Source: Algimonas ampicilliniresistens (GTDB lineage: Bacteria > Pseudomonadota > Alphaproteobacteria > Caulobacterales > Maricaulaceae). From it: 64,000 nucleotides of DNA. The stretch spans positions 434,001 through 498,000 of the forward strand of contig NZ_BSNK01000002.1 of the NCBI RefSeq assembly GCF_030159955.1, read 5' to 3'. The translations under genes and the position numbers were made by a program. This document shows, in pieces, positions 1 to 64,000 of this stretch; positions within the stretch are counted from its first letter, which is position 1; every line of letters starts with the position of its first letter. Under the pieces are notes generated by a model. The model did not search any database. It was given only the letters and a program-made list of their open reading frames with translations, and was not told where the DNA came from.

Positions 1-581
1 ATGGTTCTGTCCCCGAAGATAATCCCTTCTTTGGCCAAGGTGGTGTGACCAATCAGATCTGGTCGCTCGGCCACCGTAATCCGCTTGGCATTGATTTCGA
101 TGCCGAAGGAGACCTCTGGCTGCACGAAATGGGCCCGAAACATGGTGACGAGCTCAACCGCGTCCTGCGCTCGGAAAATTACGGCTATCCGGTAGTCAGC
201 AATGGTGACCACTACTCCGGCAAGGAAATTCCGGACCATTCAACCAACCCCATTTATGAAAATCCAGCCGCCTATTGGGTTCCAGCAATCAGCCCGGCGG
301 GTTTCACCATCTATGATGGCGATCTGTTCGAAGATTTCAAAAGCGACGGGTTTATCGGTGGTCTTTCAAGCCAAGCGCTAATCCGCGTCGTCTTCGACAG
401 TGACAAGATCGAGGCGGCGAGCGACTCGCCGTCCAAGTCGGATCGTCGCGAAACGATTGCGGCGGAAGCCGAGCGGTTCGAATGGGGCAAACGTATTCGC
501 GAAGTCGAACAAGGCCCGGATGGCGCGCTTTATGTGCTGGAAGACAATGAAGGTCGGTTGCTCAAGCTAACGCCGGGATAA
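1..581 (+). CDS. PQQ-dependent sugar dehydrogenase, C-terminal part (5' truncated by window)
   Basis: The reading frame is open from base 3 with no start, so the gene begins before the window and about 193 C-terminal residues are visible. The segments SLGHRNPLG and [12 protein letters not shown], then a terminal [20 protein letters not shown] stretch, are typical of the six-bladed propeller of soluble aldose sugar dehydrogenases (YliI/GDH-B type). In that family these enzymes oxidise aldoses in the periplasm with PQQ and pass electrons on to the respiratory chain. The N-terminal signal peptide cannot be checked here. The gene converges on the patatin gene, with a hairpin between the two stops. 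Confidence 0.85.
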
Positions 582-587
582 GGTTTT

Positions 588-616
588 GGGCGCATTTTCA
601 TTTAAAATGTGCGCCC
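588..616. terminator. Candidate bidirectional terminator hairpin between convergent genes
   Basis: GGGCG+CATTTT (588-598) pairs with AAAATG+CGCCC (604-616) with a two-base bulge, giving an 11-bp stem over a 5-base loop. It starts 6 bases after one stop codon and overlaps the last codons of the minus-strand gene. The A/T-rich inner stem means there is no clean external U-run, so termination efficiency is uncertain. Confidence 0.4.
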
Positions 617-2794
617 GAACCGGAAGAAAAACCTCAAATCATTATTATTGCCAAAGGCCGTGCCGATGAAGGCTGGGCCAAGCGGCGTTTCTGCGCCCAT
701 ATAGGCGGCCAAGGATAAGGCATCCTCTACGTCGTCCAAGCCGAGGGCCGAAAACGGAATGCGAGCATATTCAGCAAGGCCGCCGATATAAACAGGAATA
801 TCAACCAAGAATCCGTCATTGGATAGGCGCTTGAACACCTCCAATGACGCATAGTTCAGCCTTTCGACGGGCAGCGATCGTTCTCGAAACCCGCTCAACT
901 GGCGAAACCCGCCCAGTTCAAATGTTGAATCAAAGCCAACAGTGACCCCATCTGTATTGAGCTTACCGTGCCGAAGGTTGAGCAGGGCTCCGTAAGATCC
1001 GGCGCTGAACGCTTGTAGCCAAGACGCTTCATATCGATTTGCATCCAGCGCGCCATCTTCAGAAATGTCGAAGAATTGCTGCGCGCGTAATTGTACTCTT
1101 CGCCCTCCTGTGGGCCAATCGGTCCGGTCCAACGTATCAATGCCGAAATAAGCCCCGACGGACCCGAAACTATAATGTTCAGCTGTGATGGTAGGGTCTA
1201 TGGTGACAATTGGTTCAAACCGACCATCCTGGATTTCCCCTTCCAGCGCAATCAGCCCCCATGACGATAGTTCGCGGCCCAAACGGGCTCTAATCCCTTG
1301 GGTTTCAACCAAGAAGTCGCCAACGCGAATATCAATCAGGTCTAGTTCGCGTTTTTCACTGCGGATGAACAGTTCCGGTTGAATGAAGTAGTGAGAATCG
1401 ACCCCGAGTGGCTGATATAATTCCAGACTCAGCCCCGTATTGGTCCCCAATTCAGCCGATAGGCTGACATCACCTCCTCTTGGGCCAATGGGTTGTCGGG
1501 TGAGTTGTGCTAATAGGGAAAACGATGCCGCCCCATCGAAATTACTGGCAACATTGGCCCCTATTTTCAAACGGGTCCGTCCAATCGAATTGGGGCTCAC
1601 CGTAAGAACCGCTTCGCCACTACTATAGCCCAGATCAACTTCGCCGAAACTGCCAAAGGACGCCAGTTCGCGCAAACGGCGGTCCCGATCTCCAGAATCT
1701 TGGTCGAGAGACAGGATGTCGTTGACGCGTCTCTTGATCACATCATCAGCAATAAGCGAGTTGTTGACCAGCGTGAGGGTTTCAGGCTGATCAGGATTGG
1801 GTTTGAGGCGCGGTTTGCGCTTTGAAGGGGCCGCCAGATCGCGAATCCGAAGGAGTGCGTCTTTATGCTCATGCCCAACATCACGGCCAACCTTCAGGCC
1901 TGCGGCGGACTCAGTGTAGGCTGATGTGCCGATGTCGATCCGATTGGGCTCGACGTAAAGGTCGCGCTTGGACAGGGCCTGCTTTTCAAGCTGGGCATTT
2001 CTATAGACCATAATGGTTGAGACTTGCTGCAACGTCTCACCAATAGAATAACGTCCGTCTGACGGTCTCGGCGCGGCTGTTGTATCTAGGGCGATGATAA
2101 TATCGGCGCCCATATCTAATGCGGTCTGAACCGGAAGATTAGAAGAAATTCCGCCATCAACATAGGGTACTCCGTCAATAATGCGGGGCGCGAACACACC
2201 GGGCACGGCCATACTGGCCAAGACCGCCGAGACCAGATCGCCCTCTTCAAAAGCGACAGCCCGTCCGGTTTCGAGATCCGTTGCCACGGCGCGGAATGGG
2301 ATCGACAGATCGTCGAAATCGATCTCAACAGGAACATTTCTCAAAATGTCACGGTATAGAGTCTGTAAACCTTGCATCGAGTTTAAGGCGCTCGGCAATT
2401 CCAGACCGTCACGGCTCAACCCAATAATGTCACCGGAAAAATAGGTCTCCTCGCGCTCTTTCTGAATAAAGGATTTGTCGGTCCGTGGAATTGTGCCCCG
2501 AAAAGCCGCTCCCCAATCCTCATCAATAAAGATCTCGCCAATTTCGTCTGCCGAATATCCGCTCGCGTAAAACGCGCCGACGACCGCCCCCATACTGGTC
2601 CCCGCAACGCAGTGGATGGGAATGTCCAGTGCGTCCATAATTTGCATAAAGCCGACTTGGGTGCTGGACTTTGCGCCGCCGCCGCTGAGGACCAGCCCGA
2701 CGTCGAGCCCGTTTTCATCGTCGAAATCGCAAGCGAGGGCTGGGCTGGCAGCCAGAACTGTCAGTGACAGCAAAGCAAGTAAATGTCGGGCCAT
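602..2794 (-). CDS. Patatin-like phospholipase with C-terminal outer-membrane beta-barrel (PlpD/type Vd-like)
   Basis: A 730-aa protein with an N-terminal signal peptide ending near PALA-C (residues 1-22). The patatin domain (about 30-330) shows the glycine-rich oxyanion loop GGGAKSS, the nucleophile elbow GTSMG with Ser67, and the DGG motif with Asp213, so the Ser-Asp dyad is complete. The C-terminal half (about 380-730) is rich in alternating polar/aromatic strands and ends FFFRFGRTF, an outer-membrane insertion signature with a terminal Phe, like the Omp85-type barrel of type Vd autotransporters. Predicted role: lipid hydrolase displayed on, or released from, the outer membrane. It is the last gene after an aldo/keto reductase and thpR on the same strand, with a 56-base gap from thpR. 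The lipase reading is firm; surface release is inferred. Confidence 0.85.
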   Translation of the reverse strand: MARHLLALLSLTVLAASPALACDFDDENGLDVGLVLSGGGAKSSTQVGFMQIMDALDIPIHCVAGTSMGAVVGAFYASGYSADEIGEIFIDEDWGAAFRGTIPRTDKSFIQKEREETYFSGDIIGLSRDGLELPSALNSMQGLQTLYRDILRNVPVEIDFDDLSIPFRAVATDLETGRAVAFEEGDLVSAVLASMAVPGVFAPRIIDGVPYVDGGISSNLPVQTALDMGADIIIALDTTAAPRPSDGRYSIGETLQQVSTIMVYRNAQLEKQALSKRDLYVEPNRIDIGTSAYTESAAGLKVGRDVGHEHKDALLRIRDLAAPSKRKPRLKPNPDQPETLTLVNNSLIADDVIKRRVNDILSLDQDSGDRDRRLRELASFGSFGEVDLGYSSGEAVLTVSPNSIGRTRLKIGANVASNFDGAASFSLLAQLTRQPIGPRGGDVSLSAELGTNTGLSLELYQPLGVDSHYFIQPELFIRSEKRELDLIDIRVGDFLVETQGIRARLGRELSSWGLIALEGEIQDGRFEPIVTIDPTITAEHYSFGSVGAYFGIDTLDRTDWPTGGRRVQLRAQQFFDISEDGALDANRYEASWLQAFSAGSYGALLNLRHGKLNTDGVTVGFDSTFELGGFRQLSGFRERSLPVERLNYASLEVFKRLSNDGFLVDIPVYIGGLAEYARIPFSALGLDDVEDALSLAAYMGAETPLGPAFIGTAFGNNNDLRFFFRFGRTF

Positions 2795-2850
2795 GAATCG
2801 GGTGCTATCAATGTGCGTGGGCCTGTCAATTCATTGGTCGACACACTGGG

Positions 2851-3402
2851 TCAATGCCCTGCGCGACCGATCAACGGATAGGTCGCTTCAAGATCGTATC
2901 GATTGGGTCCGCGCTTTTGCTGCCAACTGGAATAGAGTCCGAACTGATCGATCAGGAATGGGCCAATCTCCGTATTGACGTGACGCTGCTCATAGGTTGC
3001 CAGCCGTTCCACATCTGGAAAGGGCTTGAGATAAGCAAGAGTGAGGTGTGGGCTAAACACACGCGCCTCCATCGGAATGCGCAGCTCTCGTGCGACGCGC
3101 CGACAATGATTATGCAGCCTAGTCAACGCGGCATTGGGCTCGACTTTCAAATGGATTTGATGCGGCTCGGCGCGGCCAAAATGGCCCGCCCCGCGGAGCG
3201 TCAATTCCATAGCGGGGAGCGGCCTGCGCGCCAATTCTTCATCTAATTCTTCGGCCAAGGCATCATGCACTTCGCCGAAATAGGCGGCAGTGATGTGAAG
3301 CTTTTCCGGCGCGCTCCACCGGGCGCCCGGCACACCTTTTTGGATGCGCCGAACGGCCCGGATAACGCCAGAGGGCGGGCGAATGGCCGCAAAAAGCTTC
3401 AT
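2851..3402 (-). CDS. thpR: RNA 2',3'-cyclic phosphodiesterase (2H phosphoesterase)
   Basis: A 183-aa protein starting MKLFAAIRPP. The frame is open further upstream, but that extension would overlap the preceding gene and has no family match, so the start at 3402 is preferred. Both catalytic H-x-T-x motifs are visible: H36-I-T and H119-L-T. Members of this family (formerly LigT) open 2',3'-cyclic phosphate ends of RNA to 2'-phosphates; in vivo substrates are poorly defined. The gene begins 13 bases after the stop of the aldo/keto reductase and is likely co-transcribed with it and with the patatin gene. Confidence 0.9.
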   Translation of the reverse strand: MKLFAAIRPPSGVIRAVRRIQKGVPGARWSAPEKLHITAAYFGEVHDALAEELDEELARRPLPAMELTLRGAGHFGRAEPHQIHLKVEPNAALTRLHNHCRRVARELRIPMEARVFSPHLTLAYLKPFPDVERLATYEQRHVNTEIGPFLIDQFGLYSSWQQKRGPNRYDLEATYPLIGRAGH

Positions 3403-3415
3403 GCAGTTGCCCTGA

Positions 3416-4465
3416 CTAGCGACCGAGCGGGCAACGATAGACTTCGTGGAGCCGGCTGGCCTCCGCTTCCATCTCGTCCGTCCACTCAACATCATGCGCG
3501 TCGATATTTTCGCGCAATTGGTCCAGACTGGTTGCGCCAATAATGTTCGACGTGACGAACGCGCGCGACTCAACGAATTTCAATGCAAACTGAACCGGCG
3601 TCAGGCCCAATTCATGCGCGGTCCGATTGGCATCTTTCCACGTTTCATCGACTTTTCGATAATTATCCATGAAGCCGTCAAACAGCGCCATGCGAGATCC
3701 CTTCGGCGTCGTGCCGTCATCATATTTACCGGTCAGAACGCCCATGGCGAGCGGCGAATAGGCGAGCAAACCGACCTTCTCTCGCATGGCAATCTCAGCC
3801 CGGTCATAATCGAAGCGTCGCGCGATCAGCGAGTAAACGCACTGATTGGATTGAATCCGCGGAAGGTCATGGGTCTTGGCGAGCTCCAGAAACTTCATCG
3901 TGCCCCACGCGGTTTCATTGGAAATGCCGATATGGCGAATATTGCCCTTTTCGACATGACGTTGAAGCGCGCCGAGAATATCTTCCAGTGGCACCATATC
4001 GGCGGCGTTATAATCCTTATAATCATGCATGCCGAAGGGGGACAGACCCCGGTCCGGCCAGTGCAACTGGTACAGATCAATGTAATCGGTTTTGAGTCGT
4101 TTCAGACTATGCTCAACCGCGTAGTCGATCTGTGCCTGCGTGTGGCGCGTTGTCTCAACCGTATCGTCGCGCGTCCAAACCATGCCGGACCGACCGACAA
4201 CTTTGCTGGCTAAGATAATGTCATCGCGCTTGCCGCGTTTTTCGATCCAAGTGCCAATATAGCTTTCGGTTCGGCCTTGCGTTTCACGCTTGCCGGGGAC
4301 GGGATACATTTCGGCGGTATCGATGAAATTGATGCCGCGTTCCTCAATCGCGTAATCAAGCTGCTCATGCGCCTGCGCTTCGCTGTTCTGCTGACCCCAG
4401 GTCATTGTGCCGAGGCAGACCGAGGTCACATCAATATCGGTCGTGCCGAGTTTACGCAGTTCCAT
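3416..4465 (-). CDS. tas: Aldo/keto reductase, Tas-like
   Basis: A 349-aa NADPH-dependent aldo/keto reductase. The start at ATG 4465 gives MELRKLGTTDIDV, the usual family N-terminus; the upstream open frame is not needed. The catalytic tetrad region is visible: D and Y in FIDTAEMYPVP, K in ILASKVVG, H in LYQLHWPDR. The length and the long variable insertion (SPFGMHDYKDYNAADMV) match the Tas subgroup of E. coli rather than the short plant-type AKRs. The physiological substrate is unknown. It heads a three-gene minus-strand run with thpR and the patatin gene, and is divergent from the Bax-inhibitor-1 gene. Confidence 0.88.
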   Translation of the reverse strand: MELRKLGTTDIDVTSVCLGTMTWGQQNSEAQAHEQLDYAIEERGINFIDTAEMYPVPGKRETQGRTESYIGTWIEKRGKRDDIILASKVVGRSGMVWTRDDTVETTRHTQAQIDYAVEHSLKRLKTDYIDLYQLHWPDRGLSPFGMHDYKDYNAADMVPLEDILGALQRHVEKGNIRHIGISNETAWGTMKFLELAKTHDLPRIQSNQCVYSLIARRFDYDRAEIAMREKVGLLAYSPLAMGVLTGKYDDGTTPKGSRMALFDGFMDNYRKVDETWKDANRTAHELGLTPVQFALKFVESRAFVTSNIIGATSLDQLRENIDAHDVEWTDEMEAEASRLHEVYRCPLGR

Positions 4466-4626
4466 AGGTGGGTCCTGTAGATTGAAAAAGGGAAGTTTGA
4501 GCGTTGCTAGAGGATACGGACGGGTAGGACCATAGGTTTGGGACACTTGAGAACCCGGCCAAGGGCTAGCCTATCACGCCCATAGGAAAAATCTCTGGCG
4601 GATCGGTCCGGCTGACACGCTTGTCA

Positions 4627-4656
4627 TTGGCAATTGGCGCAGATTGCGCCTATATT
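4627..4656 (+). promoter_or_regulatory. Promoter with inverted-repeat operator for the Bax inhibitor-1 gene
   Basis: TTGGCA (4627-4632), an 18-bp spacer and TATATT (4651-4656) form a sigma70-like promoter. A perfect dyad GGCGCA-GAT-TGCGCC (4636-4650) fills the spacer and abuts the -10, where a bound repressor would block RNA polymerase. The expected leader is about 53 bases. Confidence 0.45.
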
Positions 4657-4715
4657 GGTCACAACCAGCTCCGACGCATGCGCGCCGGCACGCTGTCACA
4701 CTAACGGAGTTCATA

Positions 4716-5441
4716 ATGAACGAATTTAACAGAGGCGTTATCGGTGCTGATACCGACACCGATGTCGGCCTGAAGAGCTTTATGCTCGGCACTTATCGGT
4801 GGATGGCTCTGGCCATGCTGGTCACAGCAGGCGTCGCCTATTTCTTCGGCCAATTCCTGCTGGGTAATCCGCAGGTCGCGGCAATCGTGTTCAGTCCCTT
4901 TGTCCTGATCGGCTTCATCATTGCTATTCCGGTTATGTTTGGAACGGTTGGTAAAAAACTGCCGACCATGTCGATGGGCGGCGTGGTGACATTCCTGTTC
5001 ACCTTCGCAGCCTTCATGGGCGTGTTCACGTCAGCGATTGCTCTGGCTTACAATCCGATGATTGTGGCGAAGATCTTCTTCATGACTGTGGCCATGTTTG
5101 CGGCACTGTCCCTGTTTGGTTATTCGACGCAGCGGAACCTCAGCACGTTTGTAAAATACGCGTTCGCGGCTTTCCTCGGCTATGTCGCAATCAACGTTCT
5201 GGGCATGTTTTTCCCGGCTCTGGCCCCAACAGGCCCGATGGATGTTATCATTAACGTCATCGCCCTTGGCGCGATCGCGATGATCACGGCGTGGGAAACA
5301 CAAATGCTCAAGCGGGTCTATTACGGCTTGGCCGGTGATGGTGAGATGCTCGCGAAATATAGCGCTTATGGCGCCGCTTCGCTCCTGCTCGCTTTCATCA
5401 ATATGTTCCAGATCCTGCTGGCGCTGTTTGGTCGCGACTAA
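4716..5441 (+). CDS. Bax inhibitor-1/YccA family membrane protein
   Basis: A 241-aa integral membrane protein with about seven hydrophobic segments between residues 30 and 238. ATG 4716 is chosen because GGAG lies 7 bases upstream and the protein then starts MNEFNRGVIG, as in other alphaproteobacterial members. The family (BI-1/TMBIM; E. coli YccA and YbhL) includes a pH-sensitive calcium leak channel in Bacillus and a modulator of FtsH proteolysis in E. coli. Which role applies here is not visible. It is monocistronic: its own promoter precedes it, and paired hairpins and a strong terminator follow. Confidence 0.9.
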   Translation: MNEFNRGVIGADTDTDVGLKSFMLGTYRWMALAMLVTAGVAYFFGQFLLGNPQVAAIVFSPFVLIGFIIAIPVMFGTVGKKLPTMSMGGVVTFLFTFAAFMGVFTSAIALAYNPMIVAKIFFMTVAMFAALSLFGYSTQRNLSTFVKYAFAAFLGYVAINVLGMFFPALAPTGPMDVIINVIALGAIAMITAWETQMLKRVYYGLAGDGEMLAKYSAYGAASLLLAFINMFQILLALFGRD

Positions 5442-5445
5442 GCGA

Positions 5446-5489
5446 TTTGAGGGCTTTGCCCTCAAAATATTCGATTGATAATCGAATAT
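5446..5489 (+). repeat. Two abutting perfect hairpins downstream of the BI-1 gene
   Basis: TTTGAGGGC-TTT-GCCCTCAAA (5446-5466, 9-bp stem) is followed directly by ATATTCGATT-GAT-AATCGAATAT (5467-5489, 10-bp stem). Both are perfect. They start 4 bases after the stop codon and precede the true terminator by about 50 bases. They could protect the mRNA 3' end or be a degenerate REP-like element; no second copy was noticed in this window. Confidence 0.6.
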
Positions 5490-5542
5490 AGCGCGTCGCC
5501 GCGAGCTCAAGCGAGCGGAACTCGATGTCAAAGAAACACGAA

Positions 5543-5567
5543 AGCCCCGCGTTTGCGGGGCTTTTTT
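5543..5567 (+). terminator. Rho-independent terminator
   Basis: AGCCCCGC-GTTT-GCGGGGCT followed by a run of T is a textbook intrinsic terminator. It lies about 100 bases after the Bax-inhibitor-1 stop and separates that gene from the small ORF at 5702. Confidence 0.92.
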
Positions 5568-5701
5568 TATGTTAGGAGTCGTCCACATAGATTTGAAGGG
5601 GCTGACTCGACTCGAACCTTACCGTTCTTATCCTGACTAAGACGCCCGATTCGTCGCTCGAACCAACCGCCAACTGGTGTTGGGGAAAGGAGGTGATGTC
5701 G

Positions 5702-5809
5702 ATGGCTTGTAAGAAGGTTGTACGCCGTACGCGTACTGCTCCGAAACCGGGACCGAAAACGGTCCCGGTACGACCGCATAGACGGTCAAAGCCGAAGCCG
5801 TGCAAATAG
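5702..5809 (+). CDS. Unrecognised 35-aa highly basic, Cys-containing small protein
   Basis: A short ORF with an unusually good Shine-Dalgarno, AAAGGAGG, 8 bases before ATG 5702; an in-frame ATG at 5696 lies too close to it. The product begins MACKKVVRRT, continues with Lys/Pro-rich repeats (KPGPK, SKPKP) and ends CK. It has about a dozen Lys/Arg, no acidic residue, and Cys near both ends. The DNA carries two symmetrical elements inside the frame: GTACGCGTAC, and CCGGGACCG-AAAA-CGGTCCCGG (5747-5768). I do not recognise the family; the charge would suit a nucleic-acid or ribosome-binding peptide, but that is a guess. The ORF sits alone in a 480-base gap between two established genes. The alternative is a structured non-coding RNA read by chance as an ORF. 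Confidence 0.5.
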   Translation: MACKKVVRRTRTAPKPGPKTVPVRPHRRSKPKPCK

Positions 5810-5923
5810 TGTCTAGCTAGATTGTCGGATCGGGCGTCACTTCACTTAATGACAGTTGGATTCTTCGTCTAGTGTATCAAATGAATTGAACAGAATTTTT
5901 CTGAGTAAAAGCACTCGAAGCGC
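5810..5923. other. Intergenic spacer, nothing recognised
   Basis: About 115 AT-richer bases between the small ORF and the stop of the nitronate monooxygenase gene. I saw no coding frame and no clear terminator here. Confidence 0.5.
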
Positions 5924-6949
<1,026 letters not shown>

Positions 6950-6987
6950 CTATCCGTCAATGCTCATTCCTGCGTATCAAGCATGCA

Positions 6988-8040
6988 ATGAGCGTTTATA
7001 TCCATGGGCTTTCAACCTGCGTGCCGCCCCACGCTTTGCCGCAAGACGAAGTCCGCGATCGTGCCCATGAGATTTTGGGTCCGCGCTTTAAGGGCTTTGA
7101 TCGGCTTGCCCCTGTTTTTGATACATCCGGCGTGCGGATGCGCTATTCCGTCGCCCCGTTTGATTGGTTCGAACAGGCGGGCGGTTGGACCGACCGCAAT
7201 AGCCGCTACATGGACGGCGCGACGGACCTTTATGTGGAGGCCGCGACAAAAGCTCTGGCGGATGCAGGTTGGACGGCGGGCGAAATCGATATTCTCGTCA
7301 CCGTGTCCTCGACCGGTATCGCCACGCCGACATTAGAAGCCCAAGCTAAAGGCCGGATGGGGTTTCGCGATGATTGTTTGCGGGTGCCTTTGTTCGGGCT
7401 GGGTTGTGCTGGCGGGATTTCAGGCCTGAACGTCTCGCGCGAATTGGCGCAGGCTAACCCCAGCGCCAAAGTGCTGCTCGTGATTGTAGAGACCTGCACG
7501 CTCTCTTTTCGCAAGGCCCGCCCGAAAAAGGCCGACATTATTGCGACGATCTTATTTGGCGACGGTGCGGCGGCGGTTGCGCTCAGCGGATCGGAAAGCG
7601 GCGTGCGGGTAGACCGCGGGGCGTCGCGAACTTGGGATGACACCTTGCCGATCATGGGCTGGGAGGTCGACGAGGACGGGCTCGCCGTCGTGTTCGACCG
7701 ATCGATCCCGGACTTTGTGAACGCAGAAATGCGCGCCGCGACGGATGCGGCCTGCGCGCAGATGAATGTTTCACGTGAAACATTGGGCCGCGTCGTGTCC
7801 CATCCGGGCGGCGCGAAAGTGGTCGAGGCCTTGGAGGCGTCGTTAGAGCTCGGCGAAGGCACGCTCGATATCGAACGCGATGTGCTGCGCGACTATGGTA
7901 ATATGAGTGCTCCGACCGTGATTTTTGTGTTGGAAAAAGTGCTAGCGCGCGGCGATGCCAAGGGCTCGGGCAAGCCGTTGCTGGCTAGCGCGCTCGGCCC
8001 CGGTTTCTCCGCCGCCTTCACCCCGTTCTATGTGGACTGA
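6988..8040 (+). CDS. Type III polyketide synthase (chalcone/stilbene synthase superfamily)
   Basis: A 350-aa thiolase-fold enzyme with the complete type III PKS triad: Cys140 in FGLGCAGG, His272 in VSHPGG and Asn305 in YGNMSAPT. The bacterial subgroup (SrsA, ArsB, BpsA, PKS18-like) condenses a long-chain acyl starter with malonyl-CoA to give alkylpyrones or alkylresorcinols. The adjacent ICMT-like gene, 3 bases after the stop, is the classic partner (SrsB/BpsB), supporting a methylated phenolic lipid product. The start at ATG 6988 gives MSVYIHGLSTCVPPH, a standard N-terminus. Codons 260-265 carry a perfect parS site without disturbing the frame. Product chain length cannot be read from the sequence. 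Confidence 0.93.
   Translation: MSVYIHGLSTCVPPHALPQDEVRDRAHEILGPRFKGFDRLAPVFDTSGVRMRYSVAPFDWFEQAGGWTDRNSRYMDGATDLYVEAATKALADAGWTAGEIDILVTVSSTGIATPTLEAQAKGRMGFRDDCLRVPLFGLGCAGGISGLNVSRELAQANPSAKVLLVIVETCTLSFRKARPKKADIIATILFGDGAAAVALSGSESGVRVDRGASRTWDDTLPIMGWEVDEDGLAVVFDRSIPDFVNAEMRAATDAACAQMNVSRETLGRVVSHPGGAKVVEALEASLELGEGTLDIERDVLRDYGNMSAPTVIFVLEKVLARGDAKGSGKPLLASALGPGFSAAFTPFYVD
7767..7782. promoter_or_regulatory. parS centromere site (ParB binding), copy 1
   Basis: TGTTTCACGTGAAACA is an exact match to the conserved bacterial chromosomal parS palindrome. It lies wholly inside the type III PKS coding sequence, encoding part of NVSRET. Known parS sites cluster near oriC and are often intragenic. 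Confidence 0.9.
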
Positions 8041-8043
8041 CCC

Positions 8044-8553
8044 ATGGACATTAATCTTGCGATCAACTTTTGGGCCGCTCTCTTCCTCACCTATGTGATT
8101 GCTGAGCGGCTGATCGAATTGCCGATTGCGACGCGCAATACGAAGCGTCTGATCGCCCAAGGCGGCGTGGAACATTCACCGCGCCACTACCCGCTGATTG
8201 TTGCCGTTCATACGGGCTGGATTCTCAGCATGGTCTGGTTCGGCCACGATCATCCGGTCCATTACATCTGGTTGGGCGTCTATGCGGCCCTGCAAATCCT
8301 GCGCGTCTATATTCTCGGCACGCTGGGTAAGCGCTGGACCACGCGGATTATTGTCCTGCCGGGCGAGGCGAAAGTCACCAAAGGTCCATTCGCTCTGGTC
8401 CCGCATCCCAATTACCTCCTCGTGATTGCCGAAATTATGGTCGCCCCGCTTGTGCTCGGCCTGTGGGAGGTGGCGGCCATATTTGGCGCGCTCAATGCCG
8501 CCGTGTTAGTCATCCGTATCAGCGCAGAAGAACGGGCGTGGGCGGCGCGCTGA
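8044..8553 (+). CDS. Isoprenylcysteine carboxyl methyltransferase-family protein (alkylpyrone/alkylresorcinol methyltransferase candidate)
   Basis: A 169-aa integral membrane protein with hydrophobic segments at about 8-25, 54-90 and 125-160. It has the ICMT signature region GPFALVPHPNYLLVIAE (about residues 114-130), where RHPNY/PHPNY and the downstream E bind SAM. Most bacterial ICMT-like proteins have no prenyl-Cys substrate. In Streptomyces srs and Bacillus bps operons the homologue O-methylates products of the neighbouring type III PKS. Starting 3 bases after the PKS stop, it is almost certainly co-translated with it. The role is inferred from context; family membership is firm. Confidence 0.88.
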   Translation: MDINLAINFWAALFLTYVIAERLIELPIATRNTKRLIAQGGVEHSPRHYPLIVAVHTGWILSMVWFGHDHPVHYIWLGVYAALQILRVYILGTLGKRWTTRIIVLPGEAKVTKGPFALVPHPNYLLVIAEIMVAPLVLGLWEVAAIFGALNAAVLVIRISAEERAWAAR

Positions 8554-8586
8554 TTGATAGGGTAATGAACTTCAAGGGAGTGTCCT

Positions 8587-9255
8587 GTGTCTGATCTGGG
8601 TTTTACGAAAGAGTCCTTCGACTTTCTTGCGGGTCTTTCGGACAATAATAACAAAGCGTGGTTCGACGAAAATAAGCCGAGCTTTGAGACGCGCCTTAAA
8701 GCACCATTTGAGAGGCTTCTCGAAGCGTTAAGCGAACGCCTGTCGGATGCCGACATCCCGATGCAGGGTTCGAAGAAAACGATGTTTCGGATGCATCGCG
8801 ACATTCGGTTTTCAAAGGATAAGCGGCCTTATAAGACGAATACGGGCGCGCTGATGACACCGGATGGACGCAAGAATGAAAAAGCGCCAATCCTCTATCT
8901 GCATATGGACGCAGGCGGTGGGTTCGCTGCGGCGGGGTTTTACAAGTTTAAAGCGTCTGATCTGGAACCGATCCGCCACCGCATGCTCGACAAAGCGGAT
9001 GAGTTTGATGCGGTATTGTCCAGTCTAGATAAGGCCGGGCTGAGCCTGACACGCTCCGATCCGCTCAAGTCCATGCCGCGCGGCTTCAAGGATGCAGACG
9101 GCCATCGCCACGCCGATAAGCTGCAACTGAAATCTCTGATCGTAGAGCAGGACTTGCCGAAATCCGTCTGGATTTCCGATGATGTGACAGATCAAGTCGA
9201 GGCCTTTGCGCGGAGCGCCATGCCGTTGCTGCAGTTCGGACAGAGGGCGCTTTAG
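8587..9255 (+). CDS. DUF2461 (TIGR02453) family protein
   Basis: A 222-aa protein with the DUF2461 hallmarks: FTKESFDFLAGLSDNNNKAWFDENK at the N-terminus, then MFRMHRDIRFSKDKRPYKTN and a GGGFAAAGFYKF strand. Function is unknown across the family, though it is widespread in bacteria and fungi. The start is GTG 8587, with AGGGAG a few bases upstream. It lies 33 bases after the ICMT-like gene on the same strand and may be part of the same transcript, but family members occur in many unrelated contexts. Confidence 0.9.
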   Translation: MSDLGFTKESFDFLAGLSDNNNKAWFDENKPSFETRLKAPFERLLEALSERLSDADIPMQGSKKTMFRMHRDIRFSKDKRPYKTNTGALMTPDGRKNEKAPILYLHMDAGGGFAAAGFYKFKASDLEPIRHRMLDKADEFDAVLSSLDKAGLSLTRSDPLKSMPRGFKDADGHRHADKLQLKSLIVEQDLPKSVWISDDVTDQVEAFARSAMPLLQFGQRAL

Positions 9256-9333
9256 ATTTGACAGCTTGCGCTGCAGCCCTGAATGAAGGGCGCGAATAGC
9301 CGCGTCAGACGGCTGCCGCGCGGGGGGTCTTTT

Positions 9334-10158
9334 ATGAAGCCGGAAATCATTGTCGTTCTGTGCATTTTCATGACGTTTATCGCCGCGGAAATGATCTTCA
9401 CCAATTTCTTTCGCAAGCCGGGCCAAGTCAAAGGAGACGGCCTGGTCGAATTGATCGCGACGCTGATGCTCACCCTGATCACGCAGCCATTGGTCGTTGC
9501 CGGCGGCTTTGCAGTGGGGGCCTTTCTAGCGCCGGGTTCTGCGGACATGCTGAAGAGCTGGCCGTTCTTGGCCGTCTTTGCGCTCTTCCTGATCTTCGAT
9601 GATATGACGCAATATTGGTGGCACAGGATTACCCACGCCACGCCGTGGCTCTATAAGCTGCACCGCCCGCATCATCAGGCAGAATATTTGTCGATCCGGA
9701 TCGTCTACCGGAATAATATTTTCTATTACTTTCTCATGCCGGGCCTGTGGCTGTCGGGCGTGTTGCTCTATCTGGGGGGCGGCTGGGTCTATGCGGTCTA
9801 TCTCGTGATCAAGATGACGGTGATTTACGGCGCCCATTCTGATGTTCGCTGGGACTTGCCGCTCTACCGGATCAAATGGCTCTCGCCGATCATGTGGCTG
9901 GTGGAGCGCACGATCTCTACACCCGCAACCCACTGGGCCCATCACGGCAAACATGCGGCGGACGGCGTCACCCATTATAAAGGCAATTACGGCAACCTAC
10001 TGTTTTTCTGGGATGTGTTGTTTGGCTCGGCCAAAATTACGCGTCGTTATCCGGAACAGCTAGGCGTGGAAAATCTGCCGGAGACGAGCGCGGGCGAACA
10101 GTTGCTCTGGCCGCTCTGGCGGACGCGCCCAAGCGATGAAGTGACAGCGGCGGAGTAG
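9334..10158 (+). CDS. Sterol desaturase/fatty acid hydroxylase superfamily protein
   Basis: A 274-aa membrane di-iron enzyme. The start at ATG 9334 is preferred because a G-rich Shine-Dalgarno lies just upstream and a hydrophobic segment follows directly; an upstream ATG at 9283 is possible. Hydrophobic helices occupy about 5-25, 35-60, 70-90 and 130-165. The histidine clusters that bind di-iron are visible: WWHRITH, HRPHH and WAHHGKH. The family hydroxylates or desaturates sterols, fatty acids or carotenoids. Placement directly after the PKS/ICMT pair suggests a lipid substrate, possibly a polyketide alkyl tail, but this is inference. It converges on dapD with only 2 bases between stops. Confidence 0.87.
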   Translation: MKPEIIVVLCIFMTFIAAEMIFTNFFRKPGQVKGDGLVELIATLMLTLITQPLVVAGGFAVGAFLAPGSADMLKSWPFLAVFALFLIFDDMTQYWWHRITHATPWLYKLHRPHHQAEYLSIRIVYRNNIFYYFLMPGLWLSGVLLYLGGGWVYAVYLVIKMTVIYGAHSDVRWDLPLYRIKWLSPIMWLVERTISTPATHWAHHGKHAADGVTHYKGNYGNLLFFWDVLFGSAKITRRYPEQLGVENLPETSAGEQLLWPLWRTRPSDEVTAAE

Positions 10159-10160
10159 CT

Positions 10161-10988
10161 CTAGTCGCGCAGCAATTCGTTCACGCCTGTCTTCTCCCGT
10201 GTCCGCGCATCAACCGTTTTCACGATGACGGCGCAGGCGAGGCTGTGACTGCCGTCCTTAGCGGGGAGCGCGCCGGGCACGACGACAGAGTAAGCGGGCA
10301 CTTCGCCAAAGCTAGTTTCACCGGTCTGGCGATTATAAATTTTGGTGCTTTTGGAAATGAACACGCCCATGGCGAGGACCGCGCCCTCACGCACAATCAC
10401 GCCTTCGACGACTTCTGAGCGCGCGCCGATGAAACAGCCATCTTCGATAATGGTTGGATTGGCTTGCAGCGGCTCTAAGACCCCGCCAATGCCTGCGCCC
10501 GCACTGATGTGACAATTCTGGCCAACTTGGGCGCAGGATCCGACGCTGGCCCATGTGTCGATCATTGTGCCTTCGCCAACGCGCGCGCCGAGATTGACAT
10601 AAGACGGCATCAACACAGCGCCCGATGCGATATACGCCCCGCGACGCACGGCGCAGGGCGGCACGGCGCGGATACCCGCCTTGGCGAAATCGGTCTCGGT
10701 CCAGCCAGAAAATTTACTCGGCACTTTATCGAACCAAGCGCCGCTCGCGGGGCCGCCGGGCATGATCACATTGGCCTCAAGACGGAAACCGAGCAGCACG
10801 GCCTTCTTCAGCCACTGGTGGACAATCCAGTCACGCCCGACTTTCTCAGCCACGCGAAACTTGCCGTCATCCAGACCCATGATCGCCGCGTCCACAGCCT
10901 CTCGCCGCTCGCCCTGTGTATCGGGCGACAGAGCCGCGCGGTCGTCCCAAGCGGCTTCGATAATGGATTGGAGTTGGTCAGTGTTCAT
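10161..10988 (-). CDS. dapD: 2,3,4,5-tetrahydropyridine-2,6-dicarboxylate N-succinyltransferase
   Basis: A 275-aa enzyme of the succinylase branch of lysine/diaminopimelate synthesis, transferring succinyl from succinyl-CoA to tetrahydrodipicolinate. The N-terminal helical domain is followed from about residue 110 by left-handed beta-helix hexapeptide repeats (for example [20 protein letters not shown] and [15 protein letters not shown]). [20 protein letters not shown] is a DapD signature. The length is standard. On the minus strand TTGCCA and TATGCG with 17-bp spacing lie so that transcription would begin close to the ATG. In many relatives dapD sits near argB and the HAD nucleotidase; here those are about 27 kb away. 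Confidence 0.96.
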
Positions 10989-11121
10989 GGGCGAGGCGCA
11001 TAAGGCGAGGGCCCTAACCTGGCAAGCCTGTCACGGGTCGGGATCGGCCGCGCTCGTAACTTCGCCGCGCTTGTAACTTCGAAGAGTGGGATTAGAATGA
11101 GGCGAGATCGGGGGCAATCAG

Positions 11122-13986
11122 ATGGTCGAGTTTACGGGTAAAGTACGCTTGCGGGTGGTCGGTATAATCGGGCTGGTAGCACTATTTTCAAGCTGTGCGC
11201 CGTCATCGCCCGAAGCCCCAAATTCGCAAACGGTCGCTGACGCTGAACCGCCGTCTGACGTCTCATCACCAACCCGTCTGTCACCTGAAGCGTTAGCATT
11301 TGAGGCCAAGTTTAACGATCTGACGGCCCGCAGCCGAACAGCCGCAGAGACAGTGGGGGATGCGCGCGCGCTACGGGATGAATGGGTTGCCATGGAAGCT
11401 CTCTCGTCTGAGGTGGGCGACGCGGAACAAATCACGACGGCTGCAGGGAAATTGGCAGAGATTGATTTTTCTGTCGGCGATCTCGACTCTGCCTTGGCGC
11501 ATACGGAACGGTCTATCACGGCGGCCAAAACCATTATCGCCACGCGTCCGCAGGACGTTGCAGCGACCTATATTTCCATGACGGCCATGCGCGGTGTGAT
11601 CCTGTCTCAATTGGGACAGGCGGATGAGGCGATCACCAGCCAGCGCGAGGCTTTGGCGGATCTGGACACAATATTAAAAAAGGACCGCTTCACGTTTCGT
11701 CCGGGCACATCGGAGGCGTATAAGCAGCATGCGCTTGAGGACGTGTTCATGGCCAAGTCCAATTTGGAATTTGGCCTGTCTCAAGCGCTGATGCGCAATG
11801 GCGATTTTGAGACCGCAATTGTTCTCCAGCGACAAAGCCTAGCGACGCGCACAGCCGGATTGCCAGCAGAACACCCCGGCATTGTCGGGAGCCAGTATGG
11901 CCTCGCGCAAACCTTGATGAAAGCAGGTGATATGGACGCGGCGCTGCAGGAAGCACGCGGTGCGGTCGAACGCGCTGATCTTTATATGTCCGACTCCAGC
12001 ACTATGTACCCGAAAGCGCTGGAAATGTTGGGTATTGTTCTTTCGCGCAGTGGGCGGACGTCGGAAGCGGTTCGGGTGTTGGACCGGGCGCTCCGTCTCA
12101 AAGGCGAAACGGAAGGCCGGGACAATCTCTACTTTGCGTATGGCTTGCACAATTTGGGCGGAATTAAACGAAATTTGGGCGATTACGGCCCGGCGCTCAA
12201 CTTGCTGGAGGAAGCCGAGGTCGGCTTCACGACCCATCAGGGCGAAAACAGTCCGATGGCGGCGACGGCCCGCGCCTATCGTGGCTCGGTCCGCTATGCG
12301 CTGGGGGATATGAGCGGCGCACGCGCCGATCTGGAAAATGCACGCACCCGCCTATCGCGCGACGATGATACGATGCGCCTGACCAGTACCTTGCTAGCGG
12401 ATCTTGCTGGCACTGTGCCTGACACGCCGCAGCCAGAAGACGACAGTGTGGTCAGTGCGCATGCCCGCGCGGTGCGGGCGCGGTTGGATGGCCGGGCGGA
12501 CGCGCCGATCTTGCTTGACCGATTGATGCGCTCACAAACATTGCTTGATGCTGGGCGTTTGGATTTCCCGCACCGTCTCGCGGCTGAAGAAGCATTGCGG
12601 AGTGCGCAAGCGGCGGGCGATGATCTAGCCTTGTTGGAGGCAGCGTCGCTGCTGCTCAATACAGAAGCGAGCGTCGCGGCGACGCGCGCCCAGATGCGGA
12701 AACTGGACGGCGTCGATGCGGAGGTCGTGCTGCAGATGCAATCCCTGCAAAGGCAGATGCGGCGCTTGGACTCGTCCCGATTGGCGGCCATTGCCGCCGG
12801 CAAACCGTCACAAGATATGTCTGAGGCCCTGCAAGATGTAGAGGTCCAACTGGCGAGCCTGCGCACCAAGCATGGCTTGGACGACGAGCGCACAACTGTC
12901 GCCGGGTTCAGCTCGTTTCAAAGTGTCCGCGACGGCCTCAAGGATGATGAAGCGGTGGTAGCGATGATCCCGGCTCTATCTCGCCATTTTACCCTTGTGA
13001 TTGACCGGGCGGGAGAGGCGTTGTTCGAGCATGATCAGCCGCGCGCTGAGATCGCCGAGGCCGTGACGGCGGCGCGCGCCGCGATCCTGTCAGAGGATGG
13101 GGCATCCCGCGATGCGGCGCTGCGTCGGGCGGGCCAAGCCTTGTTACCAGACACAGTTCTGGCTCGGTTAGAGGGGCGGTCTCGCCTACGGATTGTCAGC
13201 TCCGGTGCGCCCAGTACCGTCCCACTCGCCGCCTTGAAATTGGCAGACGACGGTTGGGTCGGCGATCGTTTCGCCCTGCGTCATCAAGCGAGCTTAGCGG
13301 GCTCCACGCCTACCTCGACCAATATTCCTCGCGGCGCGATGACCCGGTTCATTGGCGTTGCACCGCCTGAAGGGCTGGATGCAGACGGGGATGCGGGGCG
13401 TATTTTGGCCTATCGCGACAATGTGCAGCTCGGTCTGCCTAATGCGAAGACCGAGCTTGAAACGATCGCGAGCCGGTTCAAGCGTGCGGACGTGCTGAGC
13501 GGGGGGCGCGCAGTGGAAGCGCGCCTTAAGGGCGGTGCGCTATCCAGCGCCGATGTGCTAGCCTTCGCCACGCACGGACTCAGAGCCGGAGAACGCGGTG
13601 ACGGCACGCAGGCAGCGTTGCTGGTTGAGGCGGGGCTGAATGAGGACGGTTATCTGGAGACGGATGAAATCGCCGCGCTCAACCTTTCTGCACGTCTCGT
13701 TATCTTGTCAGCCTGCGACACGGCGGCACCGGGGGATGGGTCTGGCAATGGCTATTCGGGTCTGGCGGCGGGCTTTCTGGAAGCCGGCGCGCAGGGTCTG
13801 CTGGTGTCGCATTGGCCAGTGCGCGATGACGCCGCCGCTGCGATCACGACGCGACTGGTCGAGCTGTCACAGGACCACGATATGGACGTCGCGCTGCAAA
13901 CCGCGATGGCAGAAGTCCGCGCAGGGAATTTGCCGGGCGCGGGTAATCCAGCGATCTGGGCGCCCTTCGTTCTTTACACGCCCTAG
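11122..13986 (+). CDS. TPR-repeat protein with C-terminal CHAT (caspase-like) peptidase domain, probable lipoprotein
   Basis: A 954-aa protein. The N-terminus is a hydrophobic signal segment ending FSSC (Cys26), a plausible though non-ideal lipobox, followed by a Ser/Pro/Glu-rich linker. Helical repeats of TPR type run over about residues 80-430, with a coiled helical region around 530-600. The C-terminal ~270 residues are a CHAT domain with the caspase-like dyad intact: His818 in FATHG and Cys865 in LSACDTA; GLAAGFLEAGAQGLLVSHWPV is the usual region after it. CHAT proteins include the gRAMP-associated TPR-CHAT protease and separase-like enzymes. Substrate and trigger are unknown here. It is monocistronic, and its stop overlaps the convergent DUF188 gene by 4 bases. 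Confidence 0.9.
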   Translation: MVEFTGKVRLRVVGIIGLVALFSSCAPSSPEAPNSQTVADAEPPSDVSSPTRLSPEALAFEAKFNDLTARSRTAAETVGDARALRDEWVAMEALSSEVGDAEQITTAAGKLAEIDFSVGDLDSALAHTERSITAAKTIIATRPQDVAATYISMTAMRGVILSQLGQADEAITSQREALADLDTILKKDRFTFRPGTSEAYKQHALEDVFMAKSNLEFGLSQALMRNGDFETAIVLQRQSLATRTAGLPAEHPGIVGSQYGLAQTLMKAGDMDAALQEARGAVERADLYMSDSSTMYPKALEMLGIVLSRSGRTSEAVRVLDRALRLKGETEGRDNLYFAYGLHNLGGIKRNLGDYGPALNLLEEAEVGFTTHQGENSPMAATARAYRGSVRYALGDMSGARADLENARTRLSRDDDTMRLTSTLLADLAGTVPDTPQPEDDSVVSAHARAVRARLDGRADAPILLDRLMRSQTLLDAGRLDFPHRLAAEEALRSAQAAGDDLALLEAASLLLNTEASVAATRAQMRKLDGVDAEVVLQMQSLQRQMRRLDSSRLAAIAAGKPSQDMSEALQDVEVQLASLRTKHGLDDERTTVAGFSSFQSVRDGLKDDEAVVAMIPALSRHFTLVIDRAGEALFEHDQPRAEIAEAVTAARAAILSEDGASRDAALRRAGQALLPDTVLARLEGRSRLRIVSSGAPSTVPLAALKLADDGWVGDRFALRHQASLAGSTPTSTNIPRGAMTRFIGVAPPEGLDADGDAGRILAYRDNVQLGLPNAKTELETIASRFKRADVLSGGRAVEARLKGGALSSADVLAFATHGLRAGERGDGTQAALLVEAGLNEDGYLETDEIAALNLSARLVILSACDTAAPGDGSGNGYSGLAAGFLEAGAQGLLVSHWPVRDDAAAAITTRLVELSQDHDMDVALQTAMAEVRAGNLPGAGNPAIWAPFVLYTP

Positions 13987-14447
13987 GTTTTGGATCGCTT
14001 CATCCTTTCGACCATCAGATGTAGCGCTTCGAGAAAGCGCGATCGGTCGCGGTGTGAAAAGGGCGGCGGCCCGCCAATATTGGGCTGATCCGCTCCGTCT
14101 CGTAGATCGGCCATAATCGCGCGGACGGCAATCTGTGATCCAATTGTGGCGTTATCCATTTCTTTGCCGTTGGACCCTAGCACCCGCGCGCCAGCTTTGA
14201 GGCAGCGCTCAGCCAGCAGAATGTCCGAGGTGATCACAATGGCGTCTGCATCGGCGCGCTCTGCAATCCAGTCATCGGCCGCGTCAAACCCATCTGTGAC
14301 CATTTGAAAGCTGATGCCGGGTTCTCTCGGCGTACGGATATAGCTATTGGCAACGACGGTCACAGGCACGTTGTGACGTTGGGCGACCTTGTAGGTTTCG
14401 TCCCGCACCGGGCAGGCATCCGCGTCGATATAGATATGTAAACTCAT
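13983..14447 (-). CDS. YaiI/YqxD family protein (DUF188)
   Basis: A 154-aa protein beginning MSLHIYIDADACPV, the diagnostic DUF188 N-terminus, with the PIN-like acidic residues in DADACP and VITSDILLAERC (about residue 75). GNIGSQ/GGPPPF-type signatures appear toward the C-terminus (PNIGGPPPFSHRDRSRFLEALH). The fold suggests a nuclease-like protein, but no activity is established for the family. ATG 14447 is chosen over the longer open frame because it gives the conserved N-terminus. It converges on the CHAT gene, sharing 4 bases at the stops. Confidence 0.9.
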   Translation of the reverse strand: MSLHIYIDADACPVRDETYKVAQRHNVPVTVVANSYIRTPREPGISFQMVTDGFDAADDWIAERADADAIVITSDILLAERCLKAGARVLGSNGKEMDNATIGSQIAVRAIMADLRDGADQPNIGGPPPFSHRDRSRFLEALHLMVERMKRSKT

Positions 14448-14503
14448 CAGTCGGTCCCTAAAAGGGACACGGCTCAGCAACAATCCTTTCATTCGTGAAT
14501 GGA

Positions 14504-14531
14504 TTGACAGGATTTCATGCGCCTTTATAGG
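14504..14531 (+). promoter_or_regulatory. Strong promoter giving a probable leaderless LysR transcript
   Basis: A perfect -35 TTGACA (14504-14509), a 16-bp spacer and TATAGG (14526-14531). The predicted transcription start falls at about 14538, which is the A of the LysR ATG. AGGGG at 14529-14533 would then not be in the mRNA. Confidence 0.5.
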
Positions 14532-14537
14532 GGTCGT

Positions 14538-15542
14538 ATGAATACGAACTGGTCCGACTATCCTGTTTTTCTAGCCGTTGCAGAGGCGGGGTCTCTGACC
14601 GCAGCGGGCAAATCGCTCGGCATGAGCCAACCGACTGTGGGGCGGCGAATCCGTGCGCTCGAAGATCATTTCAAAACGCCTCTGCTTAAGCGCAAGGACG
14701 GACAGTTGATCCCGACCGTGTTCGGCCAAAGCATGCTCGATCACATTCGGCGAATGCAGGATGAAGCCGCCGCGATTGACCGCTCATCCGCGACGCTAGA
14801 AGATAGTCTTTCAGGCGTCGTGCGATTATCCGCGACGGAAGGGATCGGAACGGCCTGGTTGCCGGGCGTGATGCAGCGCTTCCGCTCTGAGCATCCCGAC
14901 ATTCTGGTCGATATCGGCATTTCGTTTCAAAGCTATAATCTTGCCCAACGCGAAGCCGACATTGCGCTGCGTTGGAACTCACCGGGTGAGCAAAATTCGC
15001 TGATCGGACGCAAGGTCGCGGATGTGTCATTTGGCATGTTCGCTAGCCCAGAATATCTGGCCCTCGCTGGGGCACCGCAAACTCTTGAGGATATGCCCAA
15101 GCATGACGGGGTTGTGGCCTCGATCATGGATGGTAAAATTCTCTGGATTTCTGATCCTGACACGGATCAGCCGATCCACATGCCGGGCCGAATCACCTTC
15201 AAAACCAATTCGATCTGGGCCTTTTATGAAGGATTGGAGCAGGGCTATGGGATCGGCATGCTACCGCTGTGCGGAACCGCAGCGCAGGGTCGCCATCTGG
15301 TCCGGGTTATGCCTGAATTGGAACATACGGAAGCGCTCTATCTTGTTGCGCATCAGGACTTGAAACGCTCGGCCCGTATCCGCGCCGTGTTCGACTACCT
15401 CGGCGAAGCCTTTCGTCAGGATAATGATTTCTTTGGTTGTGGCGGCGAAAGCGTGTTCTCGCCGGGCCGTTTCGATATTGCGCCGCCATCAGCCTGTCGG
15501 GTCGAACGGGAACATTCCCATCTGACAGTCGCAGCAGAATAA
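14538..15542 (+). CDS. LysR family transcriptional regulator
   Basis: A 334-aa LTTR. The winged HTH lies at about residues 10-65 (FLAVAEAGSLTAAGKSLGMSQPTVGRRIRALE), followed by the periplasmic-binding-like effector domain to about 300. ATG 14538 is chosen over an in-frame ATG 21 bases upstream because the latter falls inside the promoter spacer. No neighbouring operon faces it, so the regulon cannot be guessed from context; the flanks are a DUF188 gene (divergent) and a methyltransferase (same strand, 58 bases downstream). The tail after residue 300 is longer than usual and ends in low-complexity sequence. Confidence 0.9.
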   Translation: MNTNWSDYPVFLAVAEAGSLTAAGKSLGMSQPTVGRRIRALEDHFKTPLLKRKDGQLIPTVFGQSMLDHIRRMQDEAAAIDRSSATLEDSLSGVVRLSATEGIGTAWLPGVMQRFRSEHPDILVDIGISFQSYNLAQREADIALRWNSPGEQNSLIGRKVADVSFGMFASPEYLALAGAPQTLEDMPKHDGVVASIMDGKILWISDPDTDQPIHMPGRITFKTNSIWAFYEGLEQGYGIGMLPLCGTAAQGRHLVRVMPELEHTEALYLVAHQDLKRSARIRAVFDYLGEAFRQDNDFFGCGGESVFSPGRFDIAPPSACRVEREHSHLTVAAE

Positions 15543-15600
15543 CGCCGAGAATAACGCGAATTGTCAGTCGACGCGCCGCGCCCTCGCGCTAAAGCGGCTT

Positions 15601-16410
15601 ATGACCGATTTTTCCTGTCCGCTCTGTGATTGCGCCCAGTTTGGAATGCTGGAACCTGAGGGCGATTGGCTCGCCCGTGCGGCGAATGCGGATGATGAGC
15701 GCGCCTTAATTGGCAAGATTGTGGAAGGCGATGAAAGCCTCGCCTTTGGCGGCATTGTTCGCTGCGCAGACTGCGGTCTTGCTACGGTTCAGACACCCCC
15801 CACGCCGGATGCGCTCGGTCGCTTTTATTCCGCCTATTATGCCTCGGCGAGTTACGGCACGAAACGTGATAAAAAGATCAAACGGGCGGCCAAACGGGTG
15901 AAGCGTGTGCGTCGACGCATCAAAAGCGGCGGGACGCGCTTTCTCGATGTGGGCTCCAATCTTGGTTACGCGGTCGAAGGCGCGCGTCTGCAAGGGTTTG
16001 AGGCCACGGGCATTGAGATCGATGCCGACGCGGTCCTGCAAGCGCAAGCCGACTTTCCGGGCGGTCGCTTCTTCGTCACCACGGTTGAAGACTTCGCACA
16101 GCGCGGCGAACAGTTCGATTTTGTCTATTGTTCTGAAGTGATCGAACATGCGGTTGATATTCGCGGCTTTGCCGACGCCTTGATGGATCTGATTGCGCCG
16201 GGCGGCGTGCTGTTCCTAACGACGCCCGCAGACGGGCATCGGGCCACACCCAAACCACTGGTTAGCTGGGTTCAGGTTAAACCCCCCGAACATCTGCATT
16301 GGCTTGCGAAAGAACATTTATTGCGCCTGTTCGGATGCGACGGATTTACACCGCGCTTCCAGTTCAACCCCAAGCCAGGCCATAAGCTGGTCCTGAACCG
16401 TGATCTCTAA
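15601..16410 (+). CDS. Class I SAM-dependent methyltransferase with N-terminal zinc ribbon
   Basis: A 269-aa protein. The N-terminal ~60 residues carry two Cys pairs (CPLCDC and CADCG), a zinc-ribbon arrangement common in sugar- or cell-surface-modifying methyltransferases of the Methyltransf_13/23 kind. A basic, Lys/Arg-rich linker follows (KRDKKIKRAAKRVKRVRRR), then the Rossmann SAM site FLDVGSNLGYAVEGARLQGF (about 118-137), the acidic strand GIEIDAD and the motif FDFVYCSEVIEHA. The C-terminal PPEHLHWLAKEHL stretch is typical of this group. The substrate is unknown. GCTAAAGC just upstream of the ATG resembles a Caulobacter-type -10. Confidence 0.85.
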   Translation: MTDFSCPLCDCAQFGMLEPEGDWLARAANADDERALIGKIVEGDESLAFGGIVRCADCGLATVQTPPTPDALGRFYSAYYASASYGTKRDKKIKRAAKRVKRVRRRIKSGGTRFLDVGSNLGYAVEGARLQGFEATGIEIDADAVLQAQADFPGGRFFVTTVEDFAQRGEQFDFVYCSEVIEHAVDIRGFADALMDLIAPGGVLFLTTPADGHRATPKPLVSWVQVKPPEHLHWLAKEHLLRLFGCDGFTPRFQFNPKPGHKLVLNRDL

Positions 16411-16450
16411 GAGCCATGACCTCTAAGCAGAGCCGCGCGGTATTGTGACC

Positions 16451-16479
16451 TTGGCGAACCGCGCCGGCCCTCATATAGC
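16451..16479 (+). promoter_or_regulatory. Promoter giving a probable leaderless ubiE transcript
   Basis: TTGGCG (16451-16456), a 17-bp spacer and TATAGC (16474-16479) predict transcription from about 16486, where GTGATG begins the gene. There is no Shine-Dalgarno between the -10 and the start. Confidence 0.45.
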
Positions 16480-16488
16480 CGCCTTGTG

Positions 16489-17280
16489 ATGAGCGCGACA
16501 GACGACACAATTGATTTCGGGTTTGAGCAAGTCCGGACGGAAGAGAAGCAAGGCCGGGTTCGGCAAGTCTTTGATTCAGTCGCGCGCGATTATGACCGCA
16601 TGAATGACGCCATGAGCATGGGCCTGCACCGGGTCTGGAAAGACATGGCGATCACCAAACTCAACCCGCAACCCGGCGAGCGATTGCTCGACGTAGCGGG
16701 CGGGACGGGCGATATTGCGCGGCGGTTTATTCAAGCGGCAGAGACGGTTCGGGATCGTCGGGGGGGGCAAGGTCTTCCGGACAAAGGGCCTGCTAGCGCT
16801 GTTATTTTAGACATCAATGATGAGATGCTGCTGGCAGGGATCGACCCGAATAAGGATGCGGGGCTTGATCTCACTCGGGTCTGCGCCAATGCGCAGGACT
16901 TACCGTTTGAAGATGCGCAGTTTGATGCCGTCACGATCGCTTATGGTATTCGCAATGTCACTGACCGGATGGCGGCGCTGCGCGAATTTCATCGTGTGCT
17001 TAAGCCCGGCGGCCGGCTCGGCGTGCTGGAGTTCTCAACGCCGCCCGAAACTTTGATCCGCAAATTCTACGACGCCTATTCCTTCACGGTTATTCCGCGT
17101 CTTGGACAGGCCATTGCGGGGGACCGCGACAGTTACCAATATCTGGTTGAGAGCATCCGCCGCTTTCCGAAGCAGGATCAGTTCGCGCAGATGATGCGCG
17201 ATGCCGGGTTCGCGCAGGTCAAATGGGCCGATTATAGCGCCGGGGTGACGGCCTTTCATACAGGATGGAAAATCGCATGA
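16489..17280 (+). CDS. ubiE: Ubiquinone/menaquinone biosynthesis C-methyltransferase
   Basis: A 263-aa SAM methyltransferase that C-methylates 2-methoxy-6-polyprenyl-1,4-benzoquinol in ubiquinone synthesis. UbiE signatures are all present: FDSVARDYDRMNDAMSMGLHRVWK near the N-terminus, SAM motif LLDVAGGTGDIARRF, IAYGIRNVTDR, and the late motif YQYLVESIRRFP. A roughly 20-residue Gly/Arg-rich insertion after motif I (around residues 85-105) is longer than in E. coli. A GTG immediately upstream (16486) could also start translation. The stop overlaps the yciB start (ATGA), so the two genes are translationally coupled. Confidence 0.95.
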   Translation: MSATDDTIDFGFEQVRTEEKQGRVRQVFDSVARDYDRMNDAMSMGLHRVWKDMAITKLNPQPGERLLDVAGGTGDIARRFIQAAETVRDRRGGQGLPDKGPASAVILDINDEMLLAGIDPNKDAGLDLTRVCANAQDLPFEDAQFDAVTIAYGIRNVTDRMAALREFHRVLKPGGRLGVLEFSTPPETLIRKFYDAYSFTVIPRLGQAIAGDRDSYQYLVESIRRFPKQDQFAQMMRDAGFAQVKWADYSAGVTAFHTGWKIA

Positions 17281-17930
17281 GCGATGACAACAAAGTCTCT
17301 TTAGACACGATCGAAACGGCGAATATATCATCCGTCCCGGAAGGGCGCGGCGCTCATAATAGTTTCTGGCTCGATTTCGGACCACTGTTGGTCTTCTTCG
17401 TCAGTTTCCACTGGATCAAGCGGTCCAATCCCGACGATGCCATGCTTATTGCAGCCGGCATCTTCGCTGTGGCGGCAGTCATTGCATTGGCGATTGGTTG
17501 GCTCCGGCACAAAAAAGTGTCCGGCATGTTGGTCCTGTCGACCGCGATTATCGTGGTCACAGCAGCGCTGGCGCTGCTCGCGGATAACAAGGTTATCTTC
17601 TATATGAAGCCGACCATTGTGAACGCGCTGTTCGGGATTGCGGCGATTGGCGGCGTGCTGATCGGTCGTAATATCATCCGACTGATGATCGGCAGTGCCT
17701 TCACCTTACCTGACCGGATTTGGGATAAGCTCGCGATCCGTTGGGGTTTGTTTTTCTTTGCGATGGCGGCGCTCAACGAATTCGTCTGGCGCACGCAGTC
17801 TGAAGATTTCTGGGTCAATTTCAAAGTGTTCGGCTTCCTGCCGCTGACCATCATTTTTACCCTGACCATGATCCCGCTGATCAATCGTCACGGCGGTCTT
17901 CAGGGCCTGGAGAAATCCAAATCTGACTAA
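17277..17930 (+). CDS. yciB: Inner membrane-spanning protein YciB/septation protein A family
   Basis: A 217-aa polytopic membrane protein with five to six hydrophobic helices. The family core begins at SFWLDFGPLLVFFVSFHW and ends with FWVNFKVFGFLPLTIIFTLTMIPL. Members (IspA in Shigella, YciB in E. coli) affect septation and envelope integrity. The N-terminal ~27 residues before the first helix are an extension. The start overlaps the ubiE stop by ATGA. Confidence 0.92.
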   Translation: MSDDNKVSLDTIETANISSVPEGRGAHNSFWLDFGPLLVFFVSFHWIKRSNPDDAMLIAAGIFAVAAVIALAIGWLRHKKVSGMLVLSTAIIVVTAALALLADNKVIFYMKPTIVNALFGIAAIGGVLIGRNIIRLMIGSAFTLPDRIWDKLAIRWGLFFFAMAALNEFVWRTQSEDFWVNFKVFGFLPLTIIFTLTMIPLINRHGGLQGLEKSKSD

Positions 17931-17968
17931 GGCTGAAGGTATATTAACCTTACCAAAAGGGTTAACTG

Positions 17969-18068
17969 GACCCCCGACTCCGCTCCGCTACCACGACTTT
18001 AATACGCGAATCGGCTCGTCCGTACTGCGCATATTTTTAAGGCTCGGGGGAGCGGAAAGTCGGGGGTC
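17969..18068 (+). repeat. Long inverted repeat abutting the start codon of the orphan gene
   Basis: GACCCCCGACT (17969-17979) is the exact reverse complement of 18058-18068, and CCGCT (17980-17984) pairs with AGCGG (18051-18055) across a two-base AA bulge, giving a 16-bp stem. The right arm ends on the base before ATG 18069, so folding would bury the start region. The loop of about 66 bases contains smaller possible helices. TTAACC-N10-GGTTAA lies just before it (17944-17965). It could be a translational attenuator or a small RNA. Confidence 0.55.
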
Positions 18069-18368
18069 ATGCAGATCAGCTCACTCAGGGTGGCACGCGC
18101 CCTTGCACAGCTCGACCTGAGCCAGCGTTATGCCAAAGCCAGCTCCAAAGATGCGGTCTATCTGCACCAGCTCGGCGCGGCGCAACGTCACGGTGTTTTT
18201 CAGCCCTTCGATGCGGATGCGCGCGAATTGAATGACTGGTTGCAGTCTGTTCGGGCGGGCCGGACCTTGTGCCGTGCGGCTTGGGATTGTTTTATCGCGG
18301 TAAACTCGGATCAAAGCTCAGATTCAGCCTCTGATCAGGCCTCGCAACAGCATAACAGCCTGCCTTAG
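18069..18368 (+). CDS. Hypothetical 99-aa protein
   Basis: I do not recognise this protein. It begins MQISSLRVARALAQLDLSQRYAKASSKDA, is soluble, mostly helical in appearance, and ends in a Ser/Gln/Asp-rich tail. Codon choice in the first ~75 codons looks like its neighbours (GCG, CTG and CGC frequent), which supports real coding; the last 25 codons are less convincing. No clear Shine-Dalgarno sits at normal distance: a GGGGGAGCGG stretch is about 15 bases away and the nearer G-run is within the stem that abuts the ATG. Whether translation is controlled by that structure is an open question. Confidence 0.55.
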   Translation: MQISSLRVARALAQLDLSQRYAKASSKDAVYLHQLGAAQRHGVFQPFDADARELNDWLQSVRAGRTLCRAAWDCFIAVNSDQSSDSASDQASQQHNSLP

Positions 18369-18434
18369 ACCCTGCCTTAGACATTGAACCAAGCCCCGTG
18401 GTTGTTATAAGCCGCGCCAACACCCCCGCGCGCT

Positions 18435-18440
18435 TATAAT
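18435..18440 (+). promoter_or_regulatory. acnA -10 element
   Basis: A consensus TATAAT lies 11 bases before the acnA ATG, predicting a leader of only about 5 bases. AGGA (18442-18445) follows, but would be at or before the transcription start. No good -35 is visible at the expected spacing. Confidence 0.35.
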
Positions 18441-18451
18441 TAGGACAAGAT

Positions 18452-21142
18452 ATGGCATCCCTGGACAGTTTCAGCTGTGAACGCGAGCTCACCGTCGGCT
18501 CGAAAACTTACACTTATTTCGACCTGACGGTCGCCGAGGCCAACGGGCTGACCGGGATCTCAAAATTACCGCGCTCGCTGAAAGTCCTTTTGGAGAACTT
18601 GCTACGGTTCGAAGACAATAAAACGGTGACCAAAGCTGACATCGAAGCGATGGCCGCCTGGTTGACCAACCGGCGCTCCAGCCAAGAAATCGCTTACCGC
18701 CCTGCGCGCGTGCTGATGCAGGATTTCACCGGCGTTCCAGCTGTCGTTGACCTCGCCGCGATGCGCGACGCGATGGCGGCGTTTGGCGCCGACCCGGAAA
18801 AGATCAATCCGCTAGTCCCTGTTGATTTGGTCATCGATCACTCAGTCATGGTCGATTATTTCGGTACAGAAGACAGTTACGAAAAAAATGTCGCCCGGGA
18901 ATATGAACGCAATGGCGAACGCTATGACTTCCTGAAATGGGGTCAGTCAGCCTTCGATAATTTCGCTGTTGTGCCGCCCGGCACCGGTATCTGCCACCAG
19001 GTCAATCTGGAATATCTGGCCCAGACGGTTTGGACCAAAGTCGAAGGCGGCAAGACCTATGCTTTCCCTGACACGCTGGTCGGTACAGACTCGCACACAA
19101 CGATGGTCAATGGCCTCGGTGTCTTGGGCTGGGGTGTTGGCGGGATTGAAGCCGAAGCGGCTATGCTCGGCCAACCTGTTTCTATGCTGATCCCAGAAGT
19201 GATCGGGTTTGAGCTGACAGGTAAATTACCTGAAGGCGCGACCGCGACCGATCTGGTTCTTCGCGTCGTAGAAATGCTGCGCGAAAAAGGCGTGGTCGGC
19301 AAATTTGTCGAATTTTATGGCCAGGGCCTCGACCATCTGGCGCTCGAAGATTGTGCGACCATCGCCAACATGGCGCCTGAATATGGCGCGACTTGTGGCT
19401 TCTTCCCGGTTGATACGGATACGTTGCGCTACCTAACAGCGACAGGGCGCAAGGAAGAGCGCGTCGAATTGGTCGAAGCCTATAGTAAGGCGCAGGGCCT
19501 GTTCCGCACAGACGATGTGCCGTCCTTTACCGACACTTTGCATCTCGACATGAGCACGATTAACCCGTCCCTGTCTGGCCCGAAACGCCCGCAAGATCGG
19601 TTCGATCTGAAGGGCTCAGCCGATACGTTCAAACTGATCATGACCAAGGATTTCGAAAAGGCTGGCGATGCGTCGAGCCCAACGGCCGTTGAAGGCCACG
19701 ATTTCACGATTGATCATGGCGACGTGATGATTGCGGCGATCACCTCTTGCACGAATACTTCCAACCCCTCTGTCATGATGGCCGCGGGTCTGGTGGCCAA
19801 GAAAGCCAATGAACGCGGCCTAACGGTGAAACCGTGGGTCAAAACATCTACGGCTCCGGGATCGCAGGTTGTCGGTGAATATTTGCAGCGCTCGGGTCTT
19901 CAGGACGAATTGGATAAGATCGGCTTCGATGTCGTGGGCTATGGCTGCACAACCTGTATCGGGAACTCCGGCCCGCTCGCCCCGCCACTGGCTAAAGCGA
20001 TCGCGGATGCCGATCTCGTCTCTTGCTCAGTCCTATCCGGCAATCGCAACTTTGAAGGCCGGATCGGCCCGGACATTAAAGCCAACTTCTTGGCATCGCC
20101 GCCCCTTGTCGTCGCTTATGCGTTGGCCGGGACTATGCATCATGATTTCGATAATGACCCGCTAGGTCAGGATCAGGACGGCAAAGACGTCTACCTGCGC
20201 GATCTGTGGCCGACCTCGACAGAAATTGCCGAAACGGTTCGCGGCTCGGTGACGCGCGATCTGTTCGTGTCCGAATATGCGGATGTGTTCAAAGGCGACG
20301 AACGCTGGGCCGACATCACGGTCGAAGGCGGCAAGGTCTATAATTGGAACCCGGCCTCAACCTATGTACGCAACCCGCCCTATTTCGAAGGCATGGGTAT
20401 CGATCCAGAACCCGTGCGCGATGTGGAAAATGCCAGCATTCTGGCGCTGCTCGGTGATTCGATCACGACGGACCACATTAGCCCGGCAGGATCGATCAAG
20501 TTTGACGGCCCCGCTGGCCGCTATCTGCAGGAACGCCAAGTCGCCCGCACCGACTTTAACAGCTACGGCTCACGCCGCGGCAACCACGAAGTCATGATGC
20601 GCGGCACATTTGCCAATATCCGGCTGAAAAACCTGATGGCCCCTGGCACAACAGGCGGTGTGACCAAACATGTCCCAACCGGCGACGTTATGAGCATTTT
20701 CGACGCGGCTCAGCATTATAAGGCGGATGGGCGTGATCTCGTCGTCTTTGCGGGTTCACTCTACGGCAACGGCTCATCCCGTGACTGGGCAGCCAAAGGT
20801 ACGATCCTGCTGGGTGTGCGCGCTGTGATCGCGGAGAGTTTCGAACGCATCCACCGCTCTAACTTGATCGGTATGGGCGTGCTGCCTCTGGAATTCCAGA
20901 ACGGCGATAGCTGGGGCGCACTTGGCCTGACCGGCGATGAGTTGGTCAGTATTGGCGACATCGACAATATTCGTCCGCTCGATGATATCGACGTCCACAT
21001 CACTATGACGGACGGTTCGACCAAAACGATCACGGCTAAGATCCGGATTGATACGGAAAATGAGCTGGAATACTATAAAAACGGCGGCATCTTGCACTAT
21101 GTGCTGCGCAACTTAGCGCGTGAGGATCGCGCGGCGGCTTAA
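18452..21142 (+). CDS. acnA: Aconitate hydratase A
   Basis: An 896-aa aconitase of the AcnA/IRP type, interconverting citrate and isocitrate in the TCA cycle. The 4Fe-4S ligands are visible as [13 protein letters not shown] (about residue 433) and the [11 protein letters not shown] pair (about 500). Further family signatures are [26 protein letters not shown] and, in the swivel domain, [13 protein letters not shown]. Length is standard for AcnA. It is monocistronic, followed within 30 bases by a strong terminator. Confidence 0.98.
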
Positions 21143-21166
21143 GGAAAAAGCTGTCACTAGATTGCG

Positions 21167-21194
21167 AAAAGCCCGCCGAATGGCGGGCTTTTTT
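21167..21194 (+). terminator. Rho-independent terminator of acnA
   Basis: AAAAGCCCGCC-GAAT-GGCGGGCTTTTTT forms a 9-bp GC stem with flanking A and T runs, 25 bases after the acnA stop. Confidence 0.92.
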
Positions 21195-21233
21195 ATTGCG
21201 GGTTTACGAGTTTCTGAGCGGAGACGTTCAGAT

Positions 21234-21689
21234 CTATGCCTCTTCAGGCTCCCGCACGGCTTCGCGACCACCCCGATACATATCGTCCATGAACAGGGTG
21301 AAAATACGGCGTCCGGCACTCGCGTCGCTCAGATCCAGAGATTGCCGATGAATGGCATGGCTCAAGCTCGGTAACATGCCAGAGGGGACGGGTTCATAAG
21401 CCATCTTCCAATCATCAAAAGCCCGTTTCTCAATGTCACCTTCATGCAGGATTCGCATATTGGTGTGGCGTGGGTCGGACTGGATGGCGTGAAATAGATC
21501 CAAGATCACGTCGGTCTCGCCTTCAATGATCTGTAGAAATTGGTGGTTGTCGTAACAAAGCAGACCGGTAACGCCGTTCTCGGCATTCTTACGGCGGGCA
21601 TGATCGAGCAGAGCCCGAACCTCATCCGGACTCATCGGCGCGGTCGTTTCGCTGCTATAGACGATCTCGAGAAGCGGTTCTTGGGTCAA
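21234..21689 (-). CDS. BLUF-domain blue-light photoreceptor (short, single-domain)
   Basis: A 151-aa BLUF protein. The flavin-switch residues are all present: Tyr11 (IVYSSE), Asn35/Asn38 (RKNAENGVTG), Gln53 (FLQIIEG) and Trp94 with Met96 (DDWKMAY); EGxTDVI and DPRH also match the family. The start is TTG 21689: an in-frame stop lies two codons upstream, GGAAG is at good distance, and the next Met (19) would delete the essential Tyr. No output domain is fused, so signalling must go through a C-terminal helix and a partner protein, as in SyPixD or BlrB. No obvious partner is adjacent. Confidence 0.92.
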   Translation of the reverse strand: MTQEPLLEIVYSSETTAPMSPDEVRALLDHARRKNAENGVTGLLCYDNHQFLQIIEGETDVILDLFHAIQSDPRHTNMRILHEGDIEKRAFDDWKMAYEPVPSGMLPSLSHAIHRQSLDLSDASAGRRIFTLFMDDMYRGGREAVREPEEA

Positions 21690-21788
21690 TTCTTACTTCC
21701 GAATGCGAGAGGCCTATAGCCTCACCATAAAACACATACGCAACAGGGGTCAGATAGGTTTTAGAGCCGTGACAATTTGTCAGTCCCC

Positions 21789-22160
21789 TTAACTTAGATG
21801 CCGGCCGAGATCGAGTGGGCCGAGCTGCGAAGATCGGGCCTGGCCTGATAGGCACCAGGTGACGAAATGCTCGCAATTTCGGACCAGAGGATTGTAGCGT
21901 TGACCCATGCGTCCGCGCGCGCGAACAACCACTTCAGAGCCAGACATGGGGGACGCATAGGCGATCATACGGATCGAGCGCCCGCCGGAAAAATCCGCCA
22001 TATCAGTTTCCATCACGCGGCCAAACTTGGCGGAGCTATGGATCACCGTGCCATAGCCTGTTGCGATCCCGACATGATCGAACAGGCCGCGGACGCGGAC
22101 GGCTAAGAGCGTTCCCGCGGGATAAATACGCGCAGCGCGCTCATAAGGATAACGGCTCAT
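21789..22160 (-). CDS. LRAT-domain (NlpC/P60 superfamily) protein
   Basis: A 123-aa protein made up of little more than an LRAT domain: a His in FDHVGIATGYG (His29), a second His (HSSAKFG, His41) and the hallmark NCEHFVTWCLSG with Cys96. These form the thiol acyltransferase/peptidase-type triad of lecithin-retinol acyltransferase relatives. Bacterial members are poorly studied; acyl transfer or lipid deacylation is the family expectation. No signal peptide is evident. It lies downstream of the glycine-zipper gene on the same strand, 87 bases away with a terminator between them. Confidence 0.82.
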   Translation of the reverse strand: MSRYPYERAARIYPAGTLLAVRVRGLFDHVGIATGYGTVIHSSAKFGRVMETDMADFSGGRSIRMIAYASPMSGSEVVVRARGRMGQRYNPLVRNCEHFVTWCLSGQARSSQLGPLDLGRHLS

Positions 22161-22190
22161 AGAACGCTGATAGTCTGAACTGTTCTCAAA

Positions 22191-22224
22191 CGCAAAACGC
22201 CCGACTGCGGAAGCAGCCGGGCGT
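22191..22224 (-). terminator. Rho-independent terminator after the glycine-zipper gene
   Basis: Read on the minus strand, CGCCCGGCTGC-TTCC-GCAGTCGGGCG (one G-U pair) is followed by TTTTGCGTTT. It begins about 24 bases after the stop of the glycine-zipper gene. Confidence 0.75.
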
Positions 22225-22247
22225 CAAATGCGATGCAGCGTTTCGCT

Positions 22248-22616
22248 CTATGAGCGGCGTTCGCCATTCTCATAGAAGGTCCGGCTCGTGCCACGCTCGA
22301 AATAGTAATAGCGGCGTGTGTTTTCGTCGAAATAGCGGGTCGACTTGTCGAGCATCGGGGCTTGCGTTGTTGGCGTACCCTGCTTGCCGTCCTTGCTGTG
22401 ACCGTAAATTCCGCCCGCAATTGCACCAACACCGGCGCCAATCAGGGCGCCATCACCGGCATTGCTGTTGCCAGTATTATTACCGATGATCGCCCCGGCT
22501 ACAGCGCCTGCAGCGGCTCCATATGCGGCGTTACGTTCGACATTGCCCGTTGTTGTACAGGCTGCGAAAGAAAGTGCGGCAAGCGACAAAGCGCCTGTCT
22601 TAAGAAGAGTTGTCAT
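22248..22616 (-). CDS. Glycine-zipper 2TM domain lipoprotein
   Basis: A 122-aa probable lipoprotein: the signal peptide ends LSFAAC (lipobox, Cys19). A Gly/Ala-zipper follows (AAYGAAAGAVAGAIIG and GALIGAGVGAIAGGIYG, about residues 30-78), as in SlyB/Pcp-like outer-membrane lipoproteins. The C-terminal 40 residues are Tyr/Arg-rich (RRYYYFERGTSRTFYENGERR). Such proteins associate with the outer membrane, but the specific role is unknown. Confidence 0.85.
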   Translation of the reverse strand: MTTLLKTGALSLAALSFAACTTTGNVERNAAYGAAAGAVAGAIIGNNTGNSNAGDGALIGAGVGAIAGGIYGHSKDGKQGTPTTQAPMLDKSTRYFDENTRRYYYFERGTSRTFYENGERRS

Positions 22617-22766
22617 TAGAAATCTCCATAGGCCCAGATTGGGCGGCCCCCATTTGGCCCGTTAGATCCATAAACGTCGCAACGGGTGCTAGGTTCCTAG
22701 CCAACGCATGTTAACTGTAGGATGAGCCGAACATTACATTTTTGTGCGATTACGAAGGATACGCCC

Positions 22767-23219
22767 ATGATTGTCGAGCCCATCCACCAGACCCTGCTCA
22801 ATCTGATCAACTTGTCGGTCATGCCGGCTTGGGCGCTCTTGATTTTTGCGCCGCGATGGACCTGGACGGATCGGCTGATCCATAGCGGGCTCTATCCCGT
22901 CATTCTGGGCTTGGCCTATATCGGCTTTATGGCGGGGGCGCTGCTTTGGGGTACGAATAGTGAGCCGGTCAGTTTCAGCACGGTCGAAGGTATTGCAGCG
23001 ATTTTCACGCACCCGTTCGGGGTTTTAACCGCCTGGGTCCATTATCTGGTGTTCGATCTATTCGTTGGTATGTGGGAAGCGCGGGATGCGCGCCGCCGCG
23101 GCATGAGCCATTGGGCGTTGGTGCCGTGCCTGTTGCTGACATTTATGGCCGGGCCGGTCGGCTTGTTGCTTTATTTCGTGTTGCGTCGGAAATGGTCGAT
23201 CAATCCGGAAACGGCTTGA
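22767..23219 (+). CDS. ABA4-like (DUF4281) membrane protein
   Basis: A 150-aa four-helix membrane protein. ATG 22767 is chosen because GAAGGA lies at good distance; the open frame extends 15 codons further up without support. Segments NLSVMPAWALLIFAP, HPFGVLTAWVHYLVFDLFVGMWEARD and the final RRKWSI match the ABA4/DUF4281 family. The plant homologue is required for neoxanthin formation, and bacterial members are often near carotenoid genes. No carotenoid gene is nearby here, so function is open. Confidence 0.85.
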   Translation: MIVEPIHQTLLNLINLSVMPAWALLIFAPRWTWTDRLIHSGLYPVILGLAYIGFMAGALLWGTNSEPVSFSTVEGIAAIFTHPFGVLTAWVHYLVFDLFVGMWEARDARRRGMSHWALVPCLLLTFMAGPVGLLLYFVLRRKWSINPETA

Positions 23220-23241
23220 TCATCGGCGGCGTAAGTCCGTT

Positions 23242-23757
23242 TTATCGGCAGAGCGCCTTGGTCTGACGTAGGGCCGCCGTGATCCCTTTAAGGCTGAAAT
23301 TATAGGAGACTTCGGTGCCGCGGACAGACACGGCTTCGACCGTCATATTGGCCCCTTTACGCATCCTAGACACAAGTCGACGTTCATCGGCTGTTTCAGC
23401 AATGAACGCTTCATTCTGTGCGCCATACATAGAGATCGAGGTCGACCCGACTCGCGCTTTGGGCGCGCGCGCCGGTTTGAGCGGAAAGCCAGTCATGAGA
23501 GAGGGCTGTTCAAAGGCGTCGCCATTCGCCCAGTTCGACACAAGGAAGAAAATGTCGCCATGTTTCACATTAGGCGGCGATTGTGTCGTGGCGCGGGACA
23601 CGGCGTAGCACATTTTAGCCTCCCCGCCGCCGCGCGAATAGACCATCCAATCCCCATGCTGGCCTTCAACACTGGGCGCATTCGCTTGTGCTGAATGGGG
23701 CAGAAGAGCCGGGCTTAGGCTCAGAGCGATGAGGGCTGATAAAAAAAGGCGTTTCAT
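23242..23757 (-). CDS. Invasion-associated locus B (IalB) family periplasmic protein
   Basis: A 171-aa protein with a signal peptide (residues 1-25, cleaved near SAQA), then an IalB domain: HGDWMVYSRGGGEAKMCYAVSR at the start and a C-terminal half ending TKALCR. IalB proteins are widespread in alphaproteobacteria. In Bartonella the founder is linked to erythrocyte invasion, but in free-living relatives the role is unknown, probably envelope-related. A CtrA box and a -10 lie immediately upstream, suggesting cell-cycle control. Confidence 0.88.
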   Translation of the reverse strand: MKRLFLSALIALSLSPALLPHSAQANAPSVEGQHGDWMVYSRGGGEAKMCYAVSRATTQSPPNVKHGDIFFLVSNWANGDAFEQPSLMTGFPLKPARAPKARVGSTSISMYGAQNEAFIAETADERRLVSRMRKGANMTVEAVSVRGTEVSYNFSLKGITAALRQTKALCR

Positions 23758-23763
23758 AAGGTC

Positions 23764-23798
23764 CGTATAGAACGCGAACAGGCTTAATTCTGGCTTAA
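23764..23798 (-). promoter_or_regulatory. CtrA box and -10 upstream of the IalB-family gene
   Basis: TTAA-TTCTGGC-TTAA (23784-23798) is an exact TTAA-N7-TTAA CtrA site. On the minus strand a TATACG -10 (23764-23769) follows after 14 bases, so the proximal half-site occupies the -35 position, the arrangement of CtrA-activated promoters. The -10 ends 6 bases before ATG 23757, so the transcript is probably leaderless. Confidence 0.55.
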
Positions 23799-23823
23799 TG
23801 CTCAGTATCTTTTCAGACAGGTT

Positions 23824-24345
23824 TTAGTTGCCGTTCAGGCCGATGCCCGTTCTCTTTTTTCCAGGGTGAGAGCGGCTTCGTTGCACGAGTGGGCGCGGCG
23901 CGTGGCCCCCGAACAGGATAGATCGGTCATAAAGCGTCAATGCTGTGGCTAGGCCGACATTGATGCAAAAGGCCGTCGGGATTTTGACAATATGGGCGCA
24001 AGCATCTTGCACGGGTTGAGAGAGTGACCCTTTTTCCGGCCCCAGAATATAGGCCGCGTTGAGCGGATGGCGGAAGCTGGGCAGATCAACCGCATCATCC
24101 GTCAGCTCTACCCCGACCAAGACACATCCTTCAGGAAAACGCGTCGGATCGAAATCAGGCCAACGATAGTAGGGCAGATGTGTGGAGGACCCCGACGTAT
24201 CGGTCTGTCGCACCGCATCCTCTTCCATCGGAGAGCCGATGGTGAAGGCGAAGCCGGCACCGAACGCATGCGCTGTCCGCAAGATCACGCCAAGATTATG
24301 CGGCTTGGACAGTCGCTCGCTACCGATACCGAAATAACCGCGCAT
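23824..24345 (-). CDS. TrmH/SpoU family RNA 2'-O-methyltransferase
   Basis: A 173-aa SPOUT methyltransferase. Family motifs are motif 1 SKPHNLGVILRTAHAFGAG (N and R for catalysis), motif 2 AAYILGPEKGSLS and motif 3 VKIPTAFCINVGLATALTLYD. It lacks the N-terminal substrate-binding domain of RlmB, resembling minimal TrmH/TrmL forms, so the target (tRNA or rRNA) cannot be read off. The start overlaps the stop of the upstream MFS gene (TAATG), so it is the last gene of a plsC-MFS-methyltransferase operon. Confidence 0.88.
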   Translation of the reverse strand: MRGYFGIGSERLSKPHNLGVILRTAHAFGAGFAFTIGSPMEEDAVRQTDTSGSSTHLPYYRWPDFDPTRFPEGCVLVGVELTDDAVDLPSFRHPLNAAYILGPEKGSLSQPVQDACAHIVKIPTAFCINVGLATALTLYDRSILFGGHAPRPLVQRSRSHPGKKRTGIGLNGN

Positions 24346-25670
24346 TATTCAGTCACTCCGGGCTGCGGTCGTTCGACCAGTTTGATGGATCGATAGACCG
24401 CATAGGCGGCAACAATGCTGCTGCCGATCACGATAAGCCAGAAGGGCAGATAGGGTCCGAGCGCCAGAGCGCCGAGCCCGATAAGGCCAAAAGTCGTCAG
24501 ATTGACGAACAGATTGAGCAAGACTGAGCCTGCACTCATCAACCGAGCGCGAATTTCCGGATCGGCCCGCCGCTGTGCCATCGCTTGAAGTGGGACGACG
24601 AAAATTCCGCTGCTGACCGATGCGCCGATTAACATGGTCAGAAAGAGCGGCATGGCCGGATCGGCGAAAAATTCGGTGACCGGGCCAAACGCCTCGCTCC
24701 CAGAATATTGCGGTGCGGGGACAGATATCAGGCCAAAAGTGAATATAGCGGCGCCGATAATGCCAAGCGTGCTGAGGCGCACTGCTTCTGGTCCCCAGAT
24801 TTTCATATTACCGACAAAGAACACGAACAGCGATCCTACTAGAATGCTGATCGTCGAACAGGCCAGTAAGACCTGCAAGGCTTGTTCATTATAGCCCATC
24901 GTCTGGCCAACGAAATCCGGCAAAGTCGTGACGAAGACCGTCGACAGGCCATAAAACCAGCTAATACCCAGCAGAGGCCGCAGAACATCTGGATGTTGGA
25001 AAGCCTTTTTCAGGACGCTGATCGTGGCTGTGACGGGTTCATAGTTGATCTTGAGTTCTGGCTGTGGCGCTGGGGCAGGGGGGCATTTTTCCGCTGCGAA
25101 CCAGCCGACAAGAGCTAGAACGATGAGGACGGATGAAATCACGACTGTGCCCAGCGCAAGGACAAAGAGACCGAAAATAGTCGCGGCCAGAATCGTCGCA
25201 AACTGGAACCCGCTCATCAACGCGTTGCCCTTAATCAGCTCGCGTTCTGTCAACCATTGCGGCAGCACCGCGTTCTTGGTCGGAGAGAAGAATGCTGATT
25301 GCGCCCCCATCAAACCAAGCGCCACGGCGAGAATGCGCACATCCATGAGATAGAAACCGAGCGCGGCCAGCAGCATGATCCCGACTTCTGCGCGCTTGAC
25401 CCAGCGGAAAATGACACCCCGATCAACCTTGTCGGCAATCTGTCCGGCGATCGCGCAGAGGATAGTAAAGGGTCCGGTAAAGATCAGCGCAGCGACGGGG
25501 ACACGCATACCGCTGGGAAGATCTGACAGAAAGGCGACACCACCAAAGGTGATCAGGGCGATCAACGCGTTTTTCAACCCGTTATCGTTGAAGGTTCCAG
25601 TCTGAAAGAGAGTGAAGAGTGGCAGAAAGCGCCGAGTAAAGGTCAGACCCGTTTCGGGATGTCGGCTCAT
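24345..25670 (-). CDS. MFS transporter, lysophospholipid-transporter LplT-like
   Basis: A 441-aa major-facilitator protein with about 12 hydrophobic helices. The N-terminus FLPLFTLFQTGTFNDNGLKNALIALITF and the segment SAFFSPTKNAVLPQWLTERELIKGNAL resemble LplT and the transporter half of Aas-type fusions. The E. coli protein flips lysophospholipids inward for re-acylation. Its ATGA overlap with the adjacent PlsC-family acyltransferase gives the flippase/acyltransferase pairing expected for lysophospholipid recycling. The substrate is inferred from family and context. Confidence 0.82.
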   Translation of the reverse strand: MSRHPETGLTFTRRFLPLFTLFQTGTFNDNGLKNALIALITFGGVAFLSDLPSGMRVPVAALIFTGPFTILCAIAGQIADKVDRGVIFRWVKRAEVGIMLLAALGFYLMDVRILAVALGLMGAQSAFFSPTKNAVLPQWLTERELIKGNALMSGFQFATILAATIFGLFVLALGTVVISSVLIVLALVGWFAAEKCPPAPAPQPELKINYEPVTATISVLKKAFQHPDVLRPLLGISWFYGLSTVFVTTLPDFVGQTMGYNEQALQVLLACSTISILVGSLFVFFVGNMKIWGPEAVRLSTLGIIGAAIFTFGLISVPAPQYSGSEAFGPVTEFFADPAMPLFLTMLIGASVSSGIFVVPLQAMAQRRADPEIRARLMSAGSVLLNLFVNLTTFGLIGLGALALGPYLPFWLIVIGSSIVAAYAVYRSIKLVERPQPGVTE

Positions 25671-26491
25671 GCGGCGTTCTCTTTATTATGCGCGTCGGTT
25701 TGGGAGGCTTTGCGAGCTTCGCGCGCTTGCGCCACAGAATTCAGCGCGACTTGGCCGATGTCAGCCGGGTTGAGCGCGCCGGGATTGTCGAGGTCAAGCA
25801 ATTCGATCGACCGGGTTTCAATCCGCGCCTGCAATAAGTCCATGAACTCATCTTTGCCGAGCCCGGGCGGGATCGGCTCCAGAAATTCGACATGGGCGCG
25901 ACCAGGATGTTTGATCCAATCGGTCTGGTTCCAGCGCTGGCCGAGATTGGTCGCGACCGGCACGACGGGACAGCCAAAATCTTCCTGTAGATGCCAAATG
26001 CCTTTTTTATAAGGATGGTGCGTACCGACTTGGGAGAGGTGGCCTTCCGGATAGATCAGAATGCGCCGACCCTGTTCGCGCACGACGCGGGAGGTTTCTG
26101 CCATGCGCGCGCGGGTCGCCGCCCCGCCGCAGCTCTCCACCACGACCGCGTTCATCTTGGCGAGAATCACTTTGATCAACCAGAATTTCTCTAAATGATC
26201 GCCTGTGACAAAAGATAGATCATCGAATTGGTGAAACATGATGACGCCGTCGCCATAGGATTGGTGCTTGGCGGCGAGGATAACGGGGCCATCGGCCGGG
26301 ACGCGTTCATGGCCCGTGACCTCAACCGTAATCCCAGCGATTACCCGCATGCCCCAACGAATAACCTTGGTGTAGCGGCGCAGACTGCCCATCAGCAAAG
26401 CCCGGCCCGGCACGAGGCTGAACAGCACGCCAATCAGCGCATAGAGGGCTGTAACGCTATAAAAGAACAGGTTGAAGAGGGTAGATCGCAC
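25667..26491 (-). CDS. PlsC-family 1-acyl-sn-glycerol-3-phosphate acyltransferase
   Basis: A 274-aa membrane-bound acyltransferase starting at GTG 26491. It has an N-terminal hydrophobic helix (about 5-28), the catalytic H-x4-D box AKHQSYGDG (about residue 76) and the later motif YPEGHLS. It acylates lysophosphatidate or another lysophospholipid at sn-2. The next gene encodes an LplT-like carrier with a 4-base overlap, so a lysophospholipid acceptor is more likely than a de novo PlsC role, although both are possible. Confidence 0.86.
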   Translation of the reverse strand: MRSTLFNLFFYSVTALYALIGVLFSLVPGRALLMGSLRRYTKVIRWGMRVIAGITVEVTGHERVPADGPVILAAKHQSYGDGVIMFHQFDDLSFVTGDHLEKFWLIKVILAKMNAVVVESCGGAATRARMAETSRVVREQGRRILIYPEGHLSQVGTHHPYKKGIWHLQEDFGCPVVPVATNLGQRWNQTDWIKHPGRAHVEFLEPIPPGLGKDEFMDLLQARIETRSIELLDLDNPGALNPADIGQVALNSVAQAREARKASQTDAHNKENAA

Positions 26492-26624
26492 AGGTGCACT
26501 TTAACGGGCGATCAGAATAAGACCAGCCCGCACAGGCTCGTCCACATAGGGGTGATGGCGTTAAGCTGTGATTGCCAGTCTGACTGTGTCTCGCTAGGTC
26601 ATCAGGACAACTAAGAGGACTGGC

Positions 26625-27698
26625 ATGAAGACAGCATTGATCGTGATATTCGGCGTGGTTGGCGTGTTGCTCGCCTATTTACTGCTTTGGCCCGTGCCGG
26701 TCGCGCCCGTGGCTTGGGAGGCCCCGGATGATCAAGGCTATGTCGGAGATTATACGGCCAATACCGATCTCGCCGGGTTGAGCTTGATTGATCTCGCACC
26801 GCATCACGGCCCCGAAGATATTGTCGCCTTGCCCGATGGGCGTCTGCTGACCGCGACGCAGGAGGGTTATATACTGACGGTCGACCCCGCGACCGGTACG
26901 GTCGATATACTTGCGGATACGGGCGGTGTCCCGCTCGGGTTAGAAATGGACCCTGCCACCAATCGCTTGATCGTCGCGGACGCGCATAAGGGGTTAGTGT
27001 CTGTCGGGCTCGACGGCTCAGTTGAGGTGCTGACAGACAGCGTGAACGGCACTCCGATCCTCTATGCCGATGATCTCGATATCGCCGATGACGGCGTCAT
27101 CTATTTCTCGGACGCGTCTACGAAATTCGGGGCTAAGGCGAATGGGTCGACCATGGCGGCTAGTCTGCTGGAACTGATGGAAAGCGACGGCACAGGCCGT
27201 TTGCTGGCTTATGATCCAGCGACGCGTGAAACCCGAATCGTTGCCGACGGATTTGTGTTCTCCAACGGGATCGCCATCGCGCCGGACGGCGATATTTTGA
27301 TGAATGTCACAGGTCGGTATCAAGTCTTGAAGATCAATCCCGATACGGGCGAGAGCCGCGTCCTGATCGACAATCTTCCGGGCTTTCCGGACAATATTAA
27401 TCGTGGCCCGGATGACAGTTTCTTCGTCGGCATTGTCAGTCCGCGTTCCGAATGGCTCGACAAGAACTCCGGAAATGTGTTGGCGCGAAAAATTGCCATG
27501 CGTCTTCCCGCCTCCATGCGACCCCAAGCGCAAGCCTACGGCCTAATCCTGCAAATTGATGCCGACGGAAACGTGCTGCGCACGTGGCATGATCCGCAGG
27601 GTGGATATGTCACCCCGACGGGGGCCGTCCTGGTGGGCGATCGTTTATACATAACCTCATTGCTGTCGCCGACTCTCGGCTACCGCGCCTACCCATAA
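26625..27698 (+). CDS. SMP-30/strictosidine-synthase-like beta-propeller protein
   Basis: A 357-aa protein anchored or exported by an N-terminal hydrophobic helix (residues 3-24). The propeller shows repeated calcium-propeller segments: HHGPEDIVALPDGRLLTATQEGYI, DLDIADDGVIYFSDAS, FSNGIAIAPDGDILMNVT and FPDNINRGPDDSFFVG. These match the SMP-30/gluconolactonase/strictosidine synthase superfamily, in the APMAP-like group. Lactonase or esterase activity is typical; the substrate is unknown. It is followed 24 bases later by an enoyl-reductase-like gene on the same strand. Confidence 0.83.
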   Translation: MKTALIVIFGVVGVLLAYLLLWPVPVAPVAWEAPDDQGYVGDYTANTDLAGLSLIDLAPHHGPEDIVALPDGRLLTATQEGYILTVDPATGTVDILADTGGVPLGLEMDPATNRLIVADAHKGLVSVGLDGSVEVLTDSVNGTPILYADDLDIADDGVIYFSDASTKFGAKANGSTMAASLLELMESDGTGRLLAYDPATRETRIVADGFVFSNGIAIAPDGDILMNVTGRYQVLKINPDTGESRVLIDNLPGFPDNINRGPDDSFFVGIVSPRSEWLDKNSGNVLARKIAMRLPASMRPQAQAYGLILQIDADGNVLRTWHDPQGGYVTPTGAVLVGDRLYITSLLSPTLGYRAYP

Positions 27699-27722
27699 GC
27701 CCCAACTTGTAAGGAAACCCCC

Positions 27723-28904
27723 ATGTCAGACAGAGACTATGAAATCGTCGTTTATGGCAGCACAGGCTATACCGGGCGGCTCGTCGCGGAATATCTGCAC
27801 AAAGAATATGGCGACGATTTGAACTGGGCCATGGCGGGTCGCTCAATGGAGAAGCTCAAAGCCGTTCGGTCCGAAATGGGCTTGCCCGACAGTGTCGATC
27901 TAATCGTCGCGGATTCGTCTGACCCGGCGACGTTAAAGGCGATGTGTGAGCGTGCCGATGCCGTGATCACCACGGTTGGACCCTATCAGCTTTACGGCGA
28001 ACCGCTGGTCAAAGCCTGCGTGGAAACGGGTACGGATTATGTTGACCTGTGCGGAGAGCCCGCCTGGATGGTCGACATGATTGACCGCTACAGCGAAGCG
28101 GCGGCGAAAAGCGGTGCGCGCATTGTCCATAGTTGCGGCTTTGATTCGATCCCCTTCGATATGGGTGTCTATCTGCTGCAGCGCGAAGCCAAGGCCAAAC
28201 ACGGCAAACCCTATGCCCGTGTTCGGGGTCGCGTTCGTAAAATGCAGGGCACGTTCTCGGGCGGCACAGCCGCATCTTTTATGGAAACGATGAAGCGCGC
28301 CCAAAAAGAGCCGCACATTCTCGAATGGCTCAAAAATCCCTTCTCTCTCGCCGAAGGGTTTCAGGGTCCGGCGCAGCCGACCGGACATAAACCGATCCTT
28401 GATGAGGATCTGAACAGCTGGGCCGCGCCGTTTGTCATGGCGGCGATCAACACCAAAAACGTTCACCGCTCCAATGCGCTGATGGGTCACGCTTATGGCG
28501 AAGACTTCACCTATGATGAGATGGTGATGACCGGGCCGGGCGAAAAAGGCGAGGCCGCCGCAAATTTTGTCGCCAAGCAGGACACGTTCGGCAAAAACCC
28601 GCCGAAACCCGGTGAAGGTCCGACATCGGAAGAGCGCGAGGCCGGATTTTACGATCTCGCCTTCATTGGAGGCACTAAAGACTCTGGGGGTGCCGATACA
28701 ATGGTTGCTGTCGTTACGGGTGATAAGGATCCGGGATATGGTTCGACATCCAAGATGATCAGTGAGGCGGCGCTGTGCCTAACGCGTGATGTGGATCGTA
28801 AGACCACGCCTGGCGGCGTCTACACCTCGGCCCCGGCCATGGGGACAGCCTTGATTGAACGCTTAGAGGCGCATGCTGGACTGACTTTCAGAATAGAGGG
28901 TTAG
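27723..28904 (+). CDS. Saccharopine dehydrogenase-like/trans-acting enoyl reductase family protein
   Basis: A 393-aa NAD(P)-binding protein starting MSDRDYEIVVYGSTGYTGRLVAEYL, the Rossmann GxTGxTG motif of this family. DAVITTVGPYQLYGEPLVKACVETGTDYVDLCGE is a further signature. Mycobacterial relatives act as trans enoyl reductases with lipid-forming PKSs, and eukaryotic ones are SCCPDH-like lipid-droplet proteins. The role here is unproved. AAGGAAACC lies just before the ATG. The stop overlaps the convergent oxyR stop by 4 bases. Confidence 0.85.
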   Translation: MSDRDYEIVVYGSTGYTGRLVAEYLHKEYGDDLNWAMAGRSMEKLKAVRSEMGLPDSVDLIVADSSDPATLKAMCERADAVITTVGPYQLYGEPLVKACVETGTDYVDLCGEPAWMVDMIDRYSEAAAKSGARIVHSCGFDSIPFDMGVYLLQREAKAKHGKPYARVRGRVRKMQGTFSGGTAASFMETMKRAQKEPHILEWLKNPFSLAEGFQGPAQPTGHKPILDEDLNSWAAPFVMAAINTKNVHRSNALMGHAYGEDFTYDEMVMTGPGEKGEAAANFVAKQDTFGKNPPKPGEGPTSEEREAGFYDLAFIGGTKDSGGADTMVAVVTGDKDPGYGSTSKMISEAALCLTRDVDRKTTPGGVYTSAPAMGTALIERLEAHAGLTFRIEG

Positions 28905-29806
28905 CCTATTTCAGCAACGGTCACCGTATCGGGCAGGCCGCTGCGGATGATCTCTGCAACCCGCCCTGTCAGCGCGCGGCGCGGCGTGCTGCGCCTGATC
29001 GTCAGATTGATGGCGCGGGCGGCGCCGTCATCCTCAAGGGTGCGGTCTTCAAGACCAAGCTCATCGGACAAGCCCGCCATGGCCAGCGCCGGGACCAGCG
29101 TCACGCCTTGACCCTGCGCGACCAAGTTGATGAGTGTCTCTAGCGATGTCGCGCGCAACGATGTCTGTGTTGACTGCGCGTCACAAATGGCCAGCGCCTG
29201 ATCGCGGAAACAATGGCCTTCCGTCAGCAGCAACATCTCCTGTCGGTTCACATCAGACATGCGCAGATGCGCTAGCGAAGACAGGTCATGCCCGTCCGGA
29301 AAGACCAACCGAAATGGTTCGGTATAAAGTGGGATCGCCTGCAGTGCGTCTGAGTCCGGCGGGGTGGCCAAAATGGCCGCGTCAATTGTTCCGGCTTCTA
29401 GATCGCGGATCAGCCGTTCCGTGATATCTTCACGGTAAATCACGGACAGGTCTGGCAGCGCATTGCGCATGCGGGCCACGAAACGCGGGATCAGATAGGG
29501 CGCCACGGTCGGGATCAGGCCGAGCCGGAACTCCCCCGCGAATGGATCCTGCGCGGCTTGGGCAATTTGGCGAATTTCAGTGGCGGCGCGTAGGGCGACC
29601 CGCGCCTGTTCCGCGACGGCCCGCCCGGCATCGGTCGGCTTTGCGCCGCCGCGACCGCGCTCAAACAATTGCACGCCCAGCTCATCTTCCAGCTTCTTGA
29701 TCTGACCCGACAGGGTCGGTTGCGACACGTTGCAAGCTTTGGCGGCTCGCCCGAAATGGCCGGATTCGGCAACAGCCAGAACATAATCAAGATCACGCAG
29801 GTTCAT
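28901..29806 (-). CDS. oxyR: Hydrogen peroxide-sensing regulator OxyR
   Basis: A 301-aa LysR-type regulator. The HTH is at residues 1-60 (SGHFGRAAKACNVSQPTLSGQIKKLE). The two redox cysteines fall exactly at E. coli numbering, Cys199 and Cys208, within EGHCFRDQALAIC. Disulfide formation between them converts OxyR to its activator form in peroxide stress. No catalase or ahpC is adjacent, so the regulon lies elsewhere. The gene is convergent with the enoyl-reductase-like gene and divergent from eipA. Confidence 0.93.
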   Translation of the reverse strand: MNLRDLDYVLAVAESGHFGRAAKACNVSQPTLSGQIKKLEDELGVQLFERGRGGAKPTDAGRAVAEQARVALRAATEIRQIAQAAQDPFAGEFRLGLIPTVAPYLIPRFVARMRNALPDLSVIYREDITERLIRDLEAGTIDAAILATPPDSDALQAIPLYTEPFRLVFPDGHDLSSLAHLRMSDVNRQEMLLLTEGHCFRDQALAICDAQSTQTSLRATSLETLINLVAQGQGVTLVPALAMAGLSDELGLEDRTLEDDGAARAINLTIRRSTPRRALTGRVAEIIRSGLPDTVTVAEIG

Positions 29807-29900
29807 GCGCGCAGCCTATCAACCTGTCGGGGCGGAGAGGCAAGAGGCGAAGGCGGCGACTGCGGATAGAAGGGCCTCTCCGTCATAATTTCGTCCTTTA

Positions 29901-29908
29901 TTAACCCT
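29901..29908 (+). promoter_or_regulatory. Possible CtrA half-site upstream of eipA
   Basis: TTAACCCT, close to the CtrA half-site TTAACCAT, lies 42 bases upstream of the eipA ATG. CtrA control of eipA is reported in Brucella, which makes the site worth noting, but only one half-site is seen. Confidence 0.25.
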
Positions 29909-29949
29909 AATTCGGGACAAGTTCGCACCCTGCCCCGGAGTTTTCGGCC

Positions 29950-30573
29950 ATGATCACAGTTCCCCTGTTTCGTAATTGCGCGCTTATTCTGACCGCGTTT
30001 GTCACTCTGGCAGGATGTGCCACGGCCCCGCCCGACAATCCGAATAGTGCGACGGATATCCGCGCTGCACAGGAGCGCTCGCAGGGCCAGGCGGAAACCT
30101 ACAATGAAAATGAGCTGGTCGCGGCTATCTCAACCCATTTGGGCGTGACGAGCGAGTCTGCGGCCACGGCCATTGAGCGCCTGTTCAAGGATCGCGGCAG
30201 ACCGGTCGGTTACATTACCGGCGAAGAAGGCGGCGGCGCACTGACCATTGGGGCACGGTTCGGCAAAGGCACGCTGTGGATGAAAAACGGCGACACTATG
30301 CCGATCTATTGGCAGGGGCCGACGATCGGGTTCGATGTTGGGGCAGAAGCGGGCAAGGTTTTCACACTGGTCTATGGCCTCAAAGATATGGAGGACATTC
30401 ACCGGCGTTTCCCCGGCGTGGATGGATCGGCCTATCTGATTGGCGGCATGGCGGTGAATTATCAGCGCACCAACGGCATTACACTGGCCCCCATCCGCAC
30501 GGGTGTTGGCGTACGCCTCGGCGCGAATGTGGGCTATACGCGCTACACAAAAAAACGCGGCTTGCCCTTCTAG
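29950..30573 (+). CDS. eipA: EipA-family (DUF1134) envelope protein, probable lipoprotein
   Basis: A 207-aa protein with a signal peptide ending LAGC (Cys23). DUF1134 occupies about residues 60-205 with the signatures GGALTIGARFGKGTLWMKN, YWQGPTIGFDVGAEAGKVFTLVYGL and GGMAVNYQR. In Brucella and Caulobacter the EipA family supports envelope integrity; it forms a small beta-barrel in the periplasm. Many orthologues are cleaved by signal peptidase I, so the lipobox is a point of difference. A PaaI thioesterase follows 8 bases later. Confidence 0.88.
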   Translation: MITVPLFRNCALILTAFVTLAGCATAPPDNPNSATDIRAAQERSQGQAETYNENELVAAISTHLGVTSESAATAIERLFKDRGRPVGYITGEEGGGALTIGARFGKGTLWMKNGDTMPIYWQGPTIGFDVGAEAGKVFTLVYGLKDMEDIHRRFPGVDGSAYLIGGMAVNYQRTNGITLAPIRTGVGVRLGANVGYTRYTKKRGLPF

Positions 30574-30581
30574 ACAACCCC

Positions 30582-31007
30582 ATGACAAATAAATCTATTC
30601 CGGACGGGTTTGCGCCGCACAAGCGGCGATCCCCGTTCACCGATCCGTTCGAACCGCTTTATGCGCGGCTGGATGACGGGCAAATGAGCCTCGGCACGGT
30701 GGTGCGGGACCTTCACTGTAATTCGCGCGGATTAGTGCATGGGGGCTTCATTGCCACGCTAGCCGATAATGCGATGGGGCTGACCTGCGGTCACGCGTTA
30801 GAAAAAGATGGTCGCAAAATTCTCGGCATGGTTACGGTCAATTTGGCGATTGATTATGTCGGACAGGCGAAAATTGGCGAGTGGCTGCAAACGGACAGTG
30901 AGATCGTAAAATTGGGCGGCTCGCTCGTTTTTGTCAGCACGACATTACGAACGGACGCGACCATTGTGGCCCGCGCCAACGCGACCTTTAAGATCAAGAC
31001 AGCCTAA
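30582..31007 (+). CDS. PaaI/hotdog-fold thioesterase
   Basis: A 141-aa hotdog protein. The start at ATG 30582 is 8 bases after the eipA stop; the longer open frame upstream is only a shadow of eipA. The key segment NSRGLVHGGFIATLADNAMGLTC has the HGG and the D/N residues typical of PaaI-type acyl-CoA thioesterases. MVTVNLAIDYVGQAKIGEWL is the second signature strand. The natural acyl-CoA substrate is unknown. Confidence 0.87.
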   Translation: MTNKSIPDGFAPHKRRSPFTDPFEPLYARLDDGQMSLGTVVRDLHCNSRGLVHGGFIATLADNAMGLTCGHALEKDGRKILGMVTVNLAIDYVGQAKIGEWLQTDSEIVKLGGSLVFVSTTLRTDATIVARANATFKIKTA

Positions 31008-31022
31008 CAAAATCAAGACTGG

Positions 31023-32081
31023 CTAATCGGCCCCAACCGCATCCGCGACGGACGCGAACCCGTCCGCTTTGAGCCTCGCGCTGAGGTCGTCGCAAATTTC
31101 CCGCACCAGCTGCGGCCCGTGGAACACTAGCGCCGAGTAAAGTTGCACGGCCTTCGCCCCAGCCCGGATCTTGGCGTAGGCTTGTTCACCCGATCCAATC
31201 CCGCCAACGCCGATCAGATCGATCCGGCCTTCGGTCGCGTCATAGAAGTGCGATAGAAGCCGGGTCGATTTTTCAAACAAGGGTTGCCCTGACAGCCCCC
31301 CCGCTTCGTCTGCCCAGCGTGAGCCAATGGAGTCCGGGCGGTCGATGGTCGTATTAGACACAATAATAGCATCAAATGCATAAGTCCGGACTTGCTCCAC
31401 CACGCGCGGAACATCCGCCACGTCCAGATCTGGGGCGACCTTGAGGAAGAGCGGGTAATTCGGACCGCTTGCTGACAGTTTGGCCCGGGCTTGGGCGAGC
31501 CGTTCCAATAATTCGTCCATTTCGTCTGCGCCTTGCAGTTTGCGCAAGCCGGGCGTGTTGGGGGAGCTGACATTGATGGTGAAGTAATCGCATAAGCCCC
31601 AGAGGCGGCTCAACCCTTCGACATAATCCGCGACCCGGTCCTTGCTGTCTTTATTGGCGCCCAGATTGGCGCCGACCAGTCCGGGTCTGCCATGGCGCGC
31701 CCGAAGACGACGGGCGAAAGCATCAAGGCCTTCATTGTTGAACCCCATGCGATTGATAACCGCCTCATGCTCCGGCAGGCGGAACAGGCGTGGTTTGGGA
31801 TTGCCCGCTTGAGGTCGGGGCGTGACCGTGCCGCATTCGACAAAGCCAAAGCCCGCGCCCAACATCGCGTCCGGCACCTCGGCATTTTTATCGAAGCCCG
31901 CGGCCAGCCCGACAGGATTGGGCAAATAAAGCCCGCCGACATGTGTGCGCAGCTCGGGCCGGTCAATGATTCCGTCTTTGGGACCCAGACCCGCGCGCAA
32001 CAAACGCACCGTCGTCACATGGGCGGTTTCAGCGGGTAGGCGGCGCAACACACTGGTACCAGTCTTATAGATAAGGCTCAT
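31023..32081 (-). CDS. pyrD: Dihydroorotate dehydrogenase (quinone), class 2
   Basis: A 352-aa membrane-associated flavoenzyme of pyrimidine synthesis, oxidising dihydroorotate with ubiquinone as acceptor. The N-terminal helical quinone-binding region (1-40) marks class 2. Visible motifs are PNPVGLAAGFDKN, VECGTVTPRPQAGNPKPR(L)FR, INVSSPNTPGLR (with the catalytic base Ser) and GVGGIGSGEQAYAKIRAGA. A DUF952 gene precedes it by 24 bases on the same strand, a pairing seen in other alphaproteobacteria. Confidence 0.96.
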   Translation of the reverse strand: MSLIYKTGTSVLRRLPAETAHVTTVRLLRAGLGPKDGIIDRPELRTHVGGLYLPNPVGLAAGFDKNAEVPDAMLGAGFGFVECGTVTPRPQAGNPKPRLFRLPEHEAVINRMGFNNEGLDAFARRLRARHGRPGLVGANLGANKDSKDRVADYVEGLSRLWGLCDYFTINVSSPNTPGLRKLQGADEMDELLERLAQARAKLSASGPNYPLFLKVAPDLDVADVPRVVEQVRTYAFDAIIVSNTTIDRPDSIGSRWADEAGGLSGQPLFEKSTRLLSHFYDATEGRIDLIGVGGIGSGEQAYAKIRAGAKAVQLYSALVFHGPQLVREICDDLSARLKADGFASVADAVGAD

Positions 32082-32105
32082 AATTGGGCTCTGACGGATG
32101 ACGTT

Positions 32106-32474
32106 TTAGCGGGATAGGTTCGGCAGGGCATAGCCGCCGTCCGCATTCGGATGCAACGTCCAGTGCCGCGCAATCACCGACAGACTGAGGGCCTCATAAA
32201 GGTGCGGGAAGAGCGAGCCATCGCGCGCAGGCTCCCACCGTAGATCCCGCTGCTGCAAAGCGGATAGGGGAATTTCCGCCAAAACTAATGTCCCGGCGTC
32301 TTTATAGTGGCGGTCGAGCGTGCCTTGGAGTTGCGCGGTCGTGGAGAAATGGATGAACCCGTCGGTCTGATCCAGATCGCTGCCAGACGATTGCTCATCC
32401 CGACGCAAGACGGCCCATTCTTCGGGGGTCAGGATTTTATAGATAGTCCGGTCTGTTGGGATCGATGGCTGCAT
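32106..32474 (-). CDS. DUF952 domain protein
   Basis: A 122-aa protein matching DUF952: IYKILTPEEWAVL at the start, DGFIHFSTTAQLQGTLDRHYKD in the middle and a C-terminal FPHLYEALSL. The fold is related to ADP-ribosyltransferase-like glutathione-transferase-type domains, but no activity is established. It is the upstream partner of pyrD on the minus strand. Confidence 0.88.
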   Translation of the reverse strand: MQPSIPTDRTIYKILTPEEWAVLRRDEQSSGSDLDQTDGFIHFSTTAQLQGTLDRHYKDAGTLVLAEIPLSALQQRDLRWEPARDGSLFPHLYEALSLSVIARHWTLHPNADGGYALPNLSR

Positions 32475-32634
32475 GGGCGCGCGCTAGCGGCTGCACAGGA
32501 TGAGGGCAAGACGGCAAGGCGTGCGCACAAAGATTGCTCTCCGCCCTGCAATCCCGGCTCTGGCCCGCCCTCAAGCTCGCAGGACCGCCGCTTTTGCCTT
32601 TGGGTCTCCTCGATTGAACAATGGAGGGATCACC

Positions 32635-33987
32635 ATGCGCCGATTAGGCTTTACATTAGGATTGGGGGCGGCCGTGGCCGCATTGCCCGCTGTCGCCATG
32701 GCGCAAGACGTCACAACAGTGATTGAGGCGGCCAATTCGACCGCCTTTATCTTCAACACGCTATTGTTCCTGATCGGGGGTTTCCTTGTGATGTGGATGG
32801 CGGCTGGTTTTGCGATGCTGGAAGCGGGCTTCGTCCGCACCAAAAATGTCTCCATGCAGTGCCTCAAGAATATCGCCCTCTATTCCGTTGCGGGTCTGAT
32901 GTTCTGGGCGATGGGCTACAACTTCCTCTATTCCGGCGGGTCGGAATTTATCGGCATCGGGGCATTCGGCCCCTACGGAATGGACCCGGTTGGCCTTGAC
33001 GCGGGTTCTGTCGAAGCCAGCGCGCAACTTGCCAGTGATCTGGTCGGGACCGGTTACTCGACAGCCTCGGATTGGTTTTTCCAGATGGTGTTCTGCGCCA
33101 CGACCGCCTCGATTGTGTCCGGCACTATTGCTGAGCGCGTCAAGTTCTGGCCCTTCATTCTCTTCGTCGTGGTCTTGACCGGCTTCATCTATCCGGTTGT
33201 CGCTAGCTGGGAGTGGGGCACAGGCTTTCTTGATGATATGGGTTTCTCTGACTTTGCCGGGTCGACGCTTGTGCACAGTACGGGCGGTTGGGCGGCCTTG
33301 GTTGGTGCCATCATCATCGGGCCGCGTTTGGGTAAATATGTCGGCGGCAAAGTGCATCCGATCCCGGCCAGCAATATTCCGCTCGCCACTTTGGGTATGT
33401 TTATTCTGTGGCTCGGTTGGTTCGGCTTTAACGGTGCGTCGCAACTGGCCGCCGGGACGATTGCGGATGTCGCGGATGTCTCGCGTATCTTCGTCAACAC
33501 CAACATGGCCGCTGCGGGCGGTGTCATCGCAGCGATCATCTACACGCAGCTCCGTTATAAGAAGATCGATGTAACGCTCGCTATTAACGGCGCGCTCGCA
33601 GGCCTCGTCGCCATCACGGCAGAACCTCTGGCCCCGTCTGTCGGTCTGTCGGTTATCATCGGAGCGATCGGTTCGATCCTGGCTTGTTTGACCGTGCCAT
33701 TGCTCGACAAGTTCAAGATTGATGATGTCGTCGGCGCGATCCCAGTACACCTCGTCGCTGGTATTTTCGGCACACTGATCGTGCCGCTATCGAACAGCGA
33801 TGCAAGCTACGGTGTCCAAGCGATCGGTGTCGGCGCCACAGCCGTCTTCGTCTGTGCGATCTCTGCCGTCGTCTGGTTCCTGCTCAAAGTGACCATCGGG
33901 CTGCGCCCGTCAGAAGAAGATGAAATCGTTGGTCTCGACCAAGCCGAGATCGGGGTGCCCGCCTATCCGGAATTCGTCCCGGGATAA
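32635..33987 (+). CDS. amt: Ammonium transporter (Amt family), first of two
   Basis: A 450-aa Amt protein. ATG 32635 has GGAGG at good distance and gives a cleavable signal peptide (AVAMA-Q). Eleven membrane segments follow. The pore features are visible: the conserved TIAERVKFWPF region, the first pore His in STLVHSTGGWAAL, and the second in IPVHLVAGIFG. It conducts ammonium into the cell. No glnK/glnB gene is adjacent, unlike the usual glnK-amtB operon. A hairpin and a terminator follow before the second amt. Confidence 0.94.
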   Translation: MRRLGFTLGLGAAVAALPAVAMAQDVTTVIEAANSTAFIFNTLLFLIGGFLVMWMAAGFAMLEAGFVRTKNVSMQCLKNIALYSVAGLMFWAMGYNFLYSGGSEFIGIGAFGPYGMDPVGLDAGSVEASAQLASDLVGTGYSTASDWFFQMVFCATTASIVSGTIAERVKFWPFILFVVVLTGFIYPVVASWEWGTGFLDDMGFSDFAGSTLVHSTGGWAALVGAIIIGPRLGKYVGGKVHPIPASNIPLATLGMFILWLGWFGFNGASQLAAGTIADVADVSRIFVNTNMAAAGGVIAAIIYTQLRYKKIDVTLAINGALAGLVAITAEPLAPSVGLSVIIGAIGSILACLTVPLLDKFKIDDVVGAIPVHLVAGIFGTLIVPLSNSDASYGVQAIGVGATAVFVCAISAVVWFLLKVTIGLRPSEEDEIVGLDQAEIGVPAYPEFVPG

Positions 33988-34007
33988 GTCCTGGCTAGAC
34001 AGAGTTT

Positions 34008-34043
34008 ACGCTGCGCCTCAACTTTGATCGCAAGGCGCAGCGT
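34008..34043 (+). repeat. Hairpin after the first amt gene
   Basis: ACGCTGCGCCT (34008-34018) pairs perfectly with AGGCGCAGCGT (34033-34043) around a 14-base loop. It lies 20 bases after the stop and has no T-run; the real terminator follows at 34085. Confidence 0.6.
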
Positions 34044-34084
34044 TCCAAATCCCCTCGTGAGGCCAGGTCGGCTTCACACACCTT

Positions 34085-34119
34085 CCCCGCCCTGCTTTTC
34101 AGCAGAGGCGGGGTTTTTT
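34085..34119 (+). terminator. Rho-independent terminator between the two amt genes
   Basis: CCCCGCC-CTGC-TTTTCA-GCAG-A-GGCGGGG followed by six T. The 11-bp stem has a single bulged A. It implies the two ammonium transporter genes are transcribed separately. Confidence 0.88.
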
Positions 34120-34248
34120 CGTCGAAAGTTTGTGCGCGGATCGTCAATCCTCGACGCGTTCCCGTTCTCATCAGCGCATCTGACCGCACATCGTTAGGGC
34201 GTCCCGCAAGCGAGTCCCTGAACGAGGCTCTAATAATTTGGGGATGTG

Positions 34249-35535
34249 ATGATGTTATCAAACATGAAATCTGTTGGGCTAGCGGCGTCTTTAGGCGCTC
34301 TGCTATGTGCCGTGGGTACACCGGCTCTGGCGCAAGAGGCCGCGCCGACCATCAACTCTGGCGATACAGCTTGGATTTTGACGGCAACGGCTCTGGTTCT
34401 GTTTATGACGTTGCCGGGGCTGGCGCTCTTCTATGGCGGCTTAGTCCGGGCGAAGAATTACCTCTCAGTCCTCATGAAAGTGTTCGCCATCGCGGCCTTG
34501 GCCAGTCTGGTCTGGATCGTGGCGGGTTACTCCATCGCGTTTGGCGGTGACGGCCTCTGGTGGGGGGGTCTGTCGAAGGCGTTCTCCAATGTTGGCACAG
34601 AATCAGTCTCGGGCACCATTCCAGAAAATGTCTTTCTTGCCTTCCAGATGACCTTCGCGATCATTACGCCCGCTTTGATTGTCGGGGCTTTTGTCGAACG
34701 CGTGAAGTTTCTGCCCGTCATGATCTTCACGGCGGTGTGGTTGCTAGTCGTCTATGCGCCCGTCGCCCATTGGATTTGGGGCGGCGGCTATTTGGCTCAG
34801 ACGTTTGGTACGGTCGATTTTGCGGGCGGCCTCGTCGTCCACGCAACGGCGGGTGTCTCAGCCCTGATCTATGTGTTCCTGCTGGGTCCTCGGAAGGGCT
34901 TTCCTACGGACCTATCTGTTCCGCATCGGCCGGGCCTGGTCATGGTCGGCGCGGCCATGCTTTGGGTGGGGTGGTTCGGCTTTAATGGCGGCAGCCAGTT
35001 GGCGGCCGACGGCGGTGCAGGCATGGCGCTTCTGGTGACCCATGTCGCCGCGTCCGTCGCGACGCTCGTTTGGATTGCGCTGGAAGCCATGCAGTCCCGC
35101 AAACCGACCCTTGTCGGGGCGGCGACGGGGACCATCGCGGGGCTGGCAACAGTGACGCCAGCTGCGGGCGTGCTCGGACCTGGCGGCGCGATCCTGATGG
35201 GTTTGGCGGGCGGTCTCGTCTGTTACGGTGCGGTCAATCTGTTCCGCGTCCGTATGAAGATCGACGATAGTCTTGATGTTTTTGCGGTGCACGGCGTTGG
35301 CGGGATGCTCGGAATTTTGCTGCTACCCTTCCTGTCCGCGACGGTCTTAGGCGGGACGGGCGAGGGCGTGTTTGTCGATCAGCTTCTAAGCTTGCTCATC
35401 GTTGTCGCTTGGACCGCATTTGCGACCACGATCATTCTGCTACTGCTGAAGGTCACGCTCGGTCTGCGCGTCACGGAAGAGCAAGAATATGAAGGGCTCG
35501 ATACCAGTCTGCACGGCGAAAGCGCCTATAACTAA
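34249..35535 (+). CDS. amt: Ammonium transporter (Amt family), second of two
   Basis: A 428-aa Amt paralogue with its own signal peptide (TPALA-Q). The start is GTG 34246, ATG 34249 or ATG 34252; GGGG lies 5 bases before ATG 34249. The body is closer to classical AmtB: PGLALFYGGLVRAKN near the N-terminus, pore His residues in GLVVHATAGVSAL and FAVHGVGGMLG, and the C-terminal LGLRVTEEQEYEGLD regulatory tail that contacts GlnK. Divergence from the first copy is high, so this is an old duplication or two independent lineages. A strong hairpin follows the stop. Confidence 0.94.
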   Translation: MMLSNMKSVGLAASLGALLCAVGTPALAQEAAPTINSGDTAWILTATALVLFMTLPGLALFYGGLVRAKNYLSVLMKVFAIAALASLVWIVAGYSIAFGGDGLWWGGLSKAFSNVGTESVSGTIPENVFLAFQMTFAIITPALIVGAFVERVKFLPVMIFTAVWLLVVYAPVAHWIWGGGYLAQTFGTVDFAGGLVVHATAGVSALIYVFLLGPRKGFPTDLSVPHRPGLVMVGAAMLWVGWFGFNGGSQLAADGGAGMALLVTHVAASVATLVWIALEAMQSRKPTLVGAATGTIAGLATVTPAAGVLGPGGAILMGLAGGLVCYGAVNLFRVRMKIDDSLDVFAVHGVGGMLGILLLPFLSATVLGGTGEGVFVDQLLSLLIVVAWTAFATTIILLLLKVTLGLRVTEEQEYEGLDTSLHGESAYN

Positions 35536-35544
35536 TCGGTAAAT

Positions 35545-35577
35545 CTACCGCTTCTCGTTAAAAACGAGAGGCGGTAG
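35545..35577 (+). terminator. Long hairpin after the second amt gene
   Basis: CTACCGCTTCTCGTT (35545-35559) pairs with 35563-35577 over a 3-base AAA loop: 15 bp with one G-T wobble. A short ATTT follows rather than a full T-run, so it may terminate weakly or stabilise the 3' end. Confidence 0.55.
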
Positions 35578-35641
35578 GTAGATTTGTCGGCCCGGATGGG
35601 CGAGGGCGCGCAAGCGTCCTTTTTTGTATGAGCAGATCATT

Positions 35642-36421
35642 ATGACTCGACTTAAAAACAAACACGCCGTCATCACGGGGGCGGCCCGCGGGATTGGTGA
35701 AGGGATTGCCCGCGCCTTTATCACCGAAGGCGCACAAGTCTTACTGACGGATATCAACACTGCGCTCGGCCAATCCCTTGCGAAAGAGATCGGCGCTGAG
35801 TTTATGAAACTGGATGTTCAGTCTGAGGCGGATTGGGACGCGCTGGCGACGGCACGCCCGCAGATCGACATCCTCGTCAATAATGCGGGTGTGACGGGGT
35901 TTGAAAATGGTGTCGGGCCGCATGATCCGGAAAACGCGTCGCTAGACAATTGGCGCGCTGTCCATGCTGTGAACACGGACGGCACATTCCTCGGTTGCCG
36001 CTACGCGATCCGCGCGATGCGGGAGTCTGGGGGTGGTGCGATCATCAATATCTCGTCGCGTTCTGGTCTGGTCGGCATTCCGGGCGCGAGCGCCTACGCC
36101 GCCTCCAAAGCCGCGATCCGGAATCACACCAAGTCTGTGGCGCTTTATTGCGCGCAACAAGGCCTCGATATTCGCTGCAACTCGGTTCACCCAGCGGCGA
36201 TCCTGACGCCGATGTGGGAACCGATGTTGGGGGAAGGTGAGGCCCGCGAAGCGACCATGGCGGCGCTGGTGAAGGATACGCCGATGCAGCGCTTCGGCAC
36301 AGTCGATGAAGTCGCCGCGCTCTGTGTCTTGCTGGCCTCTGACGAGGCTCGCTACATCACGGGCGCAGAAATGACGATTGATGGCGGCTTGTTGGCCGGG
36401 TCCGCCGCAACACCGGGATAA
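35642..36421 (+). CDS. Short-chain dehydrogenase/reductase
   Basis: A 259-aa SDR of the classical type. The cofactor motif is [10 protein letters not shown] (residues ~12-21) with an acidic residue after beta-2 (TDIN), favouring NAD(H). The catalytic residues are in [23 protein letters not shown] (S, Y and K), and NNAG is present. The C-terminus [12 protein letters not shown] is standard. ATG 35642 is used; a TTG six codons upstream is possible. The substrate is not predictable. Confidence 0.88.
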
Positions 36422-36471
36422 AGTCAGCCCAACCCCATTTGTTTGCTCTGCGCCCCTTGACCGCATAGGGA

Positions 36472-36477
36472 TATAAT
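36472..36477 (+). promoter_or_regulatory. -10 element of the S24 regulator gene
   Basis: A consensus TATAAT lies 17 bases before the ATG at 36495, predicting a leader of about 11 bases. No -35 at normal spacing is obvious. Confidence 0.35.
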
Positions 36478-36494
36478 CCTAGCTCTCTGAGCCT

Positions 36495-37121
36495 ATGTTT
36501 TCTCACACGGATATCTGGAACGCGCTGGATCGTTTGGCGAATGCGCTGTCGACATCGCCGTCAGGTTTGGCGCGAAAAGCGGGCTTAGATCCGACCACCT
36601 TCAACAAGTCCAAGCGCCAGAGCCCGTCGGGCAAAGATCGCTGGCCGTCGACCGAAAGCCTGTCCAAAGTGCTCGCCACGGTGGAAATGACATTCGAAGA
36701 TTTCGCGCGTTTTTCTGATCAGACACATGCGCGCGGGCCGAGTGTCCCGCTGATTGGCCACGCGCAGGCGGGTGATAGTGGTTTCTTCGATGATAGTGGT
36801 TTTCCCGTCGGCGGCGGGTGGGATGATGTCCGGGTACCGGGCGTCAGTGACCCTGGCACATATTGTCTACAGATTGCGGGGGACAGCATGTCGCCTGTCA
36901 TGCGCGCAGGTGACCGGGTCGTGGTGTCGCCCAATGAGCCAGTCCGGCGCGGCGACCGGGTCGTGGTCAAAACGATTGAAGGCGAAGTGATGGCGAAAGA
37001 ATTACACCGCCTGTCCGAAACGCAGATTGAGCTCATCTCGCTGAACCCGGACTATGATGACCGGATCATTCCACGCCAACAGATCGTCTGGATCGCCCGA
37101 ATCGTCTGGATCGGGCAGTAG
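36495..37121 (+). CDS. S24-family (LexA/CI-like) regulator with N-terminal HTH
   Basis: A 208-aa regulator. An atypical helix-turn-helix (GLARKAGLDPTTFNKSKRQ, about residues 23-42) is followed by an S24 domain with the Ser-Lys dyad intact: Ser131 in GDSMSPVMRAGD and Lys168 in EVMAKEL. An Ala-Gly pair (92-93) sits where LexA-like proteins self-cleave. A short internal duplication (DSGFFDDSGF) lies in the linker. This chromosomal form is conserved across alphaproteobacteria outside prophages, and no phage gene is nearby. Targets are unknown. Confidence 0.87.
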   Translation: MFSHTDIWNALDRLANALSTSPSGLARKAGLDPTTFNKSKRQSPSGKDRWPSTESLSKVLATVEMTFEDFARFSDQTHARGPSVPLIGHAQAGDSGFFDDSGFPVGGGWDDVRVPGVSDPGTYCLQIAGDSMSPVMRAGDRVVVSPNEPVRRGDRVVVKTIEGEVMAKELHRLSETQIELISLNPDYDDRIIPRQQIVWIARIVWIGQ

Positions 37122-37156
37122 GGCGCTGATGATGTGCGATCGGTTGTGAGGCCGAT

Positions 37157-37840
37157 CTAAGGCTTATTCTCGACCAACCATCCCGTCAAATCATCCGTTC
37201 TCGCATCGACCCAATGGGCCTCGCGCGTTGTGCCGGATGCGCGCGTGACTTTTGGTGTACGGCCCCAATCGGGTTCGTCGCCGACCAGTACGGTTGTCAT
37301 GCCCATCTGCTTTGGAATTTCTAAATTGCGGACCGTGTCCTCGAAGAAGATCGAGGTCGTCGGATCGATATCGAAGACGGAATTGAATGTCTCATAGGCC
37401 GCCCGTTTGGGCTTGGGGATGTAATGGGCATCCTCAATCGCAAAGCCACCCTCGAACAGATCGAGCAAGTTCAGATGACCCGCGACATTACGGATATGCC
37501 CGCGCGAACCATTGGTAAAAATCAGCTTTCGTCCCGGCAAAGCTTTGATGGCGGCGCGAAGTGCAGGCTGCGGGCTCAGCACTGACAAATCGACGTCATG
37601 GACGTAATCGAGAAATTCCGCCGGATCCATGCCGTGAATATCCATCAAGCCCGACAGGGTCGCGCCGTAATCATGGAAATATTCTTCTTGTAACTCACGT
37701 GCATGGTCGGGCTGGAGCGCCAAATGGCGAGAGATGAAGGTCGTCATTTTCTCGCCAATATCGGCAAAGAAACTGACGTCAGCCCGGTAGAGCGTATTGT
37801 CCAGATCGAAGATCCAGGTGCGGATGTTAGCGAGATCCAT
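37157..37840 (-). CDS. Pyrimidine 5'-nucleotidase (HAD superfamily, SDT1-like)
   Basis: A 227-aa HAD hydrolase: motif I IFDLDNTLY with the nucleophile Asp, motif II IFTNGSRGH, and motif III/IV KPKRAAYE ... IFFEDTVRN. The all-helical cap after motif I matches the yeast Sdt1/pyrimidine nucleotidase group. ATG 37840 gives MDLANIRTWIFDLDNTLY. It lies 10 bases after the DUF1036 gene and ends the rpmH-to-nucleotidase run on the minus strand. In many relatives it directly follows argB. Confidence 0.87.
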   Translation of the reverse strand: MDLANIRTWIFDLDNTLYRADVSFFADIGEKMTTFISRHLALQPDHARELQEEYFHDYGATLSGLMDIHGMDPAEFLDYVHDVDLSVLSPQPALRAAIKALPGRKLIFTNGSRGHIRNVAGHLNLLDLFEGGFAIEDAHYIPKPKRAAYETFNSVFDIDPTTSIFFEDTVRNLEIPKQMGMTTVLVGDEPDWGRTPKVTRASGTTREAHWVDARTDDLTGWLVENKP

Positions 37841-37850
37841 AGAAAGTAAA

Positions 37851-38951
37851 CTAGCGCCGTAAGCCGCCGGGCAGAGGGGCTGCGAAGTCGGCATCCGTTA
37901 ATCGCATGCGTGCGCCCGGTTCTTCGGTCGGGACCGGGCGGAACGGTGCGACCGTATAGCCTTGCTCGAGGCACATATCATTGCCGAGCGCGTCAAACTT
38001 GGACTCCGCGATACAGAATTGCGCTGGCGCAGCGGCGACTGTGCGCAGGCGTAGGTCTGAGCCGTCTTCGGCTTCTTGGATGGCAAAGACGTGCGCCTCT
38101 GTTCCAGTCAATGACATATCTAGCGGGCGAGTACATTCCCCCGCTAGCGCCCGCCACCAACCACGGGAGCGCCATTGCCCATCATCACGCGTGGCGACCG
38201 CAGCCCAAACTGTTGCGCTGCTCTGATTGCAGACTTCAAGCCCAACCGTATCGCCGACTTTCTGGGCGGCTTCGATCAATGCGCGCATCAATGGCTCCCC
38301 AGTGAGCGTCGTGCTGAGACCATTATCGGACCGGAAGGTTCGCAGCAGGCGCGACGTCCGGCGTCCGGTCAGCCCGTCGATCCGAGAAATATCATAGCCT
38401 GCATCGCGAAGCAGACGCTGTTGCGCGGCGACCACGGCCTTATCCCGACCATAATCCGACGGTTCGACCAGTTTGGTCACAGGCTCGCCCGGACGGACGG
38501 CAAAGTAATTGCGAAAGGTTCGGTTAGCGAGGCGGCAATCCTCCGTCGCATCAGAGACGAAATCCGCCTCATCATCAACGCAGAGCGGCGTGGTACCCTT
38601 CCATTCGCGCACGCCGCCTTGGTGCAAATCGATACTTTCGGCGAACAGGAAGCGTGGTCCGGTGATCGGCGTGGTGACAATCAGGCAGGATCCGGGAAGC
38701 ACTTCATCCCAGCCTTTAGCCGCCATCCGCGCGCCGCGCAGAAACGCGCTGGCCGTACGCAGAACATAAGAAGTTTCGTTGCAAATCTGCCATTCACGAG
38801 TTTGGCCGACCAGCGTCGGATCGGGCGGTATGATCTGAGACGCAGGGCGATCATCCGCATTCTGGGCAAAAGCAGGTAGGGCGAGCAGACAGGTCGCCAC
38901 CGTGAGGAATGCCTGAGTAAGGATCCGAGCTGGTGGCGATCCATTAGGCAT
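37851..38951 (-). CDS. DUF1036 protein with two copies flanking a peptidoglycan-binding-like domain
   Basis: A 366-aa exported protein (signal peptide cleaved near PAFA). Two DUF1036 units are visible: one from EWQICNETSYVLRTASAF, one from GLEVCNQSSATVWAAVATRD; both have the CN motif and a later Cys (PGSC/AGEC). Between them a PGB-like helix bundle (VVAAQQRLLRDAGYDISRIDGLTGRRT, about residues 175-225) suggests binding to peptidoglycan. Function is unknown. ATG 38951 overlaps the argB stop by 8 bases, so expression is coupled to argB. Confidence 0.82.
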   Translation of the reverse strand: MPNGSPPARILTQAFLTVATCLLALPAFAQNADDRPASQIIPPDPTLVGQTREWQICNETSYVLRTASAFLRGARMAAKGWDEVLPGSCLIVTTPITGPRFLFAESIDLHQGGVREWKGTTPLCVDDEADFVSDATEDCRLANRTFRNYFAVRPGEPVTKLVEPSDYGRDKAVVAAQQRLLRDAGYDISRIDGLTGRRTSRLLRTFRSDNGLSTTLTGEPLMRALIEAAQKVGDTVGLEVCNQSSATVWAAVATRDDGQWRSRGWWRALAGECTRPLDMSLTGTEAHVFAIQEAEDGSDLRLRTVAAAPAQFCIAESKFDALGNDMCLEQGYTVAPFRPVPTEEPGARMRLTDADFAAPLPGGLRR

Positions 38952-39840
38952 GGATGAGCGTCCCCGCGCCTTCGTCAGTGAAGAGCTCAACCAGCAGGCC
39001 GTGCGCGCGGCGTCCATCGAGAATGACGACCGCCTCGACCCCACCCGCGACGGCGTCCATCGCTGTCGTAAGTTTCGGAATCATGCCGCCTTGCGCAGTG
39101 CCGTCATCGATCAGAGTCTGGACATCCTGTCGCGAAAGGTCGGTCAGTAGACGCTTATCCTTATCCATCACGCCTTCGACATCGGTCATCAGCATCAACC
39201 GTGACGCGCCCAGAGCGGCAGCCAGTGTTCCAGCGGCTGTGTCAGCATTGATGTTAAACCCATCGCCATTTTCATCGGCAGAAATGGGCGAGACAACGGG
39301 AATGAACCCATCATCCGTCAATGTGGTAAGGACGCGCGTGTCAGTCGCGATCGGCACGCCGGTAAAGCCCAGCCCTTCGGCTTTGGGCGCAGCTGTAATC
39401 AGGCGCGCATCGCGACCGGATAAGCCAACGGCCCGTCCGCCCGCACAATTAATGGCAGAGACGATAGCCTTATTGATCGCACCGGATAGAACCATTTCCG
39501 CGACGCCGACCGTTTCCATATCTGAGATGCGTAACCCGTCCTTGAATTCAGTTTTGATATCGAGACGGCTCAGCATGGAACCAATTTGCGGGCCGCCGCC
39601 ATGGACGACGACAGGTTGAACGCCGACTTGGCGTAACAGGACGATGTCGCGCGCAAAGTCGGCGGTGAGTTCCGGCGTGCTCATGGCATGACCGCCAAAC
39701 TTGACGACGATGATGGCGCCGGCGTGGCGCTGGATAAAGGGCAGGGCGCGTGACAGGGTGGCGGCCGAGGTCCAGCCGCCTTCATTCTTACGGCGATTTT
39801 CGGCCATCTCTTGTTCCTGCGTCATTGGCCCGTCAATCAT
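38944..39840 (-). CDS. argB: Acetylglutamate kinase
   Basis: A 298-aa amino-acid kinase, the second step of arginine synthesis. Visible motifs are VVKFGGHAM (phosphate loop), VVHGGGPQI, the substrate loop VGLSGRDARLI and INADTAAGTLAAALGA. There are three in-frame starts: ATG 39840, ATG 39825 and ATG 39807; the last has AGGA at good spacing, so the true protein may be 11 residues shorter. It lies 7 bases after the engB stop. Confidence 0.95.
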   Translation of the reverse strand: MIDGPMTQEQEMAENRRKNEGGWTSAATLSRALPFIQRHAGAIIVVKFGGHAMSTPELTADFARDIVLLRQVGVQPVVVHGGGPQIGSMLSRLDIKTEFKDGLRISDMETVGVAEMVLSGAINKAIVSAINCAGGRAVGLSGRDARLITAAPKAEGLGFTGVPIATDTRVLTTLTDDGFIPVVSPISADENGDGFNINADTAAGTLAAALGASRLMLMTDVEGVMDKDKRLLTDLSRQDVQTLIDDGTAQGGMIPKLTTAMDAVAGGVEAVVILDGRRAHGLLVELFTDEGAGTLIHA

Positions 39841-39847
39841 GGGCCGT

Positions 39848-40525
39848 CTATAGGGCCTCGATCGGCAGGGCCAAACTGGCAATTTCAGCGCGAAGCTCCG
39901 GCATACCGAGCCCTTTATCGGCACTGGTCAGCGCCACAACCGGGAAAGCGGCGGGGCGTTTAGCCAATTTTTTCGCCGTTTCTGCATGGACTCGTGCGAG
40001 TTGGCCTTTTTTCAGCTTATCCGCTTTGGTCAGCACGACCTGATAGGTCACAGCCGTTTCATCCAGCATGTTCATTAATTCTTGATCGACCGGCATCAGT
40101 CCGTGTCGGCTATCGACCAGCACAAACACGCGGCGAAGGGTCGCCCGCCCACGCAGAAAGGCGCGGGTTAGCTTATTCCAAGCAGCGATTTTATGCTTTG
40201 GCGCCTTCGCGTAGCCATAGCCCGGCAGATCGACCAGATATAGCCGGTCTTGGGCTGAGAAATAGTTGAGTTCTTGAGTCCGACCCGGCGTGTTGGACGC
40301 CCGCGCCAGCCCGCTTTGATTGGTCAGCGCATTAATCAATGTCGATTTGCCAACATTGGACCGTCCGGCGAAACAGACCTCGGTCAATCCCATTGGGGGT
40401 AATGTCTCAAGCGACACAGCCGATTTCATGAAGGTCACCGGACGGGCGAAGAGCAGTCGCCCATCCTCGATTTGCCCCGAATTATACTCGGCTACGATCG
40501 GCGTAAATGTTTTTGGATCGTCCAT
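39848..40525 (-). CDS. engB: Ribosome biogenesis GTPase EngB (YsxC/YihA)
   Basis: A 225-aa P-loop GTPase. G1 is GRSNVGKST (residues ~54-62), G3 is DLPGYGYAK and G4 is TKADK. An N-terminal extension of about 40 residues precedes the core. EngB acts in assembly of the large ribosomal subunit. Its start shares one base with the yidC stop, so the genes are coupled. Confidence 0.95.
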   Translation of the reverse strand: MDDPKTFTPIVAEYNSGQIEDGRLLFARPVTFMKSAVSLETLPPMGLTEVCFAGRSNVGKSTLINALTNQSGLARASNTPGRTQELNYFSAQDRLYLVDLPGYGYAKAPKHKIAAWNKLTRAFLRGRATLRRVFVLVDSRHGLMPVDQELMNMLDETAVTYQVVLTKADKLKKGQLARVHAETAKKLAKRPAAFPVVALTSADKGLGMPELRAEIASLALPIEAL

Positions 40526-42306
40526 TACTCCGCCGTATCGACCGGATCGGGCCGACCGAAGATCTTGCGGAAGAACGCATCAACCGGCGTATCCACATCG
40601 TTCTTCTTGGTGATGTACCATTGCTGCAGGAAGGACAGAATGTTGTTCCAGACCCAGTAGAGCAGCAAGCCGGCGGGGAAGCTGGCCAAGATGAACATGA
40701 ACAACCACGGCATCAGCTTGAAGATTTTCGCCTGTGTCGGATCACCAGTTGGCGGCGTCAGCATATACATCAAGCTCATTGATGCGCCGTAGAGAATGGC
40801 GAGCGGACCTAGCGCGATAAATGCGAGTATGCCTTCCGGACGTCCATTAAAGGGCAGGAAGCCGAAGCCGTTCAGAATCGAAATCGGCTCTGCCGCTGAC
40901 AAATCCTGAATATAGCCAATGAACGGCTCGTGGCGCAGATCAATGTCGATAAACACGGCCTTATAAAGCGCGAAGAACACGAACATGGTCGGGATAATCG
41001 GGAGGCAACCCGCAGCCGGGTTGACGCCTTCCTTCTTATATAGGCCCATCATCTCCTGCTGAAGCTTGACGCGGTCGTCCTTGTAACGCTCCTGCATCTT
41101 CTTCACTTCAGGCATGACCTTTTTCATCTTGGCCTGGCTTTTATATTGCTTGTTAAACAGCGGGAACATGAGCAGCTTGATGAAGAAGGTCAGGGCTAGA
41201 ATGCCGAGACCATAATTGCCGAGCATCTGGCCGAGTTTGGACAGCGCCCACATAATCGGGCGGACCAGAAGGCCCATGGCACCCCAATCGATGGCGCGGC
41301 TCATGCCGATGATGCCGAGATCCTCTTCATAGGCTTCCAGCACGGCGCGTTCTTTCGCTCCCGCATAGAGATAACCCGTCGAGGTCACGGAGGCGCCGGG
41401 TGTAATTGTCATCGCATCCGCGGTGTAAATGGCGTCCCAGACAGCTTTCCCGTCAATCAGGGAATGACGGTAATCGACAGTCGTGCGGCCATCTTGCGGC
41501 GCGATCGCGGCATGCAGCCAGTATTTATCGGTCAGACCGGTCCAGCCAGCTTCGCCTGATTCCGTCCAGCTTTTCTTGACCGTCTTTTTATAGGTTTGGT
41601 CGTGATAGCTATCGTCGAGAACCGAGATCGGCCCTTCTTGAATGATAAAGAAGTTGGTCAGGCCCAGAGGCATGGTGATCTGCCGGGCCACGCCGCGGCG
41701 GGCCAAAGTCACGGGTTGGCTGCCTGTATTGGTCAGAACATCATCGGTCGTGATCAGGAAGTGATCGTCGACTGAGAGAGTGCGGGTCACGTCGACGCCG
41801 CCAATATTCGTTTGCAGCACGACCGGGGTCGTCGGGGTTAGCGTGGTGCCAGACACCACAGCCCAAGCTGTATCGAGGCCAAGATTGTCCCCGGCCATAC
41901 CAGGCATGGTCCAGTTATCGGCGACTAGCGAGGCGCGTTCTCCGCCGACCGGTGAGAGCAATTCGACCTGCCCATCCTCTGGGTTCAGCGTTTTATCATA
42001 ATCGTTGAGCGTAATGTCATCGAGGCGCGAGCCCGTCGTCAACAAGCTGCCGCGAATGCCGGGAGCATCGATCTCAATGCGCGCGCCAGTGGCGACCAGT
42101 ACTTCGCGTGGTTGATCAACCAGAGCGACTTCGGCTGATGCCGAAGGAGACGTCGCAACGGCTTGCTCAGCGTTAAGCCGTTCCATTTCCAGCTCAGCAT
42201 CGGCGCGTGCCGCTTGCTGCGTCGGCAGGACGAAAAAGAAATAATAGGCCATGAACACAAGGCCCGACAGGACCATGGCCAGGATGAATCTGCGCTGGTC
42301 TTCCAT
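40525..42306 (-). CDS. yidC: Membrane protein insertase YidC
   Basis: A 593-aa insertase with an N-terminal helix (residues 5-27), a large periplasmic beta domain (about 60-350) and five C-terminal membrane segments from about 360. The conserved segment KLLMFPLFNKQYKSQAKMKKVMPEVKKMQERYKDD and GCLPIIPTMFVFFALYKAV with the following hairpin are diagnostic. It inserts inner-membrane proteins alone or with SecYEG. No yidD gene lies in the 60-base gap to rnpA, where it is usually found. Confidence 0.96.
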   Translation of the reverse strand: MEDQRRFILAMVLSGLVFMAYYFFFVLPTQQAARADAELEMERLNAEQAVATSPSASAEVALVDQPREVLVATGARIEIDAPGIRGSLLTTGSRLDDITLNDYDKTLNPEDGQVELLSPVGGERASLVADNWTMPGMAGDNLGLDTAWAVVSGTTLTPTTPVVLQTNIGGVDVTRTLSVDDHFLITTDDVLTNTGSQPVTLARRGVARQITMPLGLTNFFIIQEGPISVLDDSYHDQTYKKTVKKSWTESGEAGWTGLTDKYWLHAAIAPQDGRTTVDYRHSLIDGKAVWDAIYTADAMTITPGASVTSTGYLYAGAKERAVLEAYEEDLGIIGMSRAIDWGAMGLLVRPIMWALSKLGQMLGNYGLGILALTFFIKLLMFPLFNKQYKSQAKMKKVMPEVKKMQERYKDDRVKLQQEMMGLYKKEGVNPAAGCLPIIPTMFVFFALYKAVFIDIDLRHEPFIGYIQDLSAAEPISILNGFGFLPFNGRPEGILAFIALGPLAILYGASMSLMYMLTPPTGDPTQAKIFKLMPWLFMFILASFPAGLLLYWVWNNILSFLQQWYITKKNDVDTPVDAFFRKIFGRPDPVDTAE

Positions 42307-42366
42307 AAGGGGTGCTCAGGCTGAAAAAGTGAATCGGAAATCGGCGCGAGAGTGCGCCCGACAGGG

Positions 42367-42762
42367 TTACGTTTGTGTGCGGTGTTGGTCGGGGCTTTGC
42401 CCCGGACTGGGGGCAGATTGCAAGACTGATTGCAGGGCGCGGCGTCCGTCTTGCAGTAGTTGATCCCAATCGCGGACCGGAGTCTTGTCGCGGGCGATTA
42501 AAACATAGTCGTGACCGGGACGTCCGAGGCTGGGGAGAAGCTGCCGCGCGACTTCGCGCAGGCGGCGTTTGGCGCGGTTGCGAATGACCGCATTGCCGAT
42601 GCGTTTGGTTGCCGTCACGCCGTAGCGGATCGTTTGATGATCTGGATTGGCCCGGCATTGCACGACAATGGCTCCGCGCGCAGCATAGTCGCCCTCTCGG
42701 ACATGCAAAAACTCGGAACGCTGTTTCAGCGTCCCGAGTTTTTTAATCTCGGATTGGGTCAT
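42367..42762 (-). CDS. rnpA: Ribonuclease P protein component
   Basis: A 131-aa basic protein that assists RNase P RNA in tRNA 5' maturation. The diagnostic RNR motif is in IGNAVIRNRAKRRLREVARQ. ATG 42762 is used; a GTG at 42780, only 5 bases after rpmH, could start a form 6 residues longer. It has a Gln/Ser/Pro-rich C-terminal tail. Confidence 0.93.
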   Translation of the reverse strand: MTQSEIKKLGTLKQRSEFLHVREGDYAARGAIVVQCRANPDHQTIRYGVTATKRIGNAVIRNRAKRRLREVARQLLPSLGRPGHDYVLIARDKTPVRDWDQLLQDGRRALQSVLQSAPSPGQSPDQHRTQT

Positions 42763-42785
42763 GGGCTTGCGCCCGGACACTTAAT

Positions 42786-42920
42786 CTACGCAGAAAGGAC
42801 CTTACGGCCCTTGGCGCGGCGGCGCGCCAGAACGGCGCGGCCATTTTTAGTTGCCATGCGCGAGCGGAAGCCGTGACGGCGAGCGCGGACAAGGTTGGAC
42901 GGCTGAAAAGTACGTTTCAT
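42786..42920 (-). CDS. rpmH: 50S ribosomal protein L34
   Basis: A 44-aa protein starting [21 protein letters not shown] and ending KVLSA, an unmistakable L34 of standard length. It is the first gene of the rpmH-rnpA-yidC-engB-argB-DUF1036-nucleotidase run. Confidence 0.98.
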
Positions 42921-42985
42921 CTGGCTACTCTAAGAAAAAGACGGCCCTTACGCGGTCGTAGGACGGGTCAAAATTACAGACGCGG

Positions 42986-43014
42986 CCATTATGGGCGCGC
43001 ACGGATGAAGTCAA
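42986..43014 (-). promoter_or_regulatory. Promoter of the rpmH operon
   Basis: On the minus strand TTGACT (43014-43009) is followed, after 15-17 bases, by CATAAT/TAATGG (42993-42986). This leaves a leader of about 65 bases before rpmH. Confidence 0.5.
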
Positions 43015-43029
43015 GCGAGGCTTTCAGAC

Positions 43030-43055
43030 GTCTGAGCGTCAACTGACGCTCAGAC
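43030..43055. repeat. Perfect 12-bp inverted repeat after the S9 peptidase gene
   Basis: GTCTGAGCGTCA-AC-TGACGCTCAGAC lies 15 bases beyond the peptidase stop and upstream of the rpmH promoter. No T-run follows on either strand. It could end or stabilise the peptidase mRNA. Confidence 0.6.
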
Positions 43056-43069
43056 TATTGAGCGGCAGG

Positions 43070-45139
43070 CTACTCTTCAGCGGTCATATCGTCATCTTTT
43101 TTGTCCCAACCGAGTTTTTCCGACAGGTTGAGGTCAAACTCTGGCATCGGATCGTCGCGGTTGGCGTCCTCGGCCAGATAGGTGTCCATCCAGCGCATCA
43201 GACGATAGGCGTAATCCGTCCGTGACGCCGCGTTACGATTGCCGTGTCCTTCATTCGGATAGAAGACGAGCCGGACCGGTGTGTCGGCCCGCACCTTCAT
43301 GGAGCGGTAGAGCTCCATCGACTGGCTCGGATGGACGCGCGTATCTTTCTCGCCATGCATGATGAGGGTCGGCGTCGTTGATTTCCCTGCATGGAAAATC
43401 GGAGACCGTTCCAGCAAGTTCATCCAATTATCTTCCCATGGCCATTTCAGCGAATGCACCAGATGCATTTCGTTTGGAATGTCGCTAGTGCCGAATTTCG
43501 AGACCTGGTTGGAAATACCGACGAACGGGACGGCCGCCGCGAAGTGCTCTGATTGCGCCGTTGCGCCCCACATTGAGGCGTAGCCGCCATAGGACCCGCC
43601 TGTGATACCGACGCGGTCCTTATCCACGATCCCGGCCTCGACCAGTGCATCGACGGCGTCAGTGAGATCATTAAACTCAGCGCCCGCATAATCGTTCTGA
43701 TGCTCTTTGGCGAAGGCGACGCCCCGGGCCGTTGAGCCGCGATAGTTGGGATAGAAAACAGCGTAACCGTCGCCCGCGCCGAACTGGCCAGGACGCGAAT
43801 AGGCGGTCAGCCAACCATCGGAATCATGGGATTCTGGACCGCCATGAACGGTCATGATGAGCGGCCAGCCCCCCGCAGGCTTGTCGCCATTGGGCGTGAT
43901 CAGCAGGCCTTCGATCTGGCGACCATCCCGTGCGGCAAAGGTGAAGGTCGTTTGCGGCGCGAGCGTGATGTCTTCCAGCCAGCTATTGATGTTTGTGAGT
44001 TTTTCCACGCGCCCCTGCTCAGCGGCAAAGACTTCGCGCGGATGGGCGGGGCTATCAGCCGTGAAGAAGAGTGCGCCGCCGCTGCCGACTTCCACATTGC
44101 GAACCACGATGTCGCTTGGTGTAGCGAACGTCCGCTCCGCCGTGCCTGTCAGGCTGTAGGACACAAGTGCGCTTTCGACGCCGCGGTGAGCATTGGCCAA
44201 GATGGAGTCATTATCTAACCATTCGACGTCAGTCACATGCTGAAGCGCGTTTGGCGTCAATTGCTGGAAGCTGCCATCACTGATGTTGGCGACCATCAGA
44301 ACGCCGGTTGCTGTGTCGTGAATGTCTGTGCCGGCATTAAAAGCGATACGCTGATTATCCGGTGAAATGACATAGGTTCCCAGTTTGCCAGGCGTCGGAA
44401 TTTCAACCCGAAGATCACCTGTTTTCGGATCGAGTACATGGAGACGGGTTTTCATCAACCCATCATCGACCAACGCTGTCGGCGCGGCGGCGACAACTAA
44501 GGTTTGGCCATTAGGGGATAGTTCCAAACTGGTGACATGTTTATCGTCAAAGAGTTTTGACGCCTTTTCGTCACCGCCTAACGAAGCGGTCCAAACGGCT
44601 CTCAGGGTCTGATCTTCTTCATAGGCGTAGGCATCAAAGCCCTTTTTCGCCAGCTTGGATTTGTCGTCATCCTTTTCCGTGGCTACAAAGAAGAGCGTGT
44701 CGCCATCGGGCGCGATGGCATAATCGCCCAAGCTTGTTTCATGCCGGAAAACTTGTGTGGCTTCGCCGCCGCTCAGAGAAATAGCGTAAAGTGCATTGTG
44801 TTTATCGTCACCGCGCCGGGTTCGGAAATAAACGGTTTGCCCGTCCGGACTAAACTGCAAACCGCTGACACTGCGTTCTGCGGTTGTGAACAGAACAGGC
44901 GCTGCGTCAGGGCGCATGATGTAAAGCTGGCTATTGGAACCGCCATCATCTTCGCCGGCATGCAGGTCTGGATATTTTGAAACCGTATAGGCGATGGTCT
45001 GCCCATCAGGTGCAACGGTCAGATTTCCCGCATTCTGGATTTTTGCAATATCATGAATTTCCATTGGCGCGGCTAAAGCCGGGGCCGTTGCGATAGCCAG
45101 AGCGGAGACTAATCCAGCAAGTGTGGAGATCGTTTTCAT
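43070..45139 (-). CDS. S9 family (prolyl oligopeptidase-like) peptidase, exported
   Basis: A 689-aa exported serine peptidase: signal peptide residues 1-23 (TAPALA), an N-terminal beta-propeller with WD40-like PD repeats (for example SPDGQTVYFRTRRGDD, SPNGQTLVVAAAP), and a C-terminal alpha/beta hydrolase domain. The nucleophile elbow GITGGSYGGYASMWG, the Asp in MHGEKDTRVHPSQS and the His in YPNEGHGNRN complete the triad. It belongs to the S9C acylaminoacyl/dipeptidyl peptidase-like group that scavenges peptides in the periplasm. Confidence 0.93.
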   Translation of the reverse strand: MKTISTLAGLVSALAIATAPALAAPMEIHDIAKIQNAGNLTVAPDGQTIAYTVSKYPDLHAGEDDGGSNSQLYIMRPDAAPVLFTTAERSVSGLQFSPDGQTVYFRTRRGDDKHNALYAISLSGGEATQVFRHETSLGDYAIAPDGDTLFFVATEKDDDKSKLAKKGFDAYAYEEDQTLRAVWTASLGGDEKASKLFDDKHVTSLELSPNGQTLVVAAAPTALVDDGLMKTRLHVLDPKTGDLRVEIPTPGKLGTYVISPDNQRIAFNAGTDIHDTATGVLMVANISDGSFQQLTPNALQHVTDVEWLDNDSILANAHRGVESALVSYSLTGTAERTFATPSDIVVRNVEVGSGGALFFTADSPAHPREVFAAEQGRVEKLTNINSWLEDITLAPQTTFTFAARDGRQIEGLLITPNGDKPAGGWPLIMTVHGGPESHDSDGWLTAYSRPGQFGAGDGYAVFYPNYRGSTARGVAFAKEHQNDYAGAEFNDLTDAVDALVEAGIVDKDRVGITGGSYGGYASMWGATAQSEHFAAAVPFVGISNQVSKFGTSDIPNEMHLVHSLKWPWEDNWMNLLERSPIFHAGKSTTPTLIMHGEKDTRVHPSQSMELYRSMKVRADTPVRLVFYPNEGHGNRNAASRTDYAYRLMRWMDTYLAEDANRDDPMPEFDLNLSEKLGWDKKDDDMTAEE

Positions 45140-45392
45140 AACATGTCCTCAAGGTAGCATTGATGGTCTGTGCACCCCCTACACAGAAAACAGATGCGAA
45201 CTCTAGTGGTCACAAGCGACATAAAGAAAAGTTGAACAAATAAAGATCGGGGTCGGGCTGGCGGCTCATCTCTGCGGAAGCGTGATGTAGACTAATTTAT
45301 CGTCTATTGGCTCTCGCCAATGTGATCGGTCGTGTGCAGCCTGTTCATGTTGAGCGCGTTAGACACATCCGTGTTACACAGGAATATGACCC
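45140..45392. other. Divergent intergenic region
   Basis: About 250 bases between the divergent S9 peptidase and DUF547 genes. It contains a small dyad ATTGGC-TCTC-GCCAAT (45306-45321) and an AGGAA ribosome site before ATG 45393. No coding frame is convincing. Confidence 0.4.
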
Positions 45393-46142
45393 ATGATCCG
45401 CAGCTTATTGCTCTCTATCGCGCTTGTGAGCGCCGCTGTTCCGGCCTTTGCCATGAATAGCGCTACATCCGATTATGCCGATGTGCTTAAACGGCACCTT
45501 TCGCCTGGCCCTGACGGGATATTGCTGTTCGATTACGCGGCTGTGCATGAGGGTGACGATCATGCAGTGATCGAAGCCTTTATTGAAGATCAAGCGGCGC
45601 GCGCGCCGTCTGAAATGGATGAGGCCGAGGCGCTTGCCTATTGGGCTAACCTCTACAATGCCGTGACGTTGGATGTGGTGCTGGACAATTATCCGCTCAA
45701 TTCCATCCGCCAATTCGGCCTGTTCAACACAGGGCCATGGGACAAGGAATTGGTCACGGTCGAAGGTGAGGCGTTGAGCCTGAACAATATCGAACATGGC
45801 ATCATGCGCGCGGAATACCCGTCGCCTTACATCCATTACATGGTCAATTGCGCCAGCATTGGCTGCCCGAACTTGATGGACCGCTTGTGGGAGGCCGAGA
45901 CGTTGGAGGTCGATCAAAAAGCGGCCGCCGCAGCCTACATCAATAGCGACAGGGGGCTAACGCTGAGCAACGGCACGATCTCTATCTCGAAAATCTACAA
46001 ATGGTATGCCGCTGATTTCGGCAGCAAGGATGATCTGCGAACGCACCTCGCAACCTATGCGACGGGCGAACGGCTCGATGCGCTGACGGGCGGTGATCGC
46101 TTCCGGGGGTCACACTATAGTTGGGATCTGAACCGGAAATAG
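45393..46142 (+). CDS. DUF547 domain protein, exported
   Basis: A 249-aa protein with a signal peptide (PAFA-M, residues 1-20). DUF547 signatures are AYWANLYNAVTLDVVLDNYPL and the NCASIGCPNL motif with two cysteines (about residues 153-158), followed by a conserved FGSKDDLRTHLATY stretch. Function is unknown, though the conserved Cys/Asn/His set has been likened to papain-like folds. It heads a DUF547-TVP38-MerA-like gene trio, a recurrent grouping in proteobacteria. Confidence 0.88.
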   Translation: MIRSLLLSIALVSAAVPAFAMNSATSDYADVLKRHLSPGPDGILLFDYAAVHEGDDHAVIEAFIEDQAARAPSEMDEAEALAYWANLYNAVTLDVVLDNYPLNSIRQFGLFNTGPWDKELVTVEGEALSLNNIEHGIMRAEYPSPYIHYMVNCASIGCPNLMDRLWEAETLEVDQKAAAAAYINSDRGLTLSNGTISISKIYKWYAADFGSKDDLRTHLATYATGERLDALTGGDRFRGSHYSWDLNRK

Positions 46143-46187
46143 TCTCTAAGACTATGCCGACTTTCAATCGATCCAAAACATTCGTCT

Positions 46188-46982
46188 ATGCGGATGACAA
46201 AGCCCACAAGACAAGCGATGACGACCTTAATCATGACAGCTGAACCGACAGACACACCATCCTCCAAACCGCTTTGGAAGCGCCTGCTGCCGCTGGCTAT
46301 AATCGCGGCGGCGTTAGCGGCTTTCTTCGCCTTAGGCGGGCCGGACTATGTGTCGATGGACAGTTTACGCGATAATCGCGAATTTCTTTCGGGGCTGGTG
46401 GCGGATAATTTCGTCCTCGTTCTGCTCGGCTTTATTGCGACTTATGCCATACTGGTCGCGATCAGTTTTCCGGGCGCCAGCTTCCTGTCCATTTTCGGAG
46501 GGTTCCTGTTTGGCGCGTTGGTCGGTGGGTTCGGCATCGTGGTCGGCGCCACGCTGGGCGCGACCGGGATTTTCCTAGCCGCGCGTTATGCATTTGGCGA
46601 TGCGCTGTCGAAAAAGGCGGGGCCCTATATGAAGAAGTTCGAAAAGGGCCTGAAAGAGAATGAACTCTCCTACCTTTTCATCCTGCGCCTGATCCCCGCC
46701 TTTCCCTTCTTTATCGTCAATATCGTCCCGGCTTTGTTTGATGTGAAGCTGCGCAATTATATGCTGAGCACGTTTTTCGGCATCATTCCCGGCGCGCTAG
46801 TTTACGCCAGCGTCGGTGCGGGCATTGGGGCAATTTTCGATGCGGGCGGTGAAGCCAAACTTGGCGGCTTGATGCTGCAGCCCAAAGTAATCCTGCCGAT
46901 CCTCGGTCTGATCACATTGAGCCTGATTCCCATCATTTATAAAAAAATCAAAGGCACGCCCGCTGGCGTTGCAGAAGGCTAA
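46188..46982 (+). CDS. TVP38/TMEM64 family (VTT/DedA-like) membrane protein
   Basis: A 264-aa membrane protein with five to six hydrophobic helices. The VTT core is visible in FPGASFLSIFGGFLFGALVGG (about residues 95-115) and LRLIPAFPFFIVNIVPALFDVKLRNYMLSTFFGIIPGALVYASVG. DedA-superfamily relatives are lipid or ion transporters. ATG 46188 is the first in frame; ATG 46218 is an alternative, and neither has a strong ribosome site. The next gene begins one base after its stop. Confidence 0.88.
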   Translation: MRMTKPTRQAMTTLIMTAEPTDTPSSKPLWKRLLPLAIIAAALAAFFALGGPDYVSMDSLRDNREFLSGLVADNFVLVLLGFIATYAILVAISFPGASFLSIFGGFLFGALVGGFGIVVGATLGATGIFLAARYAFGDALSKKAGPYMKKFEKGLKENELSYLFILRLIPAFPFFIVNIVPALFDVKLRNYMLSTFFGIIPGALVYASVGAGIGAIFDAGGEAKLGGLMLQPKVILPILGLITLSLIPIIYKKIKGTPAGVAEG

Positions 46983-46983
46983 T

Positions 46984-48405
46984 ATGTCTAAAACGGTTCA
47001 CGAGGTCGATCTCTGCGTTATCGGCGCAGGCTCTGCAGGACTTTCGGTCGCTTACGGCGCGTCGCATCTGGGACGGTCCGTCGTTTTGTTTGAGCGCGAA
47101 GATATGGGCGGTGATTGCCTCAACACAGGCTGCGTGCCGTCCAAGGCGTTGATCAAGGCGGCCAAAGTTGCGCATGATCGCCGCCATGGCTCGGAATATG
47201 GTATTGCGCCAGTGGAACCCGACATCGATTTCAAGGCCGTGAAAGCCCATGTTCAGGGCGTGATCGACCAAATCGCGCCAGTCGATTCGGTCGAACGATA
47301 TGAAGGCTTCGGCGTCACCGTAATCACCGAAGATGCACGTTTCGAAGATGAAAAAACCATCGTCTCCGACAGCCATATTGTTCGCGCCAAACGGATTGTC
47401 GTAGCGGCTGGATCACGCGCCTCTGCCCCGCCTATTCCGGGCCTCGCCGATGTGCCTTACCTCACCAATGAGAGCATCTTTCAGGTCTCGACGCTGCCTA
47501 AACATCTGCTGATCATCGGGTCCGGCCCGATTGGTCTGGAAATGGGGCAAAGCTTCCGCCGTCTTGGCTCCAAAGTGACCATTGTCGATATCGCTGAACC
47601 GCTCGGTCGCTCCGATCCTGAACACGCCAAGACTTTAATCGAGGCCCTCAAATCCGAAGGCGTCGAGTTCCGCGCCCCCGTTAAAACTAAAAAAGTCTCC
47701 AAGACGGCCCGGACGTTCAAGATCGAGTTTGAAGATGGCGAAGCGATCACAGGCTCGCATTTGCTGGTCGCCGCTGGCCGCGCACCGAATGTTGACGGAC
47801 TCGATCTAGAAAAAGGCGGCGTTAAATATGACCGCTCCGGCATCCAGACGGATGAAGCCCTGCGTACATCGAACCCGCGCGTCTATGCGGCGGGCGACAT
47901 TGCGGCGGGCAAGGGCGGGCTGACCCATGCAGCGGGCTTTCACGCTGGCGCGCTGATCAAGAACCTCTATTTTATGCCGCCGGGATTGGGTGGGATGTTC
48001 GCCAAAGCGACCACCAACCGCATGCCTGCCGTGATTTATACACAGCCCGAACTCGGAAATATCGGCGCAGGCCATAACGACGCGGCCAAAACCTTACATT
48101 TCGATTTCGAGGAAAACGATCGCTCTATCGCCGAACGCGACACGGTGGGCGGGCTGAAGCTCTATCTCGACGCCAAAGGCAAAGTGATCGGCGCGTCCTG
48201 TCTGGGCAGCCAAGCCGGGGAGATCATCAATACGGTCAGCCTCGCCATGGCGGGTAAGCTCAAACTCAGTCAAATATCCGGGATGATCTCGCCCTATCCA
48301 ACCCGGACCGAAGTGGTGAAACGCACCGCCTCATCCAACTTCACTGAGGCAATCTTTGGTCCCAAAGCCCGCGCCTTGGCCGGGTTTTGGGCCAAATTCC
48401 AATAA
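46984..48405 (+). CDS. MerA/Lpd-like FAD-dependent disulfide oxidoreductase
   Basis: A 473-aa pyridine nucleotide-disulfide oxidoreductase. The FAD motif is VIGAGSAGLSVAYGA, the redox disulfide is in GGDCLNTGCVPSKALIKAA, and the NAD(P)H motif is IIGSGPIGLEMGQ. The C-terminal His-Glu dyad of true lipoamide dehydrogenases is replaced by PYPTRTE (Tyr for His), as in mercuric reductases, and there is no HMA domain or C-terminal Cys pair. So neither lipoamide nor Hg(II) is a safe substrate. It is coupled to the TVP38 gene. Confidence 0.88.
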   Translation: MSKTVHEVDLCVIGAGSAGLSVAYGASHLGRSVVLFEREDMGGDCLNTGCVPSKALIKAAKVAHDRRHGSEYGIAPVEPDIDFKAVKAHVQGVIDQIAPVDSVERYEGFGVTVITEDARFEDEKTIVSDSHIVRAKRIVVAAGSRASAPPIPGLADVPYLTNESIFQVSTLPKHLLIIGSGPIGLEMGQSFRRLGSKVTIVDIAEPLGRSDPEHAKTLIEALKSEGVEFRAPVKTKKVSKTARTFKIEFEDGEAITGSHLLVAAGRAPNVDGLDLEKGGVKYDRSGIQTDEALRTSNPRVYAAGDIAAGKGGLTHAAGFHAGALIKNLYFMPPGLGGMFAKATTNRMPAVIYTQPELGNIGAGHNDAAKTLHFDFEENDRSIAERDTVGGLKLYLDAKGKVIGASCLGSQAGEIINTVSLAMAGKLKLSQISGMISPYPTRTEVVKRTASSNFTEAIFGPKARALAGFWAKFQ

Positions 48406-48474
48406 CGCGTAAGCGGTCCGTAAACGCATTGTGGAATGCCACAAAACTTTAATGTCCGCGGGCCGTATCAGCGC

Positions 48475-48480
48475 TATAAT
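48475..48480 (+). promoter_or_regulatory. gspE -10 element, probable leaderless start
   Basis: A consensus TATAAT ends 6 bases before the gspE ATG (48487), so transcription would start at the ATG. No -35 match is seen at 17 bp, so an activator or alternative sigma factor may be needed. Confidence 0.4.
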
Positions 48481-48486
48481 GGGTGA

Positions 48487-49971
48487 ATGTCTGCCCCTGC
48501 GTCACGACCTGCTCTGAGCTATACCTTCGCGCGCCAGCACGGCGTTATCGCTGTGCCGGGCGTGGATGGATCGGTCACACTGGCGCATAAAGCGTCTGCG
48601 TCGCGTGACGCGCTGATCGAAGCGCGCCGGGCCGTCGGCCACACTGTTTTACGCGAAACCCTGACACCGGAAGCCTTTGAGCAGCGGCTTAGCAGCATTT
48701 ATGCGCAAGCCGATCTGGCGGGTGCGTCAGAAGATGCGCTCGGCGCACCGCAGGATTTGTCCGCACTCGCCGATGGTCTGCCGCGCACGTCGGACTTACT
48801 GGACAGCTCAGATGACGCGCCGATCATCCGCTTGATCAATGGAGTTTTGCAGGAAGCCATTCGGTCCCGCGCGTCCGACATCCATATTGAGCCGTATGAG
48901 GAGCGCCTGTCCGTGCGCTTTCGGATTGACGGCACTTTGTCGGAAGCTTTGTCACTTCCCGCCCGCCTCGCGCCCGCTCTGACCTCGCGTGTCAAAGTGA
49001 TGAGCCGACTGGATATTGCCCAGAAACGCATTCCGCAGGATGGTCGCTTTTCACTTAATCTTGGCGAACGCGCGATCGATCTGCGCGTCTCGACCTTGCC
49101 GTCTCGCCATGGTGAACGGGTAGTGATGCGGATTTTGGAAAAAGATAATCAGCGCATGGCTCTCGAAGAACTCGGCATGGCAGAGGCCGTGCAAGAGGCT
49201 TTTGCCAGCGCATTGGCGCGACCCAATGGCATCATCCTCGTCACCGGGCCGACGGGCTCGGGTAAGACAACCTCGCTCTATGCGGCGCTGTCCCGGCTCA
49301 ATGATGGGTCGCGCAATATTCTTACGGTTGAAGACCCGGTCGAATATGCGCTCGACGGGATCGGGCAGACGCAGGTCAATAATGCGGTTGGGATGAGCTT
49401 CGCCGCCGGGCTACGCGCGATCCTGCGCCAAGACCCGGACGTGGTCATGGTGGGGGAAATCCGCGATCCGGAAACGGCGGAAATTGCGGTGCAAGCATCG
49501 CTGACCGGCCATCTTGTCCTCTCCACGGTGCACACCAACTCTGCCATCGCCTCCGTTGCGCGTCTCCGTGACATGGGGGTGGAGCCGTTCTTGTTATCGT
49601 CAACACTGACCGCATTGGTCGCGCAGCGTCTGGTTCGCCGCCTCTGCGATGGCTGCAAGGACCCTTATACGCCAACGGCGGCTGAACGGGCTGAGCTTGG
49701 CATCAAGGGACGTGGCCTGACATTTTATAAGCCGGTCGGTTGTCCGAAATGTTCGGGCGTCGGGTTTTCGGGTCGACTTGGTATTTACGAAATTGTGCCG
49801 ATGGACGAAACGATGCGCGGGATGATCCATGCGGGTGCAACCGAATCTGAGATGGCCACACATGCTTTTGCCAGCCGTCAGACTTTGCTGGCGGACGGGG
49901 CCGATAAGGTTGCGGCGGGCCTGACCAGTTCAGACGAAGTTTTGCGCGTCTGCCGCTCGGACGAGATCTAG
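48487..49971 (+). CDS. gspE: Type II secretion ATPase GspE
   Basis: A 494-aa cytoplasmic ATPase that powers pseudopilus assembly. The N1/N2 region precedes SRASDIHIEPYEERLSVRFRIDG. Walker A is GPTGSGKTT (about residue 258), the Asp box is TVEDPVEY, and the GEIRDPETAEIAVQASLTGH block holds the Walker B glutamate and His box. The zinc CxxC pairs (CDGCKDP, CPKCSG) that are typical of GspE are intact. First gene of the gsp operon. Confidence 0.95.
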   Translation: MSAPASRPALSYTFARQHGVIAVPGVDGSVTLAHKASASRDALIEARRAVGHTVLRETLTPEAFEQRLSSIYAQADLAGASEDALGAPQDLSALADGLPRTSDLLDSSDDAPIIRLINGVLQEAIRSRASDIHIEPYEERLSVRFRIDGTLSEALSLPARLAPALTSRVKVMSRLDIAQKRIPQDGRFSLNLGERAIDLRVSTLPSRHGERVVMRILEKDNQRMALEELGMAEAVQEAFASALARPNGIILVTGPTGSGKTTSLYAALSRLNDGSRNILTVEDPVEYALDGIGQTQVNNAVGMSFAAGLRAILRQDPDVVMVGEIRDPETAEIAVQASLTGHLVLSTVHTNSAIASVARLRDMGVEPFLLSSTLTALVAQRLVRRLCDGCKDPYTPTAAERAELGIKGRGLTFYKPVGCPKCSGVGFSGRLGIYEIVPMDETMRGMIHAGATESEMATHAFASRQTLLADGADKVAAGLTSSDEVLRVCRSDEI

Positions 49972-49974
49972 CGC

Positions 49975-51189
49975 GTGGATGCGTTCGATTATGCCGCGCT
50001 CGACGCCTCGGGGACACGGCGCAAAGGCACGCTCATGGCCGGGTCGGCGCGGGCGGCGCGGGATCAATTGCGTGCGCGGCGGCTAACTCCGGTTGAGGTT
50101 AAACCGTCCCGCAAACGTGCTCGGTCGGATGAAACGGCAGAGGCGGGACGATCGCGCATCAAGCGCGCTCATATCACCCGCGCCGCCCGCCAGCTCGCCA
50201 TTCTCATTTCTGCGGCGACCCCAGTTGAGGAAGCGCTGCGCATCACGGCACTGCAATTTGAACGCTCCCGTCTGCGCGGAGTTCTGCTCGACGCGCGCGG
50301 GCAAGTGATGGAAGGCGCAAGGCTCAGCGAAGCGCTGTCGCGTCATCCTAATGTGTTCGATCCGCTATTTACCGCCATGGTCGCGGCGGGGGAAACGGCG
50401 GGGCAACTGGGCCCCGTGCTAGAGCGCCGCGCCGACGATATGGAAGCCGCCGATGCTATCCGCCGCAAAATATTGGGCGCGACCATCTATCCATTACTGC
50501 TCATGGCTGTCGCCTTGATTGTGACCATTATCTTGCTAACGCTGGTTGTGCCGAAAGTGGCGGAGCAATTTGTCGTGCTCGGCGAAACCCTACCGCCTTT
50601 GACACGCGGCACGATTGCGGCGTCCGATTTCCTGAAGGCGAATTGGTGGGCGCTGCTGATCGGGATTGGTGGGGCTTACCTCCTCTTCTCGCTGTGGAAG
50701 CGCCGTCCGTCGGGTCGCAAGATTTGGGACGCGTTCAAGTTGCGTTTGCCCGTGATCGGGCGGATTATCCGTAACCTCGAAGCGGCGCGGTTTTCACGCA
50801 CGATTGCCGGGTTGATCTCAGCTGGAACGCCAGCGCTCGCTGCGATGGAAACGGCACGCCACACGCTCCGCAACCGGGTCATGTTTGAGGCCGTCGGCGA
50901 CGCCGTATTGCGCGTGCGCGAAGGCACCGCCGTGAGTGCGGCGCTTAAACAAACGCAGGTTTTCCCGCCGCTCGTCGTGCAAATGGTATTGGGCGGTGAG
51001 GCATCTGGAAAGACGGGACAAATGTTCGCTAAATCCGCTGACTATCTGGAGGGCGAGTTTGAAGCGGCGACGCAGATTTTTCTGGCGCTGTTAGAACCGC
51101 TCATCATCATCCTTTTGGGCGGGATCGTCTTGCTGATCGCGGCTGCTATTTTCTTGCCCATCTTGCAGCTCAATACGCTGAGTTTTTAA
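49975..51189 (+). CDS. gspF: Type II secretion inner-membrane platform protein GspF
   Basis: A 404-aa protein starting at GTG 49975, 3 bases after gspE. It opens with FDYAALDASGTRRKG, the family N-terminus, followed by two GspF/PilC domains (about 70-190 and 270-395) and three membrane helices (about 170, 220 and 380). It forms the inner-membrane platform contacting GspE and GspL. Confidence 0.95.
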   Translation: MDAFDYAALDASGTRRKGTLMAGSARAARDQLRARRLTPVEVKPSRKRARSDETAEAGRSRIKRAHITRAARQLAILISAATPVEEALRITALQFERSRLRGVLLDARGQVMEGARLSEALSRHPNVFDPLFTAMVAAGETAGQLGPVLERRADDMEAADAIRRKILGATIYPLLLMAVALIVTIILLTLVVPKVAEQFVVLGETLPPLTRGTIAASDFLKANWWALLIGIGGAYLLFSLWKRRPSGRKIWDAFKLRLPVIGRIIRNLEAARFSRTIAGLISAGTPALAAMETARHTLRNRVMFEAVGDAVLRVREGTAVSAALKQTQVFPPLVVQMVLGGEASGKTGQMFAKSADYLEGEFEAATQIFLALLEPLIIILLGGIVLLIAAAIFLPILQLNTLSF

Positions 51190-51206
51190 AGTCTAACTTT
51201 TAGGAG

Positions 51207-51222
51207 TGTTTCACGTGAAACA
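51207..51222. promoter_or_regulatory. parS centromere site (ParB binding), copy 2, at the gspG start
   Basis: The same exact palindrome TGTTTCACGTGAAACA. It abuts the gspG Shine-Dalgarno (AGGAG, 51202-51206) and contains the GTG start codon (51215-51217). ParB loading here would lie directly on the gspF-gspG junction. Confidence 0.9.
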
Positions 51223-51676
51223 ACCGACCGAACATTCAAGAAACCGGCAGCCCCGAAATAGATCGGCAGAAGATGGATTTACTCTAACTGAAGTGTTGGT
51301 CACGATGGCCATTATCGGTTTGCTGGCGACAGGCGTCGTGTTGGCGGTGCTGCCGCGACTGGGCGATGCATCAATTACCAAGGCGCGCGCCGATATCGCT
51401 TCATATGAAACGGCGATGGAGTTCTTCCGATTAGATCATTTCCGTTTCCCGACGGAACAGGAAGGGCTGCAAGCGCTCGTTGAAGCGCCCGCTGGTTTAA
51501 ACGCGGCGAAATATCCAGCAGAAGGCTATGTGCAACGGTTGCGCGATGACCCGTGGGGCAATGCTTATGTCTATCGTAACCCCGGTGAATTCGGAGCCTT
51601 CGATATTCTGAGCTATGGCGCGGATGGACAGGAAGGCGGCGAGGGCGCCGATGCTGACATTGGCAACTGGCAGTAA
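51215..51676 (+). CDS. gspG: Type II secretion major pseudopilin GspG
   Basis: A 153-aa major pseudopilin. GTG 51215 is chosen because AGGAG is 8 bases upstream; a GTG at 51206 is inside that Shine-Dalgarno. The prepilin peptidase site is DG-FTLTEVLVTMAIIGLLA, with Glu at +5 and the hydrophobic helix after it. The leader before the cleavage site, about 22 residues, is longer than usual. The globular domain has the GspG features RFPTEQEGLQALVEAP and DPWGNAYVYRNPG, with calcium-site acidic residues near the end. Confidence 0.94.
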   Translation: MKQPTEHSRNRQPRNRSAEDGFTLTEVLVTMAIIGLLATGVVLAVLPRLGDASITKARADIASYETAMEFFRLDHFRFPTEQEGLQALVEAPAGLNAAKYPAEGYVQRLRDDPWGNAYVYRNPGEFGAFDILSYGADGQEGGEGADADIGNWQ

Positions 51677-52136
51677 AACCTATCGCGATGAGGGTTTCAG
51701 CCTCGTCGAATTGCTGGCGGTCCTCGCGATCCTATCTCTCATGGTCGGCGCGGTCGTGCTGAATCTGCCGCAACCGCGCTCTCAGACTGACCGCACCACG
51801 GAAGCCATGGCGGCGCAGCTAACGCGGTTTCTAGGTGACGGCGCGGTGGCGGGTGAAATGCGCGCCCTTGGTCTTGATGCTGAGACGCTGAGCCTGTTCC
51901 GGCATGACGGGACGCAGTGGGTGCGCAGCGCGGACCTGTCTTGGCCCGACGATGCCCGATTGAGCCTAGAGCGCGATGGTCAGCGCCTAGACATCCCTGA
52001 AACATCAGAGCCAATTTTATTGTTCGAGCCCTATGGCGTAGTGCCGGATTTCACATTCACGCTCAGTGCGCGTGATGCGCGCTATGAGTTGAGCGCCGAT
52101 GCACGCGGTCAAATCGTTCGCACGGTTGACCGATGA
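51651..52136 (+). CDS. gspH: Type II secretion minor pseudopilin GspH
   Basis: A 161-aa minor pseudopilin that overlaps gspG by 26 bases; ATG 51651 has GAGGG upstream. The processing site is DEG-FSLVELLAVLAILSLMVG. The remainder is a short GspH-type beta domain (FLGDGAVAGEMRALGL). It stops in an ATGA overlap with gspI. Confidence 0.88.
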   Translation: MLTLATGSKTYRDEGFSLVELLAVLAILSLMVGAVVLNLPQPRSQTDRTTEAMAAQLTRFLGDGAVAGEMRALGLDAETLSLFRHDGTQWVRSADLSWPDDARLSLERDGQRLDIPETSEPILLFEPYGVVPDFTFTLSARDARYELSADARGQIVRTVDR

Positions 52137-52549
52137 TCCGACAGACTCGAAAACAAGACGGATTCACGCTGGTCGAGGTGCTGGTCAGCCTCGCCATTTT
52201 CAGCCTCGCTATTGTCGGACTTAACCGCGCGGCGACCTTGGCCGTGTCGGGTACGGCCACGTTGCAACTTCGCACGCATGCGGGGTTCGTCGCCGACAAT
52301 GCAGTCGTGCTGACCCGGATCGCGCCATTAGATCTTGGAACTGAGCGCAGCCAGGTCGATTCCGGCGGCATGGCATTTGATGTGGTCGTGGAAACCTCCG
52401 CGACGGACCAGACAGGGTTTTACGAAATCGCGGTTCGCGTGACCGAGCGTGACCAGGACCGCATTGTGTCCGAGCGTCGGGCCTTTCGCTATGTTCAGTC
52501 CGTAATCGCCCCCCCGCCCGATCAAGATAATGGCGAGACGTCAGAATGA
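52133..52549 (+). CDS. gspI: Type II secretion minor pseudopilin GspI
   Basis: A 138-aa minor pseudopilin with the processing site QDG-FTLVEVLVSLAIFSLAIVGL. VNRAATLAVSG-like helix sequence and the short beta domain match GspI. GspI, J, K and H form the pseudopilus tip. Overlaps at both ends (ATGA) couple it to gspH and gspJ. Confidence 0.9.
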   Translation: MIRQTRKQDGFTLVEVLVSLAIFSLAIVGLNRAATLAVSGTATLQLRTHAGFVADNAVVLTRIAPLDLGTERSQVDSGGMAFDVVVETSATDQTGFYEIAVRVTERDQDRIVSERRAFRYVQSVIAPPPDQDNGETSE

Positions 52550-53178
52550 TCGGAGTAAAGACAAACGCTGATTGCGCCGCCGGCTTCACCTTGGTTGAAG
52601 TCCTCGTCTCAATGTTCATCTTCTCCCTAATTAGCGTCGGCGCTCTGATCGCCTTGTCGACCACATTGGATGCGCGCGAAGCGGCGGAAACGCGATTGGA
52701 GGAGATTGAGCAACTGTCCGCGGCACGCCGGCTCATGGCCGAAGATTTCGCGGAGATGATATACCGCAAGAATCGCGACGGGTTGGGCGGGTTTATCGAC
52801 CGAACCCGCGAGGCGGCTCAGACGGATGGGTTTACGCTCACGCGCCGGGGTCGCCCGAATCCTGATGGCGTCTTTGCACGCGGTGATTTGTTGCGCGTGT
52901 CGTGGCGGGTCGAGAGTGGTCAGCTCATCCGGGCCTTCTTACCGCACGAAAACCCAGCTTTTGTCGAACCGCCTATCGACAGGGTTGTTCTGGACGGTGT
53001 TGAATCGATTCTGGTGGAAGCGATTAGCCAACCGATCAATAACATTGCCAGCCTCCTCGAACAGGTGCGGCGCGATTATACGGCAGACCAAACATTGGGT
53101 GTGAAGGCGGTATCGATCACACTCATCCACGCGGACGGGACGACGACGCGCCATGTCTTCGGATCGCCCGATGCGTAG
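52546..53178 (+). CDS. gspJ: Type II secretion minor pseudopilin GspJ
   Basis: A 210-aa minor pseudopilin: the processing site is AAG-FTLVEVLVSMFIFSLISVGAL, followed by the typical GspJ region RRLMAEDFAEMIYRKNRDGLG. Length is normal for GspJ. It overlaps gspI (ATGA) and gspK. Confidence 0.9.
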   Translation: MIGVKTNADCAAGFTLVEVLVSMFIFSLISVGALIALSTTLDAREAAETRLEEIEQLSAARRLMAEDFAEMIYRKNRDGLGGFIDRTREAAQTDGFTLTRRGRPNPDGVFARGDLLRVSWRVESGQLIRAFLPHENPAFVEPPIDRVVLDGVESILVEAISQPINNIASLLEQVRRDYTADQTLGVKAVSITLIHADGTTTRHVFGSPDA

Positions 53179-54199
53179 ACCCCTCAATATGCGCGAGGAC
53201 GGAACCGTTCTACTGAGTACACTGCTTGTACTCAGTTTGATGAGTGCGGTTGCATTGGCTTTGCTGACAACGCTGCGAACCTCTGTGACTCGGAGCGGGA
53301 CATTGGACGCTCAGGCGCAAGTGGACCTCTATGCTCAAGGAGCGCGAGAGTTTACCGCCTCACAGATTGAAAGCGTCGCGGGTGAGGAACCTGCGACGCT
53401 CAACGCCCGTCTCGCTGAGCCAGAACCCATTATCCTGCCCTTCGAAAATGGATCGATGACCCTAGTTGTCAGCGACGGCACCCATTGTTTCCGGCTCAGC
53501 GCCTTATCGGATACATCCGGGCTGGGGTCGGACACGGCGCGACTGCGGTTCGAAGCGCTGATGGGCGCGCTCGGCATTGATCCGGGAACGGCGGGGAGAA
53601 TAGCCGCGGCGAGTGTTGATTGGGTTGATGCAGATTCGCAAGCTTTGCCCGGTGGCGCGGAAGACGGGATTTATATGTCGAGAGCTCAACCGCACCGCAC
53701 CGCCAATGTCCCGATGGTGTCTGTCAGCGAGTTACGGGCCGTTGACGGTATGGATGAGGTGCTATTTCAGCGTCTCTTGCCGCATCTTTGCATCGGTGAG
53801 ACCGGCGCTCCCACACAATTCAACATCGAGACCGCCAACTCGGGTCATGCGCCCGTCCTCGCTGCGATTCTTGGCGGTGGGCTCGACGCAGAGCGGGTCG
53901 CGCTTGAGCTTATTGAGCAACGACCCTCGGGCGGTTACGGCTCATCCGAGACTTTGCTGGCATCGCCGATCTTGCAGGATTTCGACAATTCGGCGGCGCA
54001 ATTTGACGGTATTGTCTTTGGTCCGCAGCGGATTGTGGTTGAAGCGATTATCCGGTTTGGACCGGTGCAGCGTGCGCAGCTTCTGGCCTATGAAGGGCTA
54101 GACAGTAGGCGTCCGAAACTCACATACCGGGTGTGGGGCAGCGGCGAATTTCCGTCATTGGCCTGGGCACGTTTAATTGCGGAGGAGACGGAACAGTGA
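53171..54199 (+). CDS. gspK: Type II secretion minor pseudopilin GspK
   Basis: A 342-aa protein, much larger than the other pseudopilins as GspK should be. The processing region is EDG-TVLLSTLLVLSLMSAVAL, lacking the +5 Glu as is normal in GspK. Later GspK features are FRLSALSDTSGLGSD, SVDWVDADSQALPGGAEDGIY and the SAM-like helical insert around SVSELRAVDGMD. ATG 53171 overlaps gspJ by 8 bases; ATG 53153 is an alternative. Confidence 0.9.
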   Translation: MRRPLNMREDGTVLLSTLLVLSLMSAVALALLTTLRTSVTRSGTLDAQAQVDLYAQGAREFTASQIESVAGEEPATLNARLAEPEPIILPFENGSMTLVVSDGTHCFRLSALSDTSGLGSDTARLRFEALMGALGIDPGTAGRIAAASVDWVDADSQALPGGAEDGIYMSRAQPHRTANVPMVSVSELRAVDGMDEVLFQRLLPHLCIGETGAPTQFNIETANSGHAPVLAAILGGGLDAERVALELIEQRPSGGYGSSETLLASPILQDFDNSAAQFDGIVFGPQRIVVEAIIRFGPVQRAQLLAYEGLDSRRPKLTYRVWGSGEFPSLAWARLIAEETEQ

Positions 54200-55248
54200 T
54201 CGACAGTGTCCTGATCCTGCCAGAGAGTGACGGCCATGAGGCTTTGCTGGCGCGGCGCTCGCGCGGCTCAATCGAGGCGTCGCGCGGCGATATTGATGCA
54301 CTCGCGCCATTGCTATCCAGCCCATATGCGATGGTCCTGCCGGGCCAGCGTGTGCGATCCTTTCTCACCGATCTACCGGACAATATCAAAGGCGCTGAGC
54401 GGCTCAATATTGCGCGTTTTGCCCATGAAGACCGGATCGCGACCGATCTGTCAGCTCTGCACATCGTGGTTGGATCGGGCGATCCCGCGCCGACCTTGAT
54501 GGTAAGCACAGATACGATGGATGCCGTGTTGGGACGGTTTAATCCGCATACGCTTCTGGCAGATTTCGATGCGCTGAGCGATCTTGCGGGCGACGATGTG
54601 AGAGTGCTGGGCCGCGTCGTGACACCCGGGCCGCAAGGTATGACCGTAGATGCCGATTGGGCGGATGCGCCTGTCACTGTTCTAGATGACGATACGCTTG
54701 CGCGCGCCATATTTAACCGGCTCGACAGTGGGGATGCGCTTGATCTGCGCAGTGGGACCTACCGTCGCCGGACCCAAATTCAGGCGGGGCCTTGGGCGCG
54801 CGTGGCCGCTGTCGCGCTGGTCTGCGGGCTCTTGGGATTTGGCCTTTCCTTCGCGGAGGCGCGCGCCACAGCCGCTCAGGCAGACACGCTGAGAAATCAG
54901 GCACGCACGCTTTACACTCAAGCGACGGGACAACCCGCCCCGGAAAATCTCGCGCGGATCGCGCGTAGCGTCGGACCCACGGACACGGACCCGGCGGCGT
55001 TTTTAGCGTTGTCCAACACGCTGTTTGCCGCCCTGTCCAATCATCCGGATATTGTGGTCGAGCAGCTATCCTTTGAGGCGCGCGAGAACAGTTTACGCTT
55101 GCGACTGGTCTATCCGGGATTTGGCGCGCCGAGCGCGCTCGAACAGACGGTTGCCGCATCGGGCGCCGTCTTCACAACTGGCGGCGTGCGTGAACAAGGC
55201 GGACGCTTCATCGGCGATGCGGCGATTAGCTTGGGAGGGGCCCAATGA
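54196..55248 (+). CDS. gspL: Type II secretion protein GspL
   Basis: A 350-aa protein starting at GTG 54196, overlapping the gspK stop (GTGA). The N-terminal ~190 residues are an actin-like cytoplasmic domain that recruits GspE. A membrane helix follows at about 200-218 (VAAVALVCGLLGFGLSF), then a periplasmic ferredoxin-like domain. Sequence conservation is low, so the call depends partly on position between gspK and gspM. Confidence 0.85.
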   Translation: MIDSVLILPESDGHEALLARRSRGSIEASRGDIDALAPLLSSPYAMVLPGQRVRSFLTDLPDNIKGAERLNIARFAHEDRIATDLSALHIVVGSGDPAPTLMVSTDTMDAVLGRFNPHTLLADFDALSDLAGDDVRVLGRVVTPGPQGMTVDADWADAPVTVLDDDTLARAIFNRLDSGDALDLRSGTYRRRTQIQAGPWARVAAVALVCGLLGFGLSFAEARATAAQADTLRNQARTLYTQATGQPAPENLARIARSVGPTDTDPAAFLALSNTLFAALSNHPDIVVEQLSFEARENSLRLRLVYPGFGAPSALEQTVAASGAVFTTGGVREQGGRFIGDAAISLGGAQ

Positions 55249-55706
55249 TCACCGCGCTGACCGGCTGGTGGGACGGACGCGAACCCCGTGAGCGATTCTT
55301 GCTGATGGGGCTCGGCCTTATCTTGATGGTTTTCCTGCTCGTCTTTGCCTTAATCTTACCGGTGCAATCGGTCCGGGCCAACGCTCAAACGGATCTGGAT
55401 CGGGCTAAGTCGGAACTGGCCATCGTCTCGCGTATCGCGCCGACTTTAGGGGCGGCGGGGACCGGAGCTCGCGCGCCGTTTGACCGCTCCGTTCTGATCA
55501 ATGTGTCGGGCACCCACGGGGTCAAGCTGACACGGGTGCAGCCCGGCGATGACGGGTCGTTTGCGGTCTGGATCGATGATGCGCAGACGGCCAGCCTCTA
55601 CGGTGTGTTCGACGATTTACTGAGCGACTATGCCGTGACGATGGACCGCGCCGTGGTGAGCGTAGATGCAAACGGGCGGCTAAGTGCGCAGTTTACCGTT
55701 CGGTGA
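55245..55706 (+). CDS. gspM: Type II secretion protein GspM
   Basis: A 153-aa protein with an N-terminal GWWDGREPRERFLLMGLGLIL segment typical of GspM, one membrane helix (about 18-40) and a small periplasmic domain. It partners GspL in the inner-membrane platform. Last gene of the operon: no gspN, gspC, gspD or gspO follows. A short perfect hairpin CCGGAT-AA-ATCCGG lies about 30 bases after the stop. Confidence 0.87.
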   Translation: MITALTGWWDGREPRERFLLMGLGLILMVFLLVFALILPVQSVRANAQTDLDRAKSELAIVSRIAPTLGAAGTGARAPFDRSVLINVSGTHGVKLTRVQPGDDGSFAVWIDDAQTASLYGVFDDLLSDYAVTMDRAVVSVDANGRLSAQFTVR

Positions 55707-55797
55707 TGGGTTGGAAGCTTAAGTACCCGCTGCGCTCCGGATAAATCCGGCTCAACGCGGCGTGACGGCAAGTCGGTCCACCAGACTGATTCTCACG

Positions 55798-56619
55798 TTA
55801 CGCGTATTTCTCACCCAGATAAACGCGGCGCACATCTTTGTTGGCGCGGATTTCTTCGGGCGTGCCTTCAAATAAGGCCTCGCCCTGGAACAGGATTGAG
55901 GCGCGGTCGACAATGTCGAGCGTTTCGCGGACGCGGTGATCGGTGATCAGGATGCCAATGCCGCGCTGTTTCAGATAGAGCACCAGCTCGGAAATATCGG
56001 CAATGGCGATCGGGTCGATCCCGGTAAAGGGTTCATCGAGCAGGATGAAAGACGGACGGCTGGCGAGCGCGCGCGCGATCTCGACGCGGCGGCGTTCCCC
56101 GCCTGACAGCGCCAAAGCGGGCGATTTTCGGATGTGACCGATGTTGAGTTCATCGAGCAGCGCGTCGACATTATCGTCCCACTTACTGCGATCTTTTTCT
56201 GTGAGCTGAACCACTGCCTTGATATTTTCCTCGACCGACAGCCCGCGGAAGATACTTTGTTCTTGCGGCAAATAGCCTACGCCGAGGCGTGCGCGCTGAT
56301 ACATGGGCAGACCCGTAATATCCTGACCGTCCAGCGTGATTGACCCGCGATCCGCTTCGATAAGGCCCATAATCATGTAGAAACTGGTCGTTTTACCCGC
56401 GCCGTTCGGTCCCATCAGCGCGACGACTTCGCCGCGTTGAACCGTCAGGGTAATGTCTTTGACGACAACCCGCCCGCGATAAGCTTTGCCGATATTATTC
56501 GCGGCCAGTCCTGTGGCCGGCGGCGTAATGATTTCGGGCGCGTTGCCAGATCCACCGGCAGGCTGCTCTTCGCCCGCAATAGGATCGTCCACCGTTTGGC
56601 TATCAAGCGTCTCAGCCAT
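55798..56619 (-). CDS. lptB: LPS export ABC transporter ATP-binding protein LptB
   Basis: A 273-aa ABC ATPase: Walker A GPNGAGKTT, Q-loop LPQEQSIF, signature LSGGERRRVEIARAL, Walker B FILLDEPFTGIDP and H-loop ITDHRVRE. Segment RARLGVGYLPQE and the DHRVRETL end are LptB-specific. An N-terminal extension of about 35 residues rich in Gly/Pro/Glu precedes the core. LptB2FG extracts LPS from the inner membrane. It follows lptA by 2 bases. Confidence 0.96.
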   Translation of the reverse strand: MAETLDSQTVDDPIAGEEQPAGGSGNAPEIITPPATGLAANNIGKAYRGRVVVKDITLTVQRGEVVALMGPNGAGKTTSFYMIMGLIEADRGSITLDGQDITGLPMYQRARLGVGYLPQEQSIFRGLSVEENIKAVVQLTEKDRSKWDDNVDALLDELNIGHIRKSPALALSGGERRRVEIARALASRPSFILLDEPFTGIDPIAIADISELVLYLKQRGIGILITDHRVRETLDIVDRASILFQGEALFEGTPEEIRANKDVRRVYLGEKYA

Positions 56620-56621
56620 GC

Positions 56622-57173
56622 CTAGCTATTGCTCGCAGCAGCATTTGCATCCGGCGTGTTCTTGATCAGGATCGCGACCCGGCCCTGACGCCCACATTGA
56701 CGACCCTTACAGTCGGAAACGACGCGCGCTTTTTGTGAACTAAGCTCATAGATTAGCCGCTTGCCTCGAACGATGCTGTCATCTTGCACCAAAACAACAT
56801 CGCCTGTGACTTCAAACGTGTCGCTTGAGGCCATATAGACGCCCATATTGCCGCGCACTTCCTGCTCGGGCGTGATGTAATAAAAATTCCCGGTGGCGAC
56901 GATCCGTTCAATATCGCCCGCGACCGTGCCGACGGTCGGCCCCGCATTGTCGGCGGCCTTACTGTAAATCACCATCTGATCCGCCAGAATTCGGACCTCG
57001 CCTTGGCGGGCATCGACTTGTCCGGTCAGCGTCGTGACGCCTTTGGACGACACAGCGTCATCAGCGTAAAGTTCGATATTGCCGCCGGAGGAGCCCGCAA
57101 ACTGCGCCAAAGCTGAGCTGGCAAATGCCAATGCGGCGAAAAGGCCCGCTATAAAGTAAAAGACGGATTTCAT
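56622..57173 (-). CDS. lptA: LPS transport periplasmic protein LptA
   Basis: A 183-aa OstA-fold protein with a signal peptide (SSALA-Q, residues 1-23). Beta-jellyroll repeats run over about 30-150 (NIELYADDAVSSKGVTTLTG, GDIERIVATGNFYYITPEQEVRGNMGVY). It forms the periplasmic bridge for LPS. Near the C-terminus is an unusual Cys pair, C155-KGRQ-C160-xxx-GRV, repeated in the neighbouring LptC-like protein. lptC, lptA and lptB are spaced by 2 bases each. Confidence 0.9.
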   Translation of the reverse strand: MKSVFYFIAGLFAALAFASSALAQFAGSSGGNIELYADDAVSSKGVTTLTGQVDARQGEVRILADQMVIYSKAADNAGPTVGTVAGDIERIVATGNFYYITPEQEVRGNMGVYMASSDTFEVTGDVVLVQDDSIVRGKRLIYELSSQKARVVSDCKGRQCGRQGRVAILIKNTPDANAAASNS

Positions 57174-57175
57174 AG

Positions 57176-58384
57176 TCAGTCCTGACCTTCGAGAGTTATC
57201 GTGACGCGCCCGTTATTGTCGCAGGCCCGGCCTTGGCACTGGCCGGAAAAACGGATTGTCTCAGTCACTGTGTCATAGACGAGGCGGTCGGTCGAGACCG
57301 TGTTGCCGCCGGGTTGCACGACCGTGACGTCACCTGTGACGGTGACGCGGGATTGATCCCGCTCATAAACGCCGCGATCGCCGCGCACATCGTTCTCTTC
57401 GGACACATAGCGGAAGCTACCCGTGCCGATAATTTCGCGGACCGCGCCGAGGCGAAGCGATCCAGGGGACGCATTCACGGCTCTGTCGCGCAGAATTTTC
57501 ATTTCGTCGGAATAGATAGTTGATCCGTCTTGAACCACGACGACATCGCCAACCAGATCCGTGGTGCCGCCATAATAGGTCGCCTGCTGCGCCTTCACAT
57601 TGATCGGGCCGTCGCCGTCAAAGCCGAAAATCGGCCGCGCTTGGGTCGCATCCGTCTCTAGTGATCCGCGCAATCCGGCGGGATTGTCGCTGTCGCGATT
57701 AATGATCCCGTCCATGCCGTCCTTAAAGACGTAGGTGCGGTAATTATCCAAGATTTCGTAGGTGGTCCCATTGACCGTCCCGAAATTGCCCGCGCAACGG
57801 ATCGGTTCTTCCCCGGTAATGCGTTTGTCACGCGCAAAGATGCGGGCATGGGTCGTGACGCAACGATAGCCATCATCCGTTTCCAGAATAACATTCTGCC
57901 GGATATCGTCGGCCAAGCTCGTATCGGTTCTCAGATCGAGGATTTTGTTGATGTCGTCATAGCTGCCGCCATCCGCCTCAACGAAGGAACTGGCCGCCCC
58001 GTCCGCGCGGATGAATTCCAGAACGGGTTTGATCAGTGCGACCTCATTGCGGTCTTCAAGCTGGCGCGTCGCCGTATCGGATGTGAGGTAGAAGGGCAGC
58101 CCGTCTGAGGTTCGGCCACTATAGCGCGGATTGATCATGCGCACGGATGTGTCTGGATCATCCGCGATCACCACTTCGCTGCTCTGGGTCGCAAAGTAAA
58201 ACACCAGCAGCGCAATCAGGGCGACAGAAATGCCGATCAGCGTTTTACGCAGCAGCGCGATCCTCTGCGTGTGCTTGCGCGCCGCTTCTAAAGTCAGGGT
58301 GCGCTTTGGCTCCCATAGGCCCAGCGCGTCGCTCGCAGCATGGGACCGTATTGGCAAAGCAGGTTGTAAGGACAGATCAGCCAT
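57176..58384 (-). CDS. lptC: Enlarged LptC-like protein with C-terminal LptA/OstA domain
   Basis: A 402-aa protein, about twice the normal LptC length. It has a cytoplasmic N-terminus of about 45 residues, one membrane helix (47-65), an LptC-type domain (about 75-230) and then a second OstA-like segment (about 255-395: INVKAQQATYYGGTTDLVGDVVVVQDG, IIGTGSFRYVSEENDVRGDRGVYERDQ). The end, C383-QGRA-C388-xxx-GRV, repeats the motif at the end of LptA. LptC couples LptB2FG to LptA; the added domain would form the first LptA-like unit of the bridge. Confidence 0.87.
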   Translation of the reverse strand: MADLSLQPALPIRSHAASDALGLWEPKRTLTLEAARKHTQRIALLRKTLIGISVALIALLVFYFATQSSEVVIADDPDTSVRMINPRYSGRTSDGLPFYLTSDTATRQLEDRNEVALIKPVLEFIRADGAASSFVEADGGSYDDINKILDLRTDTSLADDIRQNVILETDDGYRCVTTHARIFARDKRITGEEPIRCAGNFGTVNGTTYEILDNYRTYVFKDGMDGIINRDSDNPAGLRGSLETDATQARPIFGFDGDGPINVKAQQATYYGGTTDLVGDVVVVQDGSTIYSDEMKILRDRAVNASPGSLRLGAVREIIGTGSFRYVSEENDVRGDRGVYERDQSRVTVTGDVTVVQPGGNTVSTDRLVYDTVTETIRFSGQCQGRACDNNGRVTITLEGQD

Positions 58385-58471
58385 CTCGCGCGTGCCTATA
58401 AAGACCTGTGATCACTTTGGGTAGTGTTGGTGTGCGCGGATGAGGGGTTTGTAAGGGGCGGGCCTGCGAGT

Positions 58472-58489
58472 CCCGTCCACAAGGACGGG
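58472..58489. repeat. Hairpin upstream of the Y-family polymerase
   Basis: CCCGTCC-ACAA-GGACGGG, a perfect 7-bp stem, lies between lptC and the LexA box. No T-run directly follows. Its role is unknown. Confidence 0.5.
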
Positions 58490-58522
58490 CACATAAATAG
58501 GAAAAGAGTCCTTTTCTTTTCT

Positions 58523-58537
58523 GTTCACTTTATGTTC
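58523..58537 (+). promoter_or_regulatory. LexA box (SOS operator), alphaproteobacterial type
   Basis: GTTC-ACTTTAT-GTTC is an exact GTTC-N7-GTTC direct repeat, the LexA operator of alphaproteobacteria. It lies 94 bases upstream of the Y-family polymerase start, in an AT-rich promoter-like stretch. Confidence 0.75.
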
Positions 58538-58630
58538 TAATCCGATCTCGCTGGACTGACTTGTCTGCGCAGCCCGGATTGGGCCCGGCGCGTGGGCGGC
58601 TGACCGACCCTAAAGACGGACTCTATTGCT

Positions 58631-59911
58631 GTGCGCAAGCCCGATACGATTGAACATCTCTATCTCGACTTCGACAGCTTCTTTGCGAGCTGCGAACAGC
58701 AGCGCCGTCCGGAGCTGCGCGGCCGGCCTGTTGGGATCACGCCAACGACCGGTAATGACGGGATGGGCAGTGGCGGGGTGATTGCCGCGTCTCGGGAAGC
58801 GAAGAAGGCGGGGCTACGCAGTGTGGTCAGCCGTCGGGACGCGCTGAAAATCTGCCCTGATATGGCGTTCGTCCCGCAAGACCCGGCCTTTTACCGCGAA
58901 GTGCATCACGGCGCGCAGGCGTCGATCAAAACGGTGCTGCCGATTGCTAAGGTCATGTCGATTGATGAGTTGTCATGTGAGCTTAGGCCACAAAACATTG
59001 ACGACCCGCTTGGCACCGCCGTGCGGATTAAGCGGGCCTTGGCCGAGGGGATCGGGCCCTATGTCACCGCCTCAATCGGTTTTGCGCCGAACGGACACCT
59101 CGCCAAAATCGCCTGTAAGGAAGATAAGCCGAACGGGGCGACCGTCTGGCGGCCCGAAGATCTGCCGGACGCCCTGCTCCACATTCCGCTCGGCGGGGTT
59201 CCGGGGATCGGCAAAGGCATGACGGCGCGGCTTGAACAAAACGGCATCACCGACATGGCGGGCTTGCTGGCGACCGGGCCGAAGCAGCTGCGTAAAATCT
59301 GGGGCAGCGTCGCCGGGGAACGGTTCTGGTACGCGATGCAGGGCCATGAGGTCATTACGCAGAAATCCAAGCGCGGCATGATTGGGCATGGCCGGGTTTT
59401 GCCTGCCAAATGGCGAGGCTTAAGCGAACCCTATGGCTGCGCGCGCATGTTGCTGACCAAAGCTGCGCGGCGGCTGCGGCGCGAGAATTTCTACGCCAAC
59501 ACGCTCTATGTCAGCCTCAAGATCCGCGCCCGTCCGGGGGAAGAGCCGCGACGCTGGGCGGATGCCACGGAGCTGCATAGCGCCAATGACGACCGCACTT
59601 GCCTGAAGGCGCTGGACCGGATCTGGCAACCGCTCGCGGCCAAGTTGGAGCAGTTGCCCTTCGTCAATATCGCCCATGTCATGATTAGTTTTTCAGGGCT
59701 GGTGCCGATCGGCGGCCGTCAGCTTGATCTCTGGGCGACGGAGGATCCGGAGCGTCAGCGATGGGAGCACGTCACCCGTACGATCGATCAGTTGAACGCC
59801 GCCGCCAATCGATCCCTGATCACGGTCGGGCCGTGGTCGCCGCCGCCGGGCGGCAATGCGGGCGGCAAGATCGCCTTTACCCGAGTCCCGCAAGCGGAGG
59901 ATTTCTGGTGA
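58631..59911 (+). CDS. Y-family translesion DNA polymerase, DinB-like
   Basis: A 426-aa polymerase starting at GTG 58631. Catalytic acids are Asp13 (LYLDFDSFF) and Asp112-Glu113 (SIDELSCEL); F17/F18 provide the steric gate. A GIGKGMTARLEQNGI helix-hairpin-helix (about 195-210) and a little-finger domain follow. QLDLW near residue 367 is a good beta-clamp motif. The palm is divergent from classical DinB (for example RPVGITPTTGNDGMGSGGVIAAS), so it may be a separate alphaproteobacterial subfamily. The upstream LexA box predicts DNA-damage induction. Its stop overlaps the start of a small Cys-rich gene (GTGA). Confidence 0.9.
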   Translation: MRKPDTIEHLYLDFDSFFASCEQQRRPELRGRPVGITPTTGNDGMGSGGVIAASREAKKAGLRSVVSRRDALKICPDMAFVPQDPAFYREVHHGAQASIKTVLPIAKVMSIDELSCELRPQNIDDPLGTAVRIKRALAEGIGPYVTASIGFAPNGHLAKIACKEDKPNGATVWRPEDLPDALLHIPLGGVPGIGKGMTARLEQNGITDMAGLLATGPKQLRKIWGSVAGERFWYAMQGHEVITQKSKRGMIGHGRVLPAKWRGLSEPYGCARMLLTKAARRLRRENFYANTLYVSLKIRARPGEEPRRWADATELHSANDDRTCLKALDRIWQPLAAKLEQLPFVNIAHVMISFSGLVPIGGRQLDLWATEDPERQRWEHVTRTIDQLNAAANRSLITVGPWSPPPGGNAGGKIAFTRVPQAEDFW

Positions 59912-60177
59912 GTTGGAAGTCAACGCTACAAATGTCAGACCTCAGTCCGCCAGAGCGGATCGAGATGATTTGCGGTGGCTGCGGCCATGTCACGAAAGTC
60001 TATCCGGGTGATCCGTTGATCGACCAATATGGTCATCTTTATCTGGATGAGCTGGAACGCCGCGCCCGCTGTCGCCGCACCGCGCTGAAGGGAAAGACAG
60101 GCGGGTGCAGCGGGCCGATGCGCCTATTGCTGTGTAGCGATGAGGAGACGCACGCCTTTCAGGCGGGCATCGCGTAG
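59908..60177 (+). CDS. Small Cys-rich (zinc-ribbon-like) protein coupled to the Y-family polymerase
   Basis: An 89-aa protein I do not recognise, starting at GTG 59908 inside the polymerase stop (GTGA). The MICGGCGHVTKVYPGD segment (C22, C25), C55 in RARCRRT and C67 in GGCSGP resemble a zinc ribbon with ligands CxxC and C...C; C76 is a fifth cysteine. The acidic YGHLYLDELE stretch lies between the pairs. Tight coupling to a SOS-regulated polymerase suggests an accessory or regulatory subunit, but this is inference. It converges on rnd with 5 bases between stops. Confidence 0.68.
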   Translation: MSWKSTLQMSDLSPPERIEMICGGCGHVTKVYPGDPLIDQYGHLYLDELERRARCRRTALKGKTGGCSGPMRLLLCSDEETHAFQAGIA

Positions 60178-60182
60178 GGTCG

Positions 60183-60812
60183 TTAGTCGGCGCGGCGTAG
60201 ACGGTGGGAGAAAATATCGACTTCGTCCCAACCCATCCGATCCAGACGGCAGCGTGTGTTGAGGAAATCAAAGCAGCTTTGTGCCACCTCGAGTCGGTCT
60301 TCACGAACCAAGCGGGCCGTGAGGATCGTGCGAAGCTGGTGCAAATAGAGCACGTCGGACGCGGCATAATTCATCTGTGCTTGGGTTAGCTCATCGGCGG
60401 CCCAATCAGAGCTTTGCTGCTGTTTGGAGAGATCCACGCCGAGCAGTTCGCGGGTGAGATCCTTGAGGCCGTGACGATCTGTATAGGTCCGCACCAGGCC
60501 CGAGGCGATTTTCGTGCAGAAAATACCCATTGTATCGACACCGAGGTCGCGCTGCATGATCGCCACATCGAAGCGGGCAAAATGGAACAGCTTGGTGACG
60601 TCCTCATTTAGCATCAGTGCCTTCAGGTTCGGCGCGTCATATTTATCGCGGTCCATCTGCACGATGTGGGCGTCGCCATCGCCAGCGGAAAGCTGCACAA
60701 GGCAAAGCTTGTCCCGCACGAGCGAGAGCCCTTGGGTCTCTGTATCAATGGCGACAGCGCGTCCAAAATCAATGCCGTTGGGGAGGTCGTGTTTATGCAG
60801 GTGTATTGTCAT
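60183..60812 (-). CDS. rnd: Ribonuclease D-like 3'-5' exonuclease
   Basis: A 209-aa DEDDy exonuclease: AIDTETQGL (first D and E), FHFARFDVAIM (D) and YAASDVLYLHQL (Y and D). It lacks the HRDC domains of E. coli RNase D, like the short alphaproteobacterial forms. It trims RNA 3' ends such as tRNA precursors. In relatives this gene lies next to lptC; here the polymerase module intervenes. Confidence 0.9.
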   Translation of the reverse strand: MTIHLHKHDLPNGIDFGRAVAIDTETQGLSLVRDKLCLVQLSAGDGDAHIVQMDRDKYDAPNLKALMLNEDVTKLFHFARFDVAIMQRDLGVDTMGIFCTKIASGLVRTYTDRHGLKDLTRELLGVDLSKQQQSSDWAADELTQAQMNYAASDVLYLHQLRTILTARLVREDRLEVAQSCFDFLNTRCRLDRMGWDEVDIFSHRLRRAD

Positions 60813-60893
60813 CCGCGCGGCCTATCGTTTTGCACCTTTTCTAACAACCAATTTTGGCAATGCCCGATTTTCGGCGGTCCGCAGCCCGGTGGC

Positions 60894-61949
60894 ATGTTAG
60901 AGAACCTTATGTTGATGCTGTCCGAGCCAGAAATCTATCAGGCCTTCCTATCGCGAACAGATGTTCCGGGTGCGATTATCGGCGTGCGCACAACAGGCGT
61001 TTTCTGCCGGACGGGCTGCCCAGCCCGCGCGCCAAAGTTCGAAAATTGCGAGTTTTTCGATGGCGCGGAGGCGGCTCTCCGCGCGGGCTATCGGGCTTGC
61101 AAACGCTGCCATCCGGCAGGCGAAGATCATGCGCTGGTGCGCGCCGTCATCGCATTAGTCGAAGACAGTGAGGATGGGCGCGTCGATGAAACCGCATTGC
61201 GCGCAGCCGGCATTGATCCCTCCACGGCAAGGCGGCGGTTTAAGGACCGGCTCGGCATGAGTGTGGCCGATTATGCGCGGCTCCGGCGCTTAGGGCTTGC
61301 GGCCAAAGCAATGGCCGACGGCGCGAGTGTGATTGAGGCGCAGTTGGAGGCTGGGTTTGACAGCCCGTCAGGTTTCCGCAGCGCCTATGCCAAGACATTT
61401 GGTCAAGCTCCCGCAAAAGGAACGGCTGATCCGCTCTTTGTCGATTGGCTCGATATGCCCGTTGAAAATGGCGGCGGGCGCATGATTGTCGTGGCCGATG
61501 AGCGCGCGCTTTATTTGATTGAATTTGTCGACCGCGTGAAACTCCCGCGTCAGTTTGAGCGGCTGCGCCGCATTCATGGTCGCGCCATCGTGCCCGGACA
61601 GACGGCCGTGACGCAGACGATCCGCCGCGAAATGGAGGAGTATTTCGCAGGCGTCCGTCGGAACTTCTCAGTCGTGATCGAAACCGCTGGGACAGAGTTT
61701 CAAAGCGGCGTCTGGGATCAGTTGCGCACTATCCCATACGGCGAAACCTGGAGTTATGCTGACCTCGCCGTGGCCATTGGTAATGACAAAGCGGTCCGCG
61801 CCGTCGCCTCGGCTAATGGGGCAAATGGCCTTGCTATCGTCATTCCCTGCCACCGGGTCATCGCCTCTGATGGTGGGCTCGGCGGTTATGCGGGCGGCAT
61901 TGACCGGAAGGCACGTTTGCTGGCTTTAGAACGCGCACATCTGATTTGA
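60894..61949 (+). CDS. ada: Ada: methylated-DNA repair protein and transcriptional activator
   Basis: A 351-aa protein with all three Ada parts: the N-terminal zinc/methyl-phosphotriester domain with C38, C42, C69 and C72 (GVFCRTGCPAR, YRACKRCHP); an AraC-type HTH (about 90-190); and the O6-methylguanine methyltransferase domain with the acceptor Cys in IVIPCHRVIA. Starts at ATG 60894, 60909 or 60915 are all possible; 60894 is used for length. Methylation of the N-domain Cys activates the adaptive response. Divergent from rnd by 81 bases. Confidence 0.94.
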   Translation: MLENLMLMLSEPEIYQAFLSRTDVPGAIIGVRTTGVFCRTGCPARAPKFENCEFFDGAEAALRAGYRACKRCHPAGEDHALVRAVIALVEDSEDGRVDETALRAAGIDPSTARRRFKDRLGMSVADYARLRRLGLAAKAMADGASVIEAQLEAGFDSPSGFRSAYAKTFGQAPAKGTADPLFVDWLDMPVENGGGRMIVVADERALYLIEFVDRVKLPRQFERLRRIHGRAIVPGQTAVTQTIRREMEEYFAGVRRNFSVVIETAGTEFQSGVWDQLRTIPYGETWSYADLAVAIGNDKAVRAVASANGANGLAIVIPCHRVIASDGGLGGYAGGIDRKARLLALERAHLI

Positions 61950-62018
61950 TGAGTTGAGAGACACACGAACCGAACCCGCCGCTATACTTTCGCTGTCGCA
62001 GCCCCTATCTGCCCGGCC

Positions 62019-63632
62019 ATGATCGACCCGAAAAATATCGACCTTAAAGATCTTGATCCCGAACATGCCAAAGCCAAGGCTTGGCCGTTCGAGGAAGCGC
62101 GTAACATCCTCAAACGGCTGTTCATTGAAGGGAAGCGCGGGATTAAGCGTGACGGCCCGGTCGTGTTTGAAACGGGCTACGGCCCGTCAGGTCTGCCGCA
62201 TATTGGCACCTTTGGCGAAGTGGTGCGGACCAGCATGGTGCGTCATGCGTTCAAAACCATCACAGGTGGACAGATCCCGACGACCATTCTTTGCGTGTCA
62301 GACGATATGGACGGGATGCGCAAAATCCCGTCGACCGTGCCAGACGCGACCATGCTTGAAGACCACATGCAGAAGCCGCTGACCGACGTGCCGGACCCGT
62401 TCGGAACGCACGAGTCCTATGGCGCGCATATGAATTCAAGGCTGAAGGCGTTTTTGGACGGGTTTGGCTTTGACTATGATTTCCGCAGCGCGACCGCGCT
62501 TTACAAAAGCGGCGCCTATGATGCCTATCTGCTGCGCGCGCTGGAAAAGTTCGATGACATTCAGGCTGTGATGCTGCCAACGCTGGGCGAAGAACGCCGC
62601 GCGACCTATTCACCATTCCTACCGATCAGCCCGACCACGGGCCGGGTACTCTATGTGCCGATGAAATCCGTGGATGCGAAAGCAGGAACGATTACCTTTG
62701 ATGATGAAGGCGGGACTGAGGTTACGATTCCGGTCACGGGCGGGAATGCTAAGCTGCAGTGGAAGCCTGATTTCGGCATGCGCTGGGCCGCGCTTGGCGT
62801 GGATTTCGAAATGTTCGGCAAAGACCATCAGGACAATGCGCCGATCTATTCCAAAATCTGCCGAATTCTCGGCGGCGAAGCGCCCGTCCAATATGTCTAT
62901 GAATTGTTTCTCGACGAGAAAGGCGAGAAGATTTCCAAGACTAAGGGCAATGGTATTTCGGTCGAAGACTGGCTCACCTACGCGCCGGCAGAGTCGCTTT
63001 CACTGTTCCAATTCATCCGTCCGCGGGTTGCGAAGAAGCTCTATTTCGATGTCATCCCGAAGATGGTCGACGAATATTACCAGCATCTCGCCGCCTATGC
63101 GGGACAGGACGAAAAGGCCCAGCTTAACAATCCGGTCTGGCACATTCATTCCGGCAAGCCGCCGAGCTATATTCCGCCGCTGACCTATCAGTTGCTGCTC
63201 AATCTGGTGAGCGCGGCTAATGCGTCGTCCAAGGATATTCTGTGGGGGTTCATCACGCGCTATGCGCCGGATGCCACGCCAGAGGATAATCCAGAACTGG
63301 ACCGTCTCTGCGATTATGCCGTGCGCTACTACCGTGATTTCGTCGCCCCGACGAAAGACTATCGCGACCCGACGGATCAGGAGCGTGCCGCGCTCGCCGA
63401 CCTAGCCGGACGGTTACGCGCGGTTCCAGAAACGGAAGCGAAAGACGGTGAAGCCTTGCAAACGATCACCTTCTCGGTTGGCAAAGATCATGATTTCGAC
63501 AATCTGCGCGACTGGTTCAAAGGCATTTACGAAGTCACGATGGGTCAAAGCCAAGGCCCGCGTTTTGGTTCGTTTGTGGCGATCTATGGCCCGGAAGAAA
63601 CCGCCGACATGATTGAGGCACGGCTGAGCTAG
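62019..63632 (+). CDS. lysS: Lysyl-tRNA synthetase, class I
   Basis: A 537-aa class I LysRS, typical of archaea and many alphaproteobacteria instead of the class II enzyme. The HIGH motif is PHIGT (His61) and the KMSKS motif is KISKT (Lys304-Lys307). Further segments [21 protein letters not shown] and the C-terminal helical domain fit the family. A TATACT -10-like hexamer lies at 61983-61988. Confidence 0.97.
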
Positions 63633-63688
63633 TCGATCACAGCTGCACTCTCACACGCCATTCATAGTTTTGTGCTAAGGCGGTGGGG

Positions 63689-64000
63689 ATGAAAGCCCTC
63701 TTCGCCCTCATACTCCTACTACTCGCATGGCCCGCACACGCGTCTGACGTGGCGCGGGCGCTCTTATATGATGGCCAGTATGAGCAGGCGCGCGCATCAG
63801 CTCTGGCTGAGGATACGGTCGCCGGGCTCAATATTGCCGCCGAAGTGATGGCCGCCGAGATCATGCTGATGCGGGTCGATGACGCTAAGGACCACGCCAA
63901 GGACGCCATCAAACTGGCGGACGATGCACTCGACCGTGATCCCGACAATATCGACGCTAAATTTATGCGCGCCCTGCATACGGGTTTTCGCACGCGAAGC
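63689..64000 (+). CDS. Exported protein, N-terminal part (truncated by window end)
   Basis: ATG 63689 has GGTGGGG upstream. The product starts MKALFALILLLLAWPAHA, a clear signal peptide, followed by helical Ala/Asp-rich sequence (LLYDGQYEQARASALAED ... LDRDPDNIDAKFMRALHTG) that looks like tetratricopeptide repeats. The remainder is outside the window, so no function is given. Shadow frames on the minus strand cover the same bases. Confidence 0.7.
   Translation, partial: MKALFALILLLLAWPAHASDVARALLYDGQYEQARASALAEDTVAGLNIAAEVMAAEIMLMRVDDAKDHAKDAIKLADDALDRDPDNIDAKFMRALHTGFRTRS

Follow-up and report, generated by a model that had tools for sequence, protein, structure and literature searches.

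Organization of the gsp locus and its parS site

The window (the whole 64,000-nucleotide stretch analysed, from source genome G000) contains a forward-strand run of type II secretion (gsp) genes, with a 16-bp parS palindrome at the start of the major pseudopilin gene. The following features were considered:

7767..7782, no strand assigned: the other exact parS in the window; it falls within ORF 6988-8040, where it is read as ..NVSRET..
48487..49971, + strand: gspE, ATPase (TIGR02533); putative first gene of the gsp run
49975..51189, + strand: gspF, upstream gene (TIGR02120); 25 bp separate its end from the gspG GTG
51202..51206, + strand: AGGAG, putative Shine-Dalgarno sequence; adjoins parS, 8 nt before the GTG
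51207..51222, no strand assigned: parS, 16-bp palindrome TGTTTCACGTGAAACA; exact sequence match in the window and the genome
51215..51676, + strand: gspG, major pseudopilin of the type II secretion system (TIGR01710); GTG start within parS
51215..51277, + strand: predicted prepilin leader, up to the G of GFTLTE (TIGR02532 motif, residues 21-41; cleavage predicted)
51615..52136, + strand: gspH-like minor pseudopilin (TIGR01708, 42.9 bits, under the cut-off of 80)

The two genes upstream of gspG passed the GspF and GspE models, and the gspG product scored 145.8 bits against TIGR01710 (cut-off 88.85). The listed gspH-like ORF probably has its true start further in. Since gspF ends at 51189, only 25 bp before the GTG, parS lies inside the gsp gene run, which is probably one operon.

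The exact inverted repeat TGTTTCACGTGAAACA stands on the + strand flush behind AGGAG, and the eight bases TGTTTCAC separate AGGAG from the GTG at 51215, which lies inside parS and starts gspG. Another in-frame GTG, upstream at 51206, overlaps AGGAG, and for this reason we judge 51215 to be the better candidate start. The initial annotation had described an exact parS here, beginning right after the Shine-Dalgarno sequence and containing the start codon of the major pseudopilin. This description holds: the 16-mer is letter-perfect at 51207..51222, AGGAG occupies 51202-51206 with parS following from 51207, and the gene opened by GTG 51215 passes the GspG model TIGR01710. We take TGTTTCACGTGAAACA to be the consensus of chromosomal parS of the Spo0J/ParB type. 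The consensus given in excerpts of PMC5815017 and PMC6650430 agrees with it. The sequence evidence supports reading the 16-mer at gspG as a parS that would also form the gspG start.

The prepilin leader of type IV pilins is normally cut away by prepilin peptidase, and the first codons encoded by parS, M-K-Q, fall within the predicted GspG leader. The right half of parS (GTGAAACA) would be read as a GTG-AAA start, giving fMet-Lys-Gln/His, while the left half would serve as the 8-nt spacer behind the Shine-Dalgarno sequence, and the parS-encoded residues would be removed with the leader. The overlap between parS and the gspG start may thus be cheap, because parS offers a usable start and a fitting spacer and places its residues in a cleaved leader.

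Copies of parS across the source genome

The window contains two exact parS copies (7767-7782 and 51207-51222) and one further place with three mismatches. In the whole G000 genome 12 exact copies were found, on contigs C1 and C2. The backwards-sequence control gave no matches in this genome, even with two mismatches allowed, and the chance expectation for the 16-mer was 0.00034 copies per 3.26 Mb at the base composition of the window. With 12 copies against 0 for the control and 0.00034 expected, the parS copies of this genome are not a product of chance.

These counts bear on another reading of the palindrome, as an mRNA hairpin controlling gspG translation, with the parS match incidental. 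Folded by itself, the 16-mer can give a stem of 6 bp whose loop includes part of the start codon (−3.9 kcal/mol, z −1.90). This stem is retained in a 29-nt stretch (−6.1 kcal/mol, z −1.45), for which 18 of 200 shuffled sequences did equally well. In a 71-nt context, however, the prediction no longer contains the hairpin and the energy equals that of shuffles (z 0.06), and the exact 16-mer is present at 12 places in the genome, many of them inside unrelated ORFs. We consider this reading very improbable.

Five of the 12 exact parS copies lie at parA-gidB-gidA (C2:411072-412290) and seven elsewhere. Two of these seven outlying copies coincide with the start of a gene, gspG in one case and a lipoprotein-like gene of locus L007 in the other, and five are inside program-called ORFs, among them ORF 6988-8040 of the window, which by family match resembles chalcone synthase / type III polyketide synthase genes. 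Exact parS was absent from the homologue loci read for three other outliers: 0 of 5 for the chalcone-synthase-like gene, 0 of 8 for the penicillin-binding-protein-like gene of L010 (one of them, L209, a weak paralogue only) and 0 of 6 for the lipoprotein-like gene of L007. One match with three mismatches occurred among these loci, in L202, outside the gene. Since the three other tested outliers are absent from homologue loci, the outlying sites of the G000 genome appear to turn over quickly.

The number of exact copies per genome was 12 in G000 and 0-5 in the other genomes of the genus; the outlying copies numbered seven in G000 and at most one in each of the others. The G000 region seems to be gaining scattered parS copies.

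The exact copy at L007:2609-2624 gives the GTG of a putative lipoprotein-like DUF302 protein (VKHLLIASTLILSALTVSACA). At L011:2294-2309, a parS with one mismatch (TGTTTCACGTGAAACC) stands behind AAAGGA as the probable start of a lipoprotein-like gene; with its one mismatch it is the second arrangement of Shine-Dalgarno sequence, parS and GTG in the G000 genome. The gene before it is leuD-like (Aconitase_C domain).

ParB, the par cluster and the presumed origin

In locus L005 of the G000 genome, parB, parA, gidB, gidA and trmE lie together, gidA being named by similarity to other gidA genes. The ParB gene (L005:5155-6141) aligns with Caulobacter ParB (6t1f, E 1.5e-61). An excerpt of PMC7383237 names ten ParB residues for parS contact or specificity and describes R173 and G201 as absolutely conserved. 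In a comparison anchored on G170-K171-S172-R173, nine of the ten are kept (Q162, G170, K171, S172, R173, N178, T179, G201 and R204), and the tenth differs (A184 to G). Judged by these residues, the G000 genome encodes a ParB with parS-type recognition.

The distance from the gspG parS is 73-74 kb to the par cluster and about 75 kb to the ParB gene. The hemE gene ends about 4 kb from parB, opposite a PPSRP-type gene, and the origin is presumed, by gene order alone, to lie in the gap between the two, about 80 kb from the gspG parS. With the origin so placed, the site would belong to the origin-proximal domain. Excerpts of PMC5815017 describe the situation in Caulobacter: new parS sites are tolerated across about 500 kb around the native cluster, and the native ones are embedded in essential or high-fitness genes. 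In tests of single parS sites in E. coli, Caulobacter ParB extended no further than 2 kb around the site. By analogy, the position of the gspG parS fits such a tolerated zone.

Conservation at gspG in related genomes

A search of 61 genomes for gspG gave hits in 52, and 50 loci were read, the weaker hits in G024 and G034 being left out. A parS with at most three mismatches was present at two of the 50 loci read, those of G000 and G018. Within the genus this corresponds to 2 of 17 gspG loci, two of the 19 genomes having no gspG hit. Because only these 2 of 17 loci carry it, parS is, on the sequences compared, dispensable at gspG.

The initial annotation had proposed looking for the palindrome at gspG in close relatives, and the answer was divided: among the five closest, it is present in G018 and absent from G006, G015, G007 and G012. 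On the single contig of G015, about 402 kb separate the par cluster from gspG, which has no parS; in G006, where gspG likewise has none, the distance is about 68 kb.

The gspG start of G018 shows the same 21 bases as that of G000 (AGGAG plus parS). Four-fold degenerate sites of the two genomes were identical at 49% in gspE, 50% in gspF and 38% in gspG, identical 21-mers made up 26 of the 3022 aligned in the three genes, and the leader beyond parS aligns poorly between the gspG genes. As silent sites and other 21-mers have diverged so strongly, the shared 21-base word was presumably either kept by selection or made twice.

A tree was inferred from seven concatenated proteins of eight genomes, three of them with incomplete data. 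The best topology was G000,(G006,(G015,G018)), with one weak node (53%). A pairing of G000 with G006 appears compatible with the tree tests. A sister pair of G000 and G018 was rejected in both distinct trees with that pairing (AU p = 0.0007 and 0.0002). Since the two carriers are not sisters, the history of the gspG parS comprises either one gain and two losses or two gains.

The remaining exact copies in the genus are 24, in nine genomes other than G000: 23 belong to the par-gid cluster, the exception being the gspG site of G018. Nine genus genomes have no exact parS; some of the genomes in this count are incomplete (65-92%). Apart from the G018 gspG site, no exact parS was found outside the par-gid cluster in genus genomes other than G000. 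In these assemblies the gspG copy appears to be the sole outlying parS of G000 with an exact counterpart in another genome of the genus.

Relative to G018, G006 and G015, in which the gspF stop overlaps the AGG stretch, G000 carries about 14 additional bases separating this stop from AGGAG (window 51187-51206).

AGGAG-parS starts in other genomes

A scan of public genomes for AGGAG-parS returned at least 116 stretches with at least 118 sites. Among the matches listed, the GTG starts an MnmG-like (GidA) protein at 98 of 118 sites, the call being made by an N-terminal motif, with one example checked against TIGR00136. The identical 21 bases, AGGAG-TGTTTCAC-GTGAAACA, stand at these mnmG (gidA) starts with GTG as the start codon, as at gspG. 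The two cases differ in the gene concerned and in that gspG is distant from the par neighbourhood; mnmG presumably lies in the usual parAB neighbourhood of those public genomes, and gidA is seen in the parAB neighbourhood of the source genome (L005). Most of the 80 titles listed belong to Rhodobacteraceae or to genera that we take to fall there, and a minority among the matches listed are clostridia and others. It was the gspG parS that led to the finding of this word at the mnmG start in many alphaproteobacteria. In an excerpt of PMC6315104, obtained in a literature search of limited range, parS is not described as an mnmG start. The AGGAG-parS-start layout is not special to gspG. At the mnmG start, parS seems to be a layout passed down within another order.

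A special tie of the layout to pseudopilins was rejected: at none of the 20 non-MnmG sites listed do the first 40 residues include the GF[ST]L motif of prepilins, although one of these frames (L103) ends after 4 residues and 14 others are shorter than 60 codons.

In the order of the window, AGGAG-parS was found in 4 of 300 genomes: at two gspG starts, at one mnmG start and once within trmE (G117), in another frame. A scrambled prefix followed by parS occurred in 7 of 300, all of one genus; the five such loci read share one position inside gidB, two of them being checked against Pfam. As AGGAG-parS is no commoner than the scrambled prefix (4/300 vs 7/300), a general enrichment of AGGAG before parS in the order is not claimed. 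For the G000 genome, the probability of a chance AGGAG beside any of its 24 parS flanks is about 0.025.

Role of the gspG parS

The parS identity of the gspG site, as judged from its sequence, is well supported, and the site is probably a genuine secondary chromosomal parS with little or no regulatory effect on secretion. ParB would dock there as at the main parA-gidB-gidA cluster and load as a sliding clamp, covering a short stretch of the gsp operon, and the site would be tolerated as an extra copy in the origin-proximal zone. If it has no effect on expression, it would show how freely parS embeds in genes.

The site could alternatively be a neutral relic or chance product, without a role even in segregation. 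ATG-AAA-CA starts resemble the right half of parS, so that parS might arise at such starts, be tolerated near the origin and be lost again. The patchy distribution at gspG, the seven outlying sites of G000 against at most one in each other genus genome, and the frequency of AGGAG-parS in the order, no higher than that of the scrambled prefix, would suit such a history. Against it stand the occurrence of one identical 21-base word in two genomes that are not sisters, within an otherwise poorly aligning leader, and the expectation that an exact parS would bind ParB even without benefit. Taken together, we regard neutrality as improbable.

The initial annotation went further than a secondary parS and suggested that ParB loading and spreading from gspG could affect expression of the type II secretion system, linking chromosome segregation to secretion. 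Any such regulation would have to act by obstructing transcription elongation or the gspG start region: the ParB clamp would block or slow RNA polymerase passing from gspF to gspG, or hide the start region, a route we think unlikely to operate. That the amount of major pseudopilin would then follow the state of the origin region is similarly doubtful. The placement of parS within a single gene run, at the junction of gspF and gspG, and the persistence of the identical 21 bases in G018 despite strong silent-site change, would suit regulation. There are also precedents in an excerpt of PMC7022226, in which neighbour-gene expression responds to ParB: parS3 and parS4 of P. aeruginosa exert repression on PA0011/PA0013, and one parS of the pneumococcus influences comCDE from a distance of 5 kb. 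The P. aeruginosa sites, however, are intergenic and upstream and the pneumococcal one works over 5 kb, whereas the gspG parS, which is not known to affect expression, lies within its gene run at the point where translation begins.

Other observations weigh against regulation. Four of the five closest relatives keep gspG without parS, which makes the link less likely, and elsewhere the same layout starts the unrelated gene mnmG. A consensus promoter scan of 48200-55800 gave two promoter-like matches, neither beside parS, and such matches were no commoner in this interval than in shuffles. According to the same excerpt of PMC7022226, B. subtilis genes beside parS are unaffected by loss of ParB, and chromosomal ParB usually affects parS-adjacent genes little, the exceptions being few and mostly local. 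No link of parS or ParB with type II secretion was found in the titles or abstract beginnings of 10 of the 15 papers that mention all three. The suggested link between ParB and secretion is thus not borne out, given the absence of parS in four of the five closest relatives, the occurrence of the layout mostly at mnmG among the matches listed and the lack of a promoter-like match beside parS. An influence of ParB on type II secretion is possible yet not supported here, and we consider it unlikely that ParB loaded at this site regulates secretion.

A broader form of the regulatory idea would make the Shine-Dalgarno-parS-GTG word a composite 21-base element, at once ParB loading site and translation start, that alphaproteobacteria reuse and that ties pseudopilin output to ParB occupancy. 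We give this little credence; if true, secretion would be turned down while the origin region segregates. Under the preferred reading, as a secondary parS, one and the same set of bases still holds both a segregation site and a start of translation, and a diverged congener has it unchanged; mutual constraint or influence of ParB binding and translation initiation is thereby testable.

Comparison with known ParABS systems

The ParABS systems of Caulobacter crescentus and Hyphomonas neptunium have the same consensus kind of parS and the same ParB type. In Caulobacter the parS sites are grouped in a single small cluster some 8 kb from the origin, whereas here one copy is found about 80 kb away. 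H. neptunium has two parS upstream of parAB, whereas here a distant copy supplies a start codon. An excerpt of PMC6650430 reports that two H. neptunium sites match the consensus, that ParB binds the parS sequence in vitro and that parAB lies about 7 kb from hemE; in the source genome, hemE ends about 4 kb from parB.
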